Below are positions 1 to 64,000 of a stretch of 64,000 nt of DNA, one piece after another. Positions within the stretch are counted from its first letter, which is position 1; every line of letters starts with the position of its first letter. This stretch comes from an uncultured Poribacteria bacterium (GTDB taxonomy: Bacteria; Poribacteria; WGA-4E; WGA-3G). The stretch lies in contig OX639992.1 in NCBI GenBank assembly GCA_951828515.1, positions 3,946,217 through 4,010,216 on the forward strand, given 5' to 3'. The notes beneath the pieces were generated by a model. The model worked only from the letters and a program-made list of their open reading frames with translations, did no database searches and was not told the origin of the DNA. The translations under genes were made by a program, and so were the position numbers.

Positions 1-1761
1 AAAATCACCCCTGTTAAAGGGAGACCCCTGCTCCACTGGGTAGGTAAACGTCCGGTTGACACAGTAAACGCCTATCCCGCCCAATTGGTAGAAACCTATA
101 ACGTCGAAAACCCAGAAAAAGAACCAACATACAACAGATTTATGGACGGTCCGAATCTCCTTTTTCACGGCGACAACAAGGAAATTCTCTCCACACTCCT
201 TGTGCAAGGTTTTCGCGGGAAAATAGACCTCATCTACATTGATCCACCGTTTGACAGCGGTGCCGATTATGTGCGGAAGGTGAAATTACGCGGTAAAAAA
301 GAGGATTTGGAGGCTGAAGGACACTCGATTATTGAACAAACACAATACAGCGATATCTGGGCAAATGACAACTACCTCCAATTCATGTATGAACGGCTGA
401 TTTTGTTGCGGGAGTTATTGGCAGATGACGGGTCAATCTACGTGCATTGTGACTGGCGGATGAATAGTTGTCTTAGGTTGGTGTTGGACGAGATTTTCAG
501 TAAGAATAGTTATAGAAATGAAATCATTTGGTGTTATCGGGACATTGGCAGCCGGACAACACCATACTTCAAAAGAAAACATGAGACCCTGCTTGTGTAT
601 TCAAAGTCGGAAACTTGGATTCACAATGTCCAAAGAGGTGAGATTGCTGATAGCACTCGAAAACGATATGAAGAATATTTCAATGAAAATGATCAGATAA
701 CATACGCTGCCTTAAAAGAATCCAACCCTGGTGTGTTTGCAAAACTAAAGGGGATACCACAGGATTTAAATGACATTTGGTTGGATGCAAAGCAAGGGGC
801 ACAGTTAACGGATTGGTGGACTGATATATCACCTTTGAAGCATGGCTTCACTGAAAGCATTGGTTATCCCACTCAAAAACCTGAAGCACTGATAGAACGT
901 ATCATCAAGACATCAAGCAACGAAGATTCTATTATCCTCGATTGCTTTGTAGGAAGCGGGACAGCCGCCGCCGTAGCAGAAAAGCTCAGCAGACGCTGGA
1001 TTGCTGCAGACCTCAACAAAGGTGCAATTCAAACGACCATGAAACGGGTACAGACCTGCATTGACGAACCACGGGGCATCGCCCACTACCGCGTCAACAA
1101 CTATGACTTCCAGACCGAGCATGAACTCAAAGAAATTGTCGTCTCTAAATACGGTGTCGAAACTGATCGGAAAGCCGCCTTTTTTGATGGCACGCTAAAC
1201 GGAACTCTCGTCAAGATCGCTGATCTGACGAAACCGCTCACCCGCTTGGATGTCCAAATCATTAAAGACGAACTCCAAAACCGTCCGAACGAGACGCGGG
1301 ACATTACAGTTCTGTGCAACGGTAGCGAAGTTGGAATGCAAGAGGAACTTGATAAGGATAATCGAATTCACCCAATCAACAAAATCATTGTGCAAGATAT
1401 TCAACGCGACGGTGTTACCACCTACTCACCTGCCGAAGCAGATGTTGAATTCCAAAGAGAGGGTCAAAACGTCATAATTACCATTGCAGATTATATGAGT
1501 CCGACCATCTTAGCACGTTTAGAAATAGACCGAACAGAACTATTTGATGAACACATTGACGATTTCCGCGCACAGATTGATTGCATCCTGATTGATACTG
1601 ATTACACAGGGGAGCATTTCACAATCGTTGAGAGCGATATGCCAGAGAAAAAGGAAGATTTTGTTGAGGAAGAATACACAGTATCACTGCCGCGCTCTGG
1701 TGCCCGCGTCGCGGTGAAGATTATTGATATGCTCGGTGAGGAAACGGTTGTCACAGAATAA
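1..1761 (+). CDS. Site-specific DNA methyltransferase, type III Mod-like (5' end outside window)
   Basis: Adenine or N4-cytosine DNA methyltransferase, probably the Mod subunit of a type III restriction-modification system or an orphan relative. The reading frame is open from base 1 with no stop, and the residues before the TTG at 85 ([18 protein letters not shown]...) look like the normal N-terminal part of this family, so the gene is cut by the window edge. Motif IV DPPF ([14 protein letters not shown]) comes before the SAM-binding motif I ([16 protein letters not shown]), the order of beta-class enzymes. The C-terminal ~200 residues after the catalytic core are acidic, of unknown function, and could belong to target recognition or subunit contact. 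No restriction (Res) gene follows; a partner would have to lie upstream. Family assignment is firm, restriction type is inference. Confidence 0.9.
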
Positions 1762-1821
1762 TACCGAATTCCTTGAAGTGTTACTACGCTTTGGACAATT
1801 TTCTGTTTGTTTTATGACGGC

Positions 1822-1893
1822 ACATAGCACTCCGCTGGAGTGCGTTCCCTTTAATGATCGCCTTCTATAGACATAGCACTCCGCTGGAGTGCG
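1822..1893. repeat. Two direct copies of a 23-bp palindromic repeat
   Basis: Positions 1822-1844 and 1871-1893 are identical. Each contains the hairpin GCACTCC-GCT-GGAGTGC (7-bp stem, 3-base loop). They lie just after the methyltransferase stop, with no T-run, so they look like a dispersed repeat rather than a classical terminator. Confidence 0.75.
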
Positions 1894-1930
1894 GAGAGAA
1901 TTTGAATAACGCTGTTACAGGAATGGCATC

Positions 1931-2182
1931 TTAGAAAATTCCGAAGCCTAAAACGAGTCGGATCGCTCCCAAGAAAATCGCTACGCCACAAAGAACACAG
2001 CCAGCAACCGCACCTTCTTTTTTTGATGATACAATAAGAGCAAGGAGGCTAAAAAGTAATCCAAAGACTGCAAACGGAATGTTGAGGTAATTGAGTGCTC
2101 CAAGAAACGGGATAACGGCGACCGCCATCCCGATAATAGCCAAGATACCCCATATTAAACTGAGAACCGACAGTAATCCCAT
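1931..2182 (-). CDS. Small integral membrane protein, function unknown
   Basis: 83 residues, almost entirely hydrophobic, with three likely membrane segments: about residues 4-27, 34-51 and 56-80. A short charged stretch (SSKKEG) separates the second and third. The ATG at 2182 has a good ribosome binding site (GGAGA, six bases upstream). It resembles small DUF4190-type membrane proteins in general character, but I do not recognise a specific family. It lies on the same strand as the DUF4097 and sigma-factor genes but follows a 140-base gap holding a hairpin repeat, so co-transcription is uncertain. Confidence 0.65.
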   Translation of the reverse strand: MGLLSVLSLIWGILAIIGMAVAVIPFLGALNYLNIPFAVFGLLFSLLALIVSSKKEGAVAGCVLCGVAIFLGAIRLVLGFGIF

Positions 2183-2238
2183 AATTCATCTCCAAACTGT
2201 ACTGTGGTAGCTTTAGAATTAATGAGACATTCTAAAGA

Positions 2239-2259
2239 GGCGAGGTTGGAAACCTCGCC
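2239..2259. repeat. Hairpin repeat (GGCGAGGTT/AACCTCGCC)
   Basis: Perfect 9-bp stem, 2239-2247 with 2251-2259, and a 3-base loop. It is one member of the intergenic hairpin family also seen at 12943, 13087, 39081, 40845 and 52535, and inside the MITEs. Confidence 0.7.
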
Positions 2260-2321
2260 AGCGGGGGTTGAGGAGGTAAGGTGTTACAGTGGCAAGCTAT
2301 CGCCTTCAAATTTTTAACACG

Positions 2322-3731
2322 TTACATTTCTGTTAGGTTGTGTGCCTCTGCCTTCCTGAGTATGACGTTCCCACCGACGGAGAAGAGTCGCAAGACGGGA
2401 CCGCCGCCATTAATAGTTCCCTGCAATTGATCGGGTTTGACAACACCTGTCGCCTCCACTGCCACTGGAAATTCGGTAGTAACTGAGCCACCAAGCACCC
2501 TTGCTTCGACTGTCGCTGCAATATCTGGCACGAGTGATACATTTATACTGCCACCCGTTGTCTCCAAATCCAGCAGCAAGTTTTGACTTAAAACTGCCTC
2601 TTGGAGTTGGCAGCGAATAGAACCACCACTCGTTTTCGCGAGGACGGGTCCGTCGTTCTCCACCTCTATACTTCCACCAGCAGTTTTCACATCTGCTCCA
2701 CCTTTGCATCCGCGTAGGGTAACATTGCCGCCGGAGGTTTGCCCATTGACAGCACCAGTGACGTCGGTAATCTGGATGTTTCCGCCTGATGTTTTGGCTT
2801 TGGTGTCGCCTGTGCCTCCTTCAAGTGTAATATTTCCGCCACTCGTTTGAAGTGCCGCGTCGCCCTCAAATGCCTTGAGGTCTATGTGTCCACCCGAAGT
2901 TGTTCCATCAATACGTCCGGTGATATCTTGTAAACGGAGTCCCGCACCGGCTGTGTGAACGTGCATATCTCCTACTATATCCACGACAGAGATTTCTTCG
3001 TCCGCTGTCTTCAAGTCAAGCGTATAGTTTCGCGGAACGACGATTTCAAATTGGACATCCAAGCGTTTTTTCGCCTTTTTCCATTGCTTTGCCGGTCCTC
3101 TGAATTTTGCCTCAATTTTGACATCTACTGCTTCGTGTGTCATCTGTACATCAAAATTCTTGAGGATTTCCCCGGCACGGCGATCTTCCTTCAACTGTGC
3201 GGCGCGTCGGATGTGGACAGAGAGAGTATTGCCCTCTGCACTCCGCACATCGATTGCTCCGAAATCAGCGTCAACTGTTAATCTTCCACCGGGCGCGACA
3301 GGAAATACTTCAACGATGTCTTCCAATGTCGTTTCAGTTAAGAAGTCTGGAACAGCTTTACGGATTAGGTCGCTGAATGGCTTGTCTGTCAATTCCTCTG
3401 TTAGGTTTTCCATGAATCGACTTCCAAAAAAACTGGAGAACCATCCTTTGAAATCTGTAGTCGTGTCCAATTCTTCGTTGAGATAGGCGGCGAGTTGATG
3501 GCACGCGATACCGATCTGGCTAAAAGACGCGTCTTCTTGCAGTTCGTCAAACAGTCCATCAGGGATTGCATCGATGTCGCTGAGACGTCTGAGGACGTTA
3601 TTGAATTGGGAAATGCACTGTGCTTCACCGCCACTGAATGCTCCCGTTAGCGCAGCGTCCTCTGCGATTTTTGCGGTGTGCTCCAACATGTGAAAGAGCC
3701 CTCTGATCTCCTGTGGTCTTTGCTGTTCCAT
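2322..3731 (-). CDS. DUF4097-family beta-repeat protein, sigma-factor partner
   Basis: 469 residues starting at the ATG at 3731, which has AGGTGG seven bases upstream; the in-frame GTG at 3740 lies too close to that site. The first ~140 residues look helical and soluble, with no signal peptide. From about residue 145 to the end it is a regular series of short beta strands with recurring T-SGGNI / TAGGSIEV turns, the signature of DUF4097 (adhesin-like beta-helix) domains. The ECF sigma-factor gene lies immediately upstream on the same strand (102-base gap), a pairing in which the DUF4097 protein often serves as a regulator or target of the sigma factor. Without a membrane segment here it is not a classical membrane anti-sigma factor. 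Its partner role is inferred from context only. Confidence 0.8.
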   Translation of the reverse strand: MEQQRPQEIRGLFHMLEHTAKIAEDAALTGAFSGGEAQCISQFNNVLRRLSDIDAIPDGLFDELQEDASFSQIGIACHQLAAYLNEELDTTTDFKGWFSSFFGSRFMENLTEELTDKPFSDLIRKAVPDFLTETTLEDIVEVFPVAPGGRLTVDADFGAIDVRSAEGNTLSVHIRRAAQLKEDRRAGEILKNFDVQMTHEAVDVKIEAKFRGPAKQWKKAKKRLDVQFEIVVPRNYTLDLKTADEEISVVDIVGDMHVHTAGAGLRLQDITGRIDGTTSGGHIDLKAFEGDAALQTSGGNITLEGGTGDTKAKTSGGNIQITDVTGAVNGQTSGGNVTLRGCKGGADVKTAGGSIEVENDGPVLAKTSGGSIRCQLQEAVLSQNLLLDLETTGGSINVSLVPDIAATVEARVLGGSVTTEFPVAVEATGVVKPDQLQGTINGGGPVLRLFSVGGNVILRKAEAHNLTEM

Positions 3732-3793
3732 AATTTCCACCTCGTTATGGTAGTAGTTTAAAGTCTATAATTACGGATGTGATTTTATCAACA

Positions 3794-3805
3794 AGGTCGG
3801 GACCT
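3794..3805. repeat. Short hairpin repeat (AGGTC/GACCT)
   Basis: 5-bp stem in the gap between the sigma factor and the DUF4097 gene, followed by CACC as in the longer hairpin at 13087. A weak member of the same repeat family. Confidence 0.4.
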
Positions 3806-3833
3806 CACCTGCGGAGAATAGTGGTGAAGATTA

Positions 3834-4448
3834 TCACATATCCGCACGATAGCCCCGTCTTTCCAAAATCGTTTTGAGTAGTTCCTTCGCCTTATGGAGT
3901 CGCCATTTCACGGTTGTCAGTGGTACGGAGAGGAATTCAGCCATCCGTTTTTGTGGCATCTCTGCCCAGTAATAGAGTTCAATAACCGCTTGGTAGTCGG
4001 AAGGTAGTTCCTGAATCGCGTCTCTGATCGCTTGCTGTGTCAATTCACGTTCCACAATGTGAGCGGGATCTTCAGCCGATGTATCTGTTTCCCTATTTAA
4101 ATAGGGTTCCATGTCTTCCTGTGGTTGGTAACGGCTGGCACTCTTATAGTAGCGCAGGGCACGGTTGCGTGTGATTGAATGAAGCCACGCCCCAAAACGG
4201 TTCAGATCCGAGAGTTGTGGAAGGGCTTCAAAAGCCCGTAGAAACGCGTCTTGCACGACATCTTCCGCATCGGTCGGGTTTCGCACAATCTGTTGCGCGA
4301 TTGTCAGCATAGCTCGCCGGTAGCGGGTGACCAAAACATCAAACGCCTGTGTATTACCCGCCAGTGCAGCGACGACTAACTCGGCATCATTTGCATCGGT
4401 TAATTCTTGATTATGTGACATCGGCACGCAAGTTTCGCCTATAGGCAT
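3834..4448 (-). CDS. ECF-type RNA polymerase sigma factor
   Basis: 204 residues. Region 2 is clear (AFDVLVTRYRRAMLTIA, then NPTDAEDVVQDAFLRAFEAL and the region-2.4 stretch RFGAWLHSITRNRAL). A short acidic linker follows, then region 4 (LPSDYQAVIELYYWAEMPQK followed by MAEFLSVPLTTVKWRLHKAKELL), with the helix-turn-helix that reads the -35 element. There is no region 1 or 3, hence the extracytoplasmic-function class. The ATG at 4448 has AGAGGGAG eight bases upstream, so the full 204 residues are preferred over an internal Met10. No membrane anti-sigma factor is encoded next to it; the downstream DUF4097 gene is the only candidate partner. Confidence 0.92.
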   Translation of the reverse strand: MPIGETCVPMSHNQELTDANDAELVVAALAGNTQAFDVLVTRYRRAMLTIAQQIVRNPTDAEDVVQDAFLRAFEALPQLSDLNRFGAWLHSITRNRALRYYKSASRYQPQEDMEPYLNRETDTSAEDPAHIVERELTQQAIRDAIQELPSDYQAVIELYYWAEMPQKRMAEFLSVPLTTVKWRLHKAKELLKTILERRGYRADM

Positions 4449-4609
4449 GAAAACGCTCCCTCTTTGCCTATTAGAGACATGCTACAGAAAAAGGATAGTC
4501 AAAAGTGTGTTTTTCCGTAAAACGGACGGAATGAGGGAAAGGGAAGGATGTTCAACCGCCTTTCCAAGACATACGGATGTCAAAGGTCCAGCGGTTCTAT
4601 TTCTACATG

Positions 4610-5086
4610 TTATGAGGTGGGTCGATAGAGCATCACCAAACAACCGCCGAGTGCGGCGAGCAAAATACCTGCGATAAACTGCCACCGGACTGCCCCCCAG
4701 CCACCTGCAGGCGGATGCGAGAGCGTTGCAACGATAGCGTTTACAATCGGAGCACCCGCGAAAACAATGGACATTACAACAGCAGGTCGACCACCTGCGC
4801 CGAAAGCGAGTAGCACGCCAAATGCCCCAATAGCACCGACAAGTCCGGCTATGAATGACCAAGAGACCCCTGAACCGGTAAATTGCCAATTAGATCCGTT
4901 AACGATGAGCATCACTGCGGAACCGATGACAGCCGCCAAAAGATAAGCGAGTCCGACAAAGAGGAACGCTTTGTAACGTCCATGCACGGGATCCGCCATA
5001 GAGACCTGTCCTTGATGTAGGAAAACACCGTAAAGCCCCCATGATGAAACGGTCATGAAAACAAAAATGAGCCATGTTTTAGACAT
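4610..5086 (-). CDS. EamA/DMT-like integral membrane protein
   Basis: 158 residues from the ATG at 5086, which has AAGGAAA upstream; the longer frame to 5122 lacks a site. About five hydrophobic segments: residues 4-20, 38-60, 72-95, 100-120 and 134-152. A G/A-rich pattern (FIAGLVGAIGAFGVLLAFGAGG) is typical of drug/metabolite transporter (EamA) half-domains. Full EamA transporters have ten segments in two repeats, so this is a half-size member that may act as a dimer. Substrate unknown. Confidence 0.65.
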   Translation of the reverse strand: MSKTWLIFVFMTVSSWGLYGVFLHQGQVSMADPVHGRYKAFLFVGLAYLLAAVIGSAVMLIVNGSNWQFTGSGVSWSFIAGLVGAIGAFGVLLAFGAGGRPAVVMSIVFAGAPIVNAIVATLSHPPAGGWGAVRWQFIAGILLAALGGCLVMLYRPTS

Positions 5087-5149
5087 AATCCATTTCCTTC
5101 TTGATTGTTGTGGCAAGAGCACTTCCAGAGCGCGCCAGCACTTGAAACG

Positions 5150-6439
5150 TTAGGTATACTTTTCAAACACCTTCAAAAGTTGTTCTGCAATGATTGTATC
5201 GCTGAATTTCTGATGCACATTGATTTTACCGGTTTCTCCGAGATATTCACGCCGCTCGGTATCGCTAAGGAGTTCGATGAGACCTGCCGCCACTGATTCG
5301 GCGGATTCCGGTTCAACAAGAATTCCACCGTCAGTCGCATCGACCATCTCTGGAAACGCACCGTGCCGCGGTTGGACGACTGGCACACTGTTGGCGAGCG
5401 ATTCTATAATCGACAGTCCTTTAGATTCGCGATAAACGGTGGGAACCGAAAAAACGTGCAGACGGTTGAGGAACTCAATTTTTTCGGTGCGCGTTACCTC
5501 ACCGTGATGCACGAAGCTACCTGACAAGTCCCATGCTTGGATCTGGTTCACGAGTTCCTCAAGATAGGGTTCGTCTTTCTTACTGAGGTAACCGGCAACA
5601 TGCAATTGAACGTTATCCGCACCTAACGCTTCCGCTACCAGTCGGAAAGCGTCCACCAAGATGTGTAACCCCTTTTCGGGACAGATACGCGCTAAATAGC
5701 CAATAATGAAGGGCGGTGGATCCGGTTTTTGGACAGCTAACCCGTGACCATCCATGTTTAATCCGAGCGGGACCACGTCAATCTTATCGACAGGTACGTT
5801 AAGATAAGTATCCGCCATAAACTGCGCATAGTAGCGACAAGGTGCCACGAAGCCGTCTGGATCTACGGCACGTTCTCGGAGGAGAGTTAATGCCTCTGAT
5901 TTGTACGGATCGATAAGATCTCGCAGAAAAATATCTTCACCTTGGAGCGCGCAGATAACAGGGACATCTAATGCCTTCTTAATTTCTCTTGTGAAACCGA
6001 CAAGCATGGAATTCGTGAGATAGACAATATCTGGTTTGTTCTCTTCGACGAGCCATTTGACTAACTTCGCTAATTCCTTGCTTTGATGCCCCTGCTCTGC
6101 GCTGAGCATGGACACTGTAAGTTGCCCAAGGTCTCGAGCATCTGTTGAACCACTAAACCGTGCCAGTCCATTCAAGAGCGTCGGATTGTCGAGTAGTTTG
6201 TCTAAAGTCCACGGCGTGTGCCTAAAAAGGGAGAGTTTTTGTTGCAAATAGACGTTAATCCCGCCGAAAAAGACGCGGTCCATACTCACATTTGCTTCAT
6301 CTGTTCGGGTAGGCGTATAAGTGGGAATCAGGGAAACGTTATGTCCTTGTTTTTTCAGGACCGTGGCTACCATGTTGTCGTGGATACAGGTTCCGCAGTA
6401 CATGCCAGCAGCACCCGCGGTAATATAAGCAACTTTCAT
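5150..6439 (-). CDS. Glycosyltransferase family 4 (GT-B fold)
   Basis: 429 residues. Retaining NDP-sugar glycosyltransferase. The N-terminal Rossmann domain begins MKVAYITAGAAGMYCGTCIHDN. The C-terminal donor domain begins near residue 240 (IIGYLARICPEKGLHILVDAF) and holds the E-x7-E element (ESKGLSIIESLANSVPVV) and GAFPEMV, all hallmarks of the Glycos_transf_1 domain. Likely cytosolic or membrane-associated, adding a sugar to a lipid, cell-wall precursor or metabolite; acceptor and donor cannot be read from sequence. No other polysaccharide genes are adjacent. It is transcribed divergently from rpmB; a possible promoter lies at 6579-6606. Confidence 0.88.
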   Translation of the reverse strand: MKVAYITAGAAGMYCGTCIHDNMVATVLKKQGHNVSLIPTYTPTRTDEANVSMDRVFFGGINVYLQQKLSLFRHTPWTLDKLLDNPTLLNGLARFSGSTDARDLGQLTVSMLSAEQGHQSKELAKLVKWLVEENKPDIVYLTNSMLVGFTREIKKALDVPVICALQGEDIFLRDLIDPYKSEALTLLRERAVDPDGFVAPCRYYAQFMADTYLNVPVDKIDVVPLGLNMDGHGLAVQKPDPPPFIIGYLARICPEKGLHILVDAFRLVAEALGADNVQLHVAGYLSKKDEPYLEELVNQIQAWDLSGSFVHHGEVTRTEKIEFLNRLHVFSVPTVYRESKGLSIIESLANSVPVVQPRHGAFPEMVDATDGGILVEPESAESVAAGLIELLSDTERREYLGETGKINVHQKFSDTIIAEQLLKVFEKYT

Positions 6440-6578
6440 GTTTTCTATCTTAATGCCAAATGTTTAGGGAAAGAATTAGGTCTCCTCTATCTGCAGTGGC
6501 TTGTGAATGCGCGGTTTGCGGAACTTACGGACTCCGAAGGGCACAACGGGAGCATAAGGGGCAAAATCTTAGAGATAT

Positions 6579-6606
6579 AGTATACCAGAGACTGAGAAAA
6601 AAGTCA
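6579..6606 (-). promoter_or_regulatory. Possible promoter of the glycosyltransferase gene
   Basis: On the minus strand TGACTT, 16 bases, TATACT. It lies about 140 bases upstream of the glycosyltransferase ATG. The -35 box is weak. Confidence 0.35.
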
Positions 6607-6682
6607 TTTCTATTTTTCAACGGTCAACCGTGAGTAAGCGTCGCGAAGCACAGTTCGCTCCTACACCAAAGCGTAAAGAAAT

Positions 6683-6711
6683 TTGCATTTCCTCTGTAAT
6701 TGTGGTATCAT
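6683..6711 (+). promoter_or_regulatory. Promoter of rpmB
   Basis: TTGCAT, 17 bases, TATCAT, a good sigma-70-type match about 57 bases upstream of the rpmB ATG. The -10 hexamer TATCAT preceded by G recurs at 11994 and 26041. Confidence 0.6.
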
Positions 6712-6767
6712 TAATGTTTAGGTTTTACCAACACTTTAAGACAAAAAGAAGGAAGGAGATAGACATA

Positions 6768-6980
6768 ATGTCACGAGTTTGTACTGTCTGTAACAAACGT
6801 CCGATGTCAGGTAACCAGATTAGTAAATCACGGCGGCATACGAAGCGGCGTTGGTTGCCAAATCTTCAACGGGTCCGGGTTCAAACTGCGGAAGGACCGA
6901 GACGGATTCGCATTTGCACGAAATGTCTACGGAGCGGAAAAGTCGCCAAAGTTATTTCAAGGATGCCGGCAGCGGTATAG
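6768..6980 (+). CDS. rpmB: Large ribosomal subunit protein bL28
   Basis: 70 residues. Ribosomal protein of the 50S exit-tunnel side. MSRVCTVCNKRPMSGNQISKS and RRWLPNLQRVRV are typical bL28. Two CxxC pairs (Cys5/Cys8 and Cys50/Cys53) mark the zinc-binding C+ form. The ATG at 6768 sits behind GGAAGGAG; the frame stays open upstream but has no homology there. It is a single-gene unit with its own promoter, converging on rel. A 6-bp inverted repeat after the stop (6981-6986 with 6999-7004) lacks a T-run. Confidence 0.95.
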   Translation: MSRVCTVCNKRPMSGNQISKSRRHTKRRWLPNLQRVRVQTAEGPRRIRICTKCLRSGKVAKVISRMPAAV

Positions 6981-7020
6981 AAGAGCAATTTAGACATCGC
7001 TCTTACCGAGAGAATAAAGC

Positions 7021-9228
7021 TTAGGATTCACGGGTGACACGCTGTACGCCTTTTAAGCCGCGAATTGCTTGCATGACTGCCTCGAGTTGCTCGGCACCTG
7101 TCACATCTATCGTCAGATTGTCAGAGGCTTCGGCATCATGATGGATGGCGGAGGGTTCAAACTTTCCGGAGCGGATATTCACTTTGTATTGTGCGATAGC
7201 GGTCGTAATTTCACCGAGCATACCGGGTCGGTCACTGCACTCAACGAGAATTTTGACCGGATAGACAGGAGGTGGGTGATTTCCGTTTTCGGATGATGAC
7301 TTTTCGTTCCACTTGACAACTAAGAGTCGTTCGGGTTCGTCAAGGATGCGGATACAACCGGCTCTATGGACAGAAACCCCACGTCCGCGTGTGAGATAAC
7401 CGACGACTTGATCCCCGGGGATCGGATTGCAGCACTTCATGGTTCGCATCATGCCTAAGTCTATATCATTTTCAAGCTGAACAGCCGGCGGCGATTCGGA
7501 TCTTCGCCTTCCGTTAATATCTTCCGGAGATTCGGTCTCTGGTTTCGGTACCTCAGGTTTCAATAGGTTAACAACCTGAGTCGCAGATTCATCCCCATTA
7601 CCAATCCGGACGAAAAGTTCCTCAAGATTTTTAAGTTTGAGTTGCTTAGCAATGTCAAGCAACTTCGAGGAATTGAGATGATCACGAGAATTAAGATAGG
7701 AAACACGTAATTCTGCCGCAAGAAATTTCTTACCCAACTCCAATGCCTCCGCCCTATCCTTTTCACGAAACCATTGATTGATTTTACCCCGTGCTGTCGC
7801 GGTTTTGACGTACGACAACCAGCTCCGGCTCGGCTTGCCGTTCGGTTGTGTCCGAATATTGACCTGATCACCGTTCTCAAGTACACGCCGAATCGGTGCA
7901 ATAGTACCGTTGATTTCCGCGCCGACACATGTATGTCCTATGTCGGTATGAATCTTATAGGCAAAATCGATCGCTGTCGCGCCAGCGGGTAACTTAAAAA
8001 GATCGCCTTTCGGTGAAAAAACATAAACTTCATCTTGAAAAAGTTCCAATTTCATGGATTCCACAAAATGATGCGGACTATCCTGCGTCTCCTGTATATC
8101 CTCAAGTATCTGCTTATAACTCGCAAAAATGGAACGTCCCTGTTGGCTGGTCGGGAGTCCTTCTTTATAACTCCAATGTGCCGCAATGCCATCTTCAGCA
8201 ATCTTATGCATCTGATACGTGCGAATCTGGATCTCAACGGGTTTACCATCATCAAGAATCGTGGTATGAAGTGATTGGTACCCATTTTTCTTAGGTTGCC
8301 CAATCCAATCTCGAAGTCGGTCGGGGTGATAATTCCATTTGTGATGGAGCGCGCCGAGCGCGATGTAGCAATCAGCTTCAGTCTTAACAAGGATTCGAAG
8401 ACCGATCAGATCTCGGATTTCACTGAAGGGGGTCCCCTTCTGCTGCATCTTCTGGTAAATGCTATAGATATGTTTCGTTCTACCATGAATATCGGCAAAA
8501 ACATTGCGACTTTCCAATTCTTGGCGAATCTGTTTAACCATCTTCTCACAGTATGCCTCTCGCTCAGCAAGCTTCTGATTTAGGAGTTCAGCAATTTTTC
8601 GGTATTCGATTGGGTAAAGATGCTTGAACGCAAGGTCCTCAAGGCGTCCCATAATACGCCAAAGCCCCAATCGGTGTGCGATCGGGGCATAAATTTCTAA
8701 CGTTTCCTTTGCGACGCGTTGGCATTTCTCACTGGAAAGAAACTCCAGCGTTTCCATATTATGAAGTCGATCCGCGAGTTTAATCAGAATTACCCGCATG
8801 TCTTCCGCTGTCGCTAACAGGAGTTTCCGGTAAGTTTCGGCTTGCCGTTTCCGGTGGACGCGGTGTTCAACTGTGCTTTTCGTATCCGGGGCTTGGGAGA
8901 CAATACTGAGTTTGTATTGACCGATCTTTGTGACACCCTCGACAAGATTGGCGATATTGGCACCGAATCGAACCTGCATCTCTTGACGCGTGATCCCTGT
9001 ATCTTCAAGGACATCGTGCATGAGTCCGGCACAGATCGTGTGCGTATCCAGTCGGAGTTCAGCGAGTATTTCAGCGGTTTTGAAGCAATGCGTAAAATAG
9101 GGTTCCCCGGATTTTCGCTGTTGTCCATTATGTGCCTCTTGGGCAAAACGGTAGCAACGTTCCAGAAGTTCAACCTCTGCGTCCGGATTATATACTTGAA
9201 TTTGGTTCACTAAGGATTTGATACTCAT
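7021..9228 (-). CDS. rel: Bifunctional (p)ppGpp synthetase/hydrolase, RelA/SpoT family
   Basis: 735 residues, the normal length. Makes pppGpp/ppGpp from GTP/GDP and ATP in starvation and degrades it again. Domain order: HD hydrolase (about 20-180) with an intact metal site (His47, His71-Asp72 in MHDVLEDTG, and a later Asp in IKLADRLHN); synthetase (about 240-360; GRTKHIYSIYQKM, LIGLRILV, NGYQSLHTTI); TGS domain near 390-455 (VYVFSPKGDLFKLPAGATAIDFAYKIH); conserved-Cys region with CCNPIPGDQVVGYLTRGRG; C-terminal ACT domain (ILVECSDRPGMLGEITTAI). The intact HD site predicts a true bifunctional enzyme. The start overlaps the recJ 3' end by 41 bases on the same strand, so the two are co-transcribed. 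Confidence 0.96.
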   Translation of the reverse strand: MSIKSLVNQIQVYNPDAEVELLERCYRFAQEAHNGQQRKSGEPYFTHCFKTAEILAELRLDTHTICAGLMHDVLEDTGITRQEMQVRFGANIANLVEGVTKIGQYKLSIVSQAPDTKSTVEHRVHRKRQAETYRKLLLATAEDMRVILIKLADRLHNMETLEFLSSEKCQRVAKETLEIYAPIAHRLGLWRIMGRLEDLAFKHLYPIEYRKIAELLNQKLAEREAYCEKMVKQIRQELESRNVFADIHGRTKHIYSIYQKMQQKGTPFSEIRDLIGLRILVKTEADCYIALGALHHKWNYHPDRLRDWIGQPKKNGYQSLHTTILDDGKPVEIQIRTYQMHKIAEDGIAAHWSYKEGLPTSQQGRSIFASYKQILEDIQETQDSPHHFVESMKLELFQDEVYVFSPKGDLFKLPAGATAIDFAYKIHTDIGHTCVGAEINGTIAPIRRVLENGDQVNIRTQPNGKPSRSWLSYVKTATARGKINQWFREKDRAEALELGKKFLAAELRVSYLNSRDHLNSSKLLDIAKQLKLKNLEELFVRIGNGDESATQVVNLLKPEVPKPETESPEDINGRRRSESPPAVQLENDIDLGMMRTMKCCNPIPGDQVVGYLTRGRGVSVHRAGCIRILDEPERLLVVKWNEKSSSENGNHPPPVYPVKILVECSDRPGMLGEITTAIAQYKVNIRSGKFEPSAIHHDAEASDNLTIDVTGAEQLEAVMQAIRGLKGVQRVTRES

Positions 9229-11788
9229 GTTCTATGCGCTCCCACATAGATTCGATATTTTCCTTTAATTGAAACTCTATAAAAGAAGGACTCGTCTGTT
9301 TAATCCATTCCCCTTTCAGATAGGTCGGTGAACGAGATAAGTCGCTTTTCTGACCCGAAAGGAGTTTTACAAGTCTACTACCCGGTTGCCCCTGCCGCTC
9401 AATAAACTGCAATTCCTCAAAGATAGTGAGTCCAGTTTGAAGGGCTGACAGGTTCCCAAATCCACCTTTCAGTATCTCTGCTTCAGGGTATCCGTCTGTG
9501 CCATTCGATTGTATAACCGCTCGTATGCTACCGTACAATCGCCGTAACTCGTCATCGGCTGGATATTTTTCAGAAATCCAATTGTGCATCTCCGATTCAT
9601 CTGTATTGTTATAGATGAGATGCAAATAAGAAGTCTCGGCAGTCGCAAAAGCAGGTTCGCACCGTTTGAAAAAAAGGTCTTGGCTCGATGCGAGATGACA
9701 GAAAACAACGTGTTTAACGAAAGGGAACGTTTCCAGAGAAGGAAAAGTGCTACTCGACGCGATCGTTTGAAGTTCACCGTTTTTCAATTGGTTCAATAAC
9801 GTTGTTGCCTCTGCTTCTGATGTCGCTTCATTGTGCCGTGCGATCCCCTCGATGCTCTCCGGCAAGAGTTTTGTGAGCAGGAGATCTAACATCTCTTCGT
9901 CTCGTACATAAATTATACAAGATTCCTCCCGCGCAAGCAAGTTTAAAAGATAGTTCTTTTTATTAACGTTCCTTTTGTCAACAAGTTTTACAGAAGATTC
10001 ATCACTAAGTTTGGGAAATACATCCCAGTTCGTGTCTCTACCTTCGGAATGGATCTCCCAATCTCTAAGGATCAGTTGTACGGAACGGGTCCCTTGCCAC
10101 TCATTGATTTGGGGTGAAAAGGCGATATTCAGTGACATATTGGGACGTCTGAAGGTGATGAGTTTGTCCCCTGCGCCCCAGTCAATCGCGCACCGTTTTA
10201 CCGTGCCGTCGTTAACAAACATTCGCAGATGGTTTTTCTCTTTCCCCATTTGGGTAGGGATACCATCCACTTTGACGCGTCGTGTTCCAAAATAGGGGGC
10301 TGGATTATCCTTACCAAAAGGTTCAAATTGTTCCAGTTCCTTTAGCGTCTCTAACGTCAAAAGTGAAAGACGCGTTTCAAACTCAAGGTCGAGTTTCGGT
10401 AGCAATGCTTCCTCTGTGAGATGCTCACAAGCGAATTTGTTGAAAGCTTCCCTGAATTTGGGTATATTTTTAGTCTTAAGTGTTAACCCTGCCGCCGCTG
10501 CGTGTCCACCGTGTTTCACGAGCAATTCAGTGCAGGCGACAAAACTATCAGCAAGGTTCATGCCGTTGATACAGCGCCCGGATCCAGTCGCCTCATCGTC
10601 GTCGATTGCGAGGATAACGATGGGTCTGTGGAAGGTTCGCATCAAACGGGCGGCAATGATACCGACGACCCCTTTTTCTTTCCCTTTTGCTGCATCTTCT
10701 GCTTTTTCGTCCCACTTGTCGCTGGCAACAACAATCCCCACGGTATCATCATCTATCTCGTTTTCAATTATCTTCGATGCCTCCTCTTGAATCTGCTTTC
10801 CCAACTCCTGTCGCATGTGATTTTCCCGATTGAGTTCAGAGGCAATCCGAGTTGCGACATCTTTAGAATCGGTGGTGAGGAGGTCAACCACTTTGTGGGC
10901 GGTATCCATACGTCCAGCGGCATTGATGCGGGGTCCCAACTTAAAAGAGATAGCGTATCCGTCAAGCGGTGTGTCAATATTGTGCCCAGCGACTTCGCAC
11001 AAAGCATGAATTCCGAGGCGTTCGCGTTTGTCAAGTTCTGCTAACCCCAAGCGACTCAAAATGCGATTCTCCCCAGTCAGCGGTGCGATATCTGCGACGG
11101 TCCCCAATGCTACCAGATCCAGTTGAGACTCCAGAAACGCTGTATCGTCTGCTAACGCCTGTGCTAATTTAAAGGCTAAACCGACACCAGCGAGTTCGGT
11201 GTAGGGGTATTCATTTCCCGGAATCTTAGGTGAAATCAAGGCGTATGCTGGTGGCTGTTCCTCTTCTGGCTGGTGATGATCTGTGACAATAACATCTATA
11301 CCCAATTTATTCGCCAACGCTACCTCTTTAACCGAGGTGATACCACAATCTACAGTAATAAGTAACTTCGCTTCGTTTTTCTGGTGTATCTTTTCTACAG
11401 TGTCCTCACTAAGCCCGTAACCATCTCCAAACCGATTCGGGATATAGTAATCAACGGGAACATCCATTTGGCGGAATGTATTGAGCAGCAATGCAGTCGC
11501 GGTTGTACCATCGACATCGTAATCGCCATAGACACAGATTTTCTCACCGCGTGAGATCGCCTTGTGTATCCGTTCTACGGCTTTGTCCATATCTGCTAAT
11601 TTAAAAGGAGAATGCAATTCATCGAGAGTTGGATAAAGATAGGATCGCGCTTCAGCAGCCGTTTTGATCCCTCGATTGATGAGCAGTTGTGCCGCAAACG
11701 GAGAAACCCCTACTTCGGATGCCAATACTAAACTGCTATCGAAATCTGAATTTCTGAACTGCCATTTCTTGGAGGAGGGTTTTCTCAT
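9188..11788 (-). CDS. recJ: Single-stranded-DNA-specific exonuclease RecJ
   Basis: 866 residues. Processive 5'-3' ssDNA exonuclease of recombination and mismatch repair. DHH-phosphoesterase core: metal ligands in VYGDYDVDGTTA (Asp89, Asp91, Asp93) and the DHH motif at 170-172 (VTDHHQPEEE). The DHHA1 part follows (SGRCINGMNLADSF and KHGGHAAAAGLTL). The OB-type DNA-binding domain lies around 480-580. About 290 further residues form a C-terminal extension of the kind found in long RecJ proteins of Firmicutes-like and cyanobacterial type; minimal RecJ is near 570. Overlaps rel downstream. Confidence 0.95.
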   Translation of the reverse strand: MRKPSSKKWQFRNSDFDSSLVLASEVGVSPFAAQLLINRGIKTAAEARSYLYPTLDELHSPFKLADMDKAVERIHKAISRGEKICVYGDYDVDGTTATALLLNTFRQMDVPVDYYIPNRFGDGYGLSEDTVEKIHQKNEAKLLITVDCGITSVKEVALANKLGIDVIVTDHHQPEEEQPPAYALISPKIPGNEYPYTELAGVGLAFKLAQALADDTAFLESQLDLVALGTVADIAPLTGENRILSRLGLAELDKRERLGIHALCEVAGHNIDTPLDGYAISFKLGPRINAAGRMDTAHKVVDLLTTDSKDVATRIASELNRENHMRQELGKQIQEEASKIIENEIDDDTVGIVVASDKWDEKAEDAAKGKEKGVVGIIAARLMRTFHRPIVILAIDDDEATGSGRCINGMNLADSFVACTELLVKHGGHAAAAGLTLKTKNIPKFREAFNKFACEHLTEEALLPKLDLEFETRLSLLTLETLKELEQFEPFGKDNPAPYFGTRRVKVDGIPTQMGKEKNHLRMFVNDGTVKRCAIDWGAGDKLITFRRPNMSLNIAFSPQINEWQGTRSVQLILRDWEIHSEGRDTNWDVFPKLSDESSVKLVDKRNVNKKNYLLNLLAREESCIIYVRDEEMLDLLLTKLLPESIEGIARHNEATSEAEATTLLNQLKNGELQTIASSSTFPSLETFPFVKHVVFCHLASSQDLFFKRCEPAFATAETSYLHLIYNNTDESEMHNWISEKYPADDELRRLYGSIRAVIQSNGTDGYPEAEILKGGFGNLSALQTGLTIFEELQFIERQGQPGSRLVKLLSGQKSDLSRSPTYLKGEWIKQTSPSFIEFQLKENIESMWERIEHEYQILSEPNSSI

Positions 11789-11970
11789 AGTGTTTTACCG
11801 GTGTTGGGGCAAGAAACCTGTACTTCACAATACAGTCGAGTTTACAAGCAACGTTTTTTCGATTATGGATATATTACCACAAAAATTGAGGATTGTCAAT
11901 TTTTTCCGTACTAACATTACTGGTGACCGATTACTGAAAATTGAAGGGTTCTGATTATCGCAAATATAAT

Positions 11971-11999
11971 TTGACAAAGCGAGTCGCATGTGGTATCAT
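11971..11999 (+). promoter_or_regulatory. Strong promoter of the ferredoxin transcript
   Basis: TTGACA, 17 bases, TATCAT. It lies about 205 bases before the ferredoxin ATG, giving a long leader. Confidence 0.7.
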
Positions 12000-12011
12000 T
12001 TATCAAAACCT

Positions 12012-12167
12012 CTCGCTTCAGCGAGCGGAATATGTCAAAGTGTCCTGATCGCAACTCAGCAGGCACAGCGAAAAATCCGCCATATATGACCATGTCTTTG
12101 TAACGCCTTCATCAAATGGGACGAACCTCGTCCGTTAAGTGAAGTTACCGTCCGTGTGATATGGAGG
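12012..12167 (+). ncRNA. Structured 5' leader (or small RNA) ahead of the ferredoxin gene
   Basis: A small hairpin CTCGC-TTCA-GCGAG sits at 12012-12025. After that comes a nested three-stem fold. The outer stem is 12077-12085 with 12159-12167 (8 of 9 pairs). The middle stem is 12100-12111 with 12140-12148 (nine pairs, 3-base bulge). The inner stem is GGACGA/TCGTCC, 12119-12124 with 12128-12133. No open frame covers it. It starts at a near-consensus promoter and ends about 38 bases before the ferredoxin start. I do not recognise it as a known riboswitch, 6S RNA, SRP RNA or tmRNA. Confidence 0.5.
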
Positions 12168-12204
12168 CTCTTATAGTAAATTTAGCGGAAAGGAGTTTTC
12201 CAAT

Positions 12205-12462
12205 ATGACGTATGTCATTTGTGAACCGTGCATTGATGTTAAGGATAGTGCATGTGTTGATGTGTGTCCAGTGGACTGTATTCATCCTCTACCCGATGCT
12301 GATGAGTTTGAAGAAATGAATCAGCTTTACATCGACCCGGAAGAGTGCATCGATTGTGGGGTGTGTGAACCTGAATGCCCCGTTGAAGCTATCTTCATGG
12401 AAGAAGATGTCCCTGAAGAATGGGACGAGTTCATCGAAATCAATGCCGAGTACTTTGAATAA
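12205..12462 (+). CDS. fdxA: 7Fe ferredoxin (3Fe-4S + 4Fe-4S)
   Basis: 85 residues; a small soluble electron carrier. The cysteine pattern maps onto Azotobacter FdI: Cys9, Cys17 and Cys58 for the 3Fe-4S cluster; Cys21, Cys48, Cys51 and Cys54 for the 4Fe-4S cluster; and the extra Cys25 present in that family. The tail is acidic (EEWDEFIEINAEYFE). The start at 12205 has AAAGGAG upstream. It is a single-gene unit with a strong promoter, a structured leader of about 200 bases and an intrinsic terminator. The redox partner is not evident from neighbours. Confidence 0.92.
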   Translation: MTYVICEPCIDVKDSACVDVCPVDCIHPLPDADEFEEMNQLYIDPEECIDCGVCEPECPVEAIFMEEDVPEEWDEFIEINAEYFE

Positions 12463-12499
12463 CGGATAGTAGGAGTAATCCTTCGATCGCAACTCATTG

Positions 12500-12556
12500 A
12501 ACGGTTGCTGGTTTGCGAGACCATCTGCGGTCACACAAATTGGCAACCGTTTTTTT
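12500..12556 (+). terminator. Intrinsic terminator after the ferredoxin gene
   Basis: 9-bp stem AACGGTTGC (12500-12508) with GCAACCGTT (12543-12551), followed directly by a T-run. The 34-base loop holds a second small hairpin GACC/GGTC. Confidence 0.75.
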
Positions 12557-12589
12557 CTAAACAGAAAGTATTTCTGTTGAAAAGTCACC

Positions 12590-12907
12590 ATGCAGAAATT
12601 CCAACCGACTCGCATTGAAAGAGGCAGCGCAAGCCTGGAAATTCGATGGAAAGATTCGTATCACAGCGAACTGTCCTACCGAACCCTTCGACAAAAATGC
12701 CCGTGTGCCCGTTGTGATGCCACCCGATTAGGAAAAGATCCTTTTCACATCCTACCCTCTGACGATTTCTTTGAGAACTTACATCTCGTGGACATTCAAC
12801 GCGTCGGACGCTACGCGGTGAGGTTGGTATGGAACGACGGACATCGTACTGGAATTTATACGTTTGAGTTTTTGCGTGAGTTGAGTGAAAGTCCCCCTGA
12901 AGTTTAG
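12590..12907 (+). CDS. DUF971 / gamma-butyrobetaine hydroxylase N-terminal-like protein
   Basis: 105 residues. Short stand-alone DUF971 domain: RTLRQKCPCARC near residues 31-42 and the diagnostic end LVWNDGHRTGIYTFEFLREL. In eukaryotes and proteobacteria the domain precedes gamma-butyrobetaine hydroxylase or lies near the Fe-S carrier ApbC/Mrp. Here it stands alone after an Fe-S ferredoxin, separated by that gene's terminator. The Cys pair CPCARC could bind metal. Molecular function is unknown; an Fe-S link is suggestive only. Confidence 0.85.
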   Translation: MQKFQPTRIERGSASLEIRWKDSYHSELSYRTLRQKCPCARCDATRLGKDPFHILPSDDFFENLHLVDIQRVGRYAVRLVWNDGHRTGIYTFEFLRELSESPPEV

Positions 12908-12942
12908 GTTTCATTTCAGGGAACACCGCCCCCAGCACCGCT

Positions 12943-12963
12943 GGCGAGGATTGTATCCTCGCC
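12943..12963. repeat. Hairpin repeat (GGCGAGGAT/ATCCTCGCC)
   Basis: Perfect 9-bp stem (12943-12951 with 12955-12963), loop of three. Compared with the copy at 2239 the core T-T/A-A pairs have changed together, so pairing is kept. Confidence 0.65.
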
Positions 12964-13050
12964 CATCTTTGGGTGTATAAGTAATTCTATAATTCACCAT
13001 AGTTTGTGCAGGGGTGTAGCGCAAACTATGAAGTTTGCACTACAATAGGA

Positions 13051-13079
13051 GTGTCCAAGTAATTGTGGACTTTACTATA
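13051..13079. mobile_element. Diverged right end of the TATAGTAAA MITE family
   Basis: 29 bases matching the right end of the three intact copies (17787, 36620, 55021) with only a handful of differences, ending in the terminal repeat CTTTACTATA. No matching left end is visible, so this looks like an old fragment. Confidence 0.5.
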
Positions 13080-13086
13080 AAAAAGA

Positions 13087-13106
13087 GGTGAGGTCAGGAC
13101 CTCACC
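13087..13106. repeat. Hairpin repeat (GGTGAGGTC/GACCTCACC)
   Basis: Perfect 9-bp stem with a 2-base loop, directly after the MITE fragment and 30 bases beyond the stop of the YkgJ-family gene. Confidence 0.65.
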
Positions 13107-13137
13107 AACAAGAGAAGAGTGGAAGCCATGTTTTGCG

Positions 13138-13707
13138 TTATTCTGATAGCAACCGTGAGACGAGATAGCAGTTCGGGGTTTTCCGAGTAGCACCCAGTTC
13201 CGTGCTAAGATTCTGACATACCTTCCAATAGCGATCGTAACTGAGTGGACGAAAGCGATTCCGTTTCCCAATGAAAGTTTTGTGGCAACAGGCTAACTCA
13301 TTGCCACTGTGGATCGGATATCCCCAAACACGACAGATGACTGGGCGGTGTTCGTAAACGGCACAAACCCCACCGATGAGCATAGGACACTCGCCTTCAG
13401 GCGTGCCTTTTATAACCCCAATTGCTTTCATACCAGCATCCGGCGTTATATTTTCAGCGTCATAGCCGTGTGCCTTCAATTTTCTGATGCTCTGTTCCGC
13501 TTTCTGACGAATATGTGAACGGATTTCAACAGGAAGTGCATCCAATCCTACTTTTAAGTCGCGTGCCTCAACTTCACTGATCGCCATAGTTGCGGTATTT
13601 TGGCAGCACGAGAAGCAGTTGGATGGACACGGCACACCTCCCGATTCTTCGCGCAAACGTCCGACATCGCGCTGAATCTCATCAAGGAGTTCGTGATATG
13701 CTTCCAT
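13138..13707 (-). CDS. YkgJ-family cysteine-cluster (Zn/Fe-chelating) protein
   Basis: 189 residues. N-terminal CxxxCxxCC cluster (Cys27, Cys31, Cys34, Cys35), then GECPMLIGGVCAVYEHRPVIC followed by Arg. This is the diagnostic layout of the YkgJ/CxxCxxCC family, thought to bind Zn or an Fe-S cluster and sometimes linked to post-translational modification. The start lies 8 bases after the stop of the cold-shock/Hfq-like gene on the same strand, so the pair forms a tight operon. Precise function unknown. Confidence 0.87.
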   Translation of the reverse strand: MEAYHELLDEIQRDVGRLREESGGVPCPSNCFSCCQNTATMAISEVEARDLKVGLDALPVEIRSHIRQKAEQSIRKLKAHGYDAENITPDAGMKAIGVIKGTPEGECPMLIGGVCAVYEHRPVICRVWGYPIHSGNELACCHKTFIGKRNRFRPLSYDRYWKVCQNLSTELGATRKTPNCYLVSRLLSE

Positions 13708-13715
13708 GGTAGCAC

Positions 13716-14675
13716 CTAATCTACGGCAAGACTGTATACAGCGTGCCGGAAGATAACAACCTTCGCACCGTTCTCTAAAATGAGCTTAATTTCATAAGGA
13801 CTGACCCAGTCTATAATGCCACGAAAGATCTCTCCCTCTCGGAGTGTGATCTCAATTGAGGTTCCATTTTTTCGGGCGTGCTGAACGACTTCGGTATCAA
13901 TCTCAGGGGCTTGCACATCAGGCATCAGTTGTGTCAACTGCTGCGCCTTCACGGCATCATCGGTATCAACGGATGCTTGAACCCTTTCTGCGTCAACGTC
14001 TTTATAACAGTATTTAACATCTGTTTTAGCGATCTGCTGCTCGCCCTTATTACTATTGAGTGTCAAACTGGAGAGTGTCATTTCAAGGACAGTAGCAGGC
14101 AGTTGTAGCTGATTATACAACGCAAAGAACATGGATGTTTCAAAATTAATCTGCTTAAGGATATAAAGATCGCCAAAACTGAGTTGCTTTGAAGATGGGG
14201 TTTGCGCCTCTTGTGTCGGTGCTGTGGAATCCTTAATATCCATCGCCGACGGACGTGGGGTGCGTGGTAGTTTTGCCGTCGGTCCCGATGGGGATACAGA
14301 TGTATCATGGGCGCGACGATTCCGAATCGGTTTTGATGCATTGGCATCATGGTGAGAGGCGGGCATGGCATCATCACTGGCAAATTGACCTTGCCCTTGG
14401 CCCGGGAAGCCAGCGTAACCTCGCGGAATAATTGCCTTTCCTTGACGCAACCATCGGCGTTCTGTTGGGGTCAACAATACTTCGACGTTTTGGGCAACGA
14501 GTCCCTTCTCACCTTCAATAATACTGTACTTTACACGCTGTCCGACACGGAGTTCTTCGTATTCAGGCTGCTTAATAGCGGAGCTATGTAAGAAGACATC
14601 CGCGTCACTGCTATCTTGCGCTATAAATCCGAAGCCTTTATCGAAATTGTAGTACTTAATCCGTCCTGTAGGCAT
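13716..14675 (-). CDS. Cold-shock domain protein with C-terminal Hfq-like Sm domain
   Basis: 319 residues from the second of two adjacent ATGs, which has AGGAG six bases upstream. Residues 1-68 are a cold-shock domain with RNP1 KGFGFI (13-18) and RNP2 VFLH (27-30), an ssDNA/RNA-binding beta barrel. Residues ~70-165 are a low-complexity, Pro/Ser-rich linker. Residues ~165-235 form a second folded block of unknown type (LYILKQINFETSMFFALYNQ). Residues 267-319 read like Hfq: a Sm1-like stretch (TSIEITLREGEIFRGIIDW) and a Sm2-like VIFRHAVYSL, matching Hfq's YKHAIS. No separate hfq is in the window. Probably an RNA chaperone; the domain combination is unusual. CSD call firm, Sm call by eye. Confidence 0.82.
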   Translation of the reverse strand: MPTGRIKYYNFDKGFGFIAQDSSDADVFLHSSAIKQPEYEELRVGQRVKYSIIEGEKGLVAQNVEVLLTPTERRWLRQGKAIIPRGYAGFPGQGQGQFASDDAMPASHHDANASKPIRNRRAHDTSVSPSGPTAKLPRTPRPSAMDIKDSTAPTQEAQTPSSKQLSFGDLYILKQINFETSMFFALYNQLQLPATVLEMTLSSLTLNSNKGEQQIAKTDVKYCYKDVDAERVQASVDTDDAVKAQQLTQLMPDVQAPEIDTEVVQHARKNGTSIEITLREGEIFRGIIDWVSPYEIKLILENGAKVVIFRHAVYSLAVD

Positions 14676-14845
14676 CATATGCTCCTGCGGTCTTGTCCCT
14701 TTTCAGGAAGGTGACGTTAACCATTCGCGTTCCTGCGCGAGCATTCCTTATTTTCGGTTTTTCTTCACACAACAACTCGACCCTTTATCATATTCTTCAG
14801 CGTCAAAACTCCATGCTTTCGCGTGGAGATGTAGACGCGTTTTTC

Positions 14846-14874
14846 TTGAAATAAGTTGTTGAATCTGCTATAAT
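14846..14874 (+). promoter_or_regulatory. Consensus-like promoter with no gene directly behind it
   Basis: TTGAAA, 17 bases, TATAAT. The next sense gene starts 485 bases downstream. Confidence 0.7.
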
Positions 14875-14880
14875 ACTTTC

Positions 14881-15224
14881 AGAGTGTAAGGTTGCTATAG
14901 AGGCTCTGGTTACGAAGCTCTTGGTAGCGTTCCTATAGTGTAAAACTCTAAAAAACGGTTATCTATCAATAAATCGTAGCTCGACATACACAGTAGGGAA
15001 AGACGGGTAATGCTGAATCCCATTTGAAAATGTGTATCAAAATTTTTCGTAAGGACACTTTTGTGTCGCAGTCGGGATAGCGTCTGTTGCAGTAGGTTAC
15101 GTAAGTCTTTCGCTAGAAAGCAGTGGTCGTCGATCGCACGAAAGCTTCTGTAGAGACTACAACTATAGAGGCCGCGCCCTTTAGGGCGAGGTCTATCACA
15201 CAATAGAACAGACCTCATCTTTTT
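14881..15224 (+). ncRNA. Candidate non-coding RNA of about 345 nt
   Basis: Bounded by a sigma-70 promoter (14846-14874) and a terminator-like hairpin (15188-15224). No sense frame of useful length lies inside. Local hairpins: an outer pair AGAGT/ACTCT (14881-14885 with 14945-14949) enclosing two CTATAG boxes; CTTTC-GCTA-GAAAG near 15107-15120; GTAG-AGA-CTAC near 15150; CGCCC-TTTA-GGGCG near 15175-15187. tmRNA and RNase P hallmarks are missing. It could instead be a long attenuated leader of the amidohydrolase gene. A 102-codon frame on the other strand has no recognisable product. Confidence 0.45.
15188..15224 (+). terminator. Terminator-like hairpin
   Basis: GAGGTCT (15188-15194) with AGACCTC (15210-15216), loop of 15, then ATC and five T. 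Perfect 7-bp stem but a short T-run offset by three bases. Confidence 0.5.
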
Positions 15225-15358
15225 AGGATCAATGCTGTCCTATAACAGTGGAAAGAGAGGTAAGTTACCAAGACATCATATATTAAATCATAATTCGACG
15301 CATTTGTCAAGTACGAGACGATAAACAGTCCGTTTCAATTTTTTAAAGGAGCCCTTTC

Positions 15359-16648
15359 ATGGCAACTACCGATTTGACGCATCATATTCAATCTATTCGC
15401 CTTGTTGATACACACGAGCACATGAAGCGTGAAACCGAATGGGTTGAGAATGGACCCGATATCCTCCAAGACCTATTTGGAAATTATGTGCCTGCCGACT
15501 TGGTAACAGCTGGTGCCTCCCCAGAAGCGATGCGCAACCTGATGGACGCTTCTCAAGACATCGCATCTCGGTTTGAAGGCATCCGAGACGCGTGGGGAGC
15601 AACGCAGTTTACCGGGTATGGAGAGGCAGTCAGCCTCATCGCGAAGCACATCTACGGACTCGACGAACTGACGGGTGATGGACTCGCGGGTGCCGATAAT
15701 CTAAAGACGCTTCGCACGCCCGGCAAACGTTATCACATTTTACACGATCTCGCAAACCTTGATCACATTCAAACAGACGATTTCAGTTGGCAGTGCACAC
15801 CGGACACATCCGGTCCCGATTTTTTCCTCTACGATCTCTCGTGGGCGACATTCTGTAACGGACAAGTTGATCCGAGTGCTATCCACGCCGAGACAGGTGT
15901 TCAGGTCAACGACCTGGCATCACTCAAGCGGGCTATGGAGGCAATCTTTGCCAAGCATGCCCCTTGTGCGATCGCTGTAAAATCACAACACGCTTACAAC
16001 CGCACCCTCAACTGGATCGAAAGGAGCGATGCTGAGGCGTCTACTGCCCTGAATGCTGTGCTCACGAAACCTGCTGCAGAGGTTGACGAAGCGACGCGGC
16101 TCTGCCTCGGTGATTGGTGCTGGGCGCGAGGCGTTGAACACACGATTGAACACAACCTCCCGTTCAAAATTCACACCGGCTATTATGCTGGCAACGATCG
16201 GATGCCGGTGCGGCGCATCCCTGCCGGTAATATGTGTGCCCTTTTCGCTCGGTATCTCGACGCGAAGTTTGTATTGATGCACATCGCCTACCCTTATAAC
16301 GATGAACTGGTCGCACTCGCCAAGCATTATCGTAATATTTGGGTCGATTTCTGCTGGGCGTGGAGCATTGATCCTTACAGCTCGCGTGATTTCCTCCGTC
16401 GGTGCATCCATGCCGTTCCGTCAAATAAATTGTTCGCTTTCGGCGGCGATACGGGGTGGCCAACCAGTGCGATGGCGTATGCGATTCAAGCCAGAAACGA
16501 AATTCGGCGCGCACTTGAAGCCGAAATTGCGGACGGTTACCTCACGGAAAAACAGGCGATGGGGTTCGCGACCCGGATTATGCATACAAACCAGCATGAC
16601 TGTTTCGATATAAACGGCACCCGATCGAATATCGCAAAGGCAGCGTAA
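15359..16648 (+). CDS. Amidohydrolase family (uronate isomerase-like) protein
   Basis: 429 residues. TIM-barrel metal hydrolase of the amidohydrolase_2 group. The metal-binding HxH-type motif is DTHEH near residue 17; further family landmarks are PFKIHTGYY, FVLMHIAYPYNDE and the late Asp in FAFGGDTGWP. Overall layout resembles glucuronate isomerase-like amidohydrolases often annotated in environmental genomes; substrate unknown. The start has AAAGGAG nine bases upstream. The 480-base upstream region holds a promoter, a possible ncRNA and a terminator-like hairpin, so expression may be attenuated. Converges on mtnA (14-base gap). Confidence 0.85.
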   Translation: MATTDLTHHIQSIRLVDTHEHMKRETEWVENGPDILQDLFGNYVPADLVTAGASPEAMRNLMDASQDIASRFEGIRDAWGATQFTGYGEAVSLIAKHIYGLDELTGDGLAGADNLKTLRTPGKRYHILHDLANLDHIQTDDFSWQCTPDTSGPDFFLYDLSWATFCNGQVDPSAIHAETGVQVNDLASLKRAMEAIFAKHAPCAIAVKSQHAYNRTLNWIERSDAEASTALNAVLTKPAAEVDEATRLCLGDWCWARGVEHTIEHNLPFKIHTGYYAGNDRMPVRRIPAGNMCALFARYLDAKFVLMHIAYPYNDELVALAKHYRNIWVDFCWAWSIDPYSSRDFLRRCIHAVPSNKLFAFGGDTGWPTSAMAYAIQARNEIRRALEAEIADGYLTEKQAMGFATRIMHTNQHDCFDINGTRSNIAKAA

Positions 16649-16662
16649 TCTGTAGGATTTCG

Positions 16663-17703
16663 CTATGCGTCCCGTAAAGCCTCCAAGTTCTCTGTATAAG
16701 GAGCACGTGCCACACCTTTTTCGGTAACAATTGCCGTGACTAACGCCGCGGGTGTAACATCAAACGCAGGACTATAAACCTTGACCCCTTTGGGTGCGGT
16801 AAGTTTCCCGAAGCCTTCGGTTACCTCTTCTGCCGCCCGTTGCTCAATAGGGATTTCTGCCCCGGTTTCAAGGGCGAAGTCTAAGGTAGAAGTCGGTGCA
16901 GCGACATAAAAAGGAATCCCGTGTGCTTCCGCGAGGATGGCGACATTATAAGTGCCGATCTTGTTTGCAGTGTCCCCGTTTGCCGCGATCCGGTCGGCAC
17001 CGACAATGACGCATTGGATTTTCCCCTCTTTCATGACCTGCGCCGCCATGTTATCACAAATAAGTGTCACATCAATGCCTGCTTGCATGAGTTCCCAAGT
17101 GGTGAGGCGTGCGCCTTGTAAAAGGGGGCGCGTCTCGTCAGCGTAAACTTGGATTTTTTTACCTGCTTCGTGTGCGCTGAACATAACAGCTAACGCTGTG
17201 CCATAGTCGGATGTCGCTAATCCTCCAGCGTTGCAATGCGTCAAAATAGTGTCATTTTCTTTTAGCAACGCCATACCGTGTTGACCGATGGCGCGACACA
17301 TTGCCTTGTCCTCATCAATAATTTCCAGAGCCTCAGCAAGCAGCACCGCTTTGAGGTCAGGAATTTGAAGGTGGTTGTTCTCTTGCGCTGTTCGGGTGAT
17401 TCTATCCAGTGCCCAAAAGAGATTAACGGCTGTGGGTCGCGATGTCGCTAAATAGTCGGTAGCGGATTTCAGTTCTGCGGCAAAAGTATCATAGGTTTTC
17501 GCTGTGGAATTCCATATTCCGAGCACCGCGCCCAAAGCACCAGCGATGCCGATTGCGGGGGCACCGCGTACACGTAGGGATTTAATTGCCTCCCAAGTTG
17601 ATGGAAGATCGTCGCAATAAATTTGTTTGAATTCATTGGGCAACAGCGTCTGGTCGATCATCCGAATTCTACCATTCACCCACTCAATTGTTGAAACTGC
17701 CAT
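16663..17703 (-). CDS. mtnA: S-methyl-5-thioribose-1-phosphate isomerase
   Basis: 346 residues, normal length. Converts methylthioribose-1-phosphate to methylthioribulose-1-phosphate in the methionine salvage pathway. Catalytic Cys157 in LTHCNAGGLATSDYGTAL and Asp237 in IVGADRIAANGDTANKIGTY correspond to the Cys/Asp pair of the Bacillus enzyme. RVRGAPAIG near residue 45 is also diagnostic and separates it from eIF2B regulatory subunits. No other salvage genes lie beside it. A MITE copy lies upstream (17787-17922). Confidence 0.95.
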   Translation of the reverse strand: MAVSTIEWVNGRIRMIDQTLLPNEFKQIYCDDLPSTWEAIKSLRVRGAPAIGIAGALGAVLGIWNSTAKTYDTFAAELKSATDYLATSRPTAVNLFWALDRITRTAQENNHLQIPDLKAVLLAEALEIIDEDKAMCRAIGQHGMALLKENDTILTHCNAGGLATSDYGTALAVMFSAHEAGKKIQVYADETRPLLQGARLTTWELMQAGIDVTLICDNMAAQVMKEGKIQCVIVGADRIAANGDTANKIGTYNVAILAEAHGIPFYVAAPTSTLDFALETGAEIPIEQRAAEEVTEGFGKLTAPKGVKVYSPAFDVTPAALVTAIVTEKGVARAPYTENLEALRDA

Positions 17704-17786
17704 TTTTTTGTACAGGACCCTCCTCTAAAAAAACGAAGCATACCCCGAAGTAAGTAGACTAAAAACTACGACTGGCGTTTAGATGA

Positions 17787-17922
17787 TATAGTAAAACCCA
17801 TAATTAAGTTTACACTCTGTAATGCGGCGAGGTTAGGGGGAAACGCCCTATCAAAAACACCTCGCCAGCAATGTGGGTTTTGTGTTTTCAAGAGCGTGCA
17901 AGTATTTTCGGGCTTTACTATA
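17787..17922. mobile_element. MITE copy 1 (TATAGTAAA family, 136 bp)
   Basis: Terminal inverted repeats TATAGTAAAACCC and GGGCTTTACTATA (one mismatch), with the outer TA pairs possibly the duplicated target, as in IS630/Tc1-mariner-derived MITEs. The interior carries GGCGAGGT/ACCTCGCC as an inner stem, so the element can fold into a cruciform. Nearly identical copies are at 36620-36756 and 55021-55156. Confidence 0.85.
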
Positions 17923-17969
17923 ATAGCATTTTTGTGCCGCGAAGCAATCAAAATTCAGTCTTTTTATAG

Positions 17970-18015
17970 TAACGTAAGTTCTATATAAAAGAGACAAAAA
18001 TTCGGACTCACGTTA
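17970..18015. repeat. Short inverted repeat TAACGTAAGTTC...GGACTCACGTTA
   Basis: 46 bases with imperfect 12-bp terminal inverted repeats, directly downstream of the ThDP-enzyme stop. The same ends bound a longer element at 19722-19847 upstream of that gene. Possibly an internally deleted MITE. Confidence 0.5.
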
Positions 18016-18018
18016 ATA

Positions 18019-19656
18019 TTAGATTGGGCATGTGAGCTGTCCAAGTTCGTTAGTTAAGCGTAGATTTTCAGCATAATCAACGGGGCAATCAATAACCGAA
18101 GGAACTTTCTGACTGAACGCATCTTCGAGTATAGGCACTAATTCGTCACTTCCTTCGACTCTATAGCCTTTGGCACCGAAGGCTTCAGCGTATTTGACGA
18201 AATCGGGATTTGTGAAGTCGATGTGGGCAGGTCTACCGAAACCGTTCATCTGCTTCCATTCAATCAGTCCGTAAGCCTCGTCATTGAAGATAAGCGTGAC
18301 AAATGGCACACCGATTCGCGTCGCTGTTTCGAGCTCCTGTGAGTTCATCAGGAAACCGCCATCGCCGCAGATCGCCAAACATTTACGTTCTGGATAGATA
18401 AGTTTAGCAACGAAAGCTCCGGGTTGCGCGATACCCATGGAAGCGAAACCGTTAGAGATGATGCACGTATTAGGTTGATAACATGGATACATACGTGCGA
18501 TCCACATTTTGTGTGCACCGACATCGGAGATGAGGATGTCGTCTTCAGCGAGGACAGAACGGACATCACTCAAAATTTTTTGCGGTTTTATGGGAAACCC
18601 CGTATCATCGCGATGTTCGTCGAGTTGGTCGAGTATGATTTTTCGCAAGGTGTTTGAGGCGTACTCTGAATCTTTAGGGTAGATTTCTTGTGCCATCAGA
18701 TGTCTGAGGCTCTGTCGGATGTTGCCGACCATCTCGACATCGGTAACGTAAGATGCATCACTTTCGCTCGGTTGTGTATCAATATGGATGAGTTTTTTAT
18801 TCCGATCGGGGTTCCAAAGACGCGGATGATATTCGACGATATCGTAACCGATTGCGATGACGAGATCTGCCCTGTCGAATCCACAGGAGACGAAATCGTT
18901 TGCCTGCAATCCGACGCTGAGGAGCGAGAGTCGGTGGGTCCAAGGGATACTACCTTTGCCCATAAAGGTGTGTGCAACCGGAATATTCGTCATTTCAGCG
19001 AATTGTGTCAGAATCCGAGAGGCACCTTGGCGGACGACCCCGTTTCCTGCGAGGATAATGGGTTGTTTCGCGTCGTTAATCAGTTGGGCAGCACGTCGCA
19101 AACAGGATGCAACGGGTTCCGCTTCGCTGGGAAAGTCATGCGGCACAGGTTCCGCGCTAACTTCCATCTTGGCGACATCCTCTGGAAAGTCGATGTGTGT
19201 AGCCCCAGGCTTCTCGCTCGTTGCTGTCTTGAAGGCTTTACTAACCGATTCCGGGATGATTTCAGGGAGGTGGAGCAGCGTATTCCATTTGGTCATCGGT
19301 TTGAAGACGGAAACGACATCCATATACTGGTGGGATTCTTTGTGCATCCTGTCTAAACTCGCTTGCCCGGTGATTGCCACGAGAGGTGCCCTATCCATAT
19401 TCGCATCAGCGACCCCTGTGACAAGGTTCATCGCTCCGGGACCTAAGGTCGCAAGACATACACCGGCGCGTCCAGTGAGACGACCGTAGACATCAGCCAT
19501 AAAGGCGGCACCGCGCTCGTCGCGTGTTTGAATAAATTGGATATTGGATTCCAACAGGGCATCCATCAAATCCAGATTTTCTTCACCGGGTATTCCAAAT
19601 ATATAATCAACGTTTTCGTTTTCCAGACATTTGACGATCAGCTCTGACGCTTTCAT
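18019..19656 (-). CDS. ThDP-dependent enzyme, acetolactate synthase large-subunit family
   Basis: 545 residues. Three-domain thiamine-diphosphate enzyme. The N-terminal Pyr domain has the activating Glu in TRDERGAAFMADVYGRLTG; the middle domain includes PIILAGNGVVRQGA; the C-terminal PP domain has the GDG...N metal motif (CGDGGFLMNSQELETATR and LIFNDEAYG). It resembles catabolic or uncharacterised acetolactate synthases (GIPGEENLDLMDALLES) and is clearly distinct from the ilvB at 42866. No regulatory small subunit is adjacent. Likely pyruvate or another 2-oxoacid as substrate; exact reaction uncertain. Flanked on both sides by related inverted-repeat elements. Confidence 0.88.
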   Translation of the reverse strand: MKASELIVKCLENENVDYIFGIPGEENLDLMDALLESNIQFIQTRDERGAAFMADVYGRLTGRAGVCLATLGPGAMNLVTGVADANMDRAPLVAITGQASLDRMHKESHQYMDVVSVFKPMTKWNTLLHLPEIIPESVSKAFKTATSEKPGATHIDFPEDVAKMEVSAEPVPHDFPSEAEPVASCLRRAAQLINDAKQPIILAGNGVVRQGASRILTQFAEMTNIPVAHTFMGKGSIPWTHRLSLLSVGLQANDFVSCGFDRADLVIAIGYDIVEYHPRLWNPDRNKKLIHIDTQPSESDASYVTDVEMVGNIRQSLRHLMAQEIYPKDSEYASNTLRKIILDQLDEHRDDTGFPIKPQKILSDVRSVLAEDDILISDVGAHKMWIARMYPCYQPNTCIISNGFASMGIAQPGAFVAKLIYPERKCLAICGDGGFLMNSQELETATRIGVPFVTLIFNDEAYGLIEWKQMNGFGRPAHIDFTNPDFVKYAEAFGAKGYRVEGSDELVPILEDAFSQKVPSVIDCPVDYAENLRLTNELGQLTCPI

Positions 19657-19721
19657 AATTGTACTTCCTTATGTATTAAAGCGGGCGAAAAATTTGTTTT
19701 TCTCTCTGAATTCCCTATGAT

Positions 19722-19847
19722 TAACGTGGGTTTGATATAAGGATACCAGACTTATATGTATATGGATCGAATCTAAATGAGATGGGGGTCTCATGTTTGA
19801 TAAAACGCCAGACATCCACCGTAAATATTTAAGTCGAACTCACGTTA
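19722..19847. mobile_element. MITE-like element with TAACGTGRGTTYGA ends
   Basis: 126 bp with imperfect 14-bp terminal inverted repeats: TAACGTGGGTTTGA at the left, TCGAACTCACGTTA at the right. It is noncoding and AT-rich, and fills most of the 308-base gap before the subtilase gene. Shares ends with the short repeat at 17970-18015. Confidence 0.5.
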
Positions 19848-19964
19848 TGATTACTATATCAGATAAAGATATAGAATTCAATTTTTAAGAGAAAATAATA
19901 AACACAAATCGTGTTGTACTGTAACATAAGAAAAAATAAAATGTTTACATATTTCTGAAGATAT

Positions 19965-22900
19965 ATGACAAAAAAATCTTTCTACCTCTACATCCTCGTA
20001 TTTTTTATAAATTCACAACTTGTTTTAGCCCAAAGCAATTCAGATGATTTTCCTTATATCACTGATACCCCCGGAGAACTGATCGTTCGTTTACACCCGA
20101 ATGCTTCTCGCGAGCAACTTGAAGTGTTAAGTAGACGACTCGGTGCGGTTTCCGTTTCATCAGTCTTTCCCTCGACTACGCCAGGCGGACAACATCCACG
20201 ACTCCGTCGCTATTATCTCATCCGATTTCCAGAAGGATGGACGTTGGAACCGTTACGGCGGCGGTATGAACGGCACGCTGCAATCGAAGCGGTTGAGATG
20301 AATCGTCTCAACCAGCCTTGTGCGGAAATACCACCGAACGATCCAAGTTATGCGGAGCAATGGAATCTATCTGTTCTAAATGTACTACAAGCATGGGGTA
20401 TAGAACACGGAAAACCGCAAGTAACAGTGGCGGTCGTTGATAGTGGGGTTGCGACCCGACACCCTGAATTTCGTTCGCAACTTTGGGAAAATGTCGGTGA
20501 GATTCCGAGGAACGGCGTTGACGATGACGGAAACGGTTACATTGACGACAGAAACGGATGGGACTTCAGCGACGCGCCGACGCTTCCCGGCAGCGGCGAT
20601 TGGACAGTCCGAGATAACGACCCCGAAGATGAAACAGGACACGGAACACACGTTTCAGGTATCATCGCCGCGAAAGCGAACAACGGACTTGGCATCGCTG
20701 GGATCGCTCCGAACTGTCGCTTGATGCCTCTTAGAGCTGGTTTCAAGTATGGAGGGGGTGCTTATCTCCAGAATGACGATCTCGCCGCTGCTATTGTTTA
20801 TGCCGCAGATAATGGCGCACGGGTGATTAACATGAGTTGGGGAGATACTGTGCGTGCCTTCATCATAGAAGATGCCATAGAATACGCCCATCATCGCGGG
20901 TGTGTCCTCGTGGGTGCTGCGGGCAATTCGGCGGCAGTTGGTTCCTACTATCCCGCGGCTCTTGAATCCGTTATCTCCGTCGCCGGACTTGGACAGGAAA
21001 AACAGTTGTATGACGGTTCCAATTTCGGAGCGACAATCGATATCGCCGCGCCTGGTGAAGAAATTCTCAGCACAGCACTTAATGGGGAGTACCGAGAGAG
21101 AGACGGTACATCCATGGCGGCTGCGCATGTCTCTGGTGTTGCGGCTCTCGTCTTGTCTGCAGATCCGAATGCCACTAACATAGAGATTCAAGAGAAACTG
21201 ATTACCACTGCAAAGCTGCTTTTCATTACCGAACTCGTTGGAGCAGGTTCACTTGATGCATACGCAGCACTCGCGGAAACCTCAACATCGCTTATTGCGA
21301 AAATTCATACGCAACGGACCTTGCAACAAGCTCTCGATGGGATTGAAGTCATCGACAGCATAGGTGGACTGGGACATCCTACTACAGCGGTAGCTCGTGA
21401 GGTTATCTTCGATAGAATTGAAATCATCGGCAGCGCAGGTGGTACTGAATTTTCTGAATACTGGCTGGAGTATGGCATCGGCGAAGTCCCAGATTTGTGG
21501 TATCCCTTAGGAACTGTCCAAACTAAATCGAGGTTTGGTGTGTGCTTACACAAATGGGACACTTCCACTTTAGCGGAAGGCAGGTATACGCTGCGACTGA
21601 GTGTTAAATCCGAAAATGGAGACATCAAAAGAGCCAAAGATGTTGTTGATGTGACGCATGAGGCACCTCTTATTACAAACCATGAAGCAGAACCATGGCT
21701 TGCGGGAAACAAATTAAATTCAGTGGTGATCTGGGAAACGGGGGCATTAACCACAGGCAAAATCCAAATTTTTGAGGCAAACGGAAATATCAATAGAACT
21801 GTCCATTCAGACTCAGAGAACTTACTCCATATCGTTAACATATCCGATTTAGGTGGACCGCCGGGCACTTATTTATACCGATTAGCGGTGAAAAGTAGCG
21901 TCGGGGAGCTGCACATCGATGACAACAACAGTCGATTATATCAGATTGAAGTGAACGATACCCCGATTGATATATCACATCTCTCGCAAGTCTCATCAAT
22001 CGACAGGGGATTGCACGCTATCGCCTCACCGGTGGATATGAACAGGAACGGGATATTAGAACTCTTTGCCGTTGAAATGGGTACTGGCACGGCACAAATT
22101 CTTGAAATAGCGGATAATGGAACACACAAGCAGGTCTTTTCATTCGCTGAATCGCTATGGCTCTGGGCGGCAGCGGATACAGATAACGACGGACTTATAG
22201 AGGTATTGTGCAACGCGTCGGGCGTGACATTTCTGCTGGAGCAACCCGCGAAAGGCGAATTTCCAACGGAACGCATCTGGGAAGCACGCGGGCAGTGGAG
22301 CCGGACGATCGCGGATGTGGACGCAGATGGTACACCTGAAATCTTTGCACGCGACGATGGCACAAACGCCATTTCGGTATACGAGGCAGCAAGGGATAAC
22401 GATTATCAGGTTGTGGCTACCCTTGAAAGTCCAATATGGGGAAACAACGGAATTAGTGCGAATTTCGTCACAGGTGATTTTGACGGCGATGGACGGGCAG
22501 AGATTTTAGCAGGAGACAACGATGGGAATATATTTGTACACGAAGCGACTGGAAACAACCAGTACAGACAAACGTGGATAAGCACACTTCCTGAAGGCAC
22601 CCCCCAACTTTTTGCTGCTGGAGATTTGGATGGCGATGGGAATCCGGAGTTTGCTATCTGCGCTAAAACGGGAACACAGGTCGGCACTACGGAGCTTGAT
22701 ATTCGTTACCATCACTGGCTTTTAACCATTTTCAAATCAAATGGTGATGATACCTATCGTGCAGTGTGGACGCAACGCATTCGTGACGTATGGGATGGTG
22801 GAAATGGGATGACTATTGCGGACGCAAATAACGATGGACGTAATGAACTTTGCATCGCCGTTCAGCCAAACTTCTACCTCGTACAGTATGACGGAATAGA

Positions 22901-23654
22901 CTATCGCCCTATCTGGCACCACCGTACGACAAGCACTTTCAATCCGGTTGTGGCTGATCTGAATCGCAATGGAGCAAATGTGCTGCTGTTTAACAGCAAT
23001 AATGCCTTAACCATTTTCGAGACTCCTGCATCTGCAACGGCGCAATCAACACAATCCACACTAATATCTGTCGTGCCGACACGACGACCACGCTTGCATG
23101 CCGCTGTGCTTGCGCCGCCGAATCAACTCCTGTTGGAGTTTGACAAACCGATGGGTGTTTCCGCCACACACGCTGGTCGTTACCGTCTGCACAAACATGG
23201 GAACGCGGAAAATGGTTCGGAAAACTACTCACCGCGCTCAGCGATCCTTGACCAAACACGAAAGCGCGTTGTTCTTACTTTCTCATCCGAGGTCTTCCGC
23301 ACAGGCAATCATTACCAGATTGAGGCATTGCCACTTTCGGATATATATGGCGCGAATCTCGCTGATGATGCCAGAATATTGACAGTAATGCTACCGATAC
23401 CAACGCTCGCGGAGGTAGTTGTCTATCCGAATCCCGTGGAAGCTTGTAATCAGGTTACATTTGATAAACTACCTGCAGGAACGAGCATTTATATCTATGA
23501 TGTTAGCGGGAGCTGTGTTGCCTCACTGACGCCGACAGAACATGAAAGGGATAGGAGGGTTTGGGAACTTTCTGGAATCAGCAGTGGCATCTATATCTAT
23601 GTCCTTTCATCTGAAATGGATAGGCGCGTCGGCAAATTCTCTGTGATTCGCTAA
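19965..23654 (+). CDS. Secreted S8 subtilisin-like protease with FG-GAP repeats and type-A sorting domain
   Basis: 1229 residues. Signal peptide about 1-23 (YLYILVFFINSQLVLAQS). Propeptide-like region about 35-115. S8 catalytic domain about 150-430 with triad Asp159 (VAVVDSGV), His226 (GHGTHVSG), Ser383 (GTSMAAAHVSG) and oxyanion Asn321 (GAAGN). Jelly-roll/Ig-like region about 450-640. Then roughly six FG-GAP/VCBS blades (about 670-1010; DTDNDGLIEVLC, DVDADGTPEIFA, DFDGDGRAEILA, DLDGDGNPEFAI, DANNDGRNELCI). An Ig-like domain follows. The last ~75 residues (VVYPNPVE..., W-LSGISSGIYIYVL, GKFSVIR) match the type-A C-terminal sorting domain used by the Por/T9 secretion system. Likely cell-surface or secreted. 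No T9SS component genes are in the window. Confidence 0.9.
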   Translation: MTKKSFYLYILVFFINSQLVLAQSNSDDFPYITDTPGELIVRLHPNASREQLEVLSRRLGAVSVSSVFPSTTPGGQHPRLRRYYLIRFPEGWTLEPLRRRYERHAAIEAVEMNRLNQPCAEIPPNDPSYAEQWNLSVLNVLQAWGIEHGKPQVTVAVVDSGVATRHPEFRSQLWENVGEIPRNGVDDDGNGYIDDRNGWDFSDAPTLPGSGDWTVRDNDPEDETGHGTHVSGIIAAKANNGLGIAGIAPNCRLMPLRAGFKYGGGAYLQNDDLAAAIVYAADNGARVINMSWGDTVRAFIIEDAIEYAHHRGCVLVGAAGNSAAVGSYYPAALESVISVAGLGQEKQLYDGSNFGATIDIAAPGEEILSTALNGEYRERDGTSMAAAHVSGVAALVLSADPNATNIEIQEKLITTAKLLFITELVGAGSLDAYAALAETSTSLIAKIHTQRTLQQALDGIEVIDSIGGLGHPTTAVAREVIFDRIEIIGSAGGTEFSEYWLEYGIGEVPDLWYPLGTVQTKSRFGVCLHKWDTSTLAEGRYTLRLSVKSENGDIKRAKDVVDVTHEAPLITNHEAEPWLAGNKLNSVVIWETGALTTGKIQIFEANGNINRTVHSDSENLLHIVNISDLGGPPGTYLYRLAVKSSVGELHIDDNNSRLYQIEVNDTPIDISHLSQVSSIDRGLHAIASPVDMNRNGILELFAVEMGTGTAQILEIADNGTHKQVFSFAESLWLWAAADTDNDGLIEVLCNASGVTFLLEQPAKGEFPTERIWEARGQWSRTIADVDADGTPEIFARDDGTNAISVYEAARDNDYQVVATLESPIWGNNGISANFVTGDFDGDGRAEILAGDNDGNIFVHEATGNNQYRQTWISTLPEGTPQLFAAGDLDGDGNPEFAICAKTGTQVGTTELDIRYHHWLLTIFKSNGDDTYRAVWTQRIRDVWDGGNGMTIADANNDGRNELCIAVQPNFYLVQYDGIDYRPIWHHRTTSTFNPVVADLNRNGANVLLFNSNNALTIFETPASATAQSTQSTLISVVPTRRPRLHAAVLAPPNQLLLEFDKPMGVSATHAGRYRLHKHGNAENGSENYSPRSAILDQTRKRVVLTFSSEVFRTGNHYQIEALPLSDIYGANLADDARILTVMLPIPTLAEVVVYPNPVEACNQVTFDKLPAGTSIYIYDVSGSCVASLTPTEHERDRRVWELSGISSGIYIYVLSSEMDRRVGKFSVIR

Positions 23655-23781
23655 AGTATTTCTGTAAAGAGACTGTCAGCCATCGGCTCTCGGCTTTCAG
23701 TAGGAGGACATTGTGGAGGACAAAACTACTTCGCGGTGAGAAAAACTATTACATGAACTACTGACTGCTGACTGCTGATGG

Positions 23782-25827
23782 CTATTCCGCTGTATTGAGT
23801 GATACAAAAGCTGGGTTGAGTTTGAACACGTTTCGGATCGCTTTTATTGCCTTCTTCCGTTCGTTGGCTTTTAGCGCAACTTGTGCGAGATGATAATGAG
23901 GCTCGACAGCATCACTCTGTAGACCAATGGCACGTTCCAGAGTTTTCATCCCTTTGTTCACTTGTCCGCGCTTCGATAAAATCCAGCCAAGTGTGTCATG
24001 ATAAGCCGCGACGTCCGGATTCAACGTTACCGCTGTATAGGCTAACGCTTCAGCAAGTCGTAGTCTGGGTGAAGTTTGCAAAACGGAATTCGCGAACAAC
24101 GGGTGCGAAACTTGTGAGGTCTTGATACTTGCAGGCAAATGATTCGGATAATTATCTGCATAGAGGCGTGCGAGATTATTGTATGCCTCTCCGTATTTTG
24201 GCGCGAGATGTATCGCTTTTTCGTAGGCACTTTGTGCGTCCAGCACACGTCCGAGTTTCATATACGCTGTTCCAAGGATATTGTAGGTTTCATAGTCGCG
24301 CGTTGCCCCTTCTCCTACCGAAGTAAGCGGATGAACGCCGACAAGTGAAGCTTCGGCGGCAAACACATCGGGATTTTCATTCTCTCTCGCTTCTAAAAAC
24401 AACTCATACGCTTCAACGGCAAGCGCGTACTGACCTTCCTTAAAGTACGCAAACCCGAGTTTCCTATAAAAACTAATCGGGAGGGCACCGAGCCCCCTGC
24501 TCAACTCATACGAACTAATGGCTTTTCTATAATATCCCTCCTGAATGTAGAAATCACCTTCCGCCAATGAGCGTTTTACCAACTCCGGTAGTTCACTGAT
24601 AGAAAGTCCAAACCGAGATAGCGGACTTAACTCTATTTTTGTGTGTTTCTGATACTGCGTGAAAGCGATTGTAACGATAACGAGAACAGCCCACAATATC
24701 AGATACACGCGCGTTCGTTGCACCCATTGCTTCGAGAGGTACCTGCCAGGATGTATTAGGGTCAGGAAGAAGTTCGTTTGTGCGGGTTCAAGGGCAGTTC
24801 CCTTCGGATCATACGGGACAGTGGCGGCATTCGGTGCTAACACCGGAAGATTAACGGATGAACCTGCAAGGCGAGATGATCGGGCAATAGATGCCGCTAA
24901 ATCGTTTATCTCCTGATCTTCTTTTTCTCGTTCTGTTGATTCCGTATCGGTTGTTAAAGGGTCTGTAGATTGGGTTTCTTCATCTATAGGCGCCTGCTGT
25001 TCATTGTCGAACTGCACATAATCCTCGGTATCCGTTATTTCTTCTACGGATTCCGTTTCCTCTATAACATCAGCCAGTTCATCGTCGAACTGCACATAAT
25101 CCTGTGCGCTAATTCCCTCATCAGCGTGTTCTGCTTCCTCCATAATATCGACGGGTTCATCGGTGGACTGTGTATAATCGGGTATATCAGTTATCTCTTC
25201 TGGAACTGCTACAGTCCTATTGTCTGGGTCAACAGCAGGACTTGTGAGCATTTCTTCAAATTCTGTTGGCTGTTCTTCACCAGATTCAACTGTTGAGATT
25301 TCATCCGTCGCTACATCTTCTTCTGGGATGGTTTGTGAATCTGTAAGATCTGCTGTCAGCGACGGTTCATTTGTATCTATCTGCTCCGTGCGCAGTTCAG
25401 GTTCGGATGTTTCAAGGGGGGTAGCAGTGCCTCCATTGGGATACCGCGCCTCGATCCGAGCCATGCTTTTCTTCACTTCGATCCGTGTGAGCATAGGACC
25501 AACAGTGCGAAGCGATTCGAGCATACGGAAGGCATCAGGCGTTGCCAGCTCACCAACGGCTTCAAGCATTGCCCAAAGTGTTAGATCGTTTGACTCCACC
25601 TGCAACGCTTCAAGCAGCGGTTGCGCAGCTCGAGTCGCATCCATTTGTTGAAGTGCCGTTGTGGCTTCGCGCCGTATCATCGAATCTGAATCAGCAAGTA
25701 CCTCGATTAGGGCTTCTATTCCGTGTGAACTACCCTGTGAGACAAGATTCGTAATAGCACTGCAACGAACAATGCTCGGTTGCGTTGTGTCAGTTAAATT
25801 CTGGATGAGTTGCTCAAAAGATAACAT
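23782..25827 (-). CDS. HEAT-repeat / membrane / TPR protein
   Basis: 681 residues from the ATG at 25827 (MLSFEQLIQNL); the longer frame begins with a TTG and has no supporting site. Residues ~1-130 are HEAT/PBS-lyase-like repeats (EALIEVLADSDSMIRREATTALQQMDATRAAQPLLEAL in outline). Residues ~135-330 are very acidic and low-complexity, with two imperfect ~38-residue repeats around DYVQFDDE/DYVQFDNE. A single membrane segment follows near 365-385 (VYLILWAVLVIVTIAF). Residues ~410-680 form TPR units (GDFYIQEGYYRKAISSYELS; AQSAYEKAIHLAPKYGEAYN). Probably a membrane-anchored scaffold. No enzymatic domain seen. Faces away from the binding-protein operon. Confidence 0.75.
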   Translation of the reverse strand: MLSFEQLIQNLTDTTQPSIVRCSAITNLVSQGSSHGIEALIEVLADSDSMIRREATTALQQMDATRAAQPLLEALQVESNDLTLWAMLEAVGELATPDAFRMLESLRTVGPMLTRIEVKKSMARIEARYPNGGTATPLETSEPELRTEQIDTNEPSLTADLTDSQTIPEEDVATDEISTVESGEEQPTEFEEMLTSPAVDPDNRTVAVPEEITDIPDYTQSTDEPVDIMEEAEHADEGISAQDYVQFDDELADVIEETESVEEITDTEDYVQFDNEQQAPIDEETQSTDPLTTDTESTEREKEDQEINDLAASIARSSRLAGSSVNLPVLAPNAATVPYDPKGTALEPAQTNFFLTLIHPGRYLSKQWVQRTRVYLILWAVLVIVTIAFTQYQKHTKIELSPLSRFGLSISELPELVKRSLAEGDFYIQEGYYRKAISSYELSRGLGALPISFYRKLGFAYFKEGQYALAVEAYELFLEARENENPDVFAAEASLVGVHPLTSVGEGATRDYETYNILGTAYMKLGRVLDAQSAYEKAIHLAPKYGEAYNNLARLYADNYPNHLPASIKTSQVSHPLFANSVLQTSPRLRLAEALAYTAVTLNPDVAAYHDTLGWILSKRGQVNKGMKTLERAIGLQSDAVEPHYHLAQVALKANERKKAIKAIRNVFKLNPAFVSLNTAE

Positions 25828-26017
25828 AATTTTTTTAGGCAAATTAAACCCTATTACTCTTGTTAAGACATTATCCCAATTAATAAAACGATTTTTATGG
25901 AAATAGGGTTTCAAACCTGTATTCTGTGAAAATTGAGTCTATTATTTTCTCCCCAAAAAGACACTATGTTTACTGAACCTAAACCTCTGAACTCCTTGAG
26001 TTCACACAAAAGATCAC

Positions 26018-26046
26018 TTGACATTTTGCAGAAAACTTCGTATCAT
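26018..26046 (+). promoter_or_regulatory. Promoter of the first binding-protein gene
   Basis: TTGACA, 17 bases, TATCAT, about 200 bases upstream of the ATG at 26244. Same -10 hexamer and spacing as the ferredoxin promoter. The leader in between has no convincing fold. Confidence 0.65.
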
Positions 26047-26243
26047 AAATAGTTGTCAGTTCTATCAATTATTTACTTCTGAACTGTGTTTCCCCTTTCT
26101 TCCGCGCAGTCTTCAGAATTGTAAAAAACTTTATGTCCTCCAGAGGGATATCAATCACCGAAGACCACCGCGTATTGTCCCGCAGGTTTTCTATAGAGGT
26201 TTGCGCCTGATGGAGCGGTGTCCAGGAGTAATAAATTAAAAAT

Positions 26244-27836
26244 ATGAAATACAGATTTTTTACAAGGGTTCTCTTATTCATTTTTCTAATATCATTGGTT
26301 GCCGGGTTCTCCCCGATCCTTGCTGATTCACACCTAAAGCGCGGCGGCACCCTAATATTCGGTCGTGGCGGTGACTCTGTGGGATTAGATCCAGCCCTTG
26401 AGGAAGATGGAGAATCCTTCAAAGTTTGCGATAATATCTACGATACGCTCGTACAATATAAAGATGAAAGCACTGAACTCGAACCAGGTCTCGCTACCAG
26501 TTGGGAAAGCTCAGAAGATGGTTTGATATGGACATTTCACCTGCGCAAAGGCGTGACTTTCCATGACGGGACCCCTTTCAACGCCGAAGCCGTGCTCTTT
26601 TCCCTTAACCGACAGCACGATGAGACACATCCGTTCCATAAAATTGGCGGTAGTTATATTTATTGGATAGCAACTGGTTTGGCAGAGATTGTGGACAAAA
26701 TTATCGCTGTTGATGATTTTACGGTTCAAATTCACCTTAAAACGGCTTATGCCCCCTTTATTTATACGATTGCAATAACCCCGTTCTCGATTGTTAGCCC
26801 TACAGCCGTAAAAAAATGGGGCGATGAGTTTTCCAATAACCCAGTTGGTACAGGTCCCTTTAAGTTTGGGCAGTGGGATAGGCAAGATAAAATCGTGCTT
26901 GAGGCAAACGACACTTATTGGGGCGGACCTCCTATGTTAGATAGAGTCATTCTCCGCTCTATTCCTGATAACTCAGTGCGGCTTATTGAACTTCAGCAAG
27001 GCAGTATCCACGCCATGGAGTTCCCAAATCCGGACGATTTGCAACAGATTCGAGACGACGAAACGTTGGAATTGTTATCGCAACCCGGCATGAGCATCGG
27101 CTACTTGGCGATGAACATGGACAAATCCCCTTTCGAGAATCTCAAAGTCCGACTCGCAATCAACCACGCTATCAACAAATCAGCAATTATTGAACATCTA
27201 TATCAGGGTTTGGGGATTCCAGCGAAGAACCCGATTCCACCGACACTCTGGAGTTATGATGACTCAATTGAGGATTACAGCTACGACCCAGCACTAGCGA
27301 AGAAACTGCTCGCTGAAGCAGGATACCCAGATGGGTTTGAGACAACGCTCTGGGCATTGCCCGTTCCACGTCCCTATATTCCTGATGGTCGCGCCCTTGC
27401 AGAAGTTCTCCAATCCGAACTCCGAAATGTTGGTATTGAGACAAAAATCATGACTTTCGATTGGGGCACTTATCTTGAAAAAACAAAGAATGGGGAGCAC
27501 GACATCGCGATGTTAGGGTGGAGTGCAGACCTCGGAGACCCTGATAACTTCCTCTACTTTCTTCTCAGTAAATCGTCAGCAGAGAAGCCCGCTGGAAATA
27601 TCGCATTTTATCGAAGTGATGCAATGCAAGCCGTTTTAGAGCAGGCGAGAGCAATCTCGGATCGGGAAAAACGAGTCTCGCTCTATCAAGAAGCACAGCG
27701 GATCTTCCACAAAGATGTGCCGTGGGTTCCATTGGCGCATGCGAAACAGATTTTAGTCATTAACAAAATGGTGAAAAATCTCAAGCTTCAACCCCTGAAT
27801 TGGAAATACTTCCGCCAAATTTGGATCGAAAGGTAA
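26244..27836 (+). CDS. ABC transporter substrate-binding protein, dipeptide/oligopeptide type (SBP family 5), copy 1
   Basis: 530 residues. Sec signal peptide about 1-27 (VLLFIFLISLVAGFSPILA). The mature start RGGTLIFGRGGDSVGLDPA and the family core WTFHLRKGVTFHDGTPFNAEAV are typical of DppA/OppA-type proteins. Late landmarks: YPDGFETTLWALP and YQEAQRIFHKDVPWVPL. It binds a small solute in the periplasm and delivers it to a Dpp/Opp-type permease; ligand unknown. A close paralogue follows at 28008, evidently from tandem duplication. No permease or ATPase gene is near. Promoter at 26018. Confidence 0.93.
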   Translation: MKYRFFTRVLLFIFLISLVAGFSPILADSHLKRGGTLIFGRGGDSVGLDPALEEDGESFKVCDNIYDTLVQYKDESTELEPGLATSWESSEDGLIWTFHLRKGVTFHDGTPFNAEAVLFSLNRQHDETHPFHKIGGSYIYWIATGLAEIVDKIIAVDDFTVQIHLKTAYAPFIYTIAITPFSIVSPTAVKKWGDEFSNNPVGTGPFKFGQWDRQDKIVLEANDTYWGGPPMLDRVILRSIPDNSVRLIELQQGSIHAMEFPNPDDLQQIRDDETLELLSQPGMSIGYLAMNMDKSPFENLKVRLAINHAINKSAIIEHLYQGLGIPAKNPIPPTLWSYDDSIEDYSYDPALAKKLLAEAGYPDGFETTLWALPVPRPYIPDGRALAEVLQSELRNVGIETKIMTFDWGTYLEKTKNGEHDIAMLGWSADLGDPDNFLYFLLSKSSAEKPAGNIAFYRSDAMQAVLEQARAISDREKRVSLYQEAQRIFHKDVPWVPLAHAKQILVINKMVKNLKLQPLNWKYFRQIWIER

Positions 27837-27956
27837 AGTCAACTATCCAATCCTAAAAGACTGGAACGCTTGGGCATAGCGTAAACCATATTTCTGCTCC
27901 ATCAATTAAGCATAATATATCATACGAAGTTTTCGATTTAATTTTAACTATAGGAG

Positions 27957-27998
27957 CGGGCTTTCCTCTGAAGTCTTTAGGCTTGGAAGAAAAGCCCG
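27957..27998. repeat. CTTTCCTC-type hairpin ending just before a start codon
   Basis: CGGGCTTT (27957-27964) pairs with AAAGCCCG (27991-27998); the stem can be extended imperfectly. The 3' arm ends 10 bases before the ATG of the second binding protein. Sister hairpins at 32667-32706 and 46486-46527. Confidence 0.6.
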
Positions 27999-28007
27999 GA
28001 AACTGTG

Positions 28008-29543
28008 ATGAAAAATTTGATTTTTACAGCAATAATTACAGGACTATCAGTCTTATTTTTTGGAAGCAGTAACACTCAAGCGTCAAACGTCTCAGGCGAT
28101 GTATTCATTTTCGGACGCGGAGGTGATTCCATTCACCTTGACCCGATACAACCGCTTGATGGCGAATCGGCAAAGGTTTGTGACGCTATCTACGACACGC
28201 TGGTTCAATTCAGAGAGAATACTACTGAAATTGAACCCGCCTTAGCCGAAGCTTGGGAGAGTTCTACTGATGGATTGATATGGACATTTTACTTACGTCA
28301 AGGTGTCGAATTCCACGACGGTACCCCGTTTAACGCGGACGCAGTCATCTTTTCATTGACTCGACTTGAGGCACTGGGACGTGAGTTTCATGAAGAATTT
28401 ATTGATCGTATTGTTGCTTTAGATGCGTTTACGGTTCAGTTTCAACTCAAAACACCGTACGCACCTTTTATCAGCACGATAGCGGAGACCCGATTTTCTA
28501 TAGTGAGTCCAACAGCAGTCACAAAATTTGGAGCGGATTTTGGTAATAACCCCGTTGGCACGGGTCCTTTCAAGTTTGTGCAGTGGGATAAACACGACAA
28601 AATAGTTCTCACCGCAAACGATGTGCATTGGGCAGGAAAGCCAGCATTAGATAGGCTTATCTTCCGGACTATACCTGATAATTCGGTGAGGCTGATAGAA
28701 CTCCAACGAGGCAATATTCACGCGATGGAATTTCCGAGCCCTGAGGATATACCATTGATTCAGGGCGATGCCCGATTTGAACTCGTCAGGCAACCGAGCC
28801 TAAATGTCGGGTTCATAGCAATGAATATGGACAAACCTCCTTATGACAACGTGAAAGTGCGGCTTGCAGTAAATCATGCGATTGACAAAGCAACAATTAT
28901 TGAAAACCTATATCAAGGCAGAGCTATTCCCGCAAAGAATCCAATACCGCCAACGCTCTGGGGTTATGACAATACTATTGAGGATTACGCTTACAATCCG
29001 GAACTCGCGAGGCAGTTGCTCGCGGAGGCTGGATATCCTGATGGCTTTGAAACGACACTCTGGGCGTTACCTGTTCCGCGCTCTTACATACCGGACGGGA
29101 TCGCACTCGCAGAGGAACTGCAATCCGAACTCCAGGACATTGGCATTGCGGCAAAAATTGTAACTTATGATTGGGACGTGTACGTTTCAAAGGTGCTGAG
29201 TGGTGAGCATGATATGGCGATGATGGGATGGAATTCGGGAGATGATCCAGATGATTTGTTCTATTCCCTTTTGAGTATACCTGCCGCCGAAAAGCCTATA
29301 CTCAATCTGTCTTTTTATCGAAGCGATGAGATGCAAGATGTGCTGGAACGGGCAAGAACCAGCACAGATCAGACTGAACGTATCGCACTTTACCAAGAAG
29401 CACAAGCGATTTTCCACAGAGATGCACCGTGGGTGCCATTGGTACATACGCAACGGATTTTAGTTGTTAATAGAAGCGTGAAGAACCTTAAACTTCCGCC
29501 AATTGGGTGGAAATACCTCCGTAATGTTTGGTTAGAGAAATAA
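28008..29543 (+). CDS. ABC transporter substrate-binding protein (SBP family 5), copy 2
   Basis: 511 residues from the ATG at 28008; a GTG three bases earlier is also possible. Signal peptide about 1-25 (IFTAIITGLSVLFFGSSNTQA). Same architecture as copy 1, with matching blocks such as LIWTFYLRQGVEFHDGTPFN, NNPVGTGPFKF and IPAKNPIPPTLWGYDN. The signal peptides and some central loops differ more than the core. The start is directly preceded by a hairpin (27957-27998) that may affect translation. The next gene starts 13 bases after the stop, so this copy, not copy 1, is tied to the dehydrogenase/oxygenase genes. Confidence 0.93.
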   Translation: MKNLIFTAIITGLSVLFFGSSNTQASNVSGDVFIFGRGGDSIHLDPIQPLDGESAKVCDAIYDTLVQFRENTTEIEPALAEAWESSTDGLIWTFYLRQGVEFHDGTPFNADAVIFSLTRLEALGREFHEEFIDRIVALDAFTVQFQLKTPYAPFISTIAETRFSIVSPTAVTKFGADFGNNPVGTGPFKFVQWDKHDKIVLTANDVHWAGKPALDRLIFRTIPDNSVRLIELQRGNIHAMEFPSPEDIPLIQGDARFELVRQPSLNVGFIAMNMDKPPYDNVKVRLAVNHAIDKATIIENLYQGRAIPAKNPIPPTLWGYDNTIEDYAYNPELARQLLAEAGYPDGFETTLWALPVPRSYIPDGIALAEELQSELQDIGIAAKIVTYDWDVYVSKVLSGEHDMAMMGWNSGDDPDDLFYSLLSIPAAEKPILNLSFYRSDEMQDVLERARTSTDQTERIALYQEAQAIFHRDAPWVPLVHTQRILVVNRSVKNLKLPPIGWKYLRNVWLEK

Positions 29544-29556
29544 ATAGGAATTGCAA

Positions 29557-30582
29557 ATGGATAAATCTGTATTTCGCGTAGGTGTCACGAGGGACTTTTT
29601 AGGACCCGAGGGCACCTGCGATTTAGATGACATTGCCGGTCCTCTTTTTGACGAAGCGGGTCTGCACTGGGAATATATTGCAGAGAATACACCGGTATTA
29701 CAGGCAACACAGGTGCAGGATTATGACGCGCTCTTAGTATTGGGCGCGGGTATCACAGCAGAAACGTTCACAAACGCTGACAAATTGGCTGTCATTGCCC
29801 GCTTCGGTGTCGGATACGATAAGGTGGACGTGGAAGCTTGTACCGAAAATGGTGTGTTGCTAACGATTGCCCCTGACGGTGTCCGCCGTCCCGTTGCCAC
29901 CTCCATCATGACTCTTGTCCTATCACTAAGCCACCAACTGTTGATAAAGGATAGACTCATCCGTGAGGGGGGCTGGAGGAACACACAAAACTATAGAGGG
30001 ATGGGGTTGGTCGGCAGAACGCTTGGGCTTGTCGGTATGGGCAATATCGGAAAAGAGGCCTTTAAGCTGGCGAAACCTTTCGGGATGCGCCACATCACCT
30101 ACGATCCGTACGTCACACCTGCTGAAGCAGAAGAGGTGGGTGTAGAGATCGTTGATCTGGATACCTTGATGAGAACCGCTGATTTTGTGTGTGTCTGCTG
30201 TCCATTAAACGAAGAGACGCACGGACTCATTGACGCGAGACGTATCGGGCTGATGAAACCGACGGCTTATCTGATTAACACCGCACGCGGTCCAATCGTT
30301 GTCCAGAAAGCACTCACAGAAGCTCTTCAAAATCGACGGATTCAAGGAGCAGGTCTCGATGTTTTTGAACAAGAACCCATTAGCGATGACGATCCGCTCT
30401 TAAGTCTGGACAACGTTATCGTAACCCCACACAGCATTTGCTGGACAGATGAATGCTTTGAAGGCAACGCCAAGAGTGCGTGTGGGAGCATTATCAACGT
30501 GGCTTCTGGGAAGATTCCATCATATATTGTAAATCGGGAGGTTATAGATAGCCCGAAACTACAGCAGAAGTTAGGGCGTTGA
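29557..30582 (+). CDS. D-isomer-specific 2-hydroxyacid dehydrogenase (phosphoglycerate-dehydrogenase-like)
   Basis: 341 residues from the ATG at 29557 (AGGAA eight bases upstream). NAD-dependent oxidation or reduction of a 2-hydroxy/2-oxo acid. Rossmann motif GLVGMGNIGKEAFKLAKPFG near 160. Catalytic Arg in LINTARG, Glu in LDVFEQEP and His in VTPHS, followed by the unusual ICWTDECFEG. It lacks the ACT domain of full SerA. The second binding-protein gene is 13 bases upstream and the PhyH-like gene 29 bases downstream, consistent with a role in metabolism of an imported compound. Confidence 0.9.
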   Translation: MDKSVFRVGVTRDFLGPEGTCDLDDIAGPLFDEAGLHWEYIAENTPVLQATQVQDYDALLVLGAGITAETFTNADKLAVIARFGVGYDKVDVEACTENGVLLTIAPDGVRRPVATSIMTLVLSLSHQLLIKDRLIREGGWRNTQNYRGMGLVGRTLGLVGMGNIGKEAFKLAKPFGMRHITYDPYVTPAEAEEVGVEIVDLDTLMRTADFVCVCCPLNEETHGLIDARRIGLMKPTAYLINTARGPIVVQKALTEALQNRRIQGAGLDVFEQEPISDDDPLLSLDNVIVTPHSICWTDECFEGNAKSACGSIINVASGKIPSYIVNREVIDSPKLQQKLGR

Positions 30583-30611
30583 AACTCGCGTTAGGGAGAG
30601 GAGAAGGGATC

Positions 30612-31826
30612 ATGCAAGTCGATCGACAACAGTTCAGAGAGGAAGGATACAATATTCTGCGGGAGGTCGTACCGAAGGCAGAGCTCGAACCGTTGCGCCG
30701 TAGTATCGAACACATGGTTAGTCGGAGAAAGGAACTTTCTGCGCAACGACGTTTTCCTACCGATCCACAAGGGGGCGATTGGGAGAGTTCTGCCCAACCG
30801 CGCCTGCAATTTGACACCGACTGCGATGAGAGGTCTGGCTCGGCAATCGAATTTCTGCTGCACGAAAATACGCTTGGGGTTAGCCAGCAGTTGATGACAG
30901 CAGGACACGTCGTGCCGCATCAATTCGCCTGCATCTGTAGTGGGAGTCACGATGCTGGTCCGATGCACTGGCATCGAGATATTGGTCCCGGTGAGCCTGC
31001 TCCACTGCGTGGAATGATCTCAAATATGGAACACCACGGTCCGAGTTATCTCCAGTGGAATATTGCCTTGTATGACGACAGTGTACTCTGGATTGTCCCG
31101 CGCAGCCACCGCCGAATCAATACCGAGGCAGAGTGCCAACAACTTGCAGAAAATCCGTCTGTTCCATTGCCGGATGGAATCCCTGTCGAACTGAATGCCG
31201 GAGACGGTGTCGTGTACACACATCTGTTGCTGCACTGGGGAAGTTATTACAGTAGTAAGATGCGGCGCACACTTCATCCGGGCTATCGTCCATTTGGATT
31301 TGCGGCTTTACCCAATGTCCATTGGCGACACTGGGAACCGGGGTTCTATCACCATCTCTCGGATACGACGCGCGAACAGTTTGAGATATGGGATGCTCTC
31401 TTCTTTCACGAGTTTGACCGAATAGCCGCTATCTTCCATGCCATCATCAACGGAGATACAGATAAATTCCGTGTTGAATTGGAGGCATTACATCCTTCAT
31501 CAGATGTGCAGATGGTGAGCATCGTTATGCTTTCAAAGTTGGCTGGCAAACTGTATAACTTGAAGCATACAACTGCGAATCCTGCCTCTTTATGGGGCAA
31601 TGGTCGAGACATCATTTATCTCGGAAATCATTTTACTCCTGAACAGGCATCCGAGCTCTGGCGACGATTTCAACCACTTGACGAAAAGTTGAAACTCCCC
31701 GAGGAGACCTATCAACCCGGCTTCCAACGGAGGTCTGACTATAATCCGAACGATATGCCTACGAATTTTAGTGTCGAAGATTTTATTAATAGTTGGGAAA
31801 CCGCATCAGTTACTGTTAATTCGTAA
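30612..31826 (+). CDS. Phytanoyl-CoA dioxygenase (PhyH)-like Fe(II)/2-oxoglutarate oxygenase, long form
   Basis: 404 residues from the ATG at 30612, which follows GGAGAGGAGAAGGG; the longer frame overlaps the dehydrogenase stop and is not preferred. N-terminal QFREEGYNILREVVPKAEL is the usual PhyH opening. Iron ligands: HxD in PMHWHRDIGPGE and a distal His in VYTHLLLHWGSYYSS, followed by the Arg-rich MRRTLHPGYRPFGF that would bind 2-oxoglutarate. About 120 extra C-terminal residues after the jelly-roll core make it longer than typical members (~270). Substrate unknown. Confidence 0.82.
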   Translation: MQVDRQQFREEGYNILREVVPKAELEPLRRSIEHMVSRRKELSAQRRFPTDPQGGDWESSAQPRLQFDTDCDERSGSAIEFLLHENTLGVSQQLMTAGHVVPHQFACICSGSHDAGPMHWHRDIGPGEPAPLRGMISNMEHHGPSYLQWNIALYDDSVLWIVPRSHRRINTEAECQQLAENPSVPLPDGIPVELNAGDGVVYTHLLLHWGSYYSSKMRRTLHPGYRPFGFAALPNVHWRHWEPGFYHHLSDTTREQFEIWDALFFHEFDRIAAIFHAIINGDTDKFRVELEALHPSSDVQMVSIVMLSKLAGKLYNLKHTTANPASLWGNGRDIIYLGNHFTPEQASELWRRFQPLDEKLKLPEETYQPGFQRRSDYNPNDMPTNFSVEDFINSWETASVTVNS

Positions 31827-31849
31827 CGCTGTAAACGCGGAGGAACATC

Positions 31850-32644
31850 ATGCTCTCAGAACAGCAGATTAAGCACTTTAACACCTTAGGATTCCTCACT
31901 TTTCGGCAGGTGTTCAGTCAAGACGAACTGAACACAATACACGAGGAGTTTGAAGCGGCGATGGCATCTGCATATCACCATGCCCCCTTTGATGGAACAC
32001 ACCGACATTGGCTGCCGATGATGGGACCCGAAACACCATTTTTCTCGGATTTGCCGGAGGACTCACGGTTCTGCGACGTGGCAGAGCAACTATACGGCGA
32101 CGATGTCTTTTTCGTTGTTTCAGATGCGAACCGTTATGTGGGCAATACCAACTGGCATCCTGATCATAATGTCGATCCAACTCAAGATTGTTATGGGGTG
32201 AAATTCGCGTATTACCTTGAACCCGTTGACGCGGAAAGTGGAGCGTTACGGTTGATTCCGGGCTCTCACAAAGATCCGTTGCACAACGATCTACGGGAGA
32301 ATTTGAACGAGTTGGGACTGGAGATTTGTGACGTTCCAGGTTATGTTTGCAAATCCGAACCCGGAGATGTGGTCGCTTTCGATATGCGGTGCTGGCATGC
32401 CAGTTGGGGTGGCAGTGAGGACCGTCGAATGTGCACTATAGTTTACTATAACAATCCAAGGACCCCTGAAGAAGATGCTGCCACACGCAACCGTGCGCGG
32501 AGCAACGCGAGGAGTCCCGAACAATTTAATCGACCGGGTACATCACTCTACGATCCACGCTGGGTCGCAAATCCAACGGGCAGTGAAAAACGGCAGCAGT
32601 GGATTGATCGATTGCGTGAGTTGGGATTTTTGGATACAGTTTAA
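31850..32644 (+). CDS. Phytanoyl-CoA dioxygenase (PhyH) family protein
   Basis: 264 residues, standard length. Begins MLSEQQIKHFNTLGFLTFRQVFSQDEL. Iron-binding HxD in NWHPDHNVDP and distal His in DMRCWHASWGGSEDRRMCTI, with Arg for 2-oxoglutarate just after. Middle block YYLEPVDAESGALRLIPGSH is diagnostic. It differs strongly from the preceding oxygenase, so they are unlikely to be a recent duplication. 23 bases after the previous stop with a good GGAGG site; same operon. Confidence 0.9.
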   Translation: MLSEQQIKHFNTLGFLTFRQVFSQDELNTIHEEFEAAMASAYHHAPFDGTHRHWLPMMGPETPFFSDLPEDSRFCDVAEQLYGDDVFFVVSDANRYVGNTNWHPDHNVDPTQDCYGVKFAYYLEPVDAESGALRLIPGSHKDPLHNDLRENLNELGLEICDVPGYVCKSEPGDVVAFDMRCWHASWGGSEDRRMCTIVYYNNPRTPEEDAATRNRARSNARSPEQFNRPGTSLYDPRWVANPTGSEKRQQWIDRLRELGFLDTV

Positions 32645-32666
32645 ACGGACGAAATTTTATAGGATC

Positions 32667-32706
32667 GGGCTTTCCTCCCGCATTTGAAGATTTCGGAGGA
32701 AAGCTC
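32667..32706. repeat. CTTTCCTCC hairpin containing a ribosome binding site
   Basis: GGGCTTTCCTCC (32667-32678) pairs with GGAGGAAAGCTC (32695-32706; one G-T). The 3' arm carries GGAGGA, the only Shine-Dalgarno-like sequence before the ATG at 32715. Confidence 0.65.
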
Positions 32707-32714
32707 AAAGACGA

Positions 32715-33266
32715 ATGAGAAAGAAAAAACGAGCAACGATTGACAAGCGAATACTAAAAGCGGAGTGTCTGCGAGTTTCACCAGACCACAGCGCACCACT
32801 TTTTCAACAGGAGATGTACAAGAACTTTGACTTTCGCGTCGGATTTATCCATCAAGGTGTTGTTTCCCATGTCGAGGAAATTGGCATACCTGAAGAGTTG
32901 GGCGCGCACGATGCTGAGAAAGATATTTCTATACCTCGCGTGTCCTGTTTTATTGTGCTTGTAACACAGGGGGCACTCCACCATATCAATCGCCTACCAA
33001 CCCTGTTCAAGCACGCAGTATGGGAAACTGTTGACGCTATCATCGATGAGAATGCCGAAATTCCAGAGATCCTTTTAGTTATTGTTACCGACTGCATAGA
33101 GAAAGCGATAGGGGAAATCAACTACAACCAGTTGAAAAGTGAAGGGATCTTAAATCGGTTATGGAATAACATCAAGTCCGCTTATGGGGAGAAATACGCG
33201 TCAAGTGATATTGAAATTTTCGACAGCTTCTACGAATTTGAGGAGGATCTTGACGAGGCGGAATAG
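32715..33266 (+). CDS. Hypothetical protein
   Basis: 183 residues, mixed alpha/beta, no signal peptide or membrane segment. N-terminus very basic (MRKKKRATIDKR), C-terminus very acidic (FYEFEEDLDEAE). The middle contains a hydrophobic strand ISIPRVSCFIVLVTQGALHH and a helix-rich block. I recognise no domain. The start is set by the first ATG after the hairpin at 32667-32706. It sits after the PhyH operon (70-base gap) and before two permease genes (278-base gap). Confidence 0.65.
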   Translation: MRKKKRATIDKRILKAECLRVSPDHSAPLFQQEMYKNFDFRVGFIHQGVVSHVEEIGIPEELGAHDAEKDISIPRVSCFIVLVTQGALHHINRLPTLFKHAVWETVDAIIDENAEIPEILLVIVTDCIEKAIGEINYNQLKSEGILNRLWNNIKSAYGEKYASSDIEIFDSFYEFEEDLDEAE

Positions 33267-33393
33267 CAACAACCGGACAATCGGAGGCATCGCCGCGGGG
33301 ATCCTCGCAGTGCAGTATACGCCCGCGTATCTCCCAGCTCCAGCGGGGCGGAATGTCTCCAGCAGTCTATATGCTGCTCTTACAGAGCTCAGG

Positions 33394-33420
33394 ATATGTT
33401 GGGAACTTTTTTTAACATAT
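33394..33420. repeat. Inverted repeat ATATGTT/AACATAT upstream of permease genes
   Basis: Perfect 7-bp arms (33394-33400 with 33414-33420), 13-base loop including seven T. Could be the end of the preceding transcript or an operator for the permeases. Confidence 0.35.
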
Positions 33421-33544
33421 CGTTCCTACGGAACTCAAGAGGCACCTGCTAAACCTAATTCAGAGCGCGTTACTGAAAACTTTTGAATCCGAGTGTCATC
33501 TATGGGGAGTGAAAACCATCTATACTTCGTATAACTGAGGGAAT

Positions 33545-35047
33545 ATGATGCTTTGGACGATTGTTGGAAGAGAAATCACGTCAAATATCTTGAGTTTCAG
33601 ATTTCTGATGGGGCTACTCATCTATTTCTCCCTGATTGTAACAAATCTCTTTGTTCTGACCAGAGGTTATGAGGATAGACTACAAAGCTACCAAACGGCT
33701 ATACGAGAAAATGAAGATCAGATAAGACAGGTGAAAAAATACTCCGAATTCGGGCAAATCGGTCAAACTCGTAGACTGAAGTGTAATCGGAAACCGAAAC
33801 TGCTGAGTGTCTTCAACGAGGGTGTGGATAAAAGGAAGGGCAATTCGGTAGCGGTGGCGCACGGATCTGTTCCTGCCGTTGCTGAACAACACGGATCTGA
33901 TAATCCATATTTAAACATCTTTTCCTCTATTGACTTCACGGTTATCTGCCAAGTGGTGATGAGCCTGCTCGCGCTGCTTTTCTCTTACGACGCTATATCG
34001 CGAGAGAAAGAAGCGGGGACTTTGAGATTAGCACTCTCCTGCGCGGTTTCGAGACCGACGCTGCTTTTCGGAAAATACATTGCTGGGATGGTGTCTATTT
34101 CTCTTCCTCTTGTTGCGAGTTTCGTGGCAGGCTTATTGGTGATACAATTTTCGCCTTATGTCTCCTTTAATAGTTCAGATTGGATACGGATATTGTTAAT
34201 CTTTCTCGTCTCTATGCTTTACGTCTCCCTCTTTTTTCTTATTGGACTTTTCCTTTCTGCTCGGACACACCGCTCCTCTATCACCCTGATGTTTTCAATG
34301 TGCGTCTGGGTGATTTTCGTGCTGATCATTCCCAATTTAACAGTTTTACTCGTGGAACATGCGAGTCCAATTCGATCAGAACAATCGTCCAAAACACAGG
34401 CGGATGAACTGTGGATGGAATTTGAGTCCAAAGTTGGAGAGTATTTGAAAAAACGCGGTGTTGAAAACCCTTGGGATCATGCCAAACCTGGTGGCATGGG
34501 CGTGAGTTCAGACAGAAGTTCTTATGGCAGCGGAGAGACCATAGGCATGAGCCGTTTTGCAAACGAGGACGGTATACCGTTTATCCAAGAATATTACGGA
34601 TTCAAGGAAAATCTACGGGCACAATACGCCGACAGGATATGGCAAATACGTAAAGCGTATCTCAACGAAAATCCGAACCGACAGTCTCTCTTGGCACTGA
34701 ACATGTCGCGTATATCTCCAGCACCCGTTTACTACAATACTGCTGCAATTCTTGCGGAGACAGACTTGGGAAGTTTCTGGCAGTTTATGGAACAGACTCG
34801 ACAATACCGCCGAGAGTGGGTTGAATATCTGAGAGATGAAAAAATATTCTCCTCACGTAGATGGTTTACAGAGGATGGAGCTCAAGGGGCTCTTGACCTC
34901 AGCGGCATACCCAGATTTAAAGAACGGAGCGAGGGTGTCGGCCGTAGTCTGCAACGTGCTCTACCGGATATTATGATACTCGCGGTGTTAAATATCCTAT
35001 TTTTCATGGGAGCACTCATCTCATTCTTGCGCTACGACGCTATATAG
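33545..35047 (+). CDS. ABC-2 type permease with DUF3526, copy 1
   Basis: 500 residues. Six or so membrane segments: one near 12-35, a block about 125-265 (QVVMSLLALLFSYDAISREKEAGTL is the diagnostic signature) and one at the C-terminus (LPDIMILAVLNILFFMGALISFL). A large extracytoplasmic region lies at ~270-460. It matches the DUF3526/NosY-like permeases associated with multicopper-enzyme maturation and gliding-type exporters. It needs an ATPase; none is present here. The next gene is a paralogue 36 bases downstream, so the pair probably forms a heterodimeric membrane unit. Confidence 0.82.
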   Translation: MMLWTIVGREITSNILSFRFLMGLLIYFSLIVTNLFVLTRGYEDRLQSYQTAIRENEDQIRQVKKYSEFGQIGQTRRLKCNRKPKLLSVFNEGVDKRKGNSVAVAHGSVPAVAEQHGSDNPYLNIFSSIDFTVICQVVMSLLALLFSYDAISREKEAGTLRLALSCAVSRPTLLFGKYIAGMVSISLPLVASFVAGLLVIQFSPYVSFNSSDWIRILLIFLVSMLYVSLFFLIGLFLSARTHRSSITLMFSMCVWVIFVLIIPNLTVLLVEHASPIRSEQSSKTQADELWMEFESKVGEYLKKRGVENPWDHAKPGGMGVSSDRSSYGSGETIGMSRFANEDGIPFIQEYYGFKENLRAQYADRIWQIRKAYLNENPNRQSLLALNMSRISPAPVYYNTAAILAETDLGSFWQFMEQTRQYRREWVEYLRDEKIFSSRRWFTEDGAQGALDLSGIPRFKERSEGVGRSLQRALPDIMILAVLNILFFMGALISFLRYDAI

Positions 35048-35083
35048 CACCCATCTCTGGATTGCCTGATAAAAGGAAATGAC

Positions 35084-36541
35084 ATGATCTGGCACATAGC
35101 AAAACGCGAAATGCTTGATAATCTGACCCGTCTTCGGTTTGCGCTCACGGTGGTCTTGGTAATGGCACTGATGCTGTTGAATGCCGTGATATTTGTGAGT
35201 AGTCAATATCCGCGAAGAATAGCACAGTATTCCCAAGACATCAACGCCGCGACAGAATCGCTGAAGGAACGAAGTGCCAGTTTAGGCGAGTTAGGTGTGA
35301 AAGGTCCAGGAGATCTCTATAAGAAGCCGAGTCCATTGGCGTTTGTCGCTACGGGGGCAGACGCGAAATTGCCGAAGCGGGTCACCGCGAATGCCTCTTC
35401 CGGCAGCAACTGGAATGCCCCCAATTTCTACTATTCACATTCAAACAATTGGTGGCTTGAATATGCGCAAGATGTCTTTCAGAAAAATGATGCACTGCCA
35501 AATTTCACGGCATTAGACTGGACGTTCATTATCGGGTTGGTTATGAGTTTCATGGCGATCCTGTTCACTTATGATGCCATCTCTGGAGAGCGTGAAATAG
35601 GGACACTAAGCTTGCTCATGTCTAATTCGGTCTCCCGTGCCACCGTACTTCTGGCAAAGTTTATCGGTGCGTTTCTTACCCTCATGTTACCCCTCCTTAT
35701 TGGGATATTACTGAATTTAATGATTGTTAACGCGTCGAAATTGGTGTCACTCGACGGAAGCGAATGGGTAAGATTTGGGATAATCGTCGTTGTTTCCGCC
35801 CTTTACATCTCAATATTCTTATGGCTTGGACTGTTTATCTCAAGCCGATTTTCCAATTCGTCAAGCAGTTTGCTGGTCCTACTTCTGATTTGGGTCGTAT
35901 TTGTGGTACTTATTCCGAACACAATGGGGGCGTTGGCGAGCGGTTTCCAGCAGGTTCCCTCCAGAAGCGAAGTTTTTCGGTCAAAGCAGGCGAAGTTGGA
36001 TGAAATCCATGAGCGATACTGGAAAGATAGAAGACTCTTCCAATTCGGTTCCCCGTCCGACAATCCACCCAACATTGAAGCACTCAGAACGTGGGCTGGC
36101 TATCTCACTGAACGTGCGGATGCGAAGAGTAGGTTTGACGATGAGCATCTGGATAAGCAGTTTGCGCAGGTTGGGTTTACGCAACAAATTACGCGGCTAT
36201 CCCCGGCGGCTATCTACAAATATGCCTTAGAATCTCTATCAGGTACAGGGTTCACCAGACACAAAAGGTTTGTCCAGCAAGCGCGCCGCTACAGGCAACA
36301 GTTCGTGGATTTCATCCAATCAGAGGATAGAGCAGACAACGAAAGTTACCACGTTTATCTTGTAAAGGAAGGCTTGTCCCAAAAACCCGTTGCCTTTAAC
36401 AGCATCCCCAAATTTTCAGGAGAACTGACCTTAGATATCACCTTCAAAGGAGCACTGTTGGATTTGATGTTATTAGTTTCGCTCTCGCTACTCCTATTTA
36501 TGGTGGCGGTCTTAGCGTTTTTGCGAAGCGATGTGAAATAG
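35084..36541 (+). CDS. ABC-2 type permease with DUF3526, copy 2
   Basis: 485 residues. Same plan as the preceding gene: N-terminal segment (RFALTVVLVMALMLLNAVIFV), signature ILFTYDAISGEREIGTLSLL, central membrane block to about residue 275, large loop, and C-terminal segment (ALLDLMLLVSLSLLLFMVAVLAF). Start at 35084 with AAAAGGAAA upstream. Moderately diverged from copy 1, so an old duplication kept as a pair. Confidence 0.82.
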   Translation: MIWHIAKREMLDNLTRLRFALTVVLVMALMLLNAVIFVSSQYPRRIAQYSQDINAATESLKERSASLGELGVKGPGDLYKKPSPLAFVATGADAKLPKRVTANASSGSNWNAPNFYYSHSNNWWLEYAQDVFQKNDALPNFTALDWTFIIGLVMSFMAILFTYDAISGEREIGTLSLLMSNSVSRATVLLAKFIGAFLTLMLPLLIGILLNLMIVNASKLVSLDGSEWVRFGIIVVVSALYISIFLWLGLFISSRFSNSSSSLLVLLLIWVVFVVLIPNTMGALASGFQQVPSRSEVFRSKQAKLDEIHERYWKDRRLFQFGSPSDNPPNIEALRTWAGYLTERADAKSRFDDEHLDKQFAQVGFTQQITRLSPAAIYKYALESLSGTGFTRHKRFVQQARRYRQQFVDFIQSEDRADNESYHVYLVKEGLSQKPVAFNSIPKFSGELTLDITFKGALLDLMLLVSLSLLLFMVAVLAFLRSDVK

Positions 36542-36619
36542 AACAGCGGTCTGGAAATAGCGTCTTCATTTGATGAGGGAGATCCGTTTTGAAGGTTTCC
36601 GCCAAATATGGTATCATTT

Positions 36620-36756
36620 TATAGTAAAACCCATAATTAAGTTTACACTCTGTAATGCGGCGAGGTTAGGGGGAAACGCCCTATCAAAAACACCTCGCCA
36701 GCAATGTGGGGTTTTGTGTTTTCGAGAGTGTGCAAGTATTTTCGGGCTTTACTATA
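36620..36756. mobile_element. MITE copy 2 (TATAGTAAA family, 137 bp)
   Basis: Near-identical to copies 1 and 3, with one extra G in the interior. It lies between the permease operon and the truncated HAD gene. Confidence 0.85.
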
Positions 36757-36794
36757 ATAACACTGCAAAGACGTGGATAGGAGCGGAAGCAGGT

Positions 36795-36920
36795 ATGGAC
36801 GTGACCCAAATTAAAATTATCATCTTTGATGTTGGACAGACGTTACTATTCTTGACCCCGTCCTCAGAGGAAGTGCTCTTTGCAAAGTGTCAGCTATTTT
36901 ACTGTTGGGTTAATCAATAG
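36795..36920 (+). pseudogene. 5' remnant of a HAD-superfamily hydrolase gene
   Basis: 41 codons from the ATG at 36795: IKIIIFDVGQTLLFLTP is the N-terminal strand and motif I of HAD phosphatases (the D-x-G-x-T form seen in many bacterial members). Homology stops after SSEEVLFAKC and the frame ends inside the 3' end of the convergent PhyH gene. No cap domain or motifs II-IV follow. Best read as a gene truncated by deletion or rearrangement next to a MITE. Confidence 0.65.
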
Positions 36921-37758
36921 CAGGACGTGATGGGTTGCCCCAGCGTCCGCTGTTGTCTGTTCCACTTACGACAACGCCTTCCCTATCCCAGCGGTAAGAC
37001 GCTTGGACATCGGAGGCGCAGTAGCGTAAGGTGAGACCGCAACGTCGCTTCGGCGAGGGATTGGCGTTCGAGCCGTGCAGCAGCAAGTCAGTGTGGATAG
37101 AAATTTCACCCGCTTTGAGTTCAACATCGACGGTTTCGCCGTACTGCTCTGCGTTTTCAACGATTTGCCCCAAGACGCTATTATCGTCCCGATCGCTGTG
37201 CCGAGCGGTTAAATGTCCAAGGTGATGTGAACCTGCGATGAATCGCATCGCGCCGTTCTCAACAGCGGCATCGTCGATCGCGAGCCAGACGGTAACGGTC
37301 TTGGAAGGGGAGAGGGGCCAGTAACCGGCATCTTGATGCCAACCGACAGTTTTCGAGTCGTAGGGCATTTTGCAGAAGTAGTGCGCGCCCCAACCGATAA
37401 CGTTCGCACCGATTAAGTCCTTCACACAGGCGACGATTCTTGGGTGCGTGAGAAGGTCGTAAACCTTCCCGTATTTCATGTGCGCGGAGATAATTGAGTA
37501 ACTGCTTCCGCCTTCTGCCATGACGCTTGCTAACAGGGTATCAAAGTATTGACGGTGTTCACCAATTTCAACCTCATCGAAAATCGGGATACCTTTGATA
37601 TAACCGACGCGGTTGAAATTAGCTACCTGTTCTTGGGTCATTACCTTCGGTTGTTCGGTGACGCTTGGATAAAATTGGAGATCGCGCCCCATTTCAGCGA
37701 GTTGTTCCCAGGTCGGCATGATTTTGTCGGTTTTGTAGGTTACGCCTTGGTTTGACAT
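36910..37758 (-). CDS. Phytanoyl-CoA dioxygenase (PhyH) family protein
   Basis: 282 residues. HxD iron ligands in VGWHQDAGYWPL, distal His in HTDLLLHGSNANPSPKRRCG with the 2-oxoglutarate-binding Arg following. IDDAAVENGAMRFIAGSHHLG is the typical middle block. The N-terminal ~35 residues (MPTWEQLAEMGRDLQFYP) extend beyond the core. Third PhyH protein of the window, on the opposite strand from the other two; substrate unknown. Its 3' end overlaps the HAD remnant by 11 bases. Confidence 0.9.
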   Translation of the reverse strand: MSNQGVTYKTDKIMPTWEQLAEMGRDLQFYPSVTEQPKVMTQEQVANFNRVGYIKGIPIFDEVEIGEHRQYFDTLLASVMAEGGSSYSIISAHMKYGKVYDLLTHPRIVACVKDLIGANVIGWGAHYFCKMPYDSKTVGWHQDAGYWPLSPSKTVTVWLAIDDAAVENGAMRFIAGSHHLGHLTARHSDRDDNSVLGQIVENAEQYGETVDVELKAGEISIHTDLLLHGSNANPSPKRRCGLTLRYCASDVQASYRWDREGVVVSGTDNSGRWGNPSRPAID

Positions 37759-37878
37759 TGTTGCTCTGCCTTATGTAAATTCTGATTTCATCTTACCATA
37801 AATATAACGAAAATGGTATAATATTTTTCTAACTAATGATTCATAAAATAGATTATGTCTCGAAATTGAGGTCAATGA

Positions 37879-39009
37879 ATGGCGCATGCATATACCCCCG
37901 GGCTTAAGGTTACCGAGGGAATGACAATTCAGAAAGAACGGCGGCTGCCGCTCCAAGGCGAGGTTCTCGTTGAAGCCGGTACGACGGTTCAGGCGGAGGA
38001 CGTCGTTGCGAAGGCAGATTTGCCGGGCAACGTCCAACTGCTGAACGTTGCCAACCTGCTCAGTGTCTCCGCAGAAGAAGTTATAGAATATATGCTCAAA
38101 CCTGTCGGTGAAGTTATTGCCAAAGATGAGATTATCGCCACGACCAAAGGGTTGTTTGGGCTTTTCAAATCGCAGGCACTGTCACCGATTGACGGCACAA
38201 TCGAAGCCGTGTCCGATGTCACAGGACAGGTTATCCTCCGCGAACCACCGATTCCTGTGGAAGTCAAAGCCTACACAGATGGCACAGTAACAGAAATCGC
38301 CCCAAATGAAGGTGTCACAGTGGAAACCTACGGCACCTACATTCAAGGCATCTTCGGGGTTGGTGGCGAAACAGTCGGGAATTTGACTCTCGCTGTGGCT
38401 GCTCCGAGTGATGAACTGACAGCAGAGCATATCCTACCCGAACATCGGGACGACATTCTGGTTGGCGGTTCGCTGGTCACGACTGCTGCGATCCAGAAAG
38501 CGATTCAACAAGGTGTGAAAGGCATCATTGCCGGTGGGATTGATGACGCAGATTTGCGGGAACTGCTTGGTTATGAACTCGGCGTTGCGATTACAGGGTC
38601 TGAGGAAATCGGGATTACGCTGGTTGTCACGGAAGGGTTTGGGAGTATCGCTATGGCAGAGCAGACGTTTGCGCTCCTAAAAGCGCGGGAGGGCATGAAA
38701 ACCTCTATCAACGGCGCGACGCAGATTCGTGCTGGGGTCGTCCGTCCGGAGATCGTGATCCCAATCGCGCCAGAAACTTCTCAAACATCATCCGAGGCGG
38801 AGGATGCCGCTGAAGGTATTCTGGAGGTCGGTAGCTCGGTTCGTATTATCCGTGAACCGTATTTCGGCAAATTGGGACGTGTCACGGAACTGCCAGTAGA
38901 ACTTCAGAACTTGGAGACAGAGGCACAGGTACGGGTATTGCGCGTCGAGCTCGAAAACGGTCAACAAACGACTTTACCCCGCGCGAACGTTGAAGCGATT
39001 GAAGAATAG
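37879..39009 (+). CDS. Conserved-looking protein with sandwich-hybrid-like repeats and a C-terminal KOW-like segment
   Basis: 376 residues, no signal peptide or membrane span. Residues ~1-150 are beta-rich, with biotinyl/lipoyl-like hairpin motifs (LPLQGEVLVEAGTTVQAEDVVAKADLPG; SPIDGTIEAVSDVTGQVI), as in barrel-sandwich hybrids. No modifiable Lys motif is seen. The middle (~180-270) looks Rossmann-like (GVKGIIAGGIDDADLRELLG). The last ~60 residues (SVRIIREPYFGKLGRVTELP) look like a KOW/SH3 strand pattern. Start ATG has GAGGT upstream. Function unknown; a stand-alone gene. Confidence 0.75.
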   Translation: MAHAYTPGLKVTEGMTIQKERRLPLQGEVLVEAGTTVQAEDVVAKADLPGNVQLLNVANLLSVSAEEVIEYMLKPVGEVIAKDEIIATTKGLFGLFKSQALSPIDGTIEAVSDVTGQVILREPPIPVEVKAYTDGTVTEIAPNEGVTVETYGTYIQGIFGVGGETVGNLTLAVAAPSDELTAEHILPEHRDDILVGGSLVTTAAIQKAIQQGVKGIIAGGIDDADLRELLGYELGVAITGSEEIGITLVVTEGFGSIAMAEQTFALLKAREGMKTSINGATQIRAGVVRPEIVIPIAPETSQTSSEAEDAAEGILEVGSSVRIIREPYFGKLGRVTELPVELQNLETEAQVRVLRVELENGQQTTLPRANVEAIEE

Positions 39010-39080
39010 TTATTAAATGCCTTTGGATATCCGGAACTCTTTTAAATTAGTAGTTGGAACTCATGGGTCTTAAGTGGGAC

Positions 39081-39103
39081 GACCGAGGTTAAAAACCTCG
39101 GTC
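39081..39103. repeat. Hairpin repeat (GACCGAGGTT/AACCTCGGTC)
   Basis: Perfect 10-bp stem (39081-39090 with 39094-39103), 3-base loop, in the gap between convergent genes. Confidence 0.7.
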
Positions 39104-39164
39104 ACGAAATGTATTGATTAGAATGGCAAAATAGGGTTTCTGGAAGGCTATATCGTTAGGATTT

Positions 39165-40283
39165 TCAACTGGGTTGGTTCTCATACCATTTGACGTTGCC
39201 GGTGCTGAGACCACTGGCGACGATGTCCAGTCTGCCGTTCCCGTTCATGTCCAGTACCTGCATCTGTCCAACGCCTAAACCACCATCATCAATCGTCTCT
39301 TTGCTCCACCGGTTTTGTGCGAGATCCTCTGGACGGTAGAGATGTAAACTCGTCCCTTCGCCGTTATAGCCACAGATAATCTCAAGCACCCCGTCATCGT
39401 CAACATCAACAGCGGCGAGGGAGTGTCCTCGGTTGAGCGTGTCGTCGATGAGGTAGCGGTGCCACGGATCGGTTCGTAGGTCGCCAGTGGCTTTATACCA
39501 GACGAGATTGTTCCCATGCCACGGCTCAATCGCTAAAATTTCGTTGATACCGTCACCATCAATGTCGGCGGCGAATGTATCGCTACACTCTCGGTCGCTG
39601 ATGATCCATTTGCCCCAGTCGTCTGTCATCGGGGCAACAGGCGGTTCATACCAGATGAGACCTTCCGAGCAACTAATCAGGACATCATCGCGTCCATCTT
39701 GATCAACGTCATTGATACTCAAACCGTGATTGATGTGGAGGGAATCGTCAAGTAGGTGGGATTGCCAAGAGGTAGCCTCTCGCGGGGTATCCGACAATTC
39801 ATAGCACCAGAGGGAACCCGGACTATGCCATTCGCCGGGTTTACCGTCCTCACCTCGGATCGACGCAACGATGAGAAAAGGAGACGATGTTGAGCCGTTT
39901 CCAGAGAGATTCGCGAGTGCGATACGGTGGATAAAAGGGACGTCGGTGATGCGATGGCTCTTCCAGTTCTGTCCGTCCTGTGCCGGTGCCTCAAGCCATT
40001 GGAGGTATCCGCCTGCGGCATTGACCCCGCGATTGAAACCACTCCCGACAATGAGATCAGGCGTGCCGTTACCGGTAAGGTCGTAAGGCGCGATGGTGAT
40101 GTGTCCACTGCCCTGATCGGTCACGAGATGTCTTTCCCAGTGGGGTGCCTCGTACCAAGCGATGATGGGTTCGCCTGTAGAGCCAGCGATGATGTCAAGT
40201 TGACCGTCGCCGTTTATGTCGGCGACTGCGAGTCCATAAACGCTTTTGAAGGTGTTGTCCAGTTGATATCCTCTGAATTTCAC
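39165..40283 (-). CDS. FG-GAP/VCBS repeat protein
   Basis: 372 residues from a GTG at 40283 preceded by AGGAGG nine bases upstream; the longer frame starts inside that ribosome site. No signal peptide. About seven beta-propeller blades with the calcium-binding DxNxDG motif: ADINGDGQLDIIAG, DLTGNGTPDLIVG, DVDQDGRDDVLIS, DIDGDGINEILAI, DVDDDGVLEIICG, DMNGNGRLDIVASG, most ending in WYE. Likely a whole-protein propeller of the integrin-alpha type. Without an export signal its location and role are unclear. Confidence 0.85.
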   Translation of the reverse strand: MKFRGYQLDNTFKSVYGLAVADINGDGQLDIIAGSTGEPIIAWYEAPHWERHLVTDQGSGHITIAPYDLTGNGTPDLIVGSGFNRGVNAAGGYLQWLEAPAQDGQNWKSHRITDVPFIHRIALANLSGNGSTSSPFLIVASIRGEDGKPGEWHSPGSLWCYELSDTPREATSWQSHLLDDSLHINHGLSINDVDQDGRDDVLISCSEGLIWYEPPVAPMTDDWGKWIISDRECSDTFAADIDGDGINEILAIEPWHGNNLVWYKATGDLRTDPWHRYLIDDTLNRGHSLAAVDVDDDGVLEIICGYNGEGTSLHLYRPEDLAQNRWSKETIDDGGLGVGQMQVLDMNGNGRLDIVASGLSTGNVKWYENQPS

Positions 40284-40325
40284 GGTAACCAACCTCCTCG
40301 TATGATAACACACGGTGTGTTTTAT

Positions 40326-40760
40326 TTAAGGGTTGCGGAAAAACCTGAGTACTCCAGGCTCTATCTCATACCCGACACCCGACCAGAACGCAGTTGCCCA
40401 CGGATACTTCTCTTCTACGAGTGCTGTGATGCGTTTAGCTCCCTGTTTTGTCAAACATCTTTCGCCTTCCTCGACTAAGGCTCGTCCAATACCACGCCGT
40501 CGGTAGTCAGGATGAACTGCGATGCGGTACATATTTCCTCGCCACCCATCGAAAGTAGCGATTAAGGAGCCGACGATACGTTGATCTGCCTCAGCAACCA
40601 GTACCGACGCAAGGCTTTCTATTGCTCTTTGGATATCTGCGATAGTATCTGTGATGCTCGGAGATGTTCCAGCAGTTTGCCACAATGTGAGAAGTGCTTC
40701 TGCCTCTTCTGGATGGCACTCTCGGATTAAGAAAGTATCTGTCTTGTCAGATAAATTCAT
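40326..40760 (-). CDS. GNAT-family N-acetyltransferase
   Basis: 144 residues. Acetyl-CoA-binding motif A is MYRIAVHPDYRRRGIGRALVEEGE, with R-x-x-G-x-G/A intact. The C-terminal WATAFWSGVGYEIEPGVLRFFR is the usual motif B region. Acceptor unknown. No Shine-Dalgarno sequence is obvious before the ATG. It follows the ilvC gene on the same strand after a 125-base gap holding a hairpin repeat. Confidence 0.85.
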   Translation of the reverse strand: MNLSDKTDTFLIRECHPEEAEALLTLWQTAGTSPSITDTIADIQRAIESLASVLVAEADQRIVGSLIATFDGWRGNMYRIAVHPDYRRRGIGRALVEEGERCLTKQGAKRITALVEEKYPWATAFWSGVGYEIEPGVLRFFRNP

Positions 40761-40844
40761 AGAAATGGAGCAGAAAATGTGAAAAAAAGCCGCTATAGTG
40801 ACCGGATTGGAAGTTTCATCAGCGAAATATAGGGTTTTGAGTTC

Positions 40845-40865
40845 GGTGCGGTTGCAAACCGCACC
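40845..40865. repeat. Hairpin repeat (GGTGCGGTT/AACCGCACC)
   Basis: Perfect 9-bp stem (40845-40853 with 40857-40865), loop GCA, just downstream of ilvC. Confidence 0.65.
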
Positions 40866-40885
40866 TACTTTGGTTGGAAAAATTT

Positions 40886-41878
40886 TTACTCGTCAAGCCA
40901 ACTCATCATGCTACGCAGATTTTTGCCGACTTTTTCGATTTCCAATTCCTCTTCTTGCCGACGGAGCGCACCGAGTACGGGTTGGTTCGCTTCATTTTCC
41001 AAGACCCACTCTCGTGCGAAGACACCTTCCTGTACATCCTTTAAGATTTGGCGCATCTTGTCTCGGATGCTGTCGTCAATGATCCGCGGACCCCGCGTGA
41101 GGTCCCCGAATTCGGCAGTATTGCTAATATCATTTCGCATTTTGCTCAATCCGCCGGAGTAAATTAAATCAACAATCAACTTGAGTTCGTGAAGACATTC
41201 AAAGTAAGCCATCTCAGGTTGGTACCCCGCTTCAACAAGTGTGTCAAAAGCGGCTTTAATGAGTGCCGCGGTTCCACCACATAGGACGGCTTGTTCGCCA
41301 AAGAGATCGGTTTCGGTTTCCTCGCGGAACGTAGTTTCGATGACACCTGAGCGCGTACCGCCGATGCCTCTTGCATAAGCGAGAGCAATATCGCGGGCAA
41401 TCCCCGTAGTGTCTTGATGGATAGCGACAAGGCAGGGTACGCCGCCACCGCCTTCAAATACCTCACGGACGAGAGATCCGGGGCCCTTCGGTGCGATCAT
41501 GGCAACATCGATGTCACTGGCAGGCACAACTTGCCCGAAATGGACGCTGAACCCGTGTGAGACGAGGAGCATATTTCCCGACTGCATATTCGGTGCGATC
41601 TGGTCACGGTACACAGCCGCATGTCGTTCATCGGGTATGAGAACCTGAACAATGTCTGCTATTGCTGCCGCTTCTTCAACGGTTTTGACGGTCAAGCCTT
41701 CGGCTTCCGCTCTCTCTTTTGAGCGACTGCCTTCGTATAAGCCGACGACAACGTTTGCCCCGCTGTCTTTGAGGTTTAGGGATTGTGCGCGTCCTTGCGC
41801 GCCATAACCGACGACAGCGACGGTGCGTTCTTTCAATAAATCAAAATTAGCATCACTATCGTAATAAATTGTTGCCAT
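40886..41878 (-). CDS. ilvC: Ketol-acid reductoisomerase (class I)
   Basis: 330 residues from the ATG at 41878 ([17 protein letters not shown]), with AAGGAA upstream. The frame stays open to 41995, but that extension is made of repeat-element sequence. Converts acetolactate or acetohydroxybutyrate to the dihydroxy acid using NADPH and Mg2+, the second common step of valine and isoleucine synthesis. Rossmann motif [19 protein letters not shown]. Mg-binding region [10 protein letters not shown] then [14 protein letters not shown] with the catalytic Glu residues. Length fits class I. It belongs with ilvB-ilvN on the same strand, but a MITE and a structured intergenic element lie between ilvN and ilvC. 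Confidence 0.96.
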
Positions 41879-41884
41879 TTTTCT

Positions 41885-42230
41885 AATTTTCCTTGCGGTT
41901 CGTTTCGGAAGGTTTGCGTAGGACCGTTTCCTTCCGTATATCCGCCTGCGCCGTTGTTGCAGGCTACAATTTTGATTTGGGAAGAGAAATATCAAAATTC
42001 ACAAATATAGTACAGGACTTACGCAACATTGGCTTCCCTGCCAAGATTGAGGGGATATTCCCGAAGAAAGCGCAATAATGCACGTCGCATTTGGGCGAGT
42101 ACGCCGCAGAATTGCGCTACTACGAACCAAAGACTGCGCGACAATGGGTCAACTGCGTAAGTCCTATAGTAGAAACTTGTCAAAAACCTGCGCGTAATAG
42201 AATGGAGCGCAGCCCAGAGGTCATAAATTA
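41885..42230 (-). promoter_or_regulatory. Structured intergenic element, copy A (ilvN-ilvC), interrupted by a MITE
   Basis: It shares its order of parts with copy B at 56826-56976. First comes the upstream gene's stop TAA with TTTATG, then hairpin CTGCGC/GCGCAG (42188-42193 with 42207-42212), then hairpin GCCTGC/GCAGGC (41944-41949 with 41959-41964) with the same loop. After 7 bases comes hairpin CGGAAGG/CCTTCCG (41906-41912 with 41930-41936), whose sequence is unlike copy B but still pairs. Last is the conserved tail CCGCAAGGAAAATT, the ilvC ribosome site. A further hairpin at 41968-41999 and a MITE at 42011-42168 are only in this copy. Confidence 0.6.
42011..42168. mobile_element. MITE-like element with AGGACTTACGCA ends (158 bp)
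   Basis: 15-bp terminal inverted repeats, TACAGGACTTACGCA and TGCGTAAGTCCTATA (one mismatch). No coding capacity. Inserted in the ilvN-ilvC gap inside the structured intergenic element. Possible TAG target duplication at the ends. Confidence 0.65.
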
Positions 42231-42725
42231 AGATTCGGCACCGCGTAACATCGCTATTTTGCCGGTGCGTGCTAACTCAAGGATGCCGTACGTATTGAAA
42301 ATGTCAATCGCCGCTTTCAATTTACCCTCATCACCTGTAATTTCAAGGACAAGTGAAGCAGGTTTCATATCTATGACCCGCCCGCGGAAAACTTCCGCGA
42401 CTTGTAGAATCTCGGTGCGTTTTTGAGGATCATCGGTAGCAATCTTGATAAGGACGAGTTCTCGTTCAACATGGGTGTCGGTGGAAAGATCTGTTACCTC
42501 AATAACGTCAATGAGTCTATTGAGATGATGGTAAATCTGTTCAATAATTTGGGCATCACCATGCGTGACAAGGGTTATCTGTGAAATGCTCCTGTCATGC
42601 GTCTCGGCGACGTTGAGACTGTCGATATTAAAGCCGCGCCCGCTGAAAAGTCCTGCCACACGTGCGAGGACCCCAAATCGGTTTTCGACCAAAACGGAAA
42701 AAATGTGTCGTTCTTCTGGATTCAT
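42228..42725 (-). CDS. ilvN: Acetolactate synthase regulatory (small) subunit
   Basis: 165 residues, usual IlvN/IlvH length. N-terminal ACT domain (HIFSVLVENRFGVLARVAGL then FSGRGFNIDSLNV) is the valine-binding module; the C-terminal ACT-like domain follows (RTEILQVAEVFRGRVIDMKP and GKLKAAIDIFNTYGILELARTG). It activates IlvB and gives valine feedback. It lies 140 bases after ilvB on the same strand. No obvious Shine-Dalgarno sequence; the upstream gap carries heptamer repeats. Confidence 0.95.
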   Translation of the reverse strand: MNPEERHIFSVLVENRFGVLARVAGLFSGRGFNIDSLNVAETHDRSISQITLVTHGDAQIIEQIYHHLNRLIDVIEVTDLSTDTHVERELVLIKIATDDPQKRTEILQVAEVFRGRVIDMKPASLVLEITGDEGKLKAAIDIFNTYGILELARTGKIAMLRGAES

Positions 42726-42734
42726 TTTTTTATA

Positions 42735-42762
42735 GTTGTCAGTTGTCAGTTGTCAGTTGTCA
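42735..42762. repeat. Four tandem AGTTGTC heptamers
   Basis: 28 bases of perfect 7-bp repeats immediately before the ilvN start, a simple-sequence tract able to change length by slippage. Confidence 0.7.
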
Positions 42763-42865
42763 GTTACAAGAGGGTATTGTTAAACGATCCCCTCTTGACT
42801 GAAAACTGAAAGGTTTTTCGGAGAAAACCGCATTCTCACTGCGAAGCAAACTGACAACCATTCCT

Positions 42866-44542
42866 CTAAGATAACCCGCGGATAACATCTCCGAGTCCAG
42901 CACCCGCTGGAACCATCGGGAACACATTCTCTTCCTCATCAACAATAAAGTCAATGACGACGGGACCGCCGGTAATTCCTTTTGCCTTCTGTAGTGCAGG
43001 CACAACATCTTCGGTGTGTTCAACGCGTAAGCCTGTTGCACCGAATGCCTGGGCAAGTAAGGCGAAATCGGGATTGTCGTGGTAATCGACAGCGGAATAG
43101 CGTTTGCCGTGGAACAATTCCTGCCATTGACGTACCATTCCCAAATACATATTGTTGATGATGAAAATCTTTAGCGGCAACTTCATGGTAACCGCTGGCA
43201 CCAATTCTTGGATCGTCATGATATAGGAGCCATCGCCGTTGATGTTGACGACGGTTTTGTCTGGACATCCAAGTTGCGCGCCGATTGCGGCTGGGAGACT
43301 GAAGCCCATCGTACCGAGGCCACCGGAGTTAAGCCACTGCCGAGGTTCGGTGAATTTGAAGTATTGCGCCGCCCACATCTGGTGCTGTCCGACGTCCGCG
43401 ACGACAATCGCATCGCTGAAATGTTCATAAATCTGCTCAATGACGTATTGTGGCATCACTTTATCGGCTTTTTGCTCGTATTCGAATGGGTACTTCTGCT
43501 TCCACTCCTGAATCTGGTCGCGCCACGGATCAATGTCCGCTATGCCGACCTGTTTGTTCAGTTCAGTGAGAACACTCTTCGCATCACCAACGATGGGGAC
43601 ATCTACTGGGACATTTTTTCCGATACAGGACGCGTCAATATCGATGTGTACTTTTTTAGCATTCGGTGCGAATTTACTGAGATCACCCGTAACGCGGTCA
43701 TCGAACCTTGCACCGATAGCAATAACAAGGTCTGCATCGGTAAAAGCGTAGTTTGCGCAACAAGATCCATGCATTCCGGGCATCTCCATCGCTAAAGGAT
43801 GTGTTTCGGGAAATGCTCCGAGCCCCATCAATGTAACGGTAATCGGAATCTGGGTTTTGAGCGTAAGTTGTCGCAGTTCCTCGCTGGCATTGGCAAGTAC
43901 GACACCACCACCGGCATAAAGCATGGGACGTTTTGCTTCCTTAATCAATGCCGCTGCCTTCGCGATCTGCGCCGGATCCCCATGAACTTGTGGTTTGTAG
44001 CTACGAATGTCAACTGTCTCTGGATATTGAAACAGTGCTTCATGCATCTGGGCATCTTTAGCGATATCAATAACTACAGGACCGGGTTTCCCCGTCTTCG
44101 CGATGTGAAACGCTTCAGCGACGACATCTGCGACCTCGTCGCTATTTTTGATGAGATAACTATGCTTACAGACCGGACGTGTTACACCGATGATATCGCA
44201 TTCTTGGAAAGCATCGCTGCCGATATAGTGCGTGAACACCTGTCCGGTGATCGCGACCATTGGAATCGAATCCATATAGGCAGTTGCGATACCGGTGACG
44301 AGATTGGTTGCGCCGGGACCTGAGGTTGCGAGTGCGACCCCGACGTCTCCAGTGACGCGTGCGTAGCCATCAGCGGCGTGGGAAGCCCCTTGTTCATGCC
44401 GCATTGGAATCAATTTGATTTCGGTCTCACCGTATAGGGCATCGAAAATCGGCATCGCCGCGCCACCGTTCACACCGAAGATATATTCGACACCTTCCCG
44501 TTTGAGACTGTCAACAAGGATTTGCGCTCCTGAAAGTTCCAT
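42866..44542 (-). CDS. ilvB: Acetolactate synthase catalytic (large) subunit
   Basis: 558 residues from the ATG at 44542 (MELSGAQILVDSLKREGVEY), with AGGAAA six bases upstream; the frame upstream is only five residues longer. Condenses two pyruvates, or pyruvate and 2-oxobutyrate, to acetolactate or acetohydroxybutyrate with ThDP, Mg2+ and FAD. Activating Glu in MRHEQGASHAADGYARVTG; FAD/middle domain with GVVLANASEELR; metal motif NINGDGSYIMTIQELVPAVT. Anabolic type, with its small subunit next. Transcribed behind a T-box leader, terminator and a 39-bp tandem-repeat array. Confidence 0.96.
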   Translation of the reverse strand: MELSGAQILVDSLKREGVEYIFGVNGGAAMPIFDALYGETEIKLIPMRHEQGASHAADGYARVTGDVGVALATSGPGATNLVTGIATAYMDSIPMVAITGQVFTHYIGSDAFQECDIIGVTRPVCKHSYLIKNSDEVADVVAEAFHIAKTGKPGPVVIDIAKDAQMHEALFQYPETVDIRSYKPQVHGDPAQIAKAAALIKEAKRPMLYAGGGVVLANASEELRQLTLKTQIPITVTLMGLGAFPETHPLAMEMPGMHGSCCANYAFTDADLVIAIGARFDDRVTGDLSKFAPNAKKVHIDIDASCIGKNVPVDVPIVGDAKSVLTELNKQVGIADIDPWRDQIQEWKQKYPFEYEQKADKVMPQYVIEQIYEHFSDAIVVADVGQHQMWAAQYFKFTEPRQWLNSGGLGTMGFSLPAAIGAQLGCPDKTVVNINGDGSYIMTIQELVPAVTMKLPLKIFIINNMYLGMVRQWQELFHGKRYSAVDYHDNPDFALLAQAFGATGLRVEHTEDVVPALQKAKGITGGPVVIDFIVDEEENVFPMVPAGAGLGDVIRGLS

Positions 44543-44595
44543 GCCAATTTTCCTCATAAGTTGTAGGGGTCGTCCCTACGGGGGTCGTTAAATTT

Positions 44596-44751
44596 TCGGT
44601 GCAGCTTGCAAACCGAAAACTTGCTCTACAAAAGTCGGTGCAGCTTGCAAACCGAAAACTTGCTCTACAAAAGTCGGTGCAGCTTGCAAACCGAAAACTT
44701 GCTCTACAAAAGTCGGTGCAGCTTGCAAACCGAAAACTTGCTTTACAAAAG
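44596..44751. repeat. Four tandem copies of a 39-bp repeat in the ilvB leader
   Basis: Units begin at 44596, 44635, 44674 and 44713 (period exactly 39); the last differs by one base near its end. Each unit contains TCGGT...ACCGA, a small hairpin related to the one at 40845. The array fills most of the 209 bases between the T-box terminator and the ilvB start. Frames through it (13-residue repeats on both strands) look like shadows. Confidence 0.85.
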
Positions 44752-44788
44752 AAAAAACCTTCTCGTTCCAAATATGGAGACGAGAAGG
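44752..44788 (-). terminator. T-box-controlled intrinsic terminator
   Basis: Perfect 9-bp stem CCTTCTCGT/ACGAGAAGG (44758-44766 with 44780-44788), followed on the minus strand by six T. Located directly after the T-box sequence. Confidence 0.85.
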
Positions 44789-45100
44789 ACATGTACACTG
44801 GCCTTACCGTGGTACCACTCCAATTCTCTTTCTCATTTCATTCGAGGTATTGGGCTTACAAAGCCCTTCTACAATAAGAAAGAGCACTCTTTGGGATGCG
44901 TTAACGGACATCACACCGACTAATCCTACTGATGTCCTACGGACTGTTCAGATTAGCAACTCCAGGGCGACCTTGGGTCGTAGGAACTTGAGGAGACCTT
45001 TCAGCCTATGAATCTCCTTCTCTCGCAAGCCCGGACGACTTACTCCTCCCCTTCAACGCTTTTTTGGGTAATCTATTTAATTTTTTTTAATTGTGCACGC
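44752..45100 (-). promoter_or_regulatory. T-box riboswitch of the ilvBN(C) operon
   Basis: Minus-strand leader with the T-box sequence GGAGTGGTACCACGG (the TGGTACC core at 44809-44817), which pairs with the free 3' end of uncharged tRNA. TGGT predicts discriminator A, as in tRNA-Ile. The upstream Stem I region has GGAGGAGTAAGTC, AGAGAAGG, and a helix TCCGGGC/GCCCTGGA around 45036 and 44960. AATCTGAAC on its 3' side makes AUC (Ile) the likeliest specifier, though the base after it is not a purine. The terminator at 44752-44788 completes it. The exact 5' boundary is approximate. Confidence 0.85.
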
Positions 45101-45152
45101 TGCTTTGATGGAGTGTCGCGAACGTGCAAAAAAGAATCATGTTTATATTTTA

Positions 45153-45181
45153 AGTATAACACATCTAAAGAGAAAAGTCAA
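45153..45181 (-). promoter_or_regulatory. Promoter of the ilvB T-box transcript
   Basis: On the minus strand TTGACT, 17 bases, TATACT. Predicted start near 45145, leader to ATG about 600 bases. Confidence 0.7.
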
Positions 45182-45271
45182 GAAATTTAATTGAACTGTG
45201 TTCTCTTGCACCTACAGTTACGACGAAACATGCTTGTTGTTACAGGAAGTAGAGGGTAGGTGTCAATGTAC

Positions 45272-46406
45272 CCAAGCCTAAGACTTGGACTTGTTAAGAG
45301 TGTTAACAAGCCTATCGGTCTACCGATAAGTTTCTCGTTTCAGTGAGGTTGGTAACCCAACGCTCTCCACGATGGGCGCAAGCCGCCCTTAAAAGTATGT
45401 TTAATGCAGCGTTATGGTCTCGGTCTAAAGACGTGCCACAAAACTGGCAATTAAAGGTTCGTATCGCAAGAGAGAGTTTCTTTTGCGATTTCTGACCACA
45501 AGCAGAGCAGGTTTGCGAGGTATTCTTGGGGTCAACTTGGTGGAAGTGCAAGCCGTCTCTTTCGGCTATGCTCGCACACCACTCAAAGAAGGTTACCCAA
45601 GACGCATCGCTGATACTCTTGCTGAGGTGTTTGTTCTGAATCATATTGGATACGCGTAAGTCCTCTGCCACTAAAACATTGTTTTTCTGATGGTGGTAGA
45701 GTTTATAGACGAGTTTGCCGATAAAATCTTTGCGTTTGTTTGTTGTTCGCTCGTGGTGTAAAGCGAGTTTGTGTTTTTGTTTCTGCCAACGCTGGCTGCC
45801 TTTTTTCTTTCGCGAAAGGTCTTTAGAGTGTTTTCGGAGTAAACCTTCTGCTTGACGATACCACCGCGGGTTGTCCTCTTTTTCACCTTCAGAGGTCGTC
45901 AGGTAGTGTGTTGTGCCAACGTCAACAGCAATTGCATCCGTGGGTTCTACCTTCGGTGTATCAGGGAGTTCACAAGAGATATGGGCATACCAACCCGAGG
46001 CTTTTTTGACGAGTGTAACTTCTTTCGGATCACCTTGAAGGGATCGGTGCATGCGTATCTTGACATCACCTAACTTCGGCACTTTTAAGCGATTGTGTCT
46101 AAAAGGGGAACTTCACGGAAATCGTCATACGTCTCACGGGCTGTCTTGAGAAGCGACTGCTGGTCAGAAAGCGACACAAAAACGCCTTGCGTCTCATACG
46201 CAACGAGTCTATCGTGGCGAGCAGAGTTCTGAAGTTCACACAAGTGGTCAAGCCATCTTTCTAATGTTGTTTCTTGTTCCTGTGTGGGATATATAGGATA
46301 TATGAATGTGAATCTCATGGTATATCAGGTATCAGGTATTTATCCCCTTACGAGTGGGAGGAAACCAGCACATAGCCTTGCGACTATGCTCGTAATGCTG
46401 GTTTCC
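45272..46406 (-). mobile_element. Decayed IS200/IS605-type element
   Basis: Contains a broken tnpB. At the 3' side (right end) three hairpins follow one another: CCAAG/CTTGG (45272-45288), CTTGTTAA/TTAACAAG (45290-45310) and TATCGGT/ACCGATA (45313-45328). At the 5' side a strong 11-bp hairpin GGAAACCAGCA/TGCTGGTTTCC spans 46360-46406. Subterminal hairpins without terminal inverted repeats are the hallmark of this family, and the right end is where the guide (omega) RNA lies. No tnpA is present. Boundaries are approximate. Confidence 0.65.
45312..46318 (-). pseudogene. tnpB: tnpB pseudogene (internal deletion and frameshift)
   Basis: Two frames in series. The first (46318-46085, 77 codons; MRFTFIYPIYPTQEQETTLERW and DFREVPLL) is the normal TnpB N-terminus, ending at a stop. 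The second (to 45312) resumes at RLKVPKLGDVKIRMHRSLQG and keeps all nuclease parts: RuvC Asp in IAVDVGTTHYLTT, Glu in VLVAEDLRVSNM, zinc finger TCSACG...CQFCG, and last Asp in DRDHNAALNIL. Compared with intact TnpB of about 380-400 residues, roughly 60-70 residues are missing at the junction, which also shifts frame. The second part has no convincing start of its own. Confidence 0.85.
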
Positions 46407-46485
46407 AACCTGATGCTCTCATTATACCACAATTTCGGACCAAGTGTCAAGGAAAAAATGAACGCTTTGGTCCTTTCCAAGAGGG

Positions 46486-46527
46486 CGGTTTTTCCTCCCA
46501 AACCTAAAGGATTGGGAGGAAAAACCG
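46486..46527. repeat. Perfect 16-bp hairpin of the TTTCCTCC family
   Basis: CGGTTTTTCCTCCCAA (46486-46501) pairs fully with 46512-46527 across a 10-base loop. Related hairpins at 27957 and 32667. Confidence 0.7.
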
Positions 46528-46589
46528 ATTATTCCCTTGAAACGCACTTCGCTCCTACTCCTACCAACATTTAAAATGTGTTCGGAAAG

Positions 46590-47198
46590 TTAGGCATTCG
46601 CTATATAGAGTTCATTGACCCGATTCCAGTTGATAACGTTTGTCCACGCCTCAACGTAAGCCGGACGTAAATTCTGATATTTCAGATAATAGGCATGTTC
46701 CCAGACATCGATTCCAAGAAGCGGGGTGTGTCCCTGCATGATCGGGCTGTCCTGATTCGCCGTGGAGTAGATTTCCAAGCCATTGTCGCCGAGTACGAGC
46801 CATGCCCAACCCGAACCAAACCGTGTGGTCGCAGCAGTAGAAAACTGCTCTTTTGCGGCTTCATGTGATCCAAAACTGGAAGTTATCGCTGCTGCGAGTT
46901 CTCCACTGGGCTCGCCGCCGTTACCGCCGGGGCACATGATGGACCAGAAGAGTGAATGATTGGCATGTCCGCCACCGTTGTTGATGACAGCTTGGCGCTT
47001 GTCTTCCGGTACCTGATCGAGATTGCTGAGTAGTTCATGAACATCCATGTCGGCAACAGCAAGTCCCTCTAAGGCAGCGTTGAGATTCGTAACATAACCT
47101 TGGTGGTGTTTACCGTGATGGATTTCCATCGTTTCTTTATCAATATGAGGTTCCAAAGCATCGTGCGCGTAAGGCAATGCTGGTAGTGTATGTGCCAT
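46590..47198 (-). CDS. sodA: Superoxide dismutase, Mn type
   Basis: 202 residues. Dismutates superoxide in the cytosol. Metal ligands His27, His81, Asp164 and His168 are all present ([38 protein letters not shown]). GGGHANHS and TANQDSP favour manganese over iron. No signal peptide. The start has AGGAGG upstream. Stand-alone gene. Confidence 0.93.
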
Positions 47199-47406
47199 TT
47201 TTAAAAATAGCCTCCTATTTTATTTTTTCACTTGTGCTTGTGAGTCTGCGCGCCAAGAGGCGTGCAAACAACGTGCTTAAGATCGGAAGAAGTATAACAG
47301 ATTTGTCAGAAGTGTGCAAGTTTTTTCTGAAAGGTTTTTTAATTATACCTTGCGGATCGGTGAGATGGGTGTTTTCGTTTAAAGAGTGGAAACGAAAAGC
47401 GGAATG

Positions 47407-50400
47407 TTAGTCATCAGACTGACTTACTTCAGAGATTGACCCGACACGGCAGACACGCTTATAACGACAGTAATTACAGGGGGCAGTCTTATTTTTGGGA
47501 GTGATTGGCGTATCGCCTTCTTCTTCAGAATCTACAAATGTCTCAACGCGTGTGATGAGGGGAAAGGTCCCGTTAGACATACCATCAACGTACTGCTGGA
47601 CGTAACCACTGACGCGGGCGATCACGTTATCAAAGGTTTCATCGGACAACATTTGCTGTGTTTTTTGTCTTAGAACGTATGTTTGATTTCTACCAGATTC
47701 CCTTCCAATCCCAAGTCCAATTCTGCAATCGTTCAATCTGACTTTGTGATACATACCTGCCGTCGGTTCGTATCTGGTCCCGAGCAGTTGCCTCGCAATT
47801 TCAAGATAGATCGGTAGTTGGAGTGCTCGTCCTTCAAGAATATCCTTTATTCCGGAGGTTGAACTTCCGGTCTTATAGTCAATAACATTAAAAACGTCGC
47901 TGGCTACATCAATGCGATCAATCTTTGCATTGAGGCGGACGTTACCGATGCGGATAGGTTCAGGATCACTGAGGACTGAATCGGTCACCCCCAGCCTACG
48001 ACCAACGCTGACCTCAAAGTAGCGTGGGGTAGTGGTTACATTGTATTTCTGCTCTGCTGTAAGCCACTGGTTTAACGTAACTCTTAATAGTGTTTTATCT
48101 ACTTCCCGAAACAGATCTTCCGAGGCCACATTACCCATCATTTCATCTATAACATCAGATAACTGCTGTTTTGCTGCTTCAAAATTCGCTTCATCACACT
48201 GACTAATAGCGGGTTGTTCTCGACGATTTTCATAGAACTTAAAGAGAATCTCATGAACCAACACGCCTTTTTCAAGGCTGGATAACCCTTCAGTCTCCTC
48301 CTCATCTTTAGCATCAAGTCCTAAAATTTTAGATATAAAATACTGGAATGGACATTTGGCGTAGGTTTCCAAGTCTGTAACGGAATAAGTGTGTTCTTGG
48401 TGACTTTTCAAACGTTCTCGGCTTTTAACGGAAAGCTTCCCTTCCGTTAACATTCCTTCATAAGCCAAATGACAATGTGTCTTTTCGCGGCTTTTTTCAA
48501 CTTCAACGATATGGCTTATTAGCGGACGCATCTCTGAGATTTCAGCAGGGAATGCCTCATTGGAGGGAGTAGGGGTTGTCCATATATAATCACCGTACCT
48601 GCTGAGGAAACCAGAGATACTACCCCGCGAGGGGGCTCTGATGTTCATTGATACCACGTTGGCAACTTTATTTAATTCCGCGAGGAACGGAGATGGAATC
48701 AAATCTGCTTCACGTTCACGTTTCGGGACAAGCAGATAGAGCCGTTTGCGAAAAGACTTAAGGACTCGATAGAATATGAACCGATTATCGTGCAGTTGCT
48801 CTTCTTCATCGCGATACGGAATTTCAGGGAGTAGTGGATCTGGTTGATAAGTAGCTGGAAATTTTCCCTCTACAAAGTCACCTAAAAAGACAACATCAAA
48901 CTCCAGACTTCTGAGTTCGCCAAGTTGAACGATTCTGACAACCTCCGCTTTTGTCGCTGCTCTGTTTTGATAGTTTGTATGCTTTGCAATGTGACGTAGT
49001 TTCTTAATATAATCATCAAGGGAACATGATTCAACCCCATCCGATTTTAAAACGCTACAGAGTTCTTTAACAATCCTCTTGAATTGGCGATACGCCTCGA
49101 TCTCACCTTCGATAATCTCGCTGTTTTCTCCGAGCATAGGATTTAGAATGTGCTGGATGACTCCACCCTTTTTGAGTATGTCATCAACATATTTCTGAAA
49201 CGCGTCAGGGTGAAACATACGTGTATGCGATGCAGGATCGACTTCAGAGAAATAGGCACTGTCTAACGGGAACGGGACTTGGCGGGATGAAAGACGAGAA
49301 AAAATCGCTTTGACAACCTCTGATTTTGTCAGCGGGACAGTTTCTACGAGCGAATACGGAATGTCGTAAGTAGGAAAAATTTCGGCGATGCGCTGTTGAT
49401 ATTGACCTATGTTATAATAGGCAACACAGATGTCACTCAGTTTGCAGTGACCTTTCGAGACATGCTTTTGGATCAGATGCGCAATTTGCTCAACCTCCTC
49501 GGACCGGTCGGCTGGCTTCAATACCTTAATCCGAGGTTTCTTATCAGAATTGTGCCCTGAAGTTACATCCCGCGCATCCGCACGGAACAGGTTGTTGGCG
49601 AAATGTTGATGTAGGTCGGATGTGCGTTCATAGTCGGCATCAATGTTTACACCTGCCGCTTTAAATTGTCTAACGAGGTCAGTAATATTTCTGTAAAGGT
49701 CTTCATTTCCTTCAACATAGTCGGTACGAAACCACATCTCGATATTAGGTGTCTGGGCAATGCTTGTCAGAATTTTGATGTCGGCTTTGGAAAGTACAGT
49801 GAACCCTTCAACAATAACGAGGTCAGTCTGACGGAATGCATTTTTCACGAAATCGGGATCGAAATTGTTAGCAAGGTGCAGATGTTTGCCTTGCTCATCT
49901 ATCCAGCGATCTGCGAGTTTCGCCTCATAATTTTCATAAATGTGAACGAGGTCAACCTTAGTTGGGTTATCCGTCACAATGTTTCGCACAGTCTCACCAC
50001 GTTCTCTAAGCTGGTTAATTGTATCTACGACGAGGGAGAGTGTACTATCGGGAACGGAAATGTGTTGGCTGGGTCGAAAGGCTTCATAACGGTAGGCGCT
50101 GCCATCGTCTGACTGTGGGTCCGCGATTTCATGCAGCCAAAGGTTTTGGACTCCTTGGGAAATGTGTGATTTTGCTGGGCGCACTTGGTTATATAGCCTT
50201 TGAATGAGATTTCCGAGTGTATAGACCCGTAGATTGGTAACTGCGCGGTTCGGGTGATAACCGACCAATTCGCGCTGACGCTTCAGACGCGCAGCATCGG
50301 TCGGTACAATGATAACGAAGGTGTTTGCTTCATCGTTCTGAATGCGGGTTCTAAGAATATTTTCAATATCTTGCATTTGTTTCGCATCGGGGTGTTTTGC

Positions 50401-50430
50401 TTGGGTGTTTCTCCAAAAAACCCCTTCCAT
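47407..50430 (-). CDS. AddB/RexB-like PD-(D/E)XK nuclease-helicase protein
   Basis: 1007 residues. The N-terminal ~650 residues follow the UvrD/AddB helicase fold (TLGNLIQRLYNQVRP, VIVEGFTVLSKADIKIL, then RIVQLGELRSLEFDVVFLGD). The expected P-loop near the start is replaced by FVIIVPTDAARLKRQREL, so ATP hydrolysis is doubtful, as in RexB. The C-terminal nuclease has GVLVHEILFKFY, IDRIDVASDVFNVIDYKTGS and QLPIYLEIARQLL. Four cysteines (KCPFQYF, then CNYCRYKRVC) fit the AddB Fe-S cluster. It would act with an AddA-type partner in double-strand-break repair; none is in the window. Starts 8 bases after metG. Confidence 0.82.
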   Translation of the reverse strand: MEGVFWRNTQAKHPDAKQMQDIENILRTRIQNDEANTFVIIVPTDAARLKRQRELVGYHPNRAVTNLRVYTLGNLIQRLYNQVRPAKSHISQGVQNLWLHEIADPQSDDGSAYRYEAFRPSQHISVPDSTLSLVVDTINQLRERGETVRNIVTDNPTKVDLVHIYENYEAKLADRWIDEQGKHLHLANNFDPDFVKNAFRQTDLVIVEGFTVLSKADIKILTSIAQTPNIEMWFRTDYVEGNEDLYRNITDLVRQFKAAGVNIDADYERTSDLHQHFANNLFRADARDVTSGHNSDKKPRIKVLKPADRSEEVEQIAHLIQKHVSKGHCKLSDICVAYYNIGQYQQRIAEIFPTYDIPYSLVETVPLTKSEVVKAIFSRLSSRQVPFPLDSAYFSEVDPASHTRMFHPDAFQKYVDDILKKGGVIQHILNPMLGENSEIIEGEIEAYRQFKRIVKELCSVLKSDGVESCSLDDYIKKLRHIAKHTNYQNRAATKAEVVRIVQLGELRSLEFDVVFLGDFVEGKFPATYQPDPLLPEIPYRDEEEQLHDNRFIFYRVLKSFRKRLYLLVPKREREADLIPSPFLAELNKVANVVSMNIRAPSRGSISGFLSRYGDYIWTTPTPSNEAFPAEISEMRPLISHIVEVEKSREKTHCHLAYEGMLTEGKLSVKSRERLKSHQEHTYSVTDLETYAKCPFQYFISKILGLDAKDEEETEGLSSLEKGVLVHEILFKFYENRREQPAISQCDEANFEAAKQQLSDVIDEMMGNVASEDLFREVDKTLLRVTLNQWLTAEQKYNVTTTPRYFEVSVGRRLGVTDSVLSDPEPIRIGNVRLNAKIDRIDVASDVFNVIDYKTGSSTSGIKDILEGRALQLPIYLEIARQLLGTRYEPTAGMYHKVRLNDCRIGLGIGRESGRNQTYVLRQKTQQMLSDETFDNVIARVSGYVQQYVDGMSNGTFPLITRVETFVDSEEEGDTPITPKNKTAPCNYCRYKRVCRVGSISEVSQSDD

Positions 50431-50438
50431 TGTGATTT

Positions 50439-52334
50439 CTACCTTACCTGTGTGCCGAGGGGCATTTCTGTTTCAAGGGTTGCCAAAACTACCGAGTCAC
50501 CGCTCCCCGCGAGAACCATACCGTGTGATTCGACGCCACGGATTGTTGCGGGTTCTAAATTCGCGACGACTATTACTTGTTTACCCACCAGTACTTCGGG
50601 TTTATAGTGTTCGGCAATTCCAGCGACCAATTGTCGTTTTTCAGTACCGAGGTCTACCTGCAGCTTGAGAAGTCGGTCAGCCCCTTCAATCGGTTCAGCA
50701 CTGAGGATACGCGCCACCCGCAGATCCAATTTTTGGAAGTCGGCAAAGGGGACAAGGCTTGATGTTTCCTTTCCCTTCTTCTGCTTGGGTTGCGTTGCTT
50801 CTTTGGGTTGCGGTTGTTTCTGTTTCTTGACATCGACACGCGGGAAAATAGGTTCGCCCCTACTGACTGTCAGTCCTACAGGTAAACGTCCCCATTCTGC
50901 GACGGTATCAAATTCCGCTAAACCGATCTGCTTCTGAATCTTCTCAGCCGTGTCCGGGATGAACGGTGAGATCAGGACAGAAATGAACCGCAGTGCCTCT
51001 AAACTATTGTAGAGGATCGTGCCCATTCTCGGTTTGGTCTCAGGCTTCGCGAGCGTCCAGACCTGCGTTTGTTGGACGTACCGATTGATACGTCTGACGA
51101 ATTCCCAGATGGTTTCCAATGCCGCGTCAAAGGCAAACGCTTTTATGTCTTCGTCTAATGTATCCACTGTCGTCTGCGCCATCGCCGTGATTTCATCATC
51201 AAATTCACCGGGAGTTGTCGGTCCGGGAATCCCATCAAAGTTCTTATTCACTAAACCGAGAACTCGATTGAGTAGGTTACCGAGATCGTTCGCGAGATCA
51301 GCATTGTAGCGGGCGTGCAAACGAGCGGGACGGTAATCGCCGTCGTTTCCGAAGCTAAATTCACGCAGGAGATAATAACGGAACGCATCCAATCCGTATT
51401 TCGCGATGTCTGCATCCAGATCAACGAAAATACCGCGCGTTTTACTCAACGCTTCGCCATCTTTTGTCAAAAAACCGTGTGCGATAATCTGCTTCGGAAG
51501 TGGCAGGTCTACAGCCATCAACATTGCGGGCCAGATCAGCGCATGGAAGCGGGTGATGTCCTTCCCCATCATGTGGACATCCGCGGGCCAGAAAGTGTGA
51601 TACTGCTCACTATCGGTTTCATAACCGAGTGCTGTCATATAATTCATTAATGCCTCGATCCAGACGTAGACGATATGCTCAGGATCGAACGGCAAAGAAA
51701 TTCCCCACGAGACGGAGGAACGAGAGATGCTTATATCTTCCAATCCAGAGTTGAGGACGCTCAGGAGCTCATTGCGCCGAGCGGCAGGGTAGGCAAAGTC
51801 TGGATTCTCGTGGAAATGCGCGAGTAAACGGTCTTGATACTTAGAAAGCCTGAAGAAATAGTTCTCCTCTTCGAGCCATTCTAAGGGCAATTTATGAATA
51901 GGGCAGGTCTTTTCGTCTGTCAATTCTTTTTCAGGAACAAACCGCTCGCAGGGGAGGCAATAGTATCCTTCATAAGTCCCTTTGTAGACATCCCCACTCT
52001 CGTAGAGGGCGGTGAGGAATTTCTCCGCGCCGCGCTTGTGCATATCGCTTGTCGTGCGCATGAAGATGTCGTGCGAGATATTCAACCGTTTCCAAAATTT
52101 GATAAATGTAGGTGCTATTTTATCGCAATAATCTTGCGGGGTAAGCCCTGCCTTTTCAGCGGCTTTATGTATCTTTGCGCCGTGCTCATCAACACCGGTC
52201 AAAAAGAACACCTCATCGCCTTTGAGTCGGTGATAGCGCGCCAAAGTATCTGCGACAATGGTACTATAACCGTGTCCCGCATGCGGTTCATCGTTGACGT
52301 AGTAGATGGGTGTGGTGATATAAAATGCGCTCAT
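50439..52334 (-). CDS. metG: Methionine--tRNA ligase
   Basis: 631 residues. Charges tRNA-Met. HIGH-type motif is HAGHGYS near residue 19. Connective zinc region: YYCLPCERFVPEKELTDEKTCPIH is abbreviated here to its key Cys residues. The KMSKS loop reads EALSKTRG, keeping the second Lys but not the first. Anticodon-binding helical domain about 380-500. A Lys/Gln-rich linker (KKQKQPQPKEATQPKQKKGK) leads to a C-terminal tRNA-binding EMAP-like domain (KLDLRVARILSAEPIEGADRL...MVLAG) that dimerises the enzyme. Start has AAGGAAA. First gene of a pair with the AddB-like gene. Confidence 0.96.
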   Translation of the reverse strand: MSAFYITTPIYYVNDEPHAGHGYSTIVADTLARYHRLKGDEVFFLTGVDEHGAKIHKAAEKAGLTPQDYCDKIAPTFIKFWKRLNISHDIFMRTTSDMHKRGAEKFLTALYESGDVYKGTYEGYYCLPCERFVPEKELTDEKTCPIHKLPLEWLEEENYFFRLSKYQDRLLAHFHENPDFAYPAARRNELLSVLNSGLEDISISRSSVSWGISLPFDPEHIVYVWIEALMNYMTALGYETDSEQYHTFWPADVHMMGKDITRFHALIWPAMLMAVDLPLPKQIIAHGFLTKDGEALSKTRGIFVDLDADIAKYGLDAFRYYLLREFSFGNDGDYRPARLHARYNADLANDLGNLLNRVLGLVNKNFDGIPGPTTPGEFDDEITAMAQTTVDTLDEDIKAFAFDAALETIWEFVRRINRYVQQTQVWTLAKPETKPRMGTILYNSLEALRFISVLISPFIPDTAEKIQKQIGLAEFDTVAEWGRLPVGLTVSRGEPIFPRVDVKKQKQPQPKEATQPKQKKGKETSSLVPFADFQKLDLRVARILSAEPIEGADRLLKLQVDLGTEKRQLVAGIAEHYKPEVLVGKQVIVVANLEPATIRGVESHGMVLAGSGDSVVLATLETEMPLGTQVR

Positions 52335-52534
52335 TGTATTTCCTTTTAAGGCTCTAATTTAAATTGTGTTGATAATTTGTTAAAATTATATCATGAGAAA
52401 GCCTGTCTGTCAATCTGTCTTTCTCCATTATGCTTTAGGAGATTCTGTTCCGATTTCTATGTCTATGAGCAGGTCGTTCCGATAGGTGGAAAAAAGGTAA
52501 AGTCGCAGTTTAGGTGAAGTTAATTGTGGGATAG

Positions 52535-52557
52535 GGGTGCGGTTGGCAACCACACCC
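52535..52557. repeat. Hairpin repeat (GGGTGcGGTT/AACCaCACCC)
   Basis: Imperfect 10-bp stem with one mismatch, close relative of the copy at 40845; between convergence-free same-strand genes, just after the lipoprotein stop. Confidence 0.6.
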
Positions 52558-52579
52558 GCATAGATTGGGTTTGTGGGTA

Positions 52580-53803
52580 CTATCTGTCGATCTCAAGTTC
52601 TCTACGTTCCACAGTTCGTGAGACTGTTTTATAAAGGATTATCTGTCCATCACGAATTGTGTGAATTGCAACGCTTTTAATAGGGTGGCGATCTGCATCG
52701 TAGCCAGCGATAGCCGCCGCGCCTTGATAATCCGTAATATTGGCTAAGGCATCCCGAACCGCATCAGGTTCTAAGGTTCCTGCATTTTCCATTGCGATAG
52801 CCAATGCCGACATTGCATCGTAACCCCAAGCTGCAGGACCATCTGGAGGCATCATGAACATTGCTGTGTAAGCCTCAACAAACGATGCCGCATCCGGGGA
52901 TTCCGCGCTGAAATCTCTGACAAAATAAGAACCTTCCAACGGCGTGTTATCATCTAAGGTGCCGAGAAGTTTCTCTGGTTCATCCCACCCGTCGCCGCCG
53001 ATAAAGATAGATTCAATGCCCATCTCTCTGGCTTGCGCCATCACCAACGGAACCTCTGGGTTAAAACCGGAGATAAACAGGGCATCTGGGGCTGCGGCTT
53101 TAATGTTCATCAACTGCGCCTCAAAAGTCCGATCACCACGTTGATAGATTTCGCTACCGACAATCTCTCCACCAGTTTTCAGTAAATTTTCTTCAAAGGC
53201 ATCGGCGACATTCTCCGAGTAGACATCGCTGGTTTGCAGTAAAATCGCCGCAGTTTTCACATCAAGTTCATCTTCCTTCGTCACGAATTCTGCCATTGTT
53301 GCTGCCTGTGCTGACGACGGTGCAACAATGAGGAAAACAAACTCACCTCCAACAGTCGTCACATTCTGACCGGACGAAGCAGGAATCATGGGACGGCGCA
53401 GTTGGGTAACAACGGGACCAACCTGCTCAGAATTGGTTGAGAAAAGGGGACCCAGCAGTGCAACAACACCTTCCTGCTCGATCAATTCCCGTGCGAACCT
53501 GATACTTTCTGCGGCATCCGGTAAGTCGCGTGTGCCCTGATTATCCCTAATGAGAAACTCAACCGGCATTTCAAGCACACCGCCACTATCGTTGATTTGG
53601 GACTTGGCAAGTTCAGCACCTTTCGTGAAACTGACGGCGAAGCCTGATGGTTGAATCACACCGATTTTAACCGTCTGGACAGCCTCGGGAGTTGAAGTCG
53701 CAGGACTTACCACTTGCCTCGCTTCATCACAACCTGAAAGATAGACAACCAATATTGAAATTAAGATTATGAGTGTCAGTGTAAGGGTTTTCAAGTTTAT
53801 CAT
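52580..53803 (-). CDS. LivJ-type ABC substrate-binding lipoprotein (periplasmic binding protein family 6)
   Basis: 407 residues. Lipoprotein signal with lipobox LSGC at about residues 22-25 (LIILISILVVYLSGCDEA). The mature part begins VQTVKIGVIQPSGFAVSFTKGAELAKSQIN, the family opening. Then PLFSTNSEQVGPVVTQLRRPMIPASSG and AWGYDAMSALAIAMENAG. Binds branched-chain amino acids or an aromatic/amide-type ligand. No Liv permease or ATPase genes adjoin, so it may serve a distant transporter or sensor. A separate transcription unit between metG and holB. Confidence 0.9.
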   Translation of the reverse strand: MINLKTLTLTLIILISILVVYLSGCDEARQVVSPATSTPEAVQTVKIGVIQPSGFAVSFTKGAELAKSQINDSGGVLEMPVEFLIRDNQGTRDLPDAAESIRFARELIEQEGVVALLGPLFSTNSEQVGPVVTQLRRPMIPASSGQNVTTVGGEFVFLIVAPSSAQAATMAEFVTKEDELDVKTAAILLQTSDVYSENVADAFEENLLKTGGEIVGSEIYQRGDRTFEAQLMNIKAAAPDALFISGFNPEVPLVMAQAREMGIESIFIGGDGWDEPEKLLGTLDDNTPLEGSYFVRDFSAESPDAASFVEAYTAMFMMPPDGPAAWGYDAMSALAIAMENAGTLEPDAVRDALANITDYQGAAAIAGYDADRHPIKSVAIHTIRDGQIILYKTVSRTVERRELEIDR

Positions 53804-53972
53804 TGGTCCTCCGATTTAGTCTTAAAGTTGAAAAAATACTTCAAATTCCAACCAGTGATGGGAGTCTACCAGCACCTCTGGATACTGTCAAGGGAATTGC
53901 AAAATTAACTCTGGGTTATCTAAGTGTTGGCGAACTGGCGTGCGATGGATTACACCATACAGACTTGTTGCC

Positions 53973-54935
53973 CTAAGACGTTTTGAGTAATTTTAAGCAC
54001 ATTACCTCTAAAGCCAAGGTAGCGTTCGTGTTTGTATTTTCAAGGAGGGATTTGGTGTCAAAGATGGTTTGGATGGCTTGCTGTATGCGTAAGTGAGAAT
54101 AGTAGGGAACGATGGCGCGGAGCTCCTCAAGAGAGTAAATGTGCGTTATTAATTCGTTGGGCGCGCCTTGTTGTAGAAAGAGTAGATCTCGGTACCATGT
54201 GACTAACTCGCCTATAGTTTCAGGGTTATTTTTAAAGTCTTCGGCAAGTCTGAAAGCGGCTAATCGATCCGTCTCTCTCAGGATTTCCGGTACTTTCTCT
54301 GCAAGTGAATCACCTTTTTCAAGTTGCGTAAGTACTGTGCCGACTGAGCCTCCTGATGCAATTGCGAGTGCTGTTGCTTGTTCTGGTGCCACTGAGTACC
54401 TCTCTACTAAGATTGCGGCTAATTCCTGCGTCGGCATCGGATGAAACTGGAGAATTTGGCATCGGGAACGCGTTGTGGGGAGCAGTGCTTGGGCGTTTGA
54501 CGTGAGTAAAATTAAAACGGATGCCGCAGGGGGTTCCTCCAGTGTCTTAAGTAAGCAGTTCTCGGCTTCTAAATTCATCCGATCTACGTCCGTCAAAATG
54601 TAAATTTTTCGACTCGCTTCAAGAGGCTCATAGATAACTTGTCTTTGCAACTCTCGAATTTGTCCGATTTTCAGTAGACTGCCTTCAGGTCGAATGAACT
54701 GTAGGTCAGGATGGTTTCCCGAATCTACCTTTCGACAGGCGAGGCATGTTCCACAAACTGTCGGGGGTTGTGCCTCTTGTTGACAAATGATTAATTGTGC
54801 AAAGTAGCGAGCGACCGTTTCCTTTCCGACGCCTGCTGCTCCGACGAAAAGGTATGCTCCAGCAATACGTCCGGATGCGACGGTGCGCTGGAGTTGCTCA
54901 ATAATCTGTTGATGTCCAATGATTGAGTTCTGCAC
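53973..54935 (-). CDS. holB: DNA polymerase III subunit delta'
   Basis: 320 residues from a GTG preceded by GGAGGAAA. Clamp-loader AAA+ subunit. P-loop GAAGVGKETVA (the final Ser/Thr is Glu, so ATPase function is doubtful, as usual for delta'). Zinc module CQQ...CGTC-LAC. Walker-B-like ILTDVDRMNLEAENCLLKTLEEPP and sensor LLTSNAQALLPTTRSRCQ are clear. It follows tmk on the same strand, the common tmk-holB order, but a 136-bp MITE separates them. Confidence 0.92.
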   Translation of the reverse strand: MQNSIIGHQQIIEQLQRTVASGRIAGAYLFVGAAGVGKETVARYFAQLIICQQEAQPPTVCGTCLACRKVDSGNHPDLQFIRPEGSLLKIGQIRELQRQVIYEPLEASRKIYILTDVDRMNLEAENCLLKTLEEPPAASVLILLTSNAQALLPTTRSRCQILQFHPMPTQELAAILVERYSVAPEQATALAIASGGSVGTVLTQLEKGDSLAEKVPEILRETDRLAAFRLAEDFKNNPETIGELVTWYRDLLFLQQGAPNELITHIYSLEELRAIVPYYSHLRIQQAIQTIFDTKSLLENTNTNATLALEVMCLKLLKTS

Positions 54936-55020
54936 TTTTCCTCCAAGACGAGAGAAACCATTGTGACTTAGAGATCGCTCCTACACACTGACAGGCAGGC
55001 ACCTTTAACTTCAGCGATAT

Positions 55021-55156
55021 TATAGTAAAACCCATAATTAAGTTTACACTCTGTAATGCGGCGAGGTTAGGGGGAAACGCCCTATCAAAAACACCTCGCC
55101 AGCAATGTGGGTTTTGTGTTTTCGAGAGTGTGCAAGTATTTTCGGGCTTTACTATA
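55021..55156. mobile_element. MITE copy 3 (TATAGTAAA family, 136 bp)
   Basis: Almost base-for-base the same as copies 1 and 2. Inserted between tmk and holB, probably inside an ancestral operon. Confidence 0.85.
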
Positions 55157-55180
55157 ACAATCGCAATTCGTAGACCTCAC

Positions 55181-55795
55181 CTACCATGTATAGTCTTCGT
55201 ATTCGGCTAAGACCTCGGCGTGAATGGCATCTGGCGACTGTGTAGCGTCTATCAGTTTGATGCGATGTGGGTTCGCCTTCGCGACGGATAGGTATCCTGT
55301 GCGAACCTTTCGGTGAGATGCCAACGATTCTTTGTCCAGACGGTCGCGAGCTATCTCTGCGTGTTGTTGGCGTGATGTTCCGATCTCTGGAGGTAGGTCG
55401 AGGATAAAGGTGATATCAGGAGTTAAGCCGCCAGTCGCAATGTGATTTAATTGGTGAATAAAGGAAAGGTCAATACCGCCGCGATAGCCTTGGTAAGCCA
55501 CAGTAGCATCAATAAACCTATCACAGATGACAGTCCGGTTTGCGTCTAACGCTGGGCGTATCCGTTCATCTACGTGTTGTGTGCGTGCGGCGGCAATGAG
55601 AAGCAATTCTGTCATGGGGGTTATGTCGTCTGATGCCAGAAAGATGTCGCGTATCCGTTCAGAAATGGGGGTGCCGCCAGGTTCACGGGTGAGTACAACG
55701 TCCGGTCCCAGCGCGGTTGCCAAACGCTCTGATTGCGTTGACTTACCTGCTCCTTCTATGCCTTCAAATGAAATAAAAATTCCGCGTCGTGCCAT
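55181..55795 (-). CDS. tmk: Thymidylate kinase
   Basis: 204 residues from the ATG at 55795 (MARRGIFISFEGIEGAGKST), with AGAGGAAA upstream; a longer open frame runs into the lactonase gene and is spurious. Phosphorylates dTMP to dTDP. P-loop EGIEGAGKST (11-20), dTMP-binding TREPGGTPISERIRD and DRFIDATVAYQGYRGG. It starts 10 bases after the lactonase stop and is followed by a MITE and holB. Confidence 0.95.
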   Translation of the reverse strand: MARRGIFISFEGIEGAGKSTQSERLATALGPDVVLTREPGGTPISERIRDIFLASDDITPMTELLLIAAARTQHVDERIRPALDANRTVICDRFIDATVAYQGYRGGIDLSFIHQLNHIATGGLTPDITFILDLPPEIGTSRQQHAEIARDRLDKESLASHRKVRTGYLSVAKANPHRIKLIDATQSPDAIHAEVLAEYEDYTW

Positions 55796-55805
55796 TTTCC
55801 TCTTT

Positions 55806-56819
55806 CTATACAAAAAGTACCCACATTGGGCTTTCCCCAACTGTATAGTTGCCAATCGGTGCCAACGTTCCGCTTTCCCGATTAATGCGGTAGGTAGCGA
55901 GTTTACCTGATCCCTGGCCACCGACAAAGAGAAGGGTGCCGGTTGCGTCAATATTGAAAACGCGCGGCGTAGGTTCGGTTAACCGATGCCCGATAGCACT
56001 GAGTTTCCCACTCTCTGCGTCGATTGCGAATTCTGCGATGCTGTCGTGCCCCCGATTAGAAACATAGAGAAATTTTCCCTGTGGATCAACGTGAATCTGC
56101 GCACAGGTATTATCCCCATCAAAATCCGCGGGGAGTGTAGACAAATCTTCCTGCAAGTCCATCAAGATTCCTGGGTGTTCTTCTTCCTCAAGAGTGTATG
56201 CGGAGACGCTCGACCCTTGTTCGTTTGAGAAATAGAGGATCGGTTTGCTCGGATGGAAGCAGAAATGCCGGGGTCCGATCGGGGCACCCGGATTGAGGTT
56301 TCCAACGGGGTTTTGTGTGAGGGTGCCTGTTCCCGCATCGAATTGGAACTGATAGATAGCGTTTCGAGGCACGGTATGCGGCACAAACGCAAACCGATTT
56401 GAGGCATCCGTTTCGATGCAGTGTGCGTGTATATCGGTCTCAACGGTCTGAAGCGGCTCACCTTGGACGGTTTTATCGTCGCCGATAGTATGCACAGTAA
56501 CCTTGCCAGCACCGTAATAGGCGGAAAGTAGGAAATTACCAGTTTTGTCAATTGCGATATAACAGGTATCCGCGTCCAACGGCACTGTTCGCAAGTGGGT
56601 GAGATGTTTTGTCTCTTCATTGATGCGGAAACTTGCGATTTCTCTGCTTGATCGTAGTCCAGCGTAGAGATAGTTACCACATAGTGAGCGTGCTAACGGA
56701 CCGGGAGAACCGCTGACATTGATATTTTCCTGAAATTCAATGTCGCCGCTGGAGACATCCAGTGTGTAAATGGCGATTCTGTTTTCTCCTGCTATGGAGA
56801 GATAGACGTGTGTCTGCAT
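55806..56819 (-). CDS. Lactonase-family beta-propeller protein (6-phosphogluconolactonase YbhE-like)
   Basis: 337 residues from the ATG at 56819 (MQTHVYLSIAGENRIAIYTLD). The frame remains open upstream through the structured intergenic element, as it does before ilvC, but that part is not protein-like. Seven-blade propeller typical of YbhE: NYLYAGLRSSREIASFRI, HAHCIETDASNRFAFVPH, PRHFCFHPSKPILYFSNEQG, TCAQIHVDPQGKFLYVSNRG, PRVFNIDATGTLLFVGGQGS. May hydrolyse 6-phosphogluconolactone in the pentose phosphate pathway, though many family members have other roles. It leads the lactonase-tmk-(MITE)-holB run. Confidence 0.88.
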   Translation of the reverse strand: MQTHVYLSIAGENRIAIYTLDVSSGDIEFQENINVSGSPGPLARSLCGNYLYAGLRSSREIASFRINEETKHLTHLRTVPLDADTCYIAIDKTGNFLLSAYYGAGKVTVHTIGDDKTVQGEPLQTVETDIHAHCIETDASNRFAFVPHTVPRNAIYQFQFDAGTGTLTQNPVGNLNPGAPIGPRHFCFHPSKPILYFSNEQGSSVSAYTLEEEEHPGILMDLQEDLSTLPADFDGDNTCAQIHVDPQGKFLYVSNRGHDSIAEFAIDAESGKLSAIGHRLTEPTPRVFNIDATGTLLFVGGQGSGKLATYRINRESGTLAPIGNYTVGESPMWVLFV

Positions 56820-56825
56820 ATTTTT

Positions 56826-56976
56826 AATTTTCCTTGCGGAGAAACGAAGTGCGTCTAAACTATCAACTGCGTTTCTCAAGGGTCGCCTGCGCCGTTGTTG
56901 CAGGCTTGCGATTGTGTTTACGCGAAAACCTGCTGCGCGTAAGCATAGCGGAGCGCAGTCAAGTGCCCATAAATTA
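56826..56976 (-). promoter_or_regulatory. Structured intergenic element, copy B (thiolase-lactonase)
   Basis: Runs from the thiolase stop codon to the lactonase ribosome site. Hairpin CTGCGC/GCGCAG (56933-56938 with 56953-56958). Hairpin GCCTGC/GCAGGC (56885-56890 with 56900-56905) with the same loop as copy A. After 7 bases comes hairpin GAGAAACG/CGTTTCTC (56839-56846 with 56870-56877), which differs in sequence from copy A yet pairs perfectly. Tail CCGCAAGGAAAATT is shared. Confidence 0.6.
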
Positions 56977-58155
56977 AAAACTGAAAATACCAGCGGCACC
57001 CATGCCTCCGCCGACACACATTGTTACCATGCCGTATCGGTGATTTTGCCGTCGTATTTCGTTAATCAAACTTACCGTGAGTTTGGTGCCTGTGCAACCG
57101 AGTGGATGTCCCAAGGCGACTGCACCACCATTGACGTTCACCTTTTCGGGGGGTAATTGCGCCTCTTGAATTACAGCGATGGCTTGTGCAGCGAATGCTT
57201 CATTTAACTCTATGACATCTATATCGGCTAAAGTTAATCCGGCGGTTGCGAGTGCCTTAGGGATTGCCGGAACCGGTCCGATTCCCATGATTTCGGGAGC
57301 AACGCCCGCTGTGGCGTAACTGACGAAACGGACTAAAGGATCGTAACCTTCTGTGTTCGCTCGCGCCTCGGACATGAGGACAACAGCGGCAGCACCATCG
57401 CTCATTTGGGAAGCGTTGCCGGCGGTTACAGTGCCATCTACATGAAAGACAGGTTTCAGAGATGCCAATGCTTCTGGCGACGTATCCCGGCGCGGTCCCT
57501 CGTCCGTATCAAACACGAAACAGGTAGTTTCAGACGTATTTTCCAAATCAAAGTGCGTTTCTTCTACTGTCAGCGGCACGATTTCTGCTTTGAATTTACC
57601 CGCATCAATCGCTGTGATTGCCTTGCGATGGCTCTGGTATGCATAGGCATCTTGGACACCGCGAGATATATCATACTTTCGCGCCAAGTTTTCAGCGGTC
57701 AATCCCATACTGAGGTAGGCATCAGGGGCATGTTCTATGAGCGTAGGGTTCGGCGAGAGGTTGACCCCAAACGGTACTTGACTCATACTCTCCACACCAC
57801 CAGCAATGACCACTTCCGCACGCCCAGATAGAATCTGTTCCGCACCCATCGCTATCGTCTCTAAACCAGATGCACAGAATCGGTTAATTGTCAGAGCAGG
57901 GACGGAAACAGGAAACCCAGCGCGTAAACTGGCGATACGGGCGACATTGTAACCCTGTGCTCCCTCATGTGTGGCACATCCGATGATGACATCGTCTACG
58001 GCATCCAGATCGAAGTGTGGAAGTTTCTCAACCGCTCCGCGGAGGGCAGTCGCAGCGAGTTCATCTGGACGGGTGTTTTTGAGTGTTCCTCTCCCCGCTC
58101 TACCTACGGCTGTTCGCGCCGCAGATACGATAACCACGTCTGGTGTCGTTGCCAT
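56974..58155 (-). CDS. Acetyl-CoA acyltransferase (thiolase)
   Basis: 393 residues. Cleaves 3-ketoacyl-CoA with CoA in beta-oxidation, or condenses acetyl-CoA. Nucleophile Cys94 (NRFCASGLETI), His350 (GGAVALGHPLGCTG) and Cys380 (MCVGGGMGAAG) are all present. The C-terminal GIFSF is slightly unusual but complete. Its ATG overlaps the stop of the enoyl-CoA hydratase gene (shared base at 58155), so the two are translationally coupled. That context favours a beta-oxidation (FadA-type) role. Confidence 0.94.
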   Translation of the reverse strand: MATTPDVVIVSAARTAVGRAGRGTLKNTRPDELAATALRGAVEKLPHFDLDAVDDVIIGCATHEGAQGYNVARIASLRAGFPVSVPALTINRFCASGLETIAMGAEQILSGRAEVVIAGGVESMSQVPFGVNLSPNPTLIEHAPDAYLSMGLTAENLARKYDISRGVQDAYAYQSHRKAITAIDAGKFKAEIVPLTVEETHFDLENTSETTCFVFDTDEGPRRDTSPEALASLKPVFHVDGTVTAGNASQMSDGAAAVVLMSEARANTEGYDPLVRFVSYATAGVAPEIMGIGPVPAIPKALATAGLTLADIDVIELNEAFAAQAIAVIQEAQLPPEKVNVNGGAVALGHPLGCTGTKLTVSLINEIRRQNHRYGMVTMCVGGGMGAAGIFSF

Positions 58156-59129
58156 TACTTTTTACCTCTCTGGAGCGTTGCTTCTATCCTTGCGTGAGTT
58201 TCCGCCTTTCCACAAAGACTGAGGAATACTTCATGCTCCAAGTCGAGCAGATATTGTTCGGTGACGAATTGGGGGGTTGAAAGCGCGCCACCGCAGAGAA
58301 CGAATGCTAATTTATTCGCAAGATACTGTGTATAGTCGTCGATAGTCCCCGCTTCGCGAAGGAGGTGTGTTTGTAGATCGAGCCGAGCGATTCCTTCTTC
58401 ACCGAGCACAAGTATCTGCGGCGGTTCCGGTGGACGATAATCTGCTTTGTGCAGTGAGAGCACAAGTTCTTTAGCATCCTCAAAATGCCCCTCTTGATCT
58501 GATGAAATGGCATCGGTGCGTCGAAGGTAACCGAGTTCCACTGCATCCGTGGCGTTCCGTGAAACCTTCGATTCACGGAGCGTATCAAAAGCCTTATTCA
58601 CATGGGGAAATAGCGTCTGAATCGGTGCAGTCGGAGACTGTCCTTCGAGACATCGAAATGCCATCTCTTTCGTGCCACCACCACCCGGAATTAGCCCCAC
58701 GCGGAGTTCAACGAGACCGAGGGAACTCTCAGTAAAAGCTTGTACTGCATCAGCACCGAATGCGAGTTCGCAACCCCCACCGAGTGCCATACCTGCTGTT
58801 GCCGCGACGACCGGCTTTGATACCGTCCGAAGCCGTGTGCAAACGGCTTGTAGTTTTCGGAGTGTTGTTGAAATTGCGTCCCAATTTTTGCTTTTGGCAC
58901 GCTCCAACAGGAGAATAAGATTGAGTCCCACCGAAAAATTCTTCGCTTCTGTGGCGACAATCATACCTGTCCAATGGGTTTCTATTTCATCCAACGCGGC
59001 ATCAAACATCTCCAGCATTCCGTCCCCTATGATGTTCAATTTGCTATGCAGTTCAAGCCGGGCGATGCCATCACCGATGTCTATCAGACTGGCATCTGTA
59101 TTGGAGATGATAGGTTTAGGGGCTGTCAT
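58155..59129 (-). CDS. Enoyl-CoA hydratase/isomerase family protein
   Basis: 324 residues. Crotonase core about 15-190 with oxyanion-hole segments NFSVGLNLILLL and GMALGGGCELAFGAD, then LGLVELRVGLIPGGGGTKEM with the region of the second catalytic acid. The ~130-residue extension resembles the hydratase-side part of FadB/FadN-type fusion enzymes. The usual 3-hydroxyacyl-CoA dehydrogenase half is missing from the gene and from the window. The first catalytic Glu position (EL in GCELAF) is conserved. Coupled to the thiolase gene. Confidence 0.88.
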   Translation of the reverse strand: MTAPKPIISNTDASLIDIGDGIARLELHSKLNIIGDGMLEMFDAALDEIETHWTGMIVATEAKNFSVGLNLILLLERAKSKNWDAISTTLRKLQAVCTRLRTVSKPVVAATAGMALGGGCELAFGADAVQAFTESSLGLVELRVGLIPGGGGTKEMAFRCLEGQSPTAPIQTLFPHVNKAFDTLRESKVSRNATDAVELGYLRRTDAISSDQEGHFEDAKELVLSLHKADYRPPEPPQILVLGEEGIARLDLQTHLLREAGTIDDYTQYLANKLAFVLCGGALSTPQFVTEQYLLDLEHEVFLSLCGKAETHARIEATLQRGKK

Positions 59130-59193
59130 TTTTAAGGTGGACCTCTCAATAATTTACCTTAGAGGAGTTCCGAAGCTGCCTGTCAACTGAAGG

Positions 59194-59592
59194 CTACGCA
59201 TCGAAATGGTAGATAATTTCGTCGAACCGATCTGCTGCGAAGGTGAATAGAAAAACAAGGTTCTCCGTGCCGGTACAACGAAGCGAGTGCTTTGCATTAG
59301 CGGGTATGAAGACTGATGCCCCAGGACCGAGCGATGCCGCGCTATCGTCTACCGTTACATGCCCGTTGCCACTGATGACATAATACGTCTCCTCGGGTTC
59401 GTGGTGATGGAGTGCAAGTAGGGCACCTGGTGTCATCTCCGCTATTCCCGTGGTGAGTCGGCTACTGGGTCCGCGTTCACCCGATATGAGGATTTTCCAA
59501 CGTAATGGACCTTCAGCGGCAACACCTGGACCATCCCAGCCTTCCCAGTCAAGTTCCGCTTGGTTGAGGATAATGGGTTTTTGTTTACTCAT
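59194..59592 (-). CDS. Small cupin-domain protein
   Basis: 132 residues. Single cupin barrel with metal motif 1 ALLALHHHEPEETYYVISGNG (two His, Glu, then Gly) and motif 2 AKHSLRCTG. Binds a metal and may act as a sugar/acid-binding or dioxygenase-like protein; substrate unknown. A separate gene 64 bases upstream of the enoyl-CoA hydratase start, on the same strand. Confidence 0.85.
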   Translation of the reverse strand: MSKQKPIILNQAELDWEGWDGPGVAAEGPLRWKILISGERGPSSRLTTGIAEMTPGALLALHHHEPEETYYVISGNGHVTVDDSAASLGPGASVFIPANAKHSLRCTGTENLVFLFTFAADRFDEIIYHFDA

Positions 59593-59722
59593 AAGGATAT
59601 TCTAACAAATCAGAGGAGATTTTACAACATTTTTTTGGACTAAATGGACACGAAGCCGAATCTTAGAAAAAGAAAAGGGACAAGTACAGAGACCTGCCCC
59701 TACAGATAGAAAAAAATGGTAT

Positions 59723-61402
59723 TTATCCTGTCACAGCACCTTCAGAAGCAGAAGAAACTGAATTGGCATACTTTGCCATGACGCCGCGAGCGTAGCGCGG
59801 TTTAGGTGGATTCCACTGCTCAAAACGTGCTTGAATTTCAGCGTCGGAAAGCTCGACATCGAGTCGTCGTTCCTTAGCATCAATCACGATTTCGTCTCCT
59901 TCTTGAAGGATAGCAATAGGACCGCCGTTTGCGGCTTCAGGGGCGACGTGACAGATCATAAAACCGTGTGTCGCGCCAGAGAATCTACCATCGGTTAAAA
60001 GGGCGACCTCTTCACTCAAACCTGCCCCTACGATGGCGGCTGTTACGCCTAACATTTCACGCATACCGGGACCACCGGTCGGTCCTTCATAACGGATAAC
60101 GACGACATCCCCGGGTTGGATCTGTCCGCCTTTGATGGCGGCAAAGGTATCCTCTTCACGTTCAAAAATACGGGCGGGACCCCGATGGAGCGTTTTATCC
60201 TGACCTGCTAATTTAATAACACACCCATCTGGTGCAAGGTTACCCCTTAAGATGGCAAAGCCGCCAGTCGGTTTGAGTGGCACATCGACGGGTCTGACGA
60301 CTTGCTGTCCCTCAGTTTCGGTGGCAGCGTTTGCCTCTTCACCGATAGATTTTCCTGTGACAGTGAGTTCATCGGTGTGGAGCAAACCTGCTTCTGCCAA
60401 GCGTTTTGCCAAAAACGGAATGCCACCCGCCTCATAAAGATCGGTCGCAACGAACTGTCCACCGGGTTTGAGATCTGCCAATACCGGGGTTCTTTGACTA
60501 ATCGTGTGAAAATCCTCAAGCGTCAACGGAATCTGTGCCTCGTACGCGATGGCGAGTAGATGGAGAACACCGTTGGTAGAACCGCCGGTTGCCGCGACAG
60601 AGGTGATCGCATTCTCAAGGGACTTGCGAGTGATAATTTGACTCGGTCTCCGATCAGCATCGAGCATGTCCATAACGATTTGTCCGGCTCTGTATGCTTC
60701 TTGATCTTTGTCGTCTACGACAGCTGGAACGCTCCCACTTCCCATCGGAGCAATGCCTAACATTTCAACGGCTGTTGCCATGGTGTTGGCAGTAAATTGG
60801 CCGCCGCATGCCCCGGGACCTGGACACCCTTTACTAATCAGGTCATCGAGTTCTTCGACGGTGATTGTGCCTTCCGCATGTTGCCCCACTGCTTCAAATA
60901 CGTCTTGGATGGTGACATCTCGCCCTTGAAATTTGCCCGGCATGATCGATCCGCCGTAGAGAGTGAGCGATGGAATATCTAACCGGGCAAGTGCCATGAC
61001 AGTGCCCGGGACGGTCTTATCGCATCCACAGAGGGCAACGACAGCATCGAACATGTTACCGATGGAGACTAACTCGATCGAGTCGGCGATGATTTCCCGG
61101 CTGATAAGCGAAGTTTTCATGCCCTCGGTGCCCATCGTGATGCCGTCAGAGATACTGACGGTATTGAATTCAAGTGGTGTTCCACCTGCAGCGCGGATCC
61201 CCTCTTTAACCTTAGCGGCAAGCCGTCTCAAGTGAAAGTTACAAGGACCTATTTCGATCCAAGTATTCGCAACCCCGATAATCGGTTTGTCAAGATCGTC
61301 AGGTGATAATCCACCATCACCGAACATGAGCATGGTGCGTGCGGCGGCACGGTCGGGTCCATCGGTAATCGCATAACTTCGGGGTTTCAACTTATTGGAC
61401 AT
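59723..61402 (-). CDS. ilvD: Dihydroxy-acid dehydratase
   Basis: 559 residues from the ATG at 61402 ([20 protein letters not shown]); the 16 residues upstream are not conserved in character. Converts 2,3-dihydroxy-isovalerate or -3-methylvalerate to the 2-oxo acid, the third common step of branched-chain synthesis. Fe-S ligand cysteines in [12 protein letters not shown] and [18 protein letters not shown] fit the [2Fe-2S] type. Mg/substrate motif GPRDGVT-type segment reads [12 protein letters not shown]. It stands alone, about 15 kb from ilvBNC, with no visible T-box. Confidence 0.96.
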
Positions 61403-61493
61403 TTCTTGTGTTCTCCTACAAAATAGTAGACAAACAGAAGGCAGAGGCATGGGAAATCGGTTTCCCTACAACCCCGCAGTTTAGAAATCGCAA

Positions 61494-62018
61494 CTACATC
61501 GTAAATTCGTAGACGAGGTTCCCGTCTGGGGCATCTTTGAGTCGTAAAATGATGATCCCTGCTTCCTGTTGATAAGCCTCCTGATATAGTGTTTTGATTG
61601 GTGTAAGATCGAAGTGATAATCCTCAGTCAGCCACGCTCTGCACAGATCGCCGTTTGCGTTGTGGGCGAGGGTAGCGCGCAGTTGTACTGGAAATGATTC
61701 AAGAAACACATTTGAGGCAACAAGGGTGAATTGATGCACTTCACACCCACCACCATAGGATACGTTGACCTTCAGTGTATCGCCTGTTATTGTGGCAGCG
61801 TTTAGGATATATCTATCGACTCTAAACTTCCCGATTCCATCCGCAATAACTACGGTTTCTGAGTCTGGTTTTTCATCTGGTTCTGTGTCAACAGTCGTAG
61901 TAGGTAAGGTGGCATTATCGGAATTTGCAATAATCTTGTTTAAGTCCCTCTCGCATCCTATTGTAAAAAGGATGAGAAGACTCAGGGTGAATCCGACAAT
62001 GTTTTTCAGTAATCGCAT
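61494..62018 (-). CDS. Putative lipoprotein
   Basis: 174 residues. Lipoprotein signal with lipobox FTIGC near residues 18-22 (LLILFTIGCERD), then a Thr/Asp-rich linker and a beta-rich domain (KFRVDRYILNAATITGDTLKVNVSYGGGCEVHQFTLVAS). The GGGCEVHQF and HNANGDLCRAWL segments carry two cysteines that could pair. No family recognised beyond similarity to small copper- or carbonate-binding lipoproteins in style. Isolated gene between ilvD and hppA. Confidence 0.65.
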   Translation of the reverse strand: MRLLKNIVGFTLSLLILFTIGCERDLNKIIANSDNATLPTTTVDTEPDEKPDSETVVIADGIGKFRVDRYILNAATITGDTLKVNVSYGGGCEVHQFTLVASNVFLESFPVQLRATLAHNANGDLCRAWLTEDYHFDLTPIKTLYQEAYQQEAGIIILRLKDAPDGNLVYEFTM

Positions 62019-62087
62019 ATTGTGAATACCCAGCGAAAATCGCGAACATGGTTTGCTCCTAAATGAACCAATGCGTTGACTATTCGC

Positions 62088-64000
62088 CTATATGCCCAAC
62101 CAATCGTTAAGCAGACCGCCGTACTTCGCGATGAGACCTGCAAACACGACGGACACCATTGACATCAACTTAATCAAAATGTTAAGCGAGGGACCGGAGG
62201 TGTCTTTGAAGGGGTCTCCGACGGTATCACCGACAATGGTGGCTGTGTGCTCGTCGGAACCTTTTGCACCGTATTCGTCCTTATGTTTACCTTCTTCAAT
62301 AAATTTCTTGGCGTTGTCCCAGGCACCACCGGCATTTGCCATCATAATCGCGAGGACAAACCCAGTTGCCAATCCACCGGCGAGTAATCCTAACACACCG
62401 CCGACGTCAAAGACTAAACCGACAGCGACAGGCACAATGATGGCGATGAGTGATGGGAAGATCATTTCTCGCTGGGCACCCACTGTTGAGATTTCGACGC
62501 ATCGTGCGTAATCCGGTTTCTCTTCGCCCTTCATAATGCCAGGTTTCTCTCGGAATTGGCGACGGACTTCCTCGACCATAGCACCGGCAGCACGCCCCAC
62601 GGCTTTCATCGTCAACGCACAGAAATAGAACGCCATCACTGCACCGATGAACAGCCCGATGAGGACTTGCGGATTCATCAGGGTAACGTCATAGTAATCC
62701 ATGAATTGACTGACAGTGACCTTCAGCGTCTCAACTGTGCCTTCGCCTTCAATGTTCAGTGTATCCTTACCTGCTAAATGGATCAATCCGTAGCGGATTT
62801 CTTCTAAGTAGGCAGCTAAGAGCGCAAGTGCTGTTAGCGCGGCTGAACCGATTGCAAATCCTTTACCAGTTGCGGCTGTCGTGTTACCGAGCGCGTCCAA
62901 CTGATCCGTGCGTTCTCGGACACTTGCGTCGAGTTTCGCCATTTCGGCGTTTCCGCCAGCGTTGTCGGCGATGGGTCCGTATGCATCTGTGGCGAGGGTA
63001 ATACCAAGCGTCGCCAGCATACCAACAGCGGCAATACCGACCCCGTAAAGCCCCATTAGTGGTTCAGTCGCCCCACCGGGGAGATAGTAACTAACCGCGA
63101 CTGCAACAACAATCGTTATGACTGGAATCGCTGTTGATTCCATACCGACAGCGATGCCTTCAATAATCACTGTTGCGGGTCCGGTTTGTGCTTGCTTGGC
63201 AATAGCACGCGTTGGAGCGTAATCGTGAGAGGTAAAGATTTCGGTAACTTTGCCGATAACTAAGCCCGCTACAAGTCCAGCGATAATTGCGCCCCACACT
63301 TGCCATTTGTTGGGAAGATCAAGATAGATAAGTACCGGAAGCGACAAGATGGCAATGCCTATAGCACTACCGTTAATGCCGAAGTTAAGTGAACCCATCA
63401 ATTGCTTCATTGACGCGCCCTCTTTTGTTCGGACCATGTAGATACCCAAAATGGAGAGAATTACGCCGATACCAGCAATAACCATCGGTGCCGAGAGATA
63501 TTTAAGCTGGTCAACGAGGTTATTGTGATCTTTAGCCGCCACAGCCGCAACACCGAGGGCTGCCGTCGCGAGGATAGAGCCTGCATAGGATTCATAAAGA
63601 TCCGCCCCCATGCCAGCGACATCGCCGACGTTATCACCGACGTTATCCGCGATAACAGCAGGGTTACGCGGGTCGTCCTCTGGGATTCCGGCTTCAACTT
63701 TCCCGACCAGATCCGCCCCAACATCCGCGGCTTTTGTATAGATGCCACCGCCGACACGAGCGAAGAGTGCCTGTGTCGAAGCACCCATGCCGAAACTGAG
63801 CATAATCACGGTAATTTGCGGCAGAGGGTTCACGTCTAAGAATCCGGGCAGTATTTTGGGGAAGAGATAATAGAGAATGAGGAACCATCCAGTTATGTCG
63901 AGGAGTGCGAAGCCAACGACTATCAAGCCCATGACTGCCCCGGCGCGGAAAGAGACTTTTAAACCGGCGTTGAGTCCTTGCATCGCGGCACTTGTCGTGC
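62088..64000 (-). CDS. hppA: Membrane-bound ion-pumping pyrophosphatase (3' end in window, 5' end outside)
   Basis: The frame runs off the right edge: codons before the Met at 63983 read TTSAAMQGLNAGLKVSFRAGAVMG, the conserved interior of H+/Na+-PPases, so an N-terminal part is missing. Signature GGGIYTKAADVGADLVGKVEAG and DNVGDNVGDVAGMGADLYES bind PPi-Mg. A second site is DAYGPIADNAGGNAEMA. Many membrane segments. GNTTAATGKG has Ala where K+-independent pumps have Lys, predicting a K+-dependent enzyme that may pump Na+ or H+. Couples PPi hydrolysis to ion export across the cytoplasmic membrane. Confidence 0.95.
   Translation of the reverse strand, partial: TTSAAMQGLNAGLKVSFRAGAVMGLIVVGFALLDITGWFLILYYLFPKILPGFLDVNPLPQITVIMLSFGMGASTQALFARVGGGIYTKAADVGADLVGKVEAGIPEDDPRNPAVIADNVGDNVGDVAGMGADLYESYAGSILATAALGVAAVAAKDHNNLVDQLKYLSAPMVIAGIGVILSILGIYMVRTKEGASMKQLMGSLNFGINGSAIGIAILSLPVLIYLDLPNKWQVWGAIIAGLVAGLVIGKVTEIFTSHDYAPTRAIAKQAQTGPATVIIEGIAVGMESTAIPVITIVVAVAVSYYLPGGATEPLMGLYGVGIAAVGMLATLGITLATDAYGPIADNAGGNAEMAKLDASVRERTDQLDALGNTTAATGKGFAIGSAALTALALLAAYLEEIRYGLIHLAGKDTLNIEGEGTVETLKVTVSQFMDYYDVTLMNPQVLIGLFIGAVMAFYFCALTMKAVGRAAGAMVEEVRRQFREKPGIMKGEEKPDYARCVEISTVGAQREMIFPSLIAIIVPVAVGLVFDVGGVLGLLAGGLATGFVLAIMMANAGGAWDNAKKFIEEGKHKDEYGAKGSDEHTATIVGDTVGDPFKDTSGPSLNILIKLMSMVSVVFAGLIAKYGGLLNDWLGI

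Follow-up and report, generated by a model that had tools for sequence, protein, structure and literature searches.

A single protein of Poribacteria carries, in one chain, a cold-shock domain (CSD) and two Sm/Hfq-like domains. All three folds are recognized by profiles and by structure prediction, the arrangement is conserved in the phylum, and no other CSD or Hfq is found in the source genome. As a rule, Hfq and the cold-shock proteins are two distinct kinds of small, general RNA chaperone; the fusion protein probably handles by itself RNA work that other bacteria divide between these two protein families.

Gene and domain organization

The fusion gene was located in a stretch of 64,000 nucleotides, here called the window, and the coordinates and the length of 319 residues given for it in an earlier note on this DNA are correct. 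The start MPTG at 14675 is common to the relatives, with an ATG at 14678 immediately before it. The features are the following:

14682-14686, minus strand: AGGAG, likely ribosome binding site as read from the sequence, 6 nt upstream of the conserved start codon
13716-14675, minus strand: fusion gene, 319 aa, CSD-linker-Sm1-Sm2; residue 1 at 14675, stop codon 13718-13716
14481-14669, minus strand: cold-shock domain, residues 3-65, RNP1 KGFGFI and RNP2 VFLH intact (PF00313)
14397-14477, minus strand: conserved post-CSD segment, residues 67-93, LLTPxExxWLxQGKxIIPR, basic (alignment of relatives)
14187-14396, minus strand: disordered linker, residues 94-163, rich in A/S/P/T (pLDDT, composition)
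14001-14177, minus strand: Sm1, cryptic first Sm/Hfq-like domain, residues 167-225 (model topology, hhalign to L139)
13896-14000, minus strand: inter-Sm helical connector, residues 226-260 (helices 226-235 and 240-244 in the model)
13722-13895, minus strand: Sm2, Hfq-like domain, residues 261-318 (Hfq_1/Hfq profiles, Foldseek)
13740-13751, minus strand: FRHA motif (residues 309-312), which occupies the place of YKHA in Hfq with the uridine-pocket residues K56/H57 (conservation in 52 sequences)
13138-13707, minus strand: downstream CxxCxxCC (YkgJ-like) gene, 189 aa (PF03692, E 3.4e-4)
13087-13106, minus strand: terminator-like hairpin followed by a T run, past the CxxCxxCC gene (pattern match; shuffled sequence yields about as many such matches as the region does)

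The Rfam search gave no match at the fusion locus. Elsewhere in the window a T-box leader (RF00230, 99.8 bits) lies at 44773-45065 on the minus strand, unrelated to the fusion gene.

The N-terminal CSD, which had been proposed from its KGFGFI and VFLH motifs, is unambiguous: residues 3-65 match PF00313 with an E-value of 1.2e-19 and 70.4 bits (curated Pfam cut-off 27), and the predicted model aligns by Foldseek with CspA (1mjc) at a TM of 0.88 by target length. On its RNA-binding face all 52 sequences have F17, F28 and H30, with either F or Y at the position of F15. The domain lies outside the CspA-like equivalogs, with 67.8 bits vs the NCBIfam CspE cut-off of 120 and a chain of 319 aa, not the approximately 70 aa of a standalone protein. 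The post-CSD segment that follows has five positive charges and one negative, and forms a short helix at 70-77 in the model; the linker region has a pLDDT below 50 for residues 82-173 of the AlphaFold model.

The C-terminal Hfq-like domain

Residues 263-315 match the Pfam families Hfq_1 (E 3.7e-5) and Hfq (E 1.5e-3), with values that are weak alone and slightly under the curated cut-offs. Against the Hfq_1 cut-off of 27 (PF21979) the score is 24.2 bits for the whole protein, 25.8 for the C-terminal part alone and 27.3 in the genome search, and 22 genomes of the phylum exceed this cut-off. The Hfq equivalog cut-off is missed by the fusion protein, which scores 18.5 bits vs 61.7 for TIGR02383 and 27 for PF17209; the best profile matches of Sm2 are Hfq_1 and the cyanobacterial model NF047718.

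Judged from profiles and the predicted structure, this weak Hfq signal is beyond chance, because an Hfq match is obtained in 13/14 divergent relatives (best E 8.7e-8), because paralogues within the phylum exceed the Hfq cut-off of 27, reaching up to 43.5 bits, and because Hfq alone tops the structural matches. When the AlphaFold model of the C-terminal part (160 residues; mean pLDDT 83.9, pTM 0.81) is compared with the PDB, the top 13 matches are all Hfq chains, led by 1kq2 (E 1.5e-4, TM 0.89 by target length). Hfq chains align with the model at TM values of 0.61-0.90 by target length, and the N-terminal helix and five-strand barrel of the Sm fold are both present, Sm2 being modelled as a helix at 261-270 followed by five strands. 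The earlier note had described an Sm-like C-terminal region, to be abandoned if profile searches placed it in another fold or its strands failed to align to Hfq above chance; profiles, relatives and predicted structure all point to Hfq. A different fold for the C-terminus is ruled out by the top Foldseek matches, all of them Hfq, and the assignment stands.

The correspondence between the Sm domains and the Hfq numbering was aligned by hand, and on this alignment FRHAVY falls alongside YKHAIS of Hfq, as previously stated; the pocket of the Hfq proximal face (F42, K56, H57) is kept in Sm2, with Y for F and R for K as conservative replacements. These uridine-pocket positions are well conserved (Y294 in 52/52 sequences, R310 in 46/52, H311 in 49/52), as is the adjoining F309 (52/52). 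The A-site residues of the distal face of Hfq, Y25 and I30, are not kept, T277 and E282 being found in Sm2.

Sm1 and the origin of the tandem module

Between the CSD and the Hfq-like C-terminus the earlier note had placed a linker and an unknown middle block. The former is confirmed as a disordered linker (about 94-163), but the latter is a second Sm domain that had been missed. In the AlphaFold model Sm1 consists of a helix at 167-175 and five strands at 181-225, with pLDDT mostly 82-93, and this region (167-225) repeats the order and spacing of the helix and five strands of Sm2 (261-318). The predicted chain has two Sm domains, a departure from the single Sm of Hfq. The claim that two RNA-chaperone folds coexist in one chain, a CSD and an Hfq-like Sm, is upheld by profiles and structure prediction.

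The Sm1 sequence alone matches no Pfam family. In 52 sequences, its pocket positions show an invariant K217, T218 where His would be expected and mostly L204 instead of an aromatic residue. The Sm1-Sm2 module is net acidic. Small single-Sm proteins of the Hfq_1 type occur in a deep branch of Poribacteria (L139:5992-6279 and L140:5764-6168); that of L139, with 96 aa, is over both the Hfq_1 and the Hfq cut-offs. The Sm1 profile matches L139 over 58 columns with 31% identity, a probability of 96 and an hhalign E-value of 1.9e-9; L139 also matches Sm2 (E 1.1e-7), vs 0.17 for the reversed Sm2 profile against L139, all these E-values being single-pair comparisons that are not database-scaled. Moreover, Sm1 and Sm2 align in register with a score of 20.1, which none of 100 column shuffles reached (mean 9.3, maximum 14.1). 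From these profile matches and the in-register alignment, together with the modelled topology, we conclude that the tandem Sm module probably goes back to a duplicated single-Sm protein of the Hfq_1 type.

Distribution in Poribacteria

A near full-length CSD-Sm-Sm chain is present in 69/85 genomes of the phylum: 56/59 in the family of the source genome, 2/2 in f2, 7/9 in f3, 3/3 in f4 and one genome in f5, the genomes of the own family that lack the full-length fusion being drafts. Frameshift or misassembly as a source of the fusion is ruled out by the same architecture in 69 genomes, several of them closed. Identity drops with taxonomic distance, as vertical descent predicts, and in a scan of a genome collection the named relatives are Candidatus Poribacteria in 54/54 cases. 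No convincing relatives were found in phages, plasmids or viral contigs, one match to a plasmid (E 0.03) covering 29% of the query.

In the closed 5.85 Mb source genome no second CSD, Hfq or tandem-Sm match was found, the fusion protein alone matching each, so that the search for a separate hfq suggested earlier turned up none; CsrA and ProQ were likewise undetected in this genome. In each of four further family genomes assembled as a single contig, the CSD and the tandem Sm were both matched once; one of these genomes, G047, has in addition an Hfq-like domain in a helicase. Since several family-mates carry extra Hfq-like paralogues, the sole-copy status holds for the source genome and some others, not for all. 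As for standalone cold-shock proteins, a single short CSD frame, near a contig edge, was seen in the 59 genomes of the own family; they are present in every f2 and f3 genome. The simplest reading is that the own family lost the standalone proteins and retained the fused CSD.

Gene neighbourhood

The CxxCxxCC gene starts 8 nt past the stop codon of the fusion gene, on the same strand, and its product scores 21.7 bits with PF03692, just below the Pfam cut-off of 23. The tight pairing with a YkgJ-type Cys-cluster gene that had been noticed in this DNA is real, being kept, adjacent and co-oriented, in 42/49 loci (one per genome); the two genes likely form an operon. The neighbour is missing from L050 and from genera g5 and g9, both of which keep the fusion. 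A metal or redox link through the CxxCxxCC protein is possible on the basis of conserved gene order.

The other neighbours are a protein with a GBBH-like N-terminal domain, a ferredoxin, an amidohydrolase and proteins that, by sequence recognition, we take to be RecJ, Rel/SpoT and MtnA, a setting that differs from the miaA/hflX/mutL neighbourhood of the classic Hfq clade (PMC11607428). In the window, the order over 7021-17703 is Rel/SpoT, RecJ, ferredoxin, GBBH-like, CxxCxxCC, fusion, amidohydrolase and MtnA, largely kept in close relatives, and the ferredoxin gene is sometimes tandemly repeated in relatives (L032, L039).

Related architectures in the phylum

Other members of the class have the Sm-Sm module without the CSD, with an arginine-rich N-terminus instead, and both kinds are found in f3. 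In several genomes of one genus, tandem-Sm proteins of about 300 aa, over the Hfq cut-off (L066:7989-8903, L067:7485-8441, L068:7731-8588), have another conserved region at the N-terminus, FALGQIVFL..., which may be SH3-like.

Paralogous tandem Sm domains are also found in other Poribacteria at the C-terminus of defence-type proteins (L126, L127, L128, L129, L130, L131, L132 and L133), where the partners are GmrSD restriction-like and sacsin/TmtA-like proteins, a UvrD helicase with GIY-YIG and GajB similarity, and an RNase_H_2 exonuclease; three paralogues of the GmrSD type bear an additional C-terminal CSD. This pattern suggests that the tandem Sm is a mobile module used to bind RNA in conflict systems.

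Proposed function

We consider it fairly probable that the fusion protein serves Poribacteria as a combined RNA chaperone, built as an Sm ring with tethered CSD arms. By analogy with the two families, ring formation, a trimeric stoichiometry, RNA binding and a chaperone or matchmaking role would be expected, and the protein may act as a post-transcriptional regulator. The tandem Sm would close into a ring of few chains, most likely three, giving a pseudo-hexamer of six Sm domains in which Sm1 and Sm2 alternate. Sm2, with Y294, R310 and H311 for F42, K56 and H57, would retain the uridine pocket of the Hfq proximal face; Sm1, where most pocket residues are lost, may serve assembly or a different contact. 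Because the two domains differ in pocket residues, the ring, if formed, would be chemically asymmetric. With one CSD per chain, carried on about 70-90 disordered residues, it would hold several single-strand-binding arms, which may capture and melt RNA and hand it to the ring. In its own family the fusion protein would replace both Hfq and the standalone cold-shock proteins. Against a combined chaperone stand the lack of a Pfam match for Sm1, its changed pocket, the loss of the distal face in Sm2 and the acidic nature of the module. The most complete version, a merger across the whole family in which three chains make up a pseudo-hexameric, asymmetric ring that bears three tethered CSDs and replaces Hfq and all cold-shock proteins, copies of the tandem-Sm module having been recruited to bind RNA in defence proteins, can be put forward only tentatively.

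An arrangement without a ring appears rather unlikely; in it the two Sm domains would pack as a compact intrachain pair, similar to tandem Tudor domains, and bind a protein or RNA ends, the CSD being left to bind RNA. Foldseek matches FMRP tandem barrels over 145 columns, although with TM of only 0.19-0.24, and such a pair would fit the different conserved residues of Sm1 and Sm2, the helical connector and the pTM of 0.81 of the C-terminal construct, which denotes a defined two-domain arrangement. However, the best structural matches are all Hfq chains, which form rings by their edge strands, and both Sm domains retain the full alpha-beta5 topology that rings require.

Somewhat less likely still is a role of the tandem Sm in docking a protein, perhaps the co-encoded CxxCxxCC protein, instead of RNA, on the model of Synechocystis, whose Hfq, of the related type, is reported to act by docking to the pilus ATPase PilB1 (PMC4390875). 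The part of PilB1 that cyanobacterial Hfq binds, at its C-terminus, has a four-cysteine motif (PMC4390875); the Cys-cluster gene is the co-oriented neighbour in 42/49 loci, and Sm2 scores highest with Hfq_1 and the cyanobacterial NF047718. These correspondences have to be weighed against the conservation of the pocket (R310 46/52, H311 49/52), the attached CSD with its intact RNA face, and genera g5 and g9, which have the fusion without the CxxCxxCC neighbour. Finally, a defence-related sensor in which CSD-Sm-Sm detects foreign RNA is very improbable: the tandem Sm is mobile in the phylum, with paralogues fused to GmrSD, sacsin-type/TmtA, UvrD/GajB-like and RNase_H_2 proteins, three of them with a C-terminal CSD, and CSDs are the predicted RNA-binding parts of Type IV CoCoNuT systems (PMC11090510), but the fusion gene is single-copy, vertically inherited and without an effector domain, and it lies in a conserved setting of housekeeping genes such as those for ferredoxin, MtnA, RecJ and Rel/SpoT.

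As a combined chaperone, the conserved chain of CSD and duplicated Sm would offer a natural test of whether annealing by a ring and single-strand melting work together on one RNA molecule. It could also show how a homomeric Sm ring starts turning heteromeric, as in archaea and eukaryotes.

Comparison with known systems

No paper on a CSD-Hfq fusion, on such a tandem-Sm protein or on a Poribacteria Hfq was found in the literature searched, subscription papers being mostly outside the search; the fusion protein is a candidate main RNA chaperone for this phylum of sponge symbionts, for which none is described in that literature.

With CspA-type cold-shock proteins (PF00313) the fusion protein shares the complete CSD fold with RNP1 and RNP2; differently from these standalone proteins of about 70 aa, its CSD continues into a conserved basic helix, a linker and two Sm domains. 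Hfq (PF17209, TIGR02383) is alike in the Sm fold with its N-terminal helix, in YKHA corresponding to FRHA, in the aromatic residue at the F42 position and in the probable RNA chaperone role, whereas the two Sm domains per chain, the CSD, the score (18.5 vs 61.7 bits), the other neighbours and the lost distal face set the fusion protein apart. Prokaryotic Hfq is split into a classic and a mobile clade, and cyanobacteria have the mobile clade only (PMC11607428). The Hfq_1 or cyanobacterial-type Hfq (PF21979, NF047718) is the best profile match of Sm2, and L139 bridges Sm1 and Sm2; known Hfq_1 members are single-Sm, whereas the Poribacteria protein is tandem and fused to a CSD. Two Hfq units per chain are apparently described by NF010691 (PRK14091), judging from the 176 positions of this Hfq model, but it lacks a CSD and its match to the fusion protein is insignificant (E 0.11). 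Within the class, a genome from a different family has a frame of 195 aa (L138:6118-6702) that joins a CSD to an Hfq-like domain, as in the fusion protein; it is a simpler form of the architecture, with one Sm only, in which QKHA is kept, vs two in the fusion protein. The CSD and the Hfq-like parts are both of known kinds; what seems new, as far as can be told, is that they are combined, that the Sm unit is duplicated and that the standalone proteins have apparently been replaced.

Follow-up and report, generated by a model that had tools for sequence, protein, structure and literature searches.

A protein-free IS200/IS605-type element of Candidatus Poribacteria with a structured RNA homologous to TnpB omegaRNA scaffolds

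Within the window, by which we mean the whole 64,000-nucleotide stretch of DNA analyzed here, positions 14789-15199 are a 411-bp insertion into a Candidatus Poribacteria genome, recognized by comparison with empty sites in relatives. In order, the element comprises a left palindrome, a promoter, a structured non-coding RNA of about 320 nt and a right palindrome ending CTATCAC. The 3' part of the RNA is, by alignment and covariance models, homologous to the omegaRNA (reRNA) scaffold encoded by the 3' ends of two tnpB subfamilies. We think it probable that this is a non-autonomous, PATE-like satellite of the IS200/IS605 type that carries an extended TnpB omegaRNA of its own, for a resident TnpB to use in trans. 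A first-pass annotation of the same DNA had offered a new structured RNA as one idea and a likeness to IS605 right-end and omegaRNA hairpins as another. The two belong together, since the hairpin is the element's right end and the 3' part of the RNA is the omegaRNA-scaffold homologue.

The element and its insertion site

The amidohydrolase stretch next to the element is matched in 36 of the 38 genus genomes, and 24 loci of this neighborhood were read. One relative (L160) has the empty site ..CCCTTTAT|ACAATAG.., where the occupied window reads ..CCCTTTAT|C..CAC|ACAATAG... Empty sites in L159, L164, L172 and L174 read TTTATACAAT.., that in L158 reads TGTATACAATAG, and several other loci at the amidohydrolase site are more divergent, yet without the element. 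(For L175, L176 and L179-L181 the match begins within the gene, with the insertion site outside the comparison.) A second copy (L002), set against L184 and L186, gives the empty site AATTAT|GTTCAATT and the same insertion rule. The relatives' empty sites therefore fix the limits of the element (Table 1) and place it 3' of TTAT without target duplication, as IS200/IS605 'peel-and-paste' predicts; TTAT is among the left cleavage sites given for IS605-type elements (PMC9956272). The promoter-to-terminator unit of the first-pass annotation was real, and it is its boundaries that move to those of the element, whose left end lies outside the unit as drawn.

Table 1. Features of the window copy of the element
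Feature	Position	Strand	Evidence
TTAT, insertion target and presumed TAM, left flank	14785..14788	+	Empty sites of two copies
Whole element, no target duplication	14789..15199	+	Empty sites in relatives; further copies
Left-end palindrome: outer GCGTC/GACGC, inner CTCCA/TGGAG	14800..14838	+	Sequence; common to TnpB elements
Promoter TTGAAA-17-TATAAT, inside the element	14846..14874	+	Promoter scan; kept in 27/33 copies
A-type 5' RNA domain, predicted pseudoknot, start inferred from promoter	14881..14983	+	13-copy alignment, consensus fold; also outside elements
Middle RNA domain, ACATACAC..GTGTAT helix enclosing GGGA..TCCC	14984..15045	+	Alignments; B-type covariation
OmegaRNA-like 3' domain, including hairpin CAGTC-GGGATAGC-GTCTG at 15069-15086	15046..15199	+	Homology to tnpB 3' ends
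Right-end hairpin and conserved end CTATCAC (15193-15199)	15170..15199	+	Same right end in 405-aa TnpB subfamily
Terminator-like hairpin and T-run, half element, half host DNA	15188..15224	+	Fold; sequence
Host flank at guide position, ACAATAGAACAGACCTCATC	15200..15219	+	Position only; 20-nt length assumed from other TnpB systems

The right palindrome spans 15170-15193, so that subterminal palindromes stand at both ends. TTAT(C) precedes the left end in the RNA-only and TnpB elements parsed. Left end and target are common to TnpB elements: identity with five of them (L045, L046, L048-L050) is 84-89%, and L003 and L080 are nearly identical through the promoter. One locus (L023, G007) has left end and promoter without the RNA; a short ORF lies downstream, an arrangement suggestive of promoter capture.

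The insertion point is the -10 region of the ancestral promoter of the amidohydrolase gene, which reads TTGACA..TATACAAT in relatives with the empty site and has TTCACA in the window. At the corresponding place in genome G031 (L013) lies an element of the B type described below. Elements with different 5' domains thus occupy the same -10 site in G000 (window 14764-14788) and G031, and both genomes have TTCACA where empty relatives mostly have TTGACA. The neighboring gene at window 13719-14678 (- strand) encodes a protein in which a cold-shock domain is followed by a C-terminal region whose Hfq-related match, at 24.2 bits, falls short of the cut-off of 27.

There is no transposase gene in the element, and no ORF on either strand is conserved among 34 copies. 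On the + strand the RNA body has no ORF longer than 39 aa, in keeping with the earlier remark that no sense reading frame is present. An antisense ORF at 14910-15218 (102 aa) was rejected as a protein, being unconserved among the other copies. The home genome has six Y1 TnpA matches; a Y1 transposase with TTAT..CTATCAC ends was not found there.

The promoter had also been correctly noticed. It scores 11/12, with a TG ahead of the -10, and a promoter of at least 9/12 lies upstream of the RNA in 27 of 33 scored copies (34 were tried, L200 being too short), against 3.2 expected from shuffles. The GC-rich hairpin CGCCC-TTTA-GGGCG is likewise where it was said to be, at 15175-15188. The supposed terminator fared less well. 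Folding does give a hairpin, GAGGTCT/AGACCTC, pairing 15188-15194 with 15210-15216 and followed by ATCTTTTT, but a terminator scan (loops of 3-8 only) lists none at the element's 3' end. One arm of this hairpin is element and the other host flank, so it is peculiar to the window copy, and it competes with the right-end hairpin.

Domains and conservation of the RNA

In the home genus the RNA has two types of 5' domain, A (13 copies aligned) and B (9 aligned), both of which lead into the same middle and 3' domain (20 aligned). Near-identical copies and L014, L033 and L065 were left out of some alignments. RNAalifold finds changes on both sides in 14 of 69 A-type pairs, the count on which A-type covariation rests, and in 30 of 66 B-type pairs. 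For the B structure of 59 pairs, 96.2% of cells are paired and 28 pairs have changed on both sides, where the shuffle mean is 17.1; the 28 exceed all 500 shuffles and all slid controls. 'Further pair types' in the same structure show no excess over shuffles (132 of 500 reached the count). Helix X1 covaries through TAGTTG/CAACTA, TGATTG/CAATCA, TAATTG/CAATTA, TAGTTA/TAACTA and CAGTTG/CGACTG, and is fully paired in 21 of the 24 rows of an alignment that omits L204 and L206 (near-duplicates of L194 and L195).

Sister-genus copies lay outside the set from which the structure was derived. In 14 of them (L213 is omitted because it is a home-genus member) 7 of 10 helices are kept in at least 90% of cells and 3 are not. 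With L013 as reference, the cells kept are 51/107 for helix 2, 57/84 for helix 4 and 86/126 for the right end, all three in an alignment of uncertain register; with L022 as reference, helix 6 falls to 5/42. The proposal of a new structured RNA is supported by this covariation and by these underived sister-genus copies. As a single sequence the window RNA folds unexceptionally (z -1.49); it is the comparison with other copies, not the single-sequence fold, that makes the structure more than chance.

How widespread is it? BLAST finds seven further copies of the element in its own 5.85-Mb genome at 74-78% identity, and a covariance model finds ten copies in this home genome. Common to the copies are the left palindrome, the promoter, the RNA body and the right palindrome with its CTATCAC ending. 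The RNA motif matches five contig stretches, all Candidatus Poribacteria, in a search from which the records nearest the window are possibly absent. A model, R2, was made from the shared RNA domain of 20 RNA-only copies, without the pre-right-end hairpin and the right end. At E<=1e-4 it has a match in 25 of the 38 genus genomes, and 61 matches of at least 80 bits fall in 16 of them; in a phylum sample of 84 genomes and 21 genera it has matches at 1e-6 in 38 and 4, respectively. Twenty further stretches were read. The sister-genus copies have B-type 5' domains and the right end AGTATGTCAA. Two stretches from another family (L210, L211) resemble RNA-only elements whose 5' domain is of a third type, and L212 is truncated.

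Two of the checks suggested in the first-pass annotation, a comparison with related genomes and an Rfam scan, were made; the former recovered the copies and empty sites, and the latter gave no family match in the unit, which agrees with its view that hallmarks of tmRNA, RNase P RNA and 6S RNA are lacking. Across window 14680-15400 nothing credible appears at E<=10, and 20 related loci are without a match. Over the whole window the sole match at gathering score is an unrelated T-box leader at 44773-45065 (- strand, 99.8 bits). As for tRNA or tmRNA, the one call is an ARAGORN tRNA-Arg at 15698-15788 (- strand), inside the amidohydrolase gene and probably due to chance, and this candidate was rejected.

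The 5' and middle domains, some 170 nt of RNA, have no counterpart that we could see in the TnpB elements read. To our knowledge, neither domain is needed for a guide. The A-type 5' domain also occurs on its own, not as part of an element: in five genomes (L017-L021) it lies 172-175 nt ahead of a 342-aa ORF, with no element ends nearby. In L018, the one tested, this ORF is PF04018-like, resembling an undecaprenyl phosphate translocase. Another solo A-type domain, at L035 1497-1600, has a promoter-like start and is followed by a hairpin and T-run. As a structured RNA in its own right, the 5' domain lends itself to separate tests.

Homology to the TnpB omegaRNA scaffold

The home genome holds 48 matches to the TnpB zinc-ribbon family. 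A subfamily of about 405 aa (L080, L081, L083 and L096 in the home genome, others in relatives) has the same left end, TTAT and right end as the RNA-only elements, and TTAT precedes the left ends of both the 405- and the 387-type TnpB elements read. It is the 3' coding end of the 405-aa tnpB that aligns with the 3' domain of the RNA. A model of 18 such tnpB 3' ends, stripped of the last hairpin and right end (R1), matches 6 of the 20 RNA-only loci, in each case at the position expected; strong matches are those of L024 (1.7e-10), L037 (1.5e-9) and L027 (4.4e-7), and the window's own is weak (E 0.13). In the other direction, R2 gives 10 matches on 29 TnpB loci, 2 of them away from tnpB 3' ends.

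The unbiased test of homology is the genome-wide search with R2. At least 20 of its 30 matches below 80 bits lie on the 3' end of a tnpB match, mostly of a second subfamily of about 387 aa; 10 of the 30 overlap none of the tnpB matches listed, and some of these are solo or truncated copies (L144-L146). The aligned ends have in common a GGGGCATC loop on differing but pairing stems, TTGGAGTAG, a further hairpin, TTGATACCAC(A/G)AT and the right end AGTATGTCAA. RNA-only copies carry either right end, matching the two TnpB subfamilies. Sequence comparison thus points to a strong homology for the B types and, for the window copy, to one that holds mainly through the family. The element contains no tnpB, and its RNA does not overlap a tnpB gene of the same element, so we call it 'homologous to' omegaRNA and not a standard member. 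The earlier remark about IS605 right-end and omegaRNA hairpins was well founded: the right-end hairpin closes the RNA, and host flank follows directly 3', at the guide position.

Is there a nuclease to use it? The TnpB of L080 aligns with ISDra2 TnpB (8bf8) over residues 21-372 (E 6.3e-44) and, as read by eye, appears to keep the RuvC acidic residues. Full 405-type TnpB (E<1e-100) occurs, among the matches listed, in 15 of 16 RNA-bearing genomes versus 8 of 22 other genus genomes (Fisher p 5e-4, uncorrected for kinship); the 16th RNA-bearing genome, G003, has a 387-type match. The presumed TAM, TTAT, would be the same as the insertion target shared with TnpB elements. By eye, the 5' untranslated regions of tnpB in L026, L028, L045, L048, L050, L080, L081 and L083 resemble a compact pseudoknotted leader of outer stem, inner stem, hairpin and crossing stem.

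Proposed role, rival readings and known systems

In the reading we prefer, an extended TnpB omegaRNA would be the sole gene of a non-autonomous element that lives as a satellite on TnpB elements. Its insertion 3' of TTAT was presumably the work of a transposase acting in trans. The internal promoter would then drive a transcript through the 5' domain, middle domain, omegaRNA scaffold and right end and on into host DNA, and we propose that the insertion site thereby supplies the guide, from 15200 onward. Much of what would follow is modeled on ISDra2 TnpB. This nuclease binds right-end RNA of about 150 nt whose last ~16 nt are flank and cuts beside a TAM identical with the insertion target; it has been proposed to bring the element back once it has been excised (PMC8612924). 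TnpB can also trim its own mRNA 5' of the scaffold, with processed forms of 79 to 466 nt (PMC10278001). By analogy, the scaffold would be bound by a resident 405- or 387-aa TnpB, which would remove the 5' portion and cleave TTAT plus flank, which is the empty allele after excision (TTAT|ACAATAG); repair of that cut might then restore the element. In the window copy, part of the guide would be taken up in the terminator-like hairpin, which counts against the guide reading.

If the proposal is right, RNA-guided transposon retention supports satellites made of just a guide RNA and two ends, much like phage satellites. TnpB would gain a pool of guides acting in trans, maintenance of the nuclease would be linked to numerous small elements, and nature would have provided a series of long omegaRNAs. 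More tentatively, we entertain an old lineage of protein-free OMEGA satellites, whose pseudoknotted 5' domain (A, B and C types) may serve a separate function, for instance in the recruitment or control of TnpB or in signal sensing, and may have been exchanged with host leaders such as that of the undecaprenyl-phosphate translocase-like gene.

Could the element be an ordinary PATE, derived from a TnpB element by deletion and left with ends and a relic of the omegaRNA region and no RNA function? We consider this unlikely. Some PATEs do keep a tnpB 3' end (PMC7290912, PMC3119063), and decayed or truncated copies exist here too (L031, L145, L212), but the covariation, the structure conserved out of sample and the conserved promoter speak against it, as do the 5' and middle domains, which are absent from the TnpB elements read, kept in two genera and present as a variant in a second family. 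Quite improbable, in our view, is a decoy or inhibitor that binds TnpB other than as a guide and protects other copies or the host. The scaffold with its long 5' extension would suit one, and there is one system in which DNA cleavage is inhibited by part of a TnpB mRNA (PMC10278001); against this, the right end and the flank are both intact and occupy the positions expected for a guide, and the TTAT target is kept at the left.

An attenuated leader of the amidohydrolase gene, raised in the first-pass annotation, we now regard as very improbable. The element lies directly upstream, in that ancestral -10 region, with a related element at the same place in G031, and the 5' domain occurs in another gene's leader elsewhere, but relatives with the gene have the empty site and other copies sit beside unrelated genes; an incidental effect on the gene is possible given the insertion point. 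Hardly credible is a known class (IscB/HEARO omegaRNA, IStron group I intron, tmRNA, 6S or RNase P RNA): the setting is a structured RNA in IS605-type surroundings, but neither the unit nor the 20 related loci match Rfam, on which ground a group I intron or IStron was rejected, and with its promoter inside the element the RNA could hardly take an IscB-type 5' guide from the flank.

Our preferred satellite joins two known kinds, PATE and TnpB omegaRNA, in a way that the literature search did not find described; stand-alone TnpB omegaRNA elements were not recognized in the literature searched, with two key studies outside that search. Altae-Tran 2021 and Meers 2023 are said to describe stand-alone or trans-acting IscB omegaRNAs and PATE-borne omegaRNAs of Geobacillus. 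These are alike in the idea of an omegaRNA apart from its nuclease gene. With PATEs (PMC3119063, PMC7290912) the element shares IS605-like palindromic ends, the lack of a protein gene and the lack of target duplication. Unlike them it has a promoter between its ends, and its RNA is long, covaries, includes 5' and middle domains and is conserved across genera. With TnpB omegaRNA or reRNA (PMC8612924, PMC10278001) it shares a scaffold homologous to tnpB 3' ends, a right-end hairpin, a flank at the guide position and a presumed TAM equal to the insertion target. It differs in that the Poribacteria RNA overlaps no tnpB ORF, has its own promoter and carries about 170 nt of extra structured RNA.
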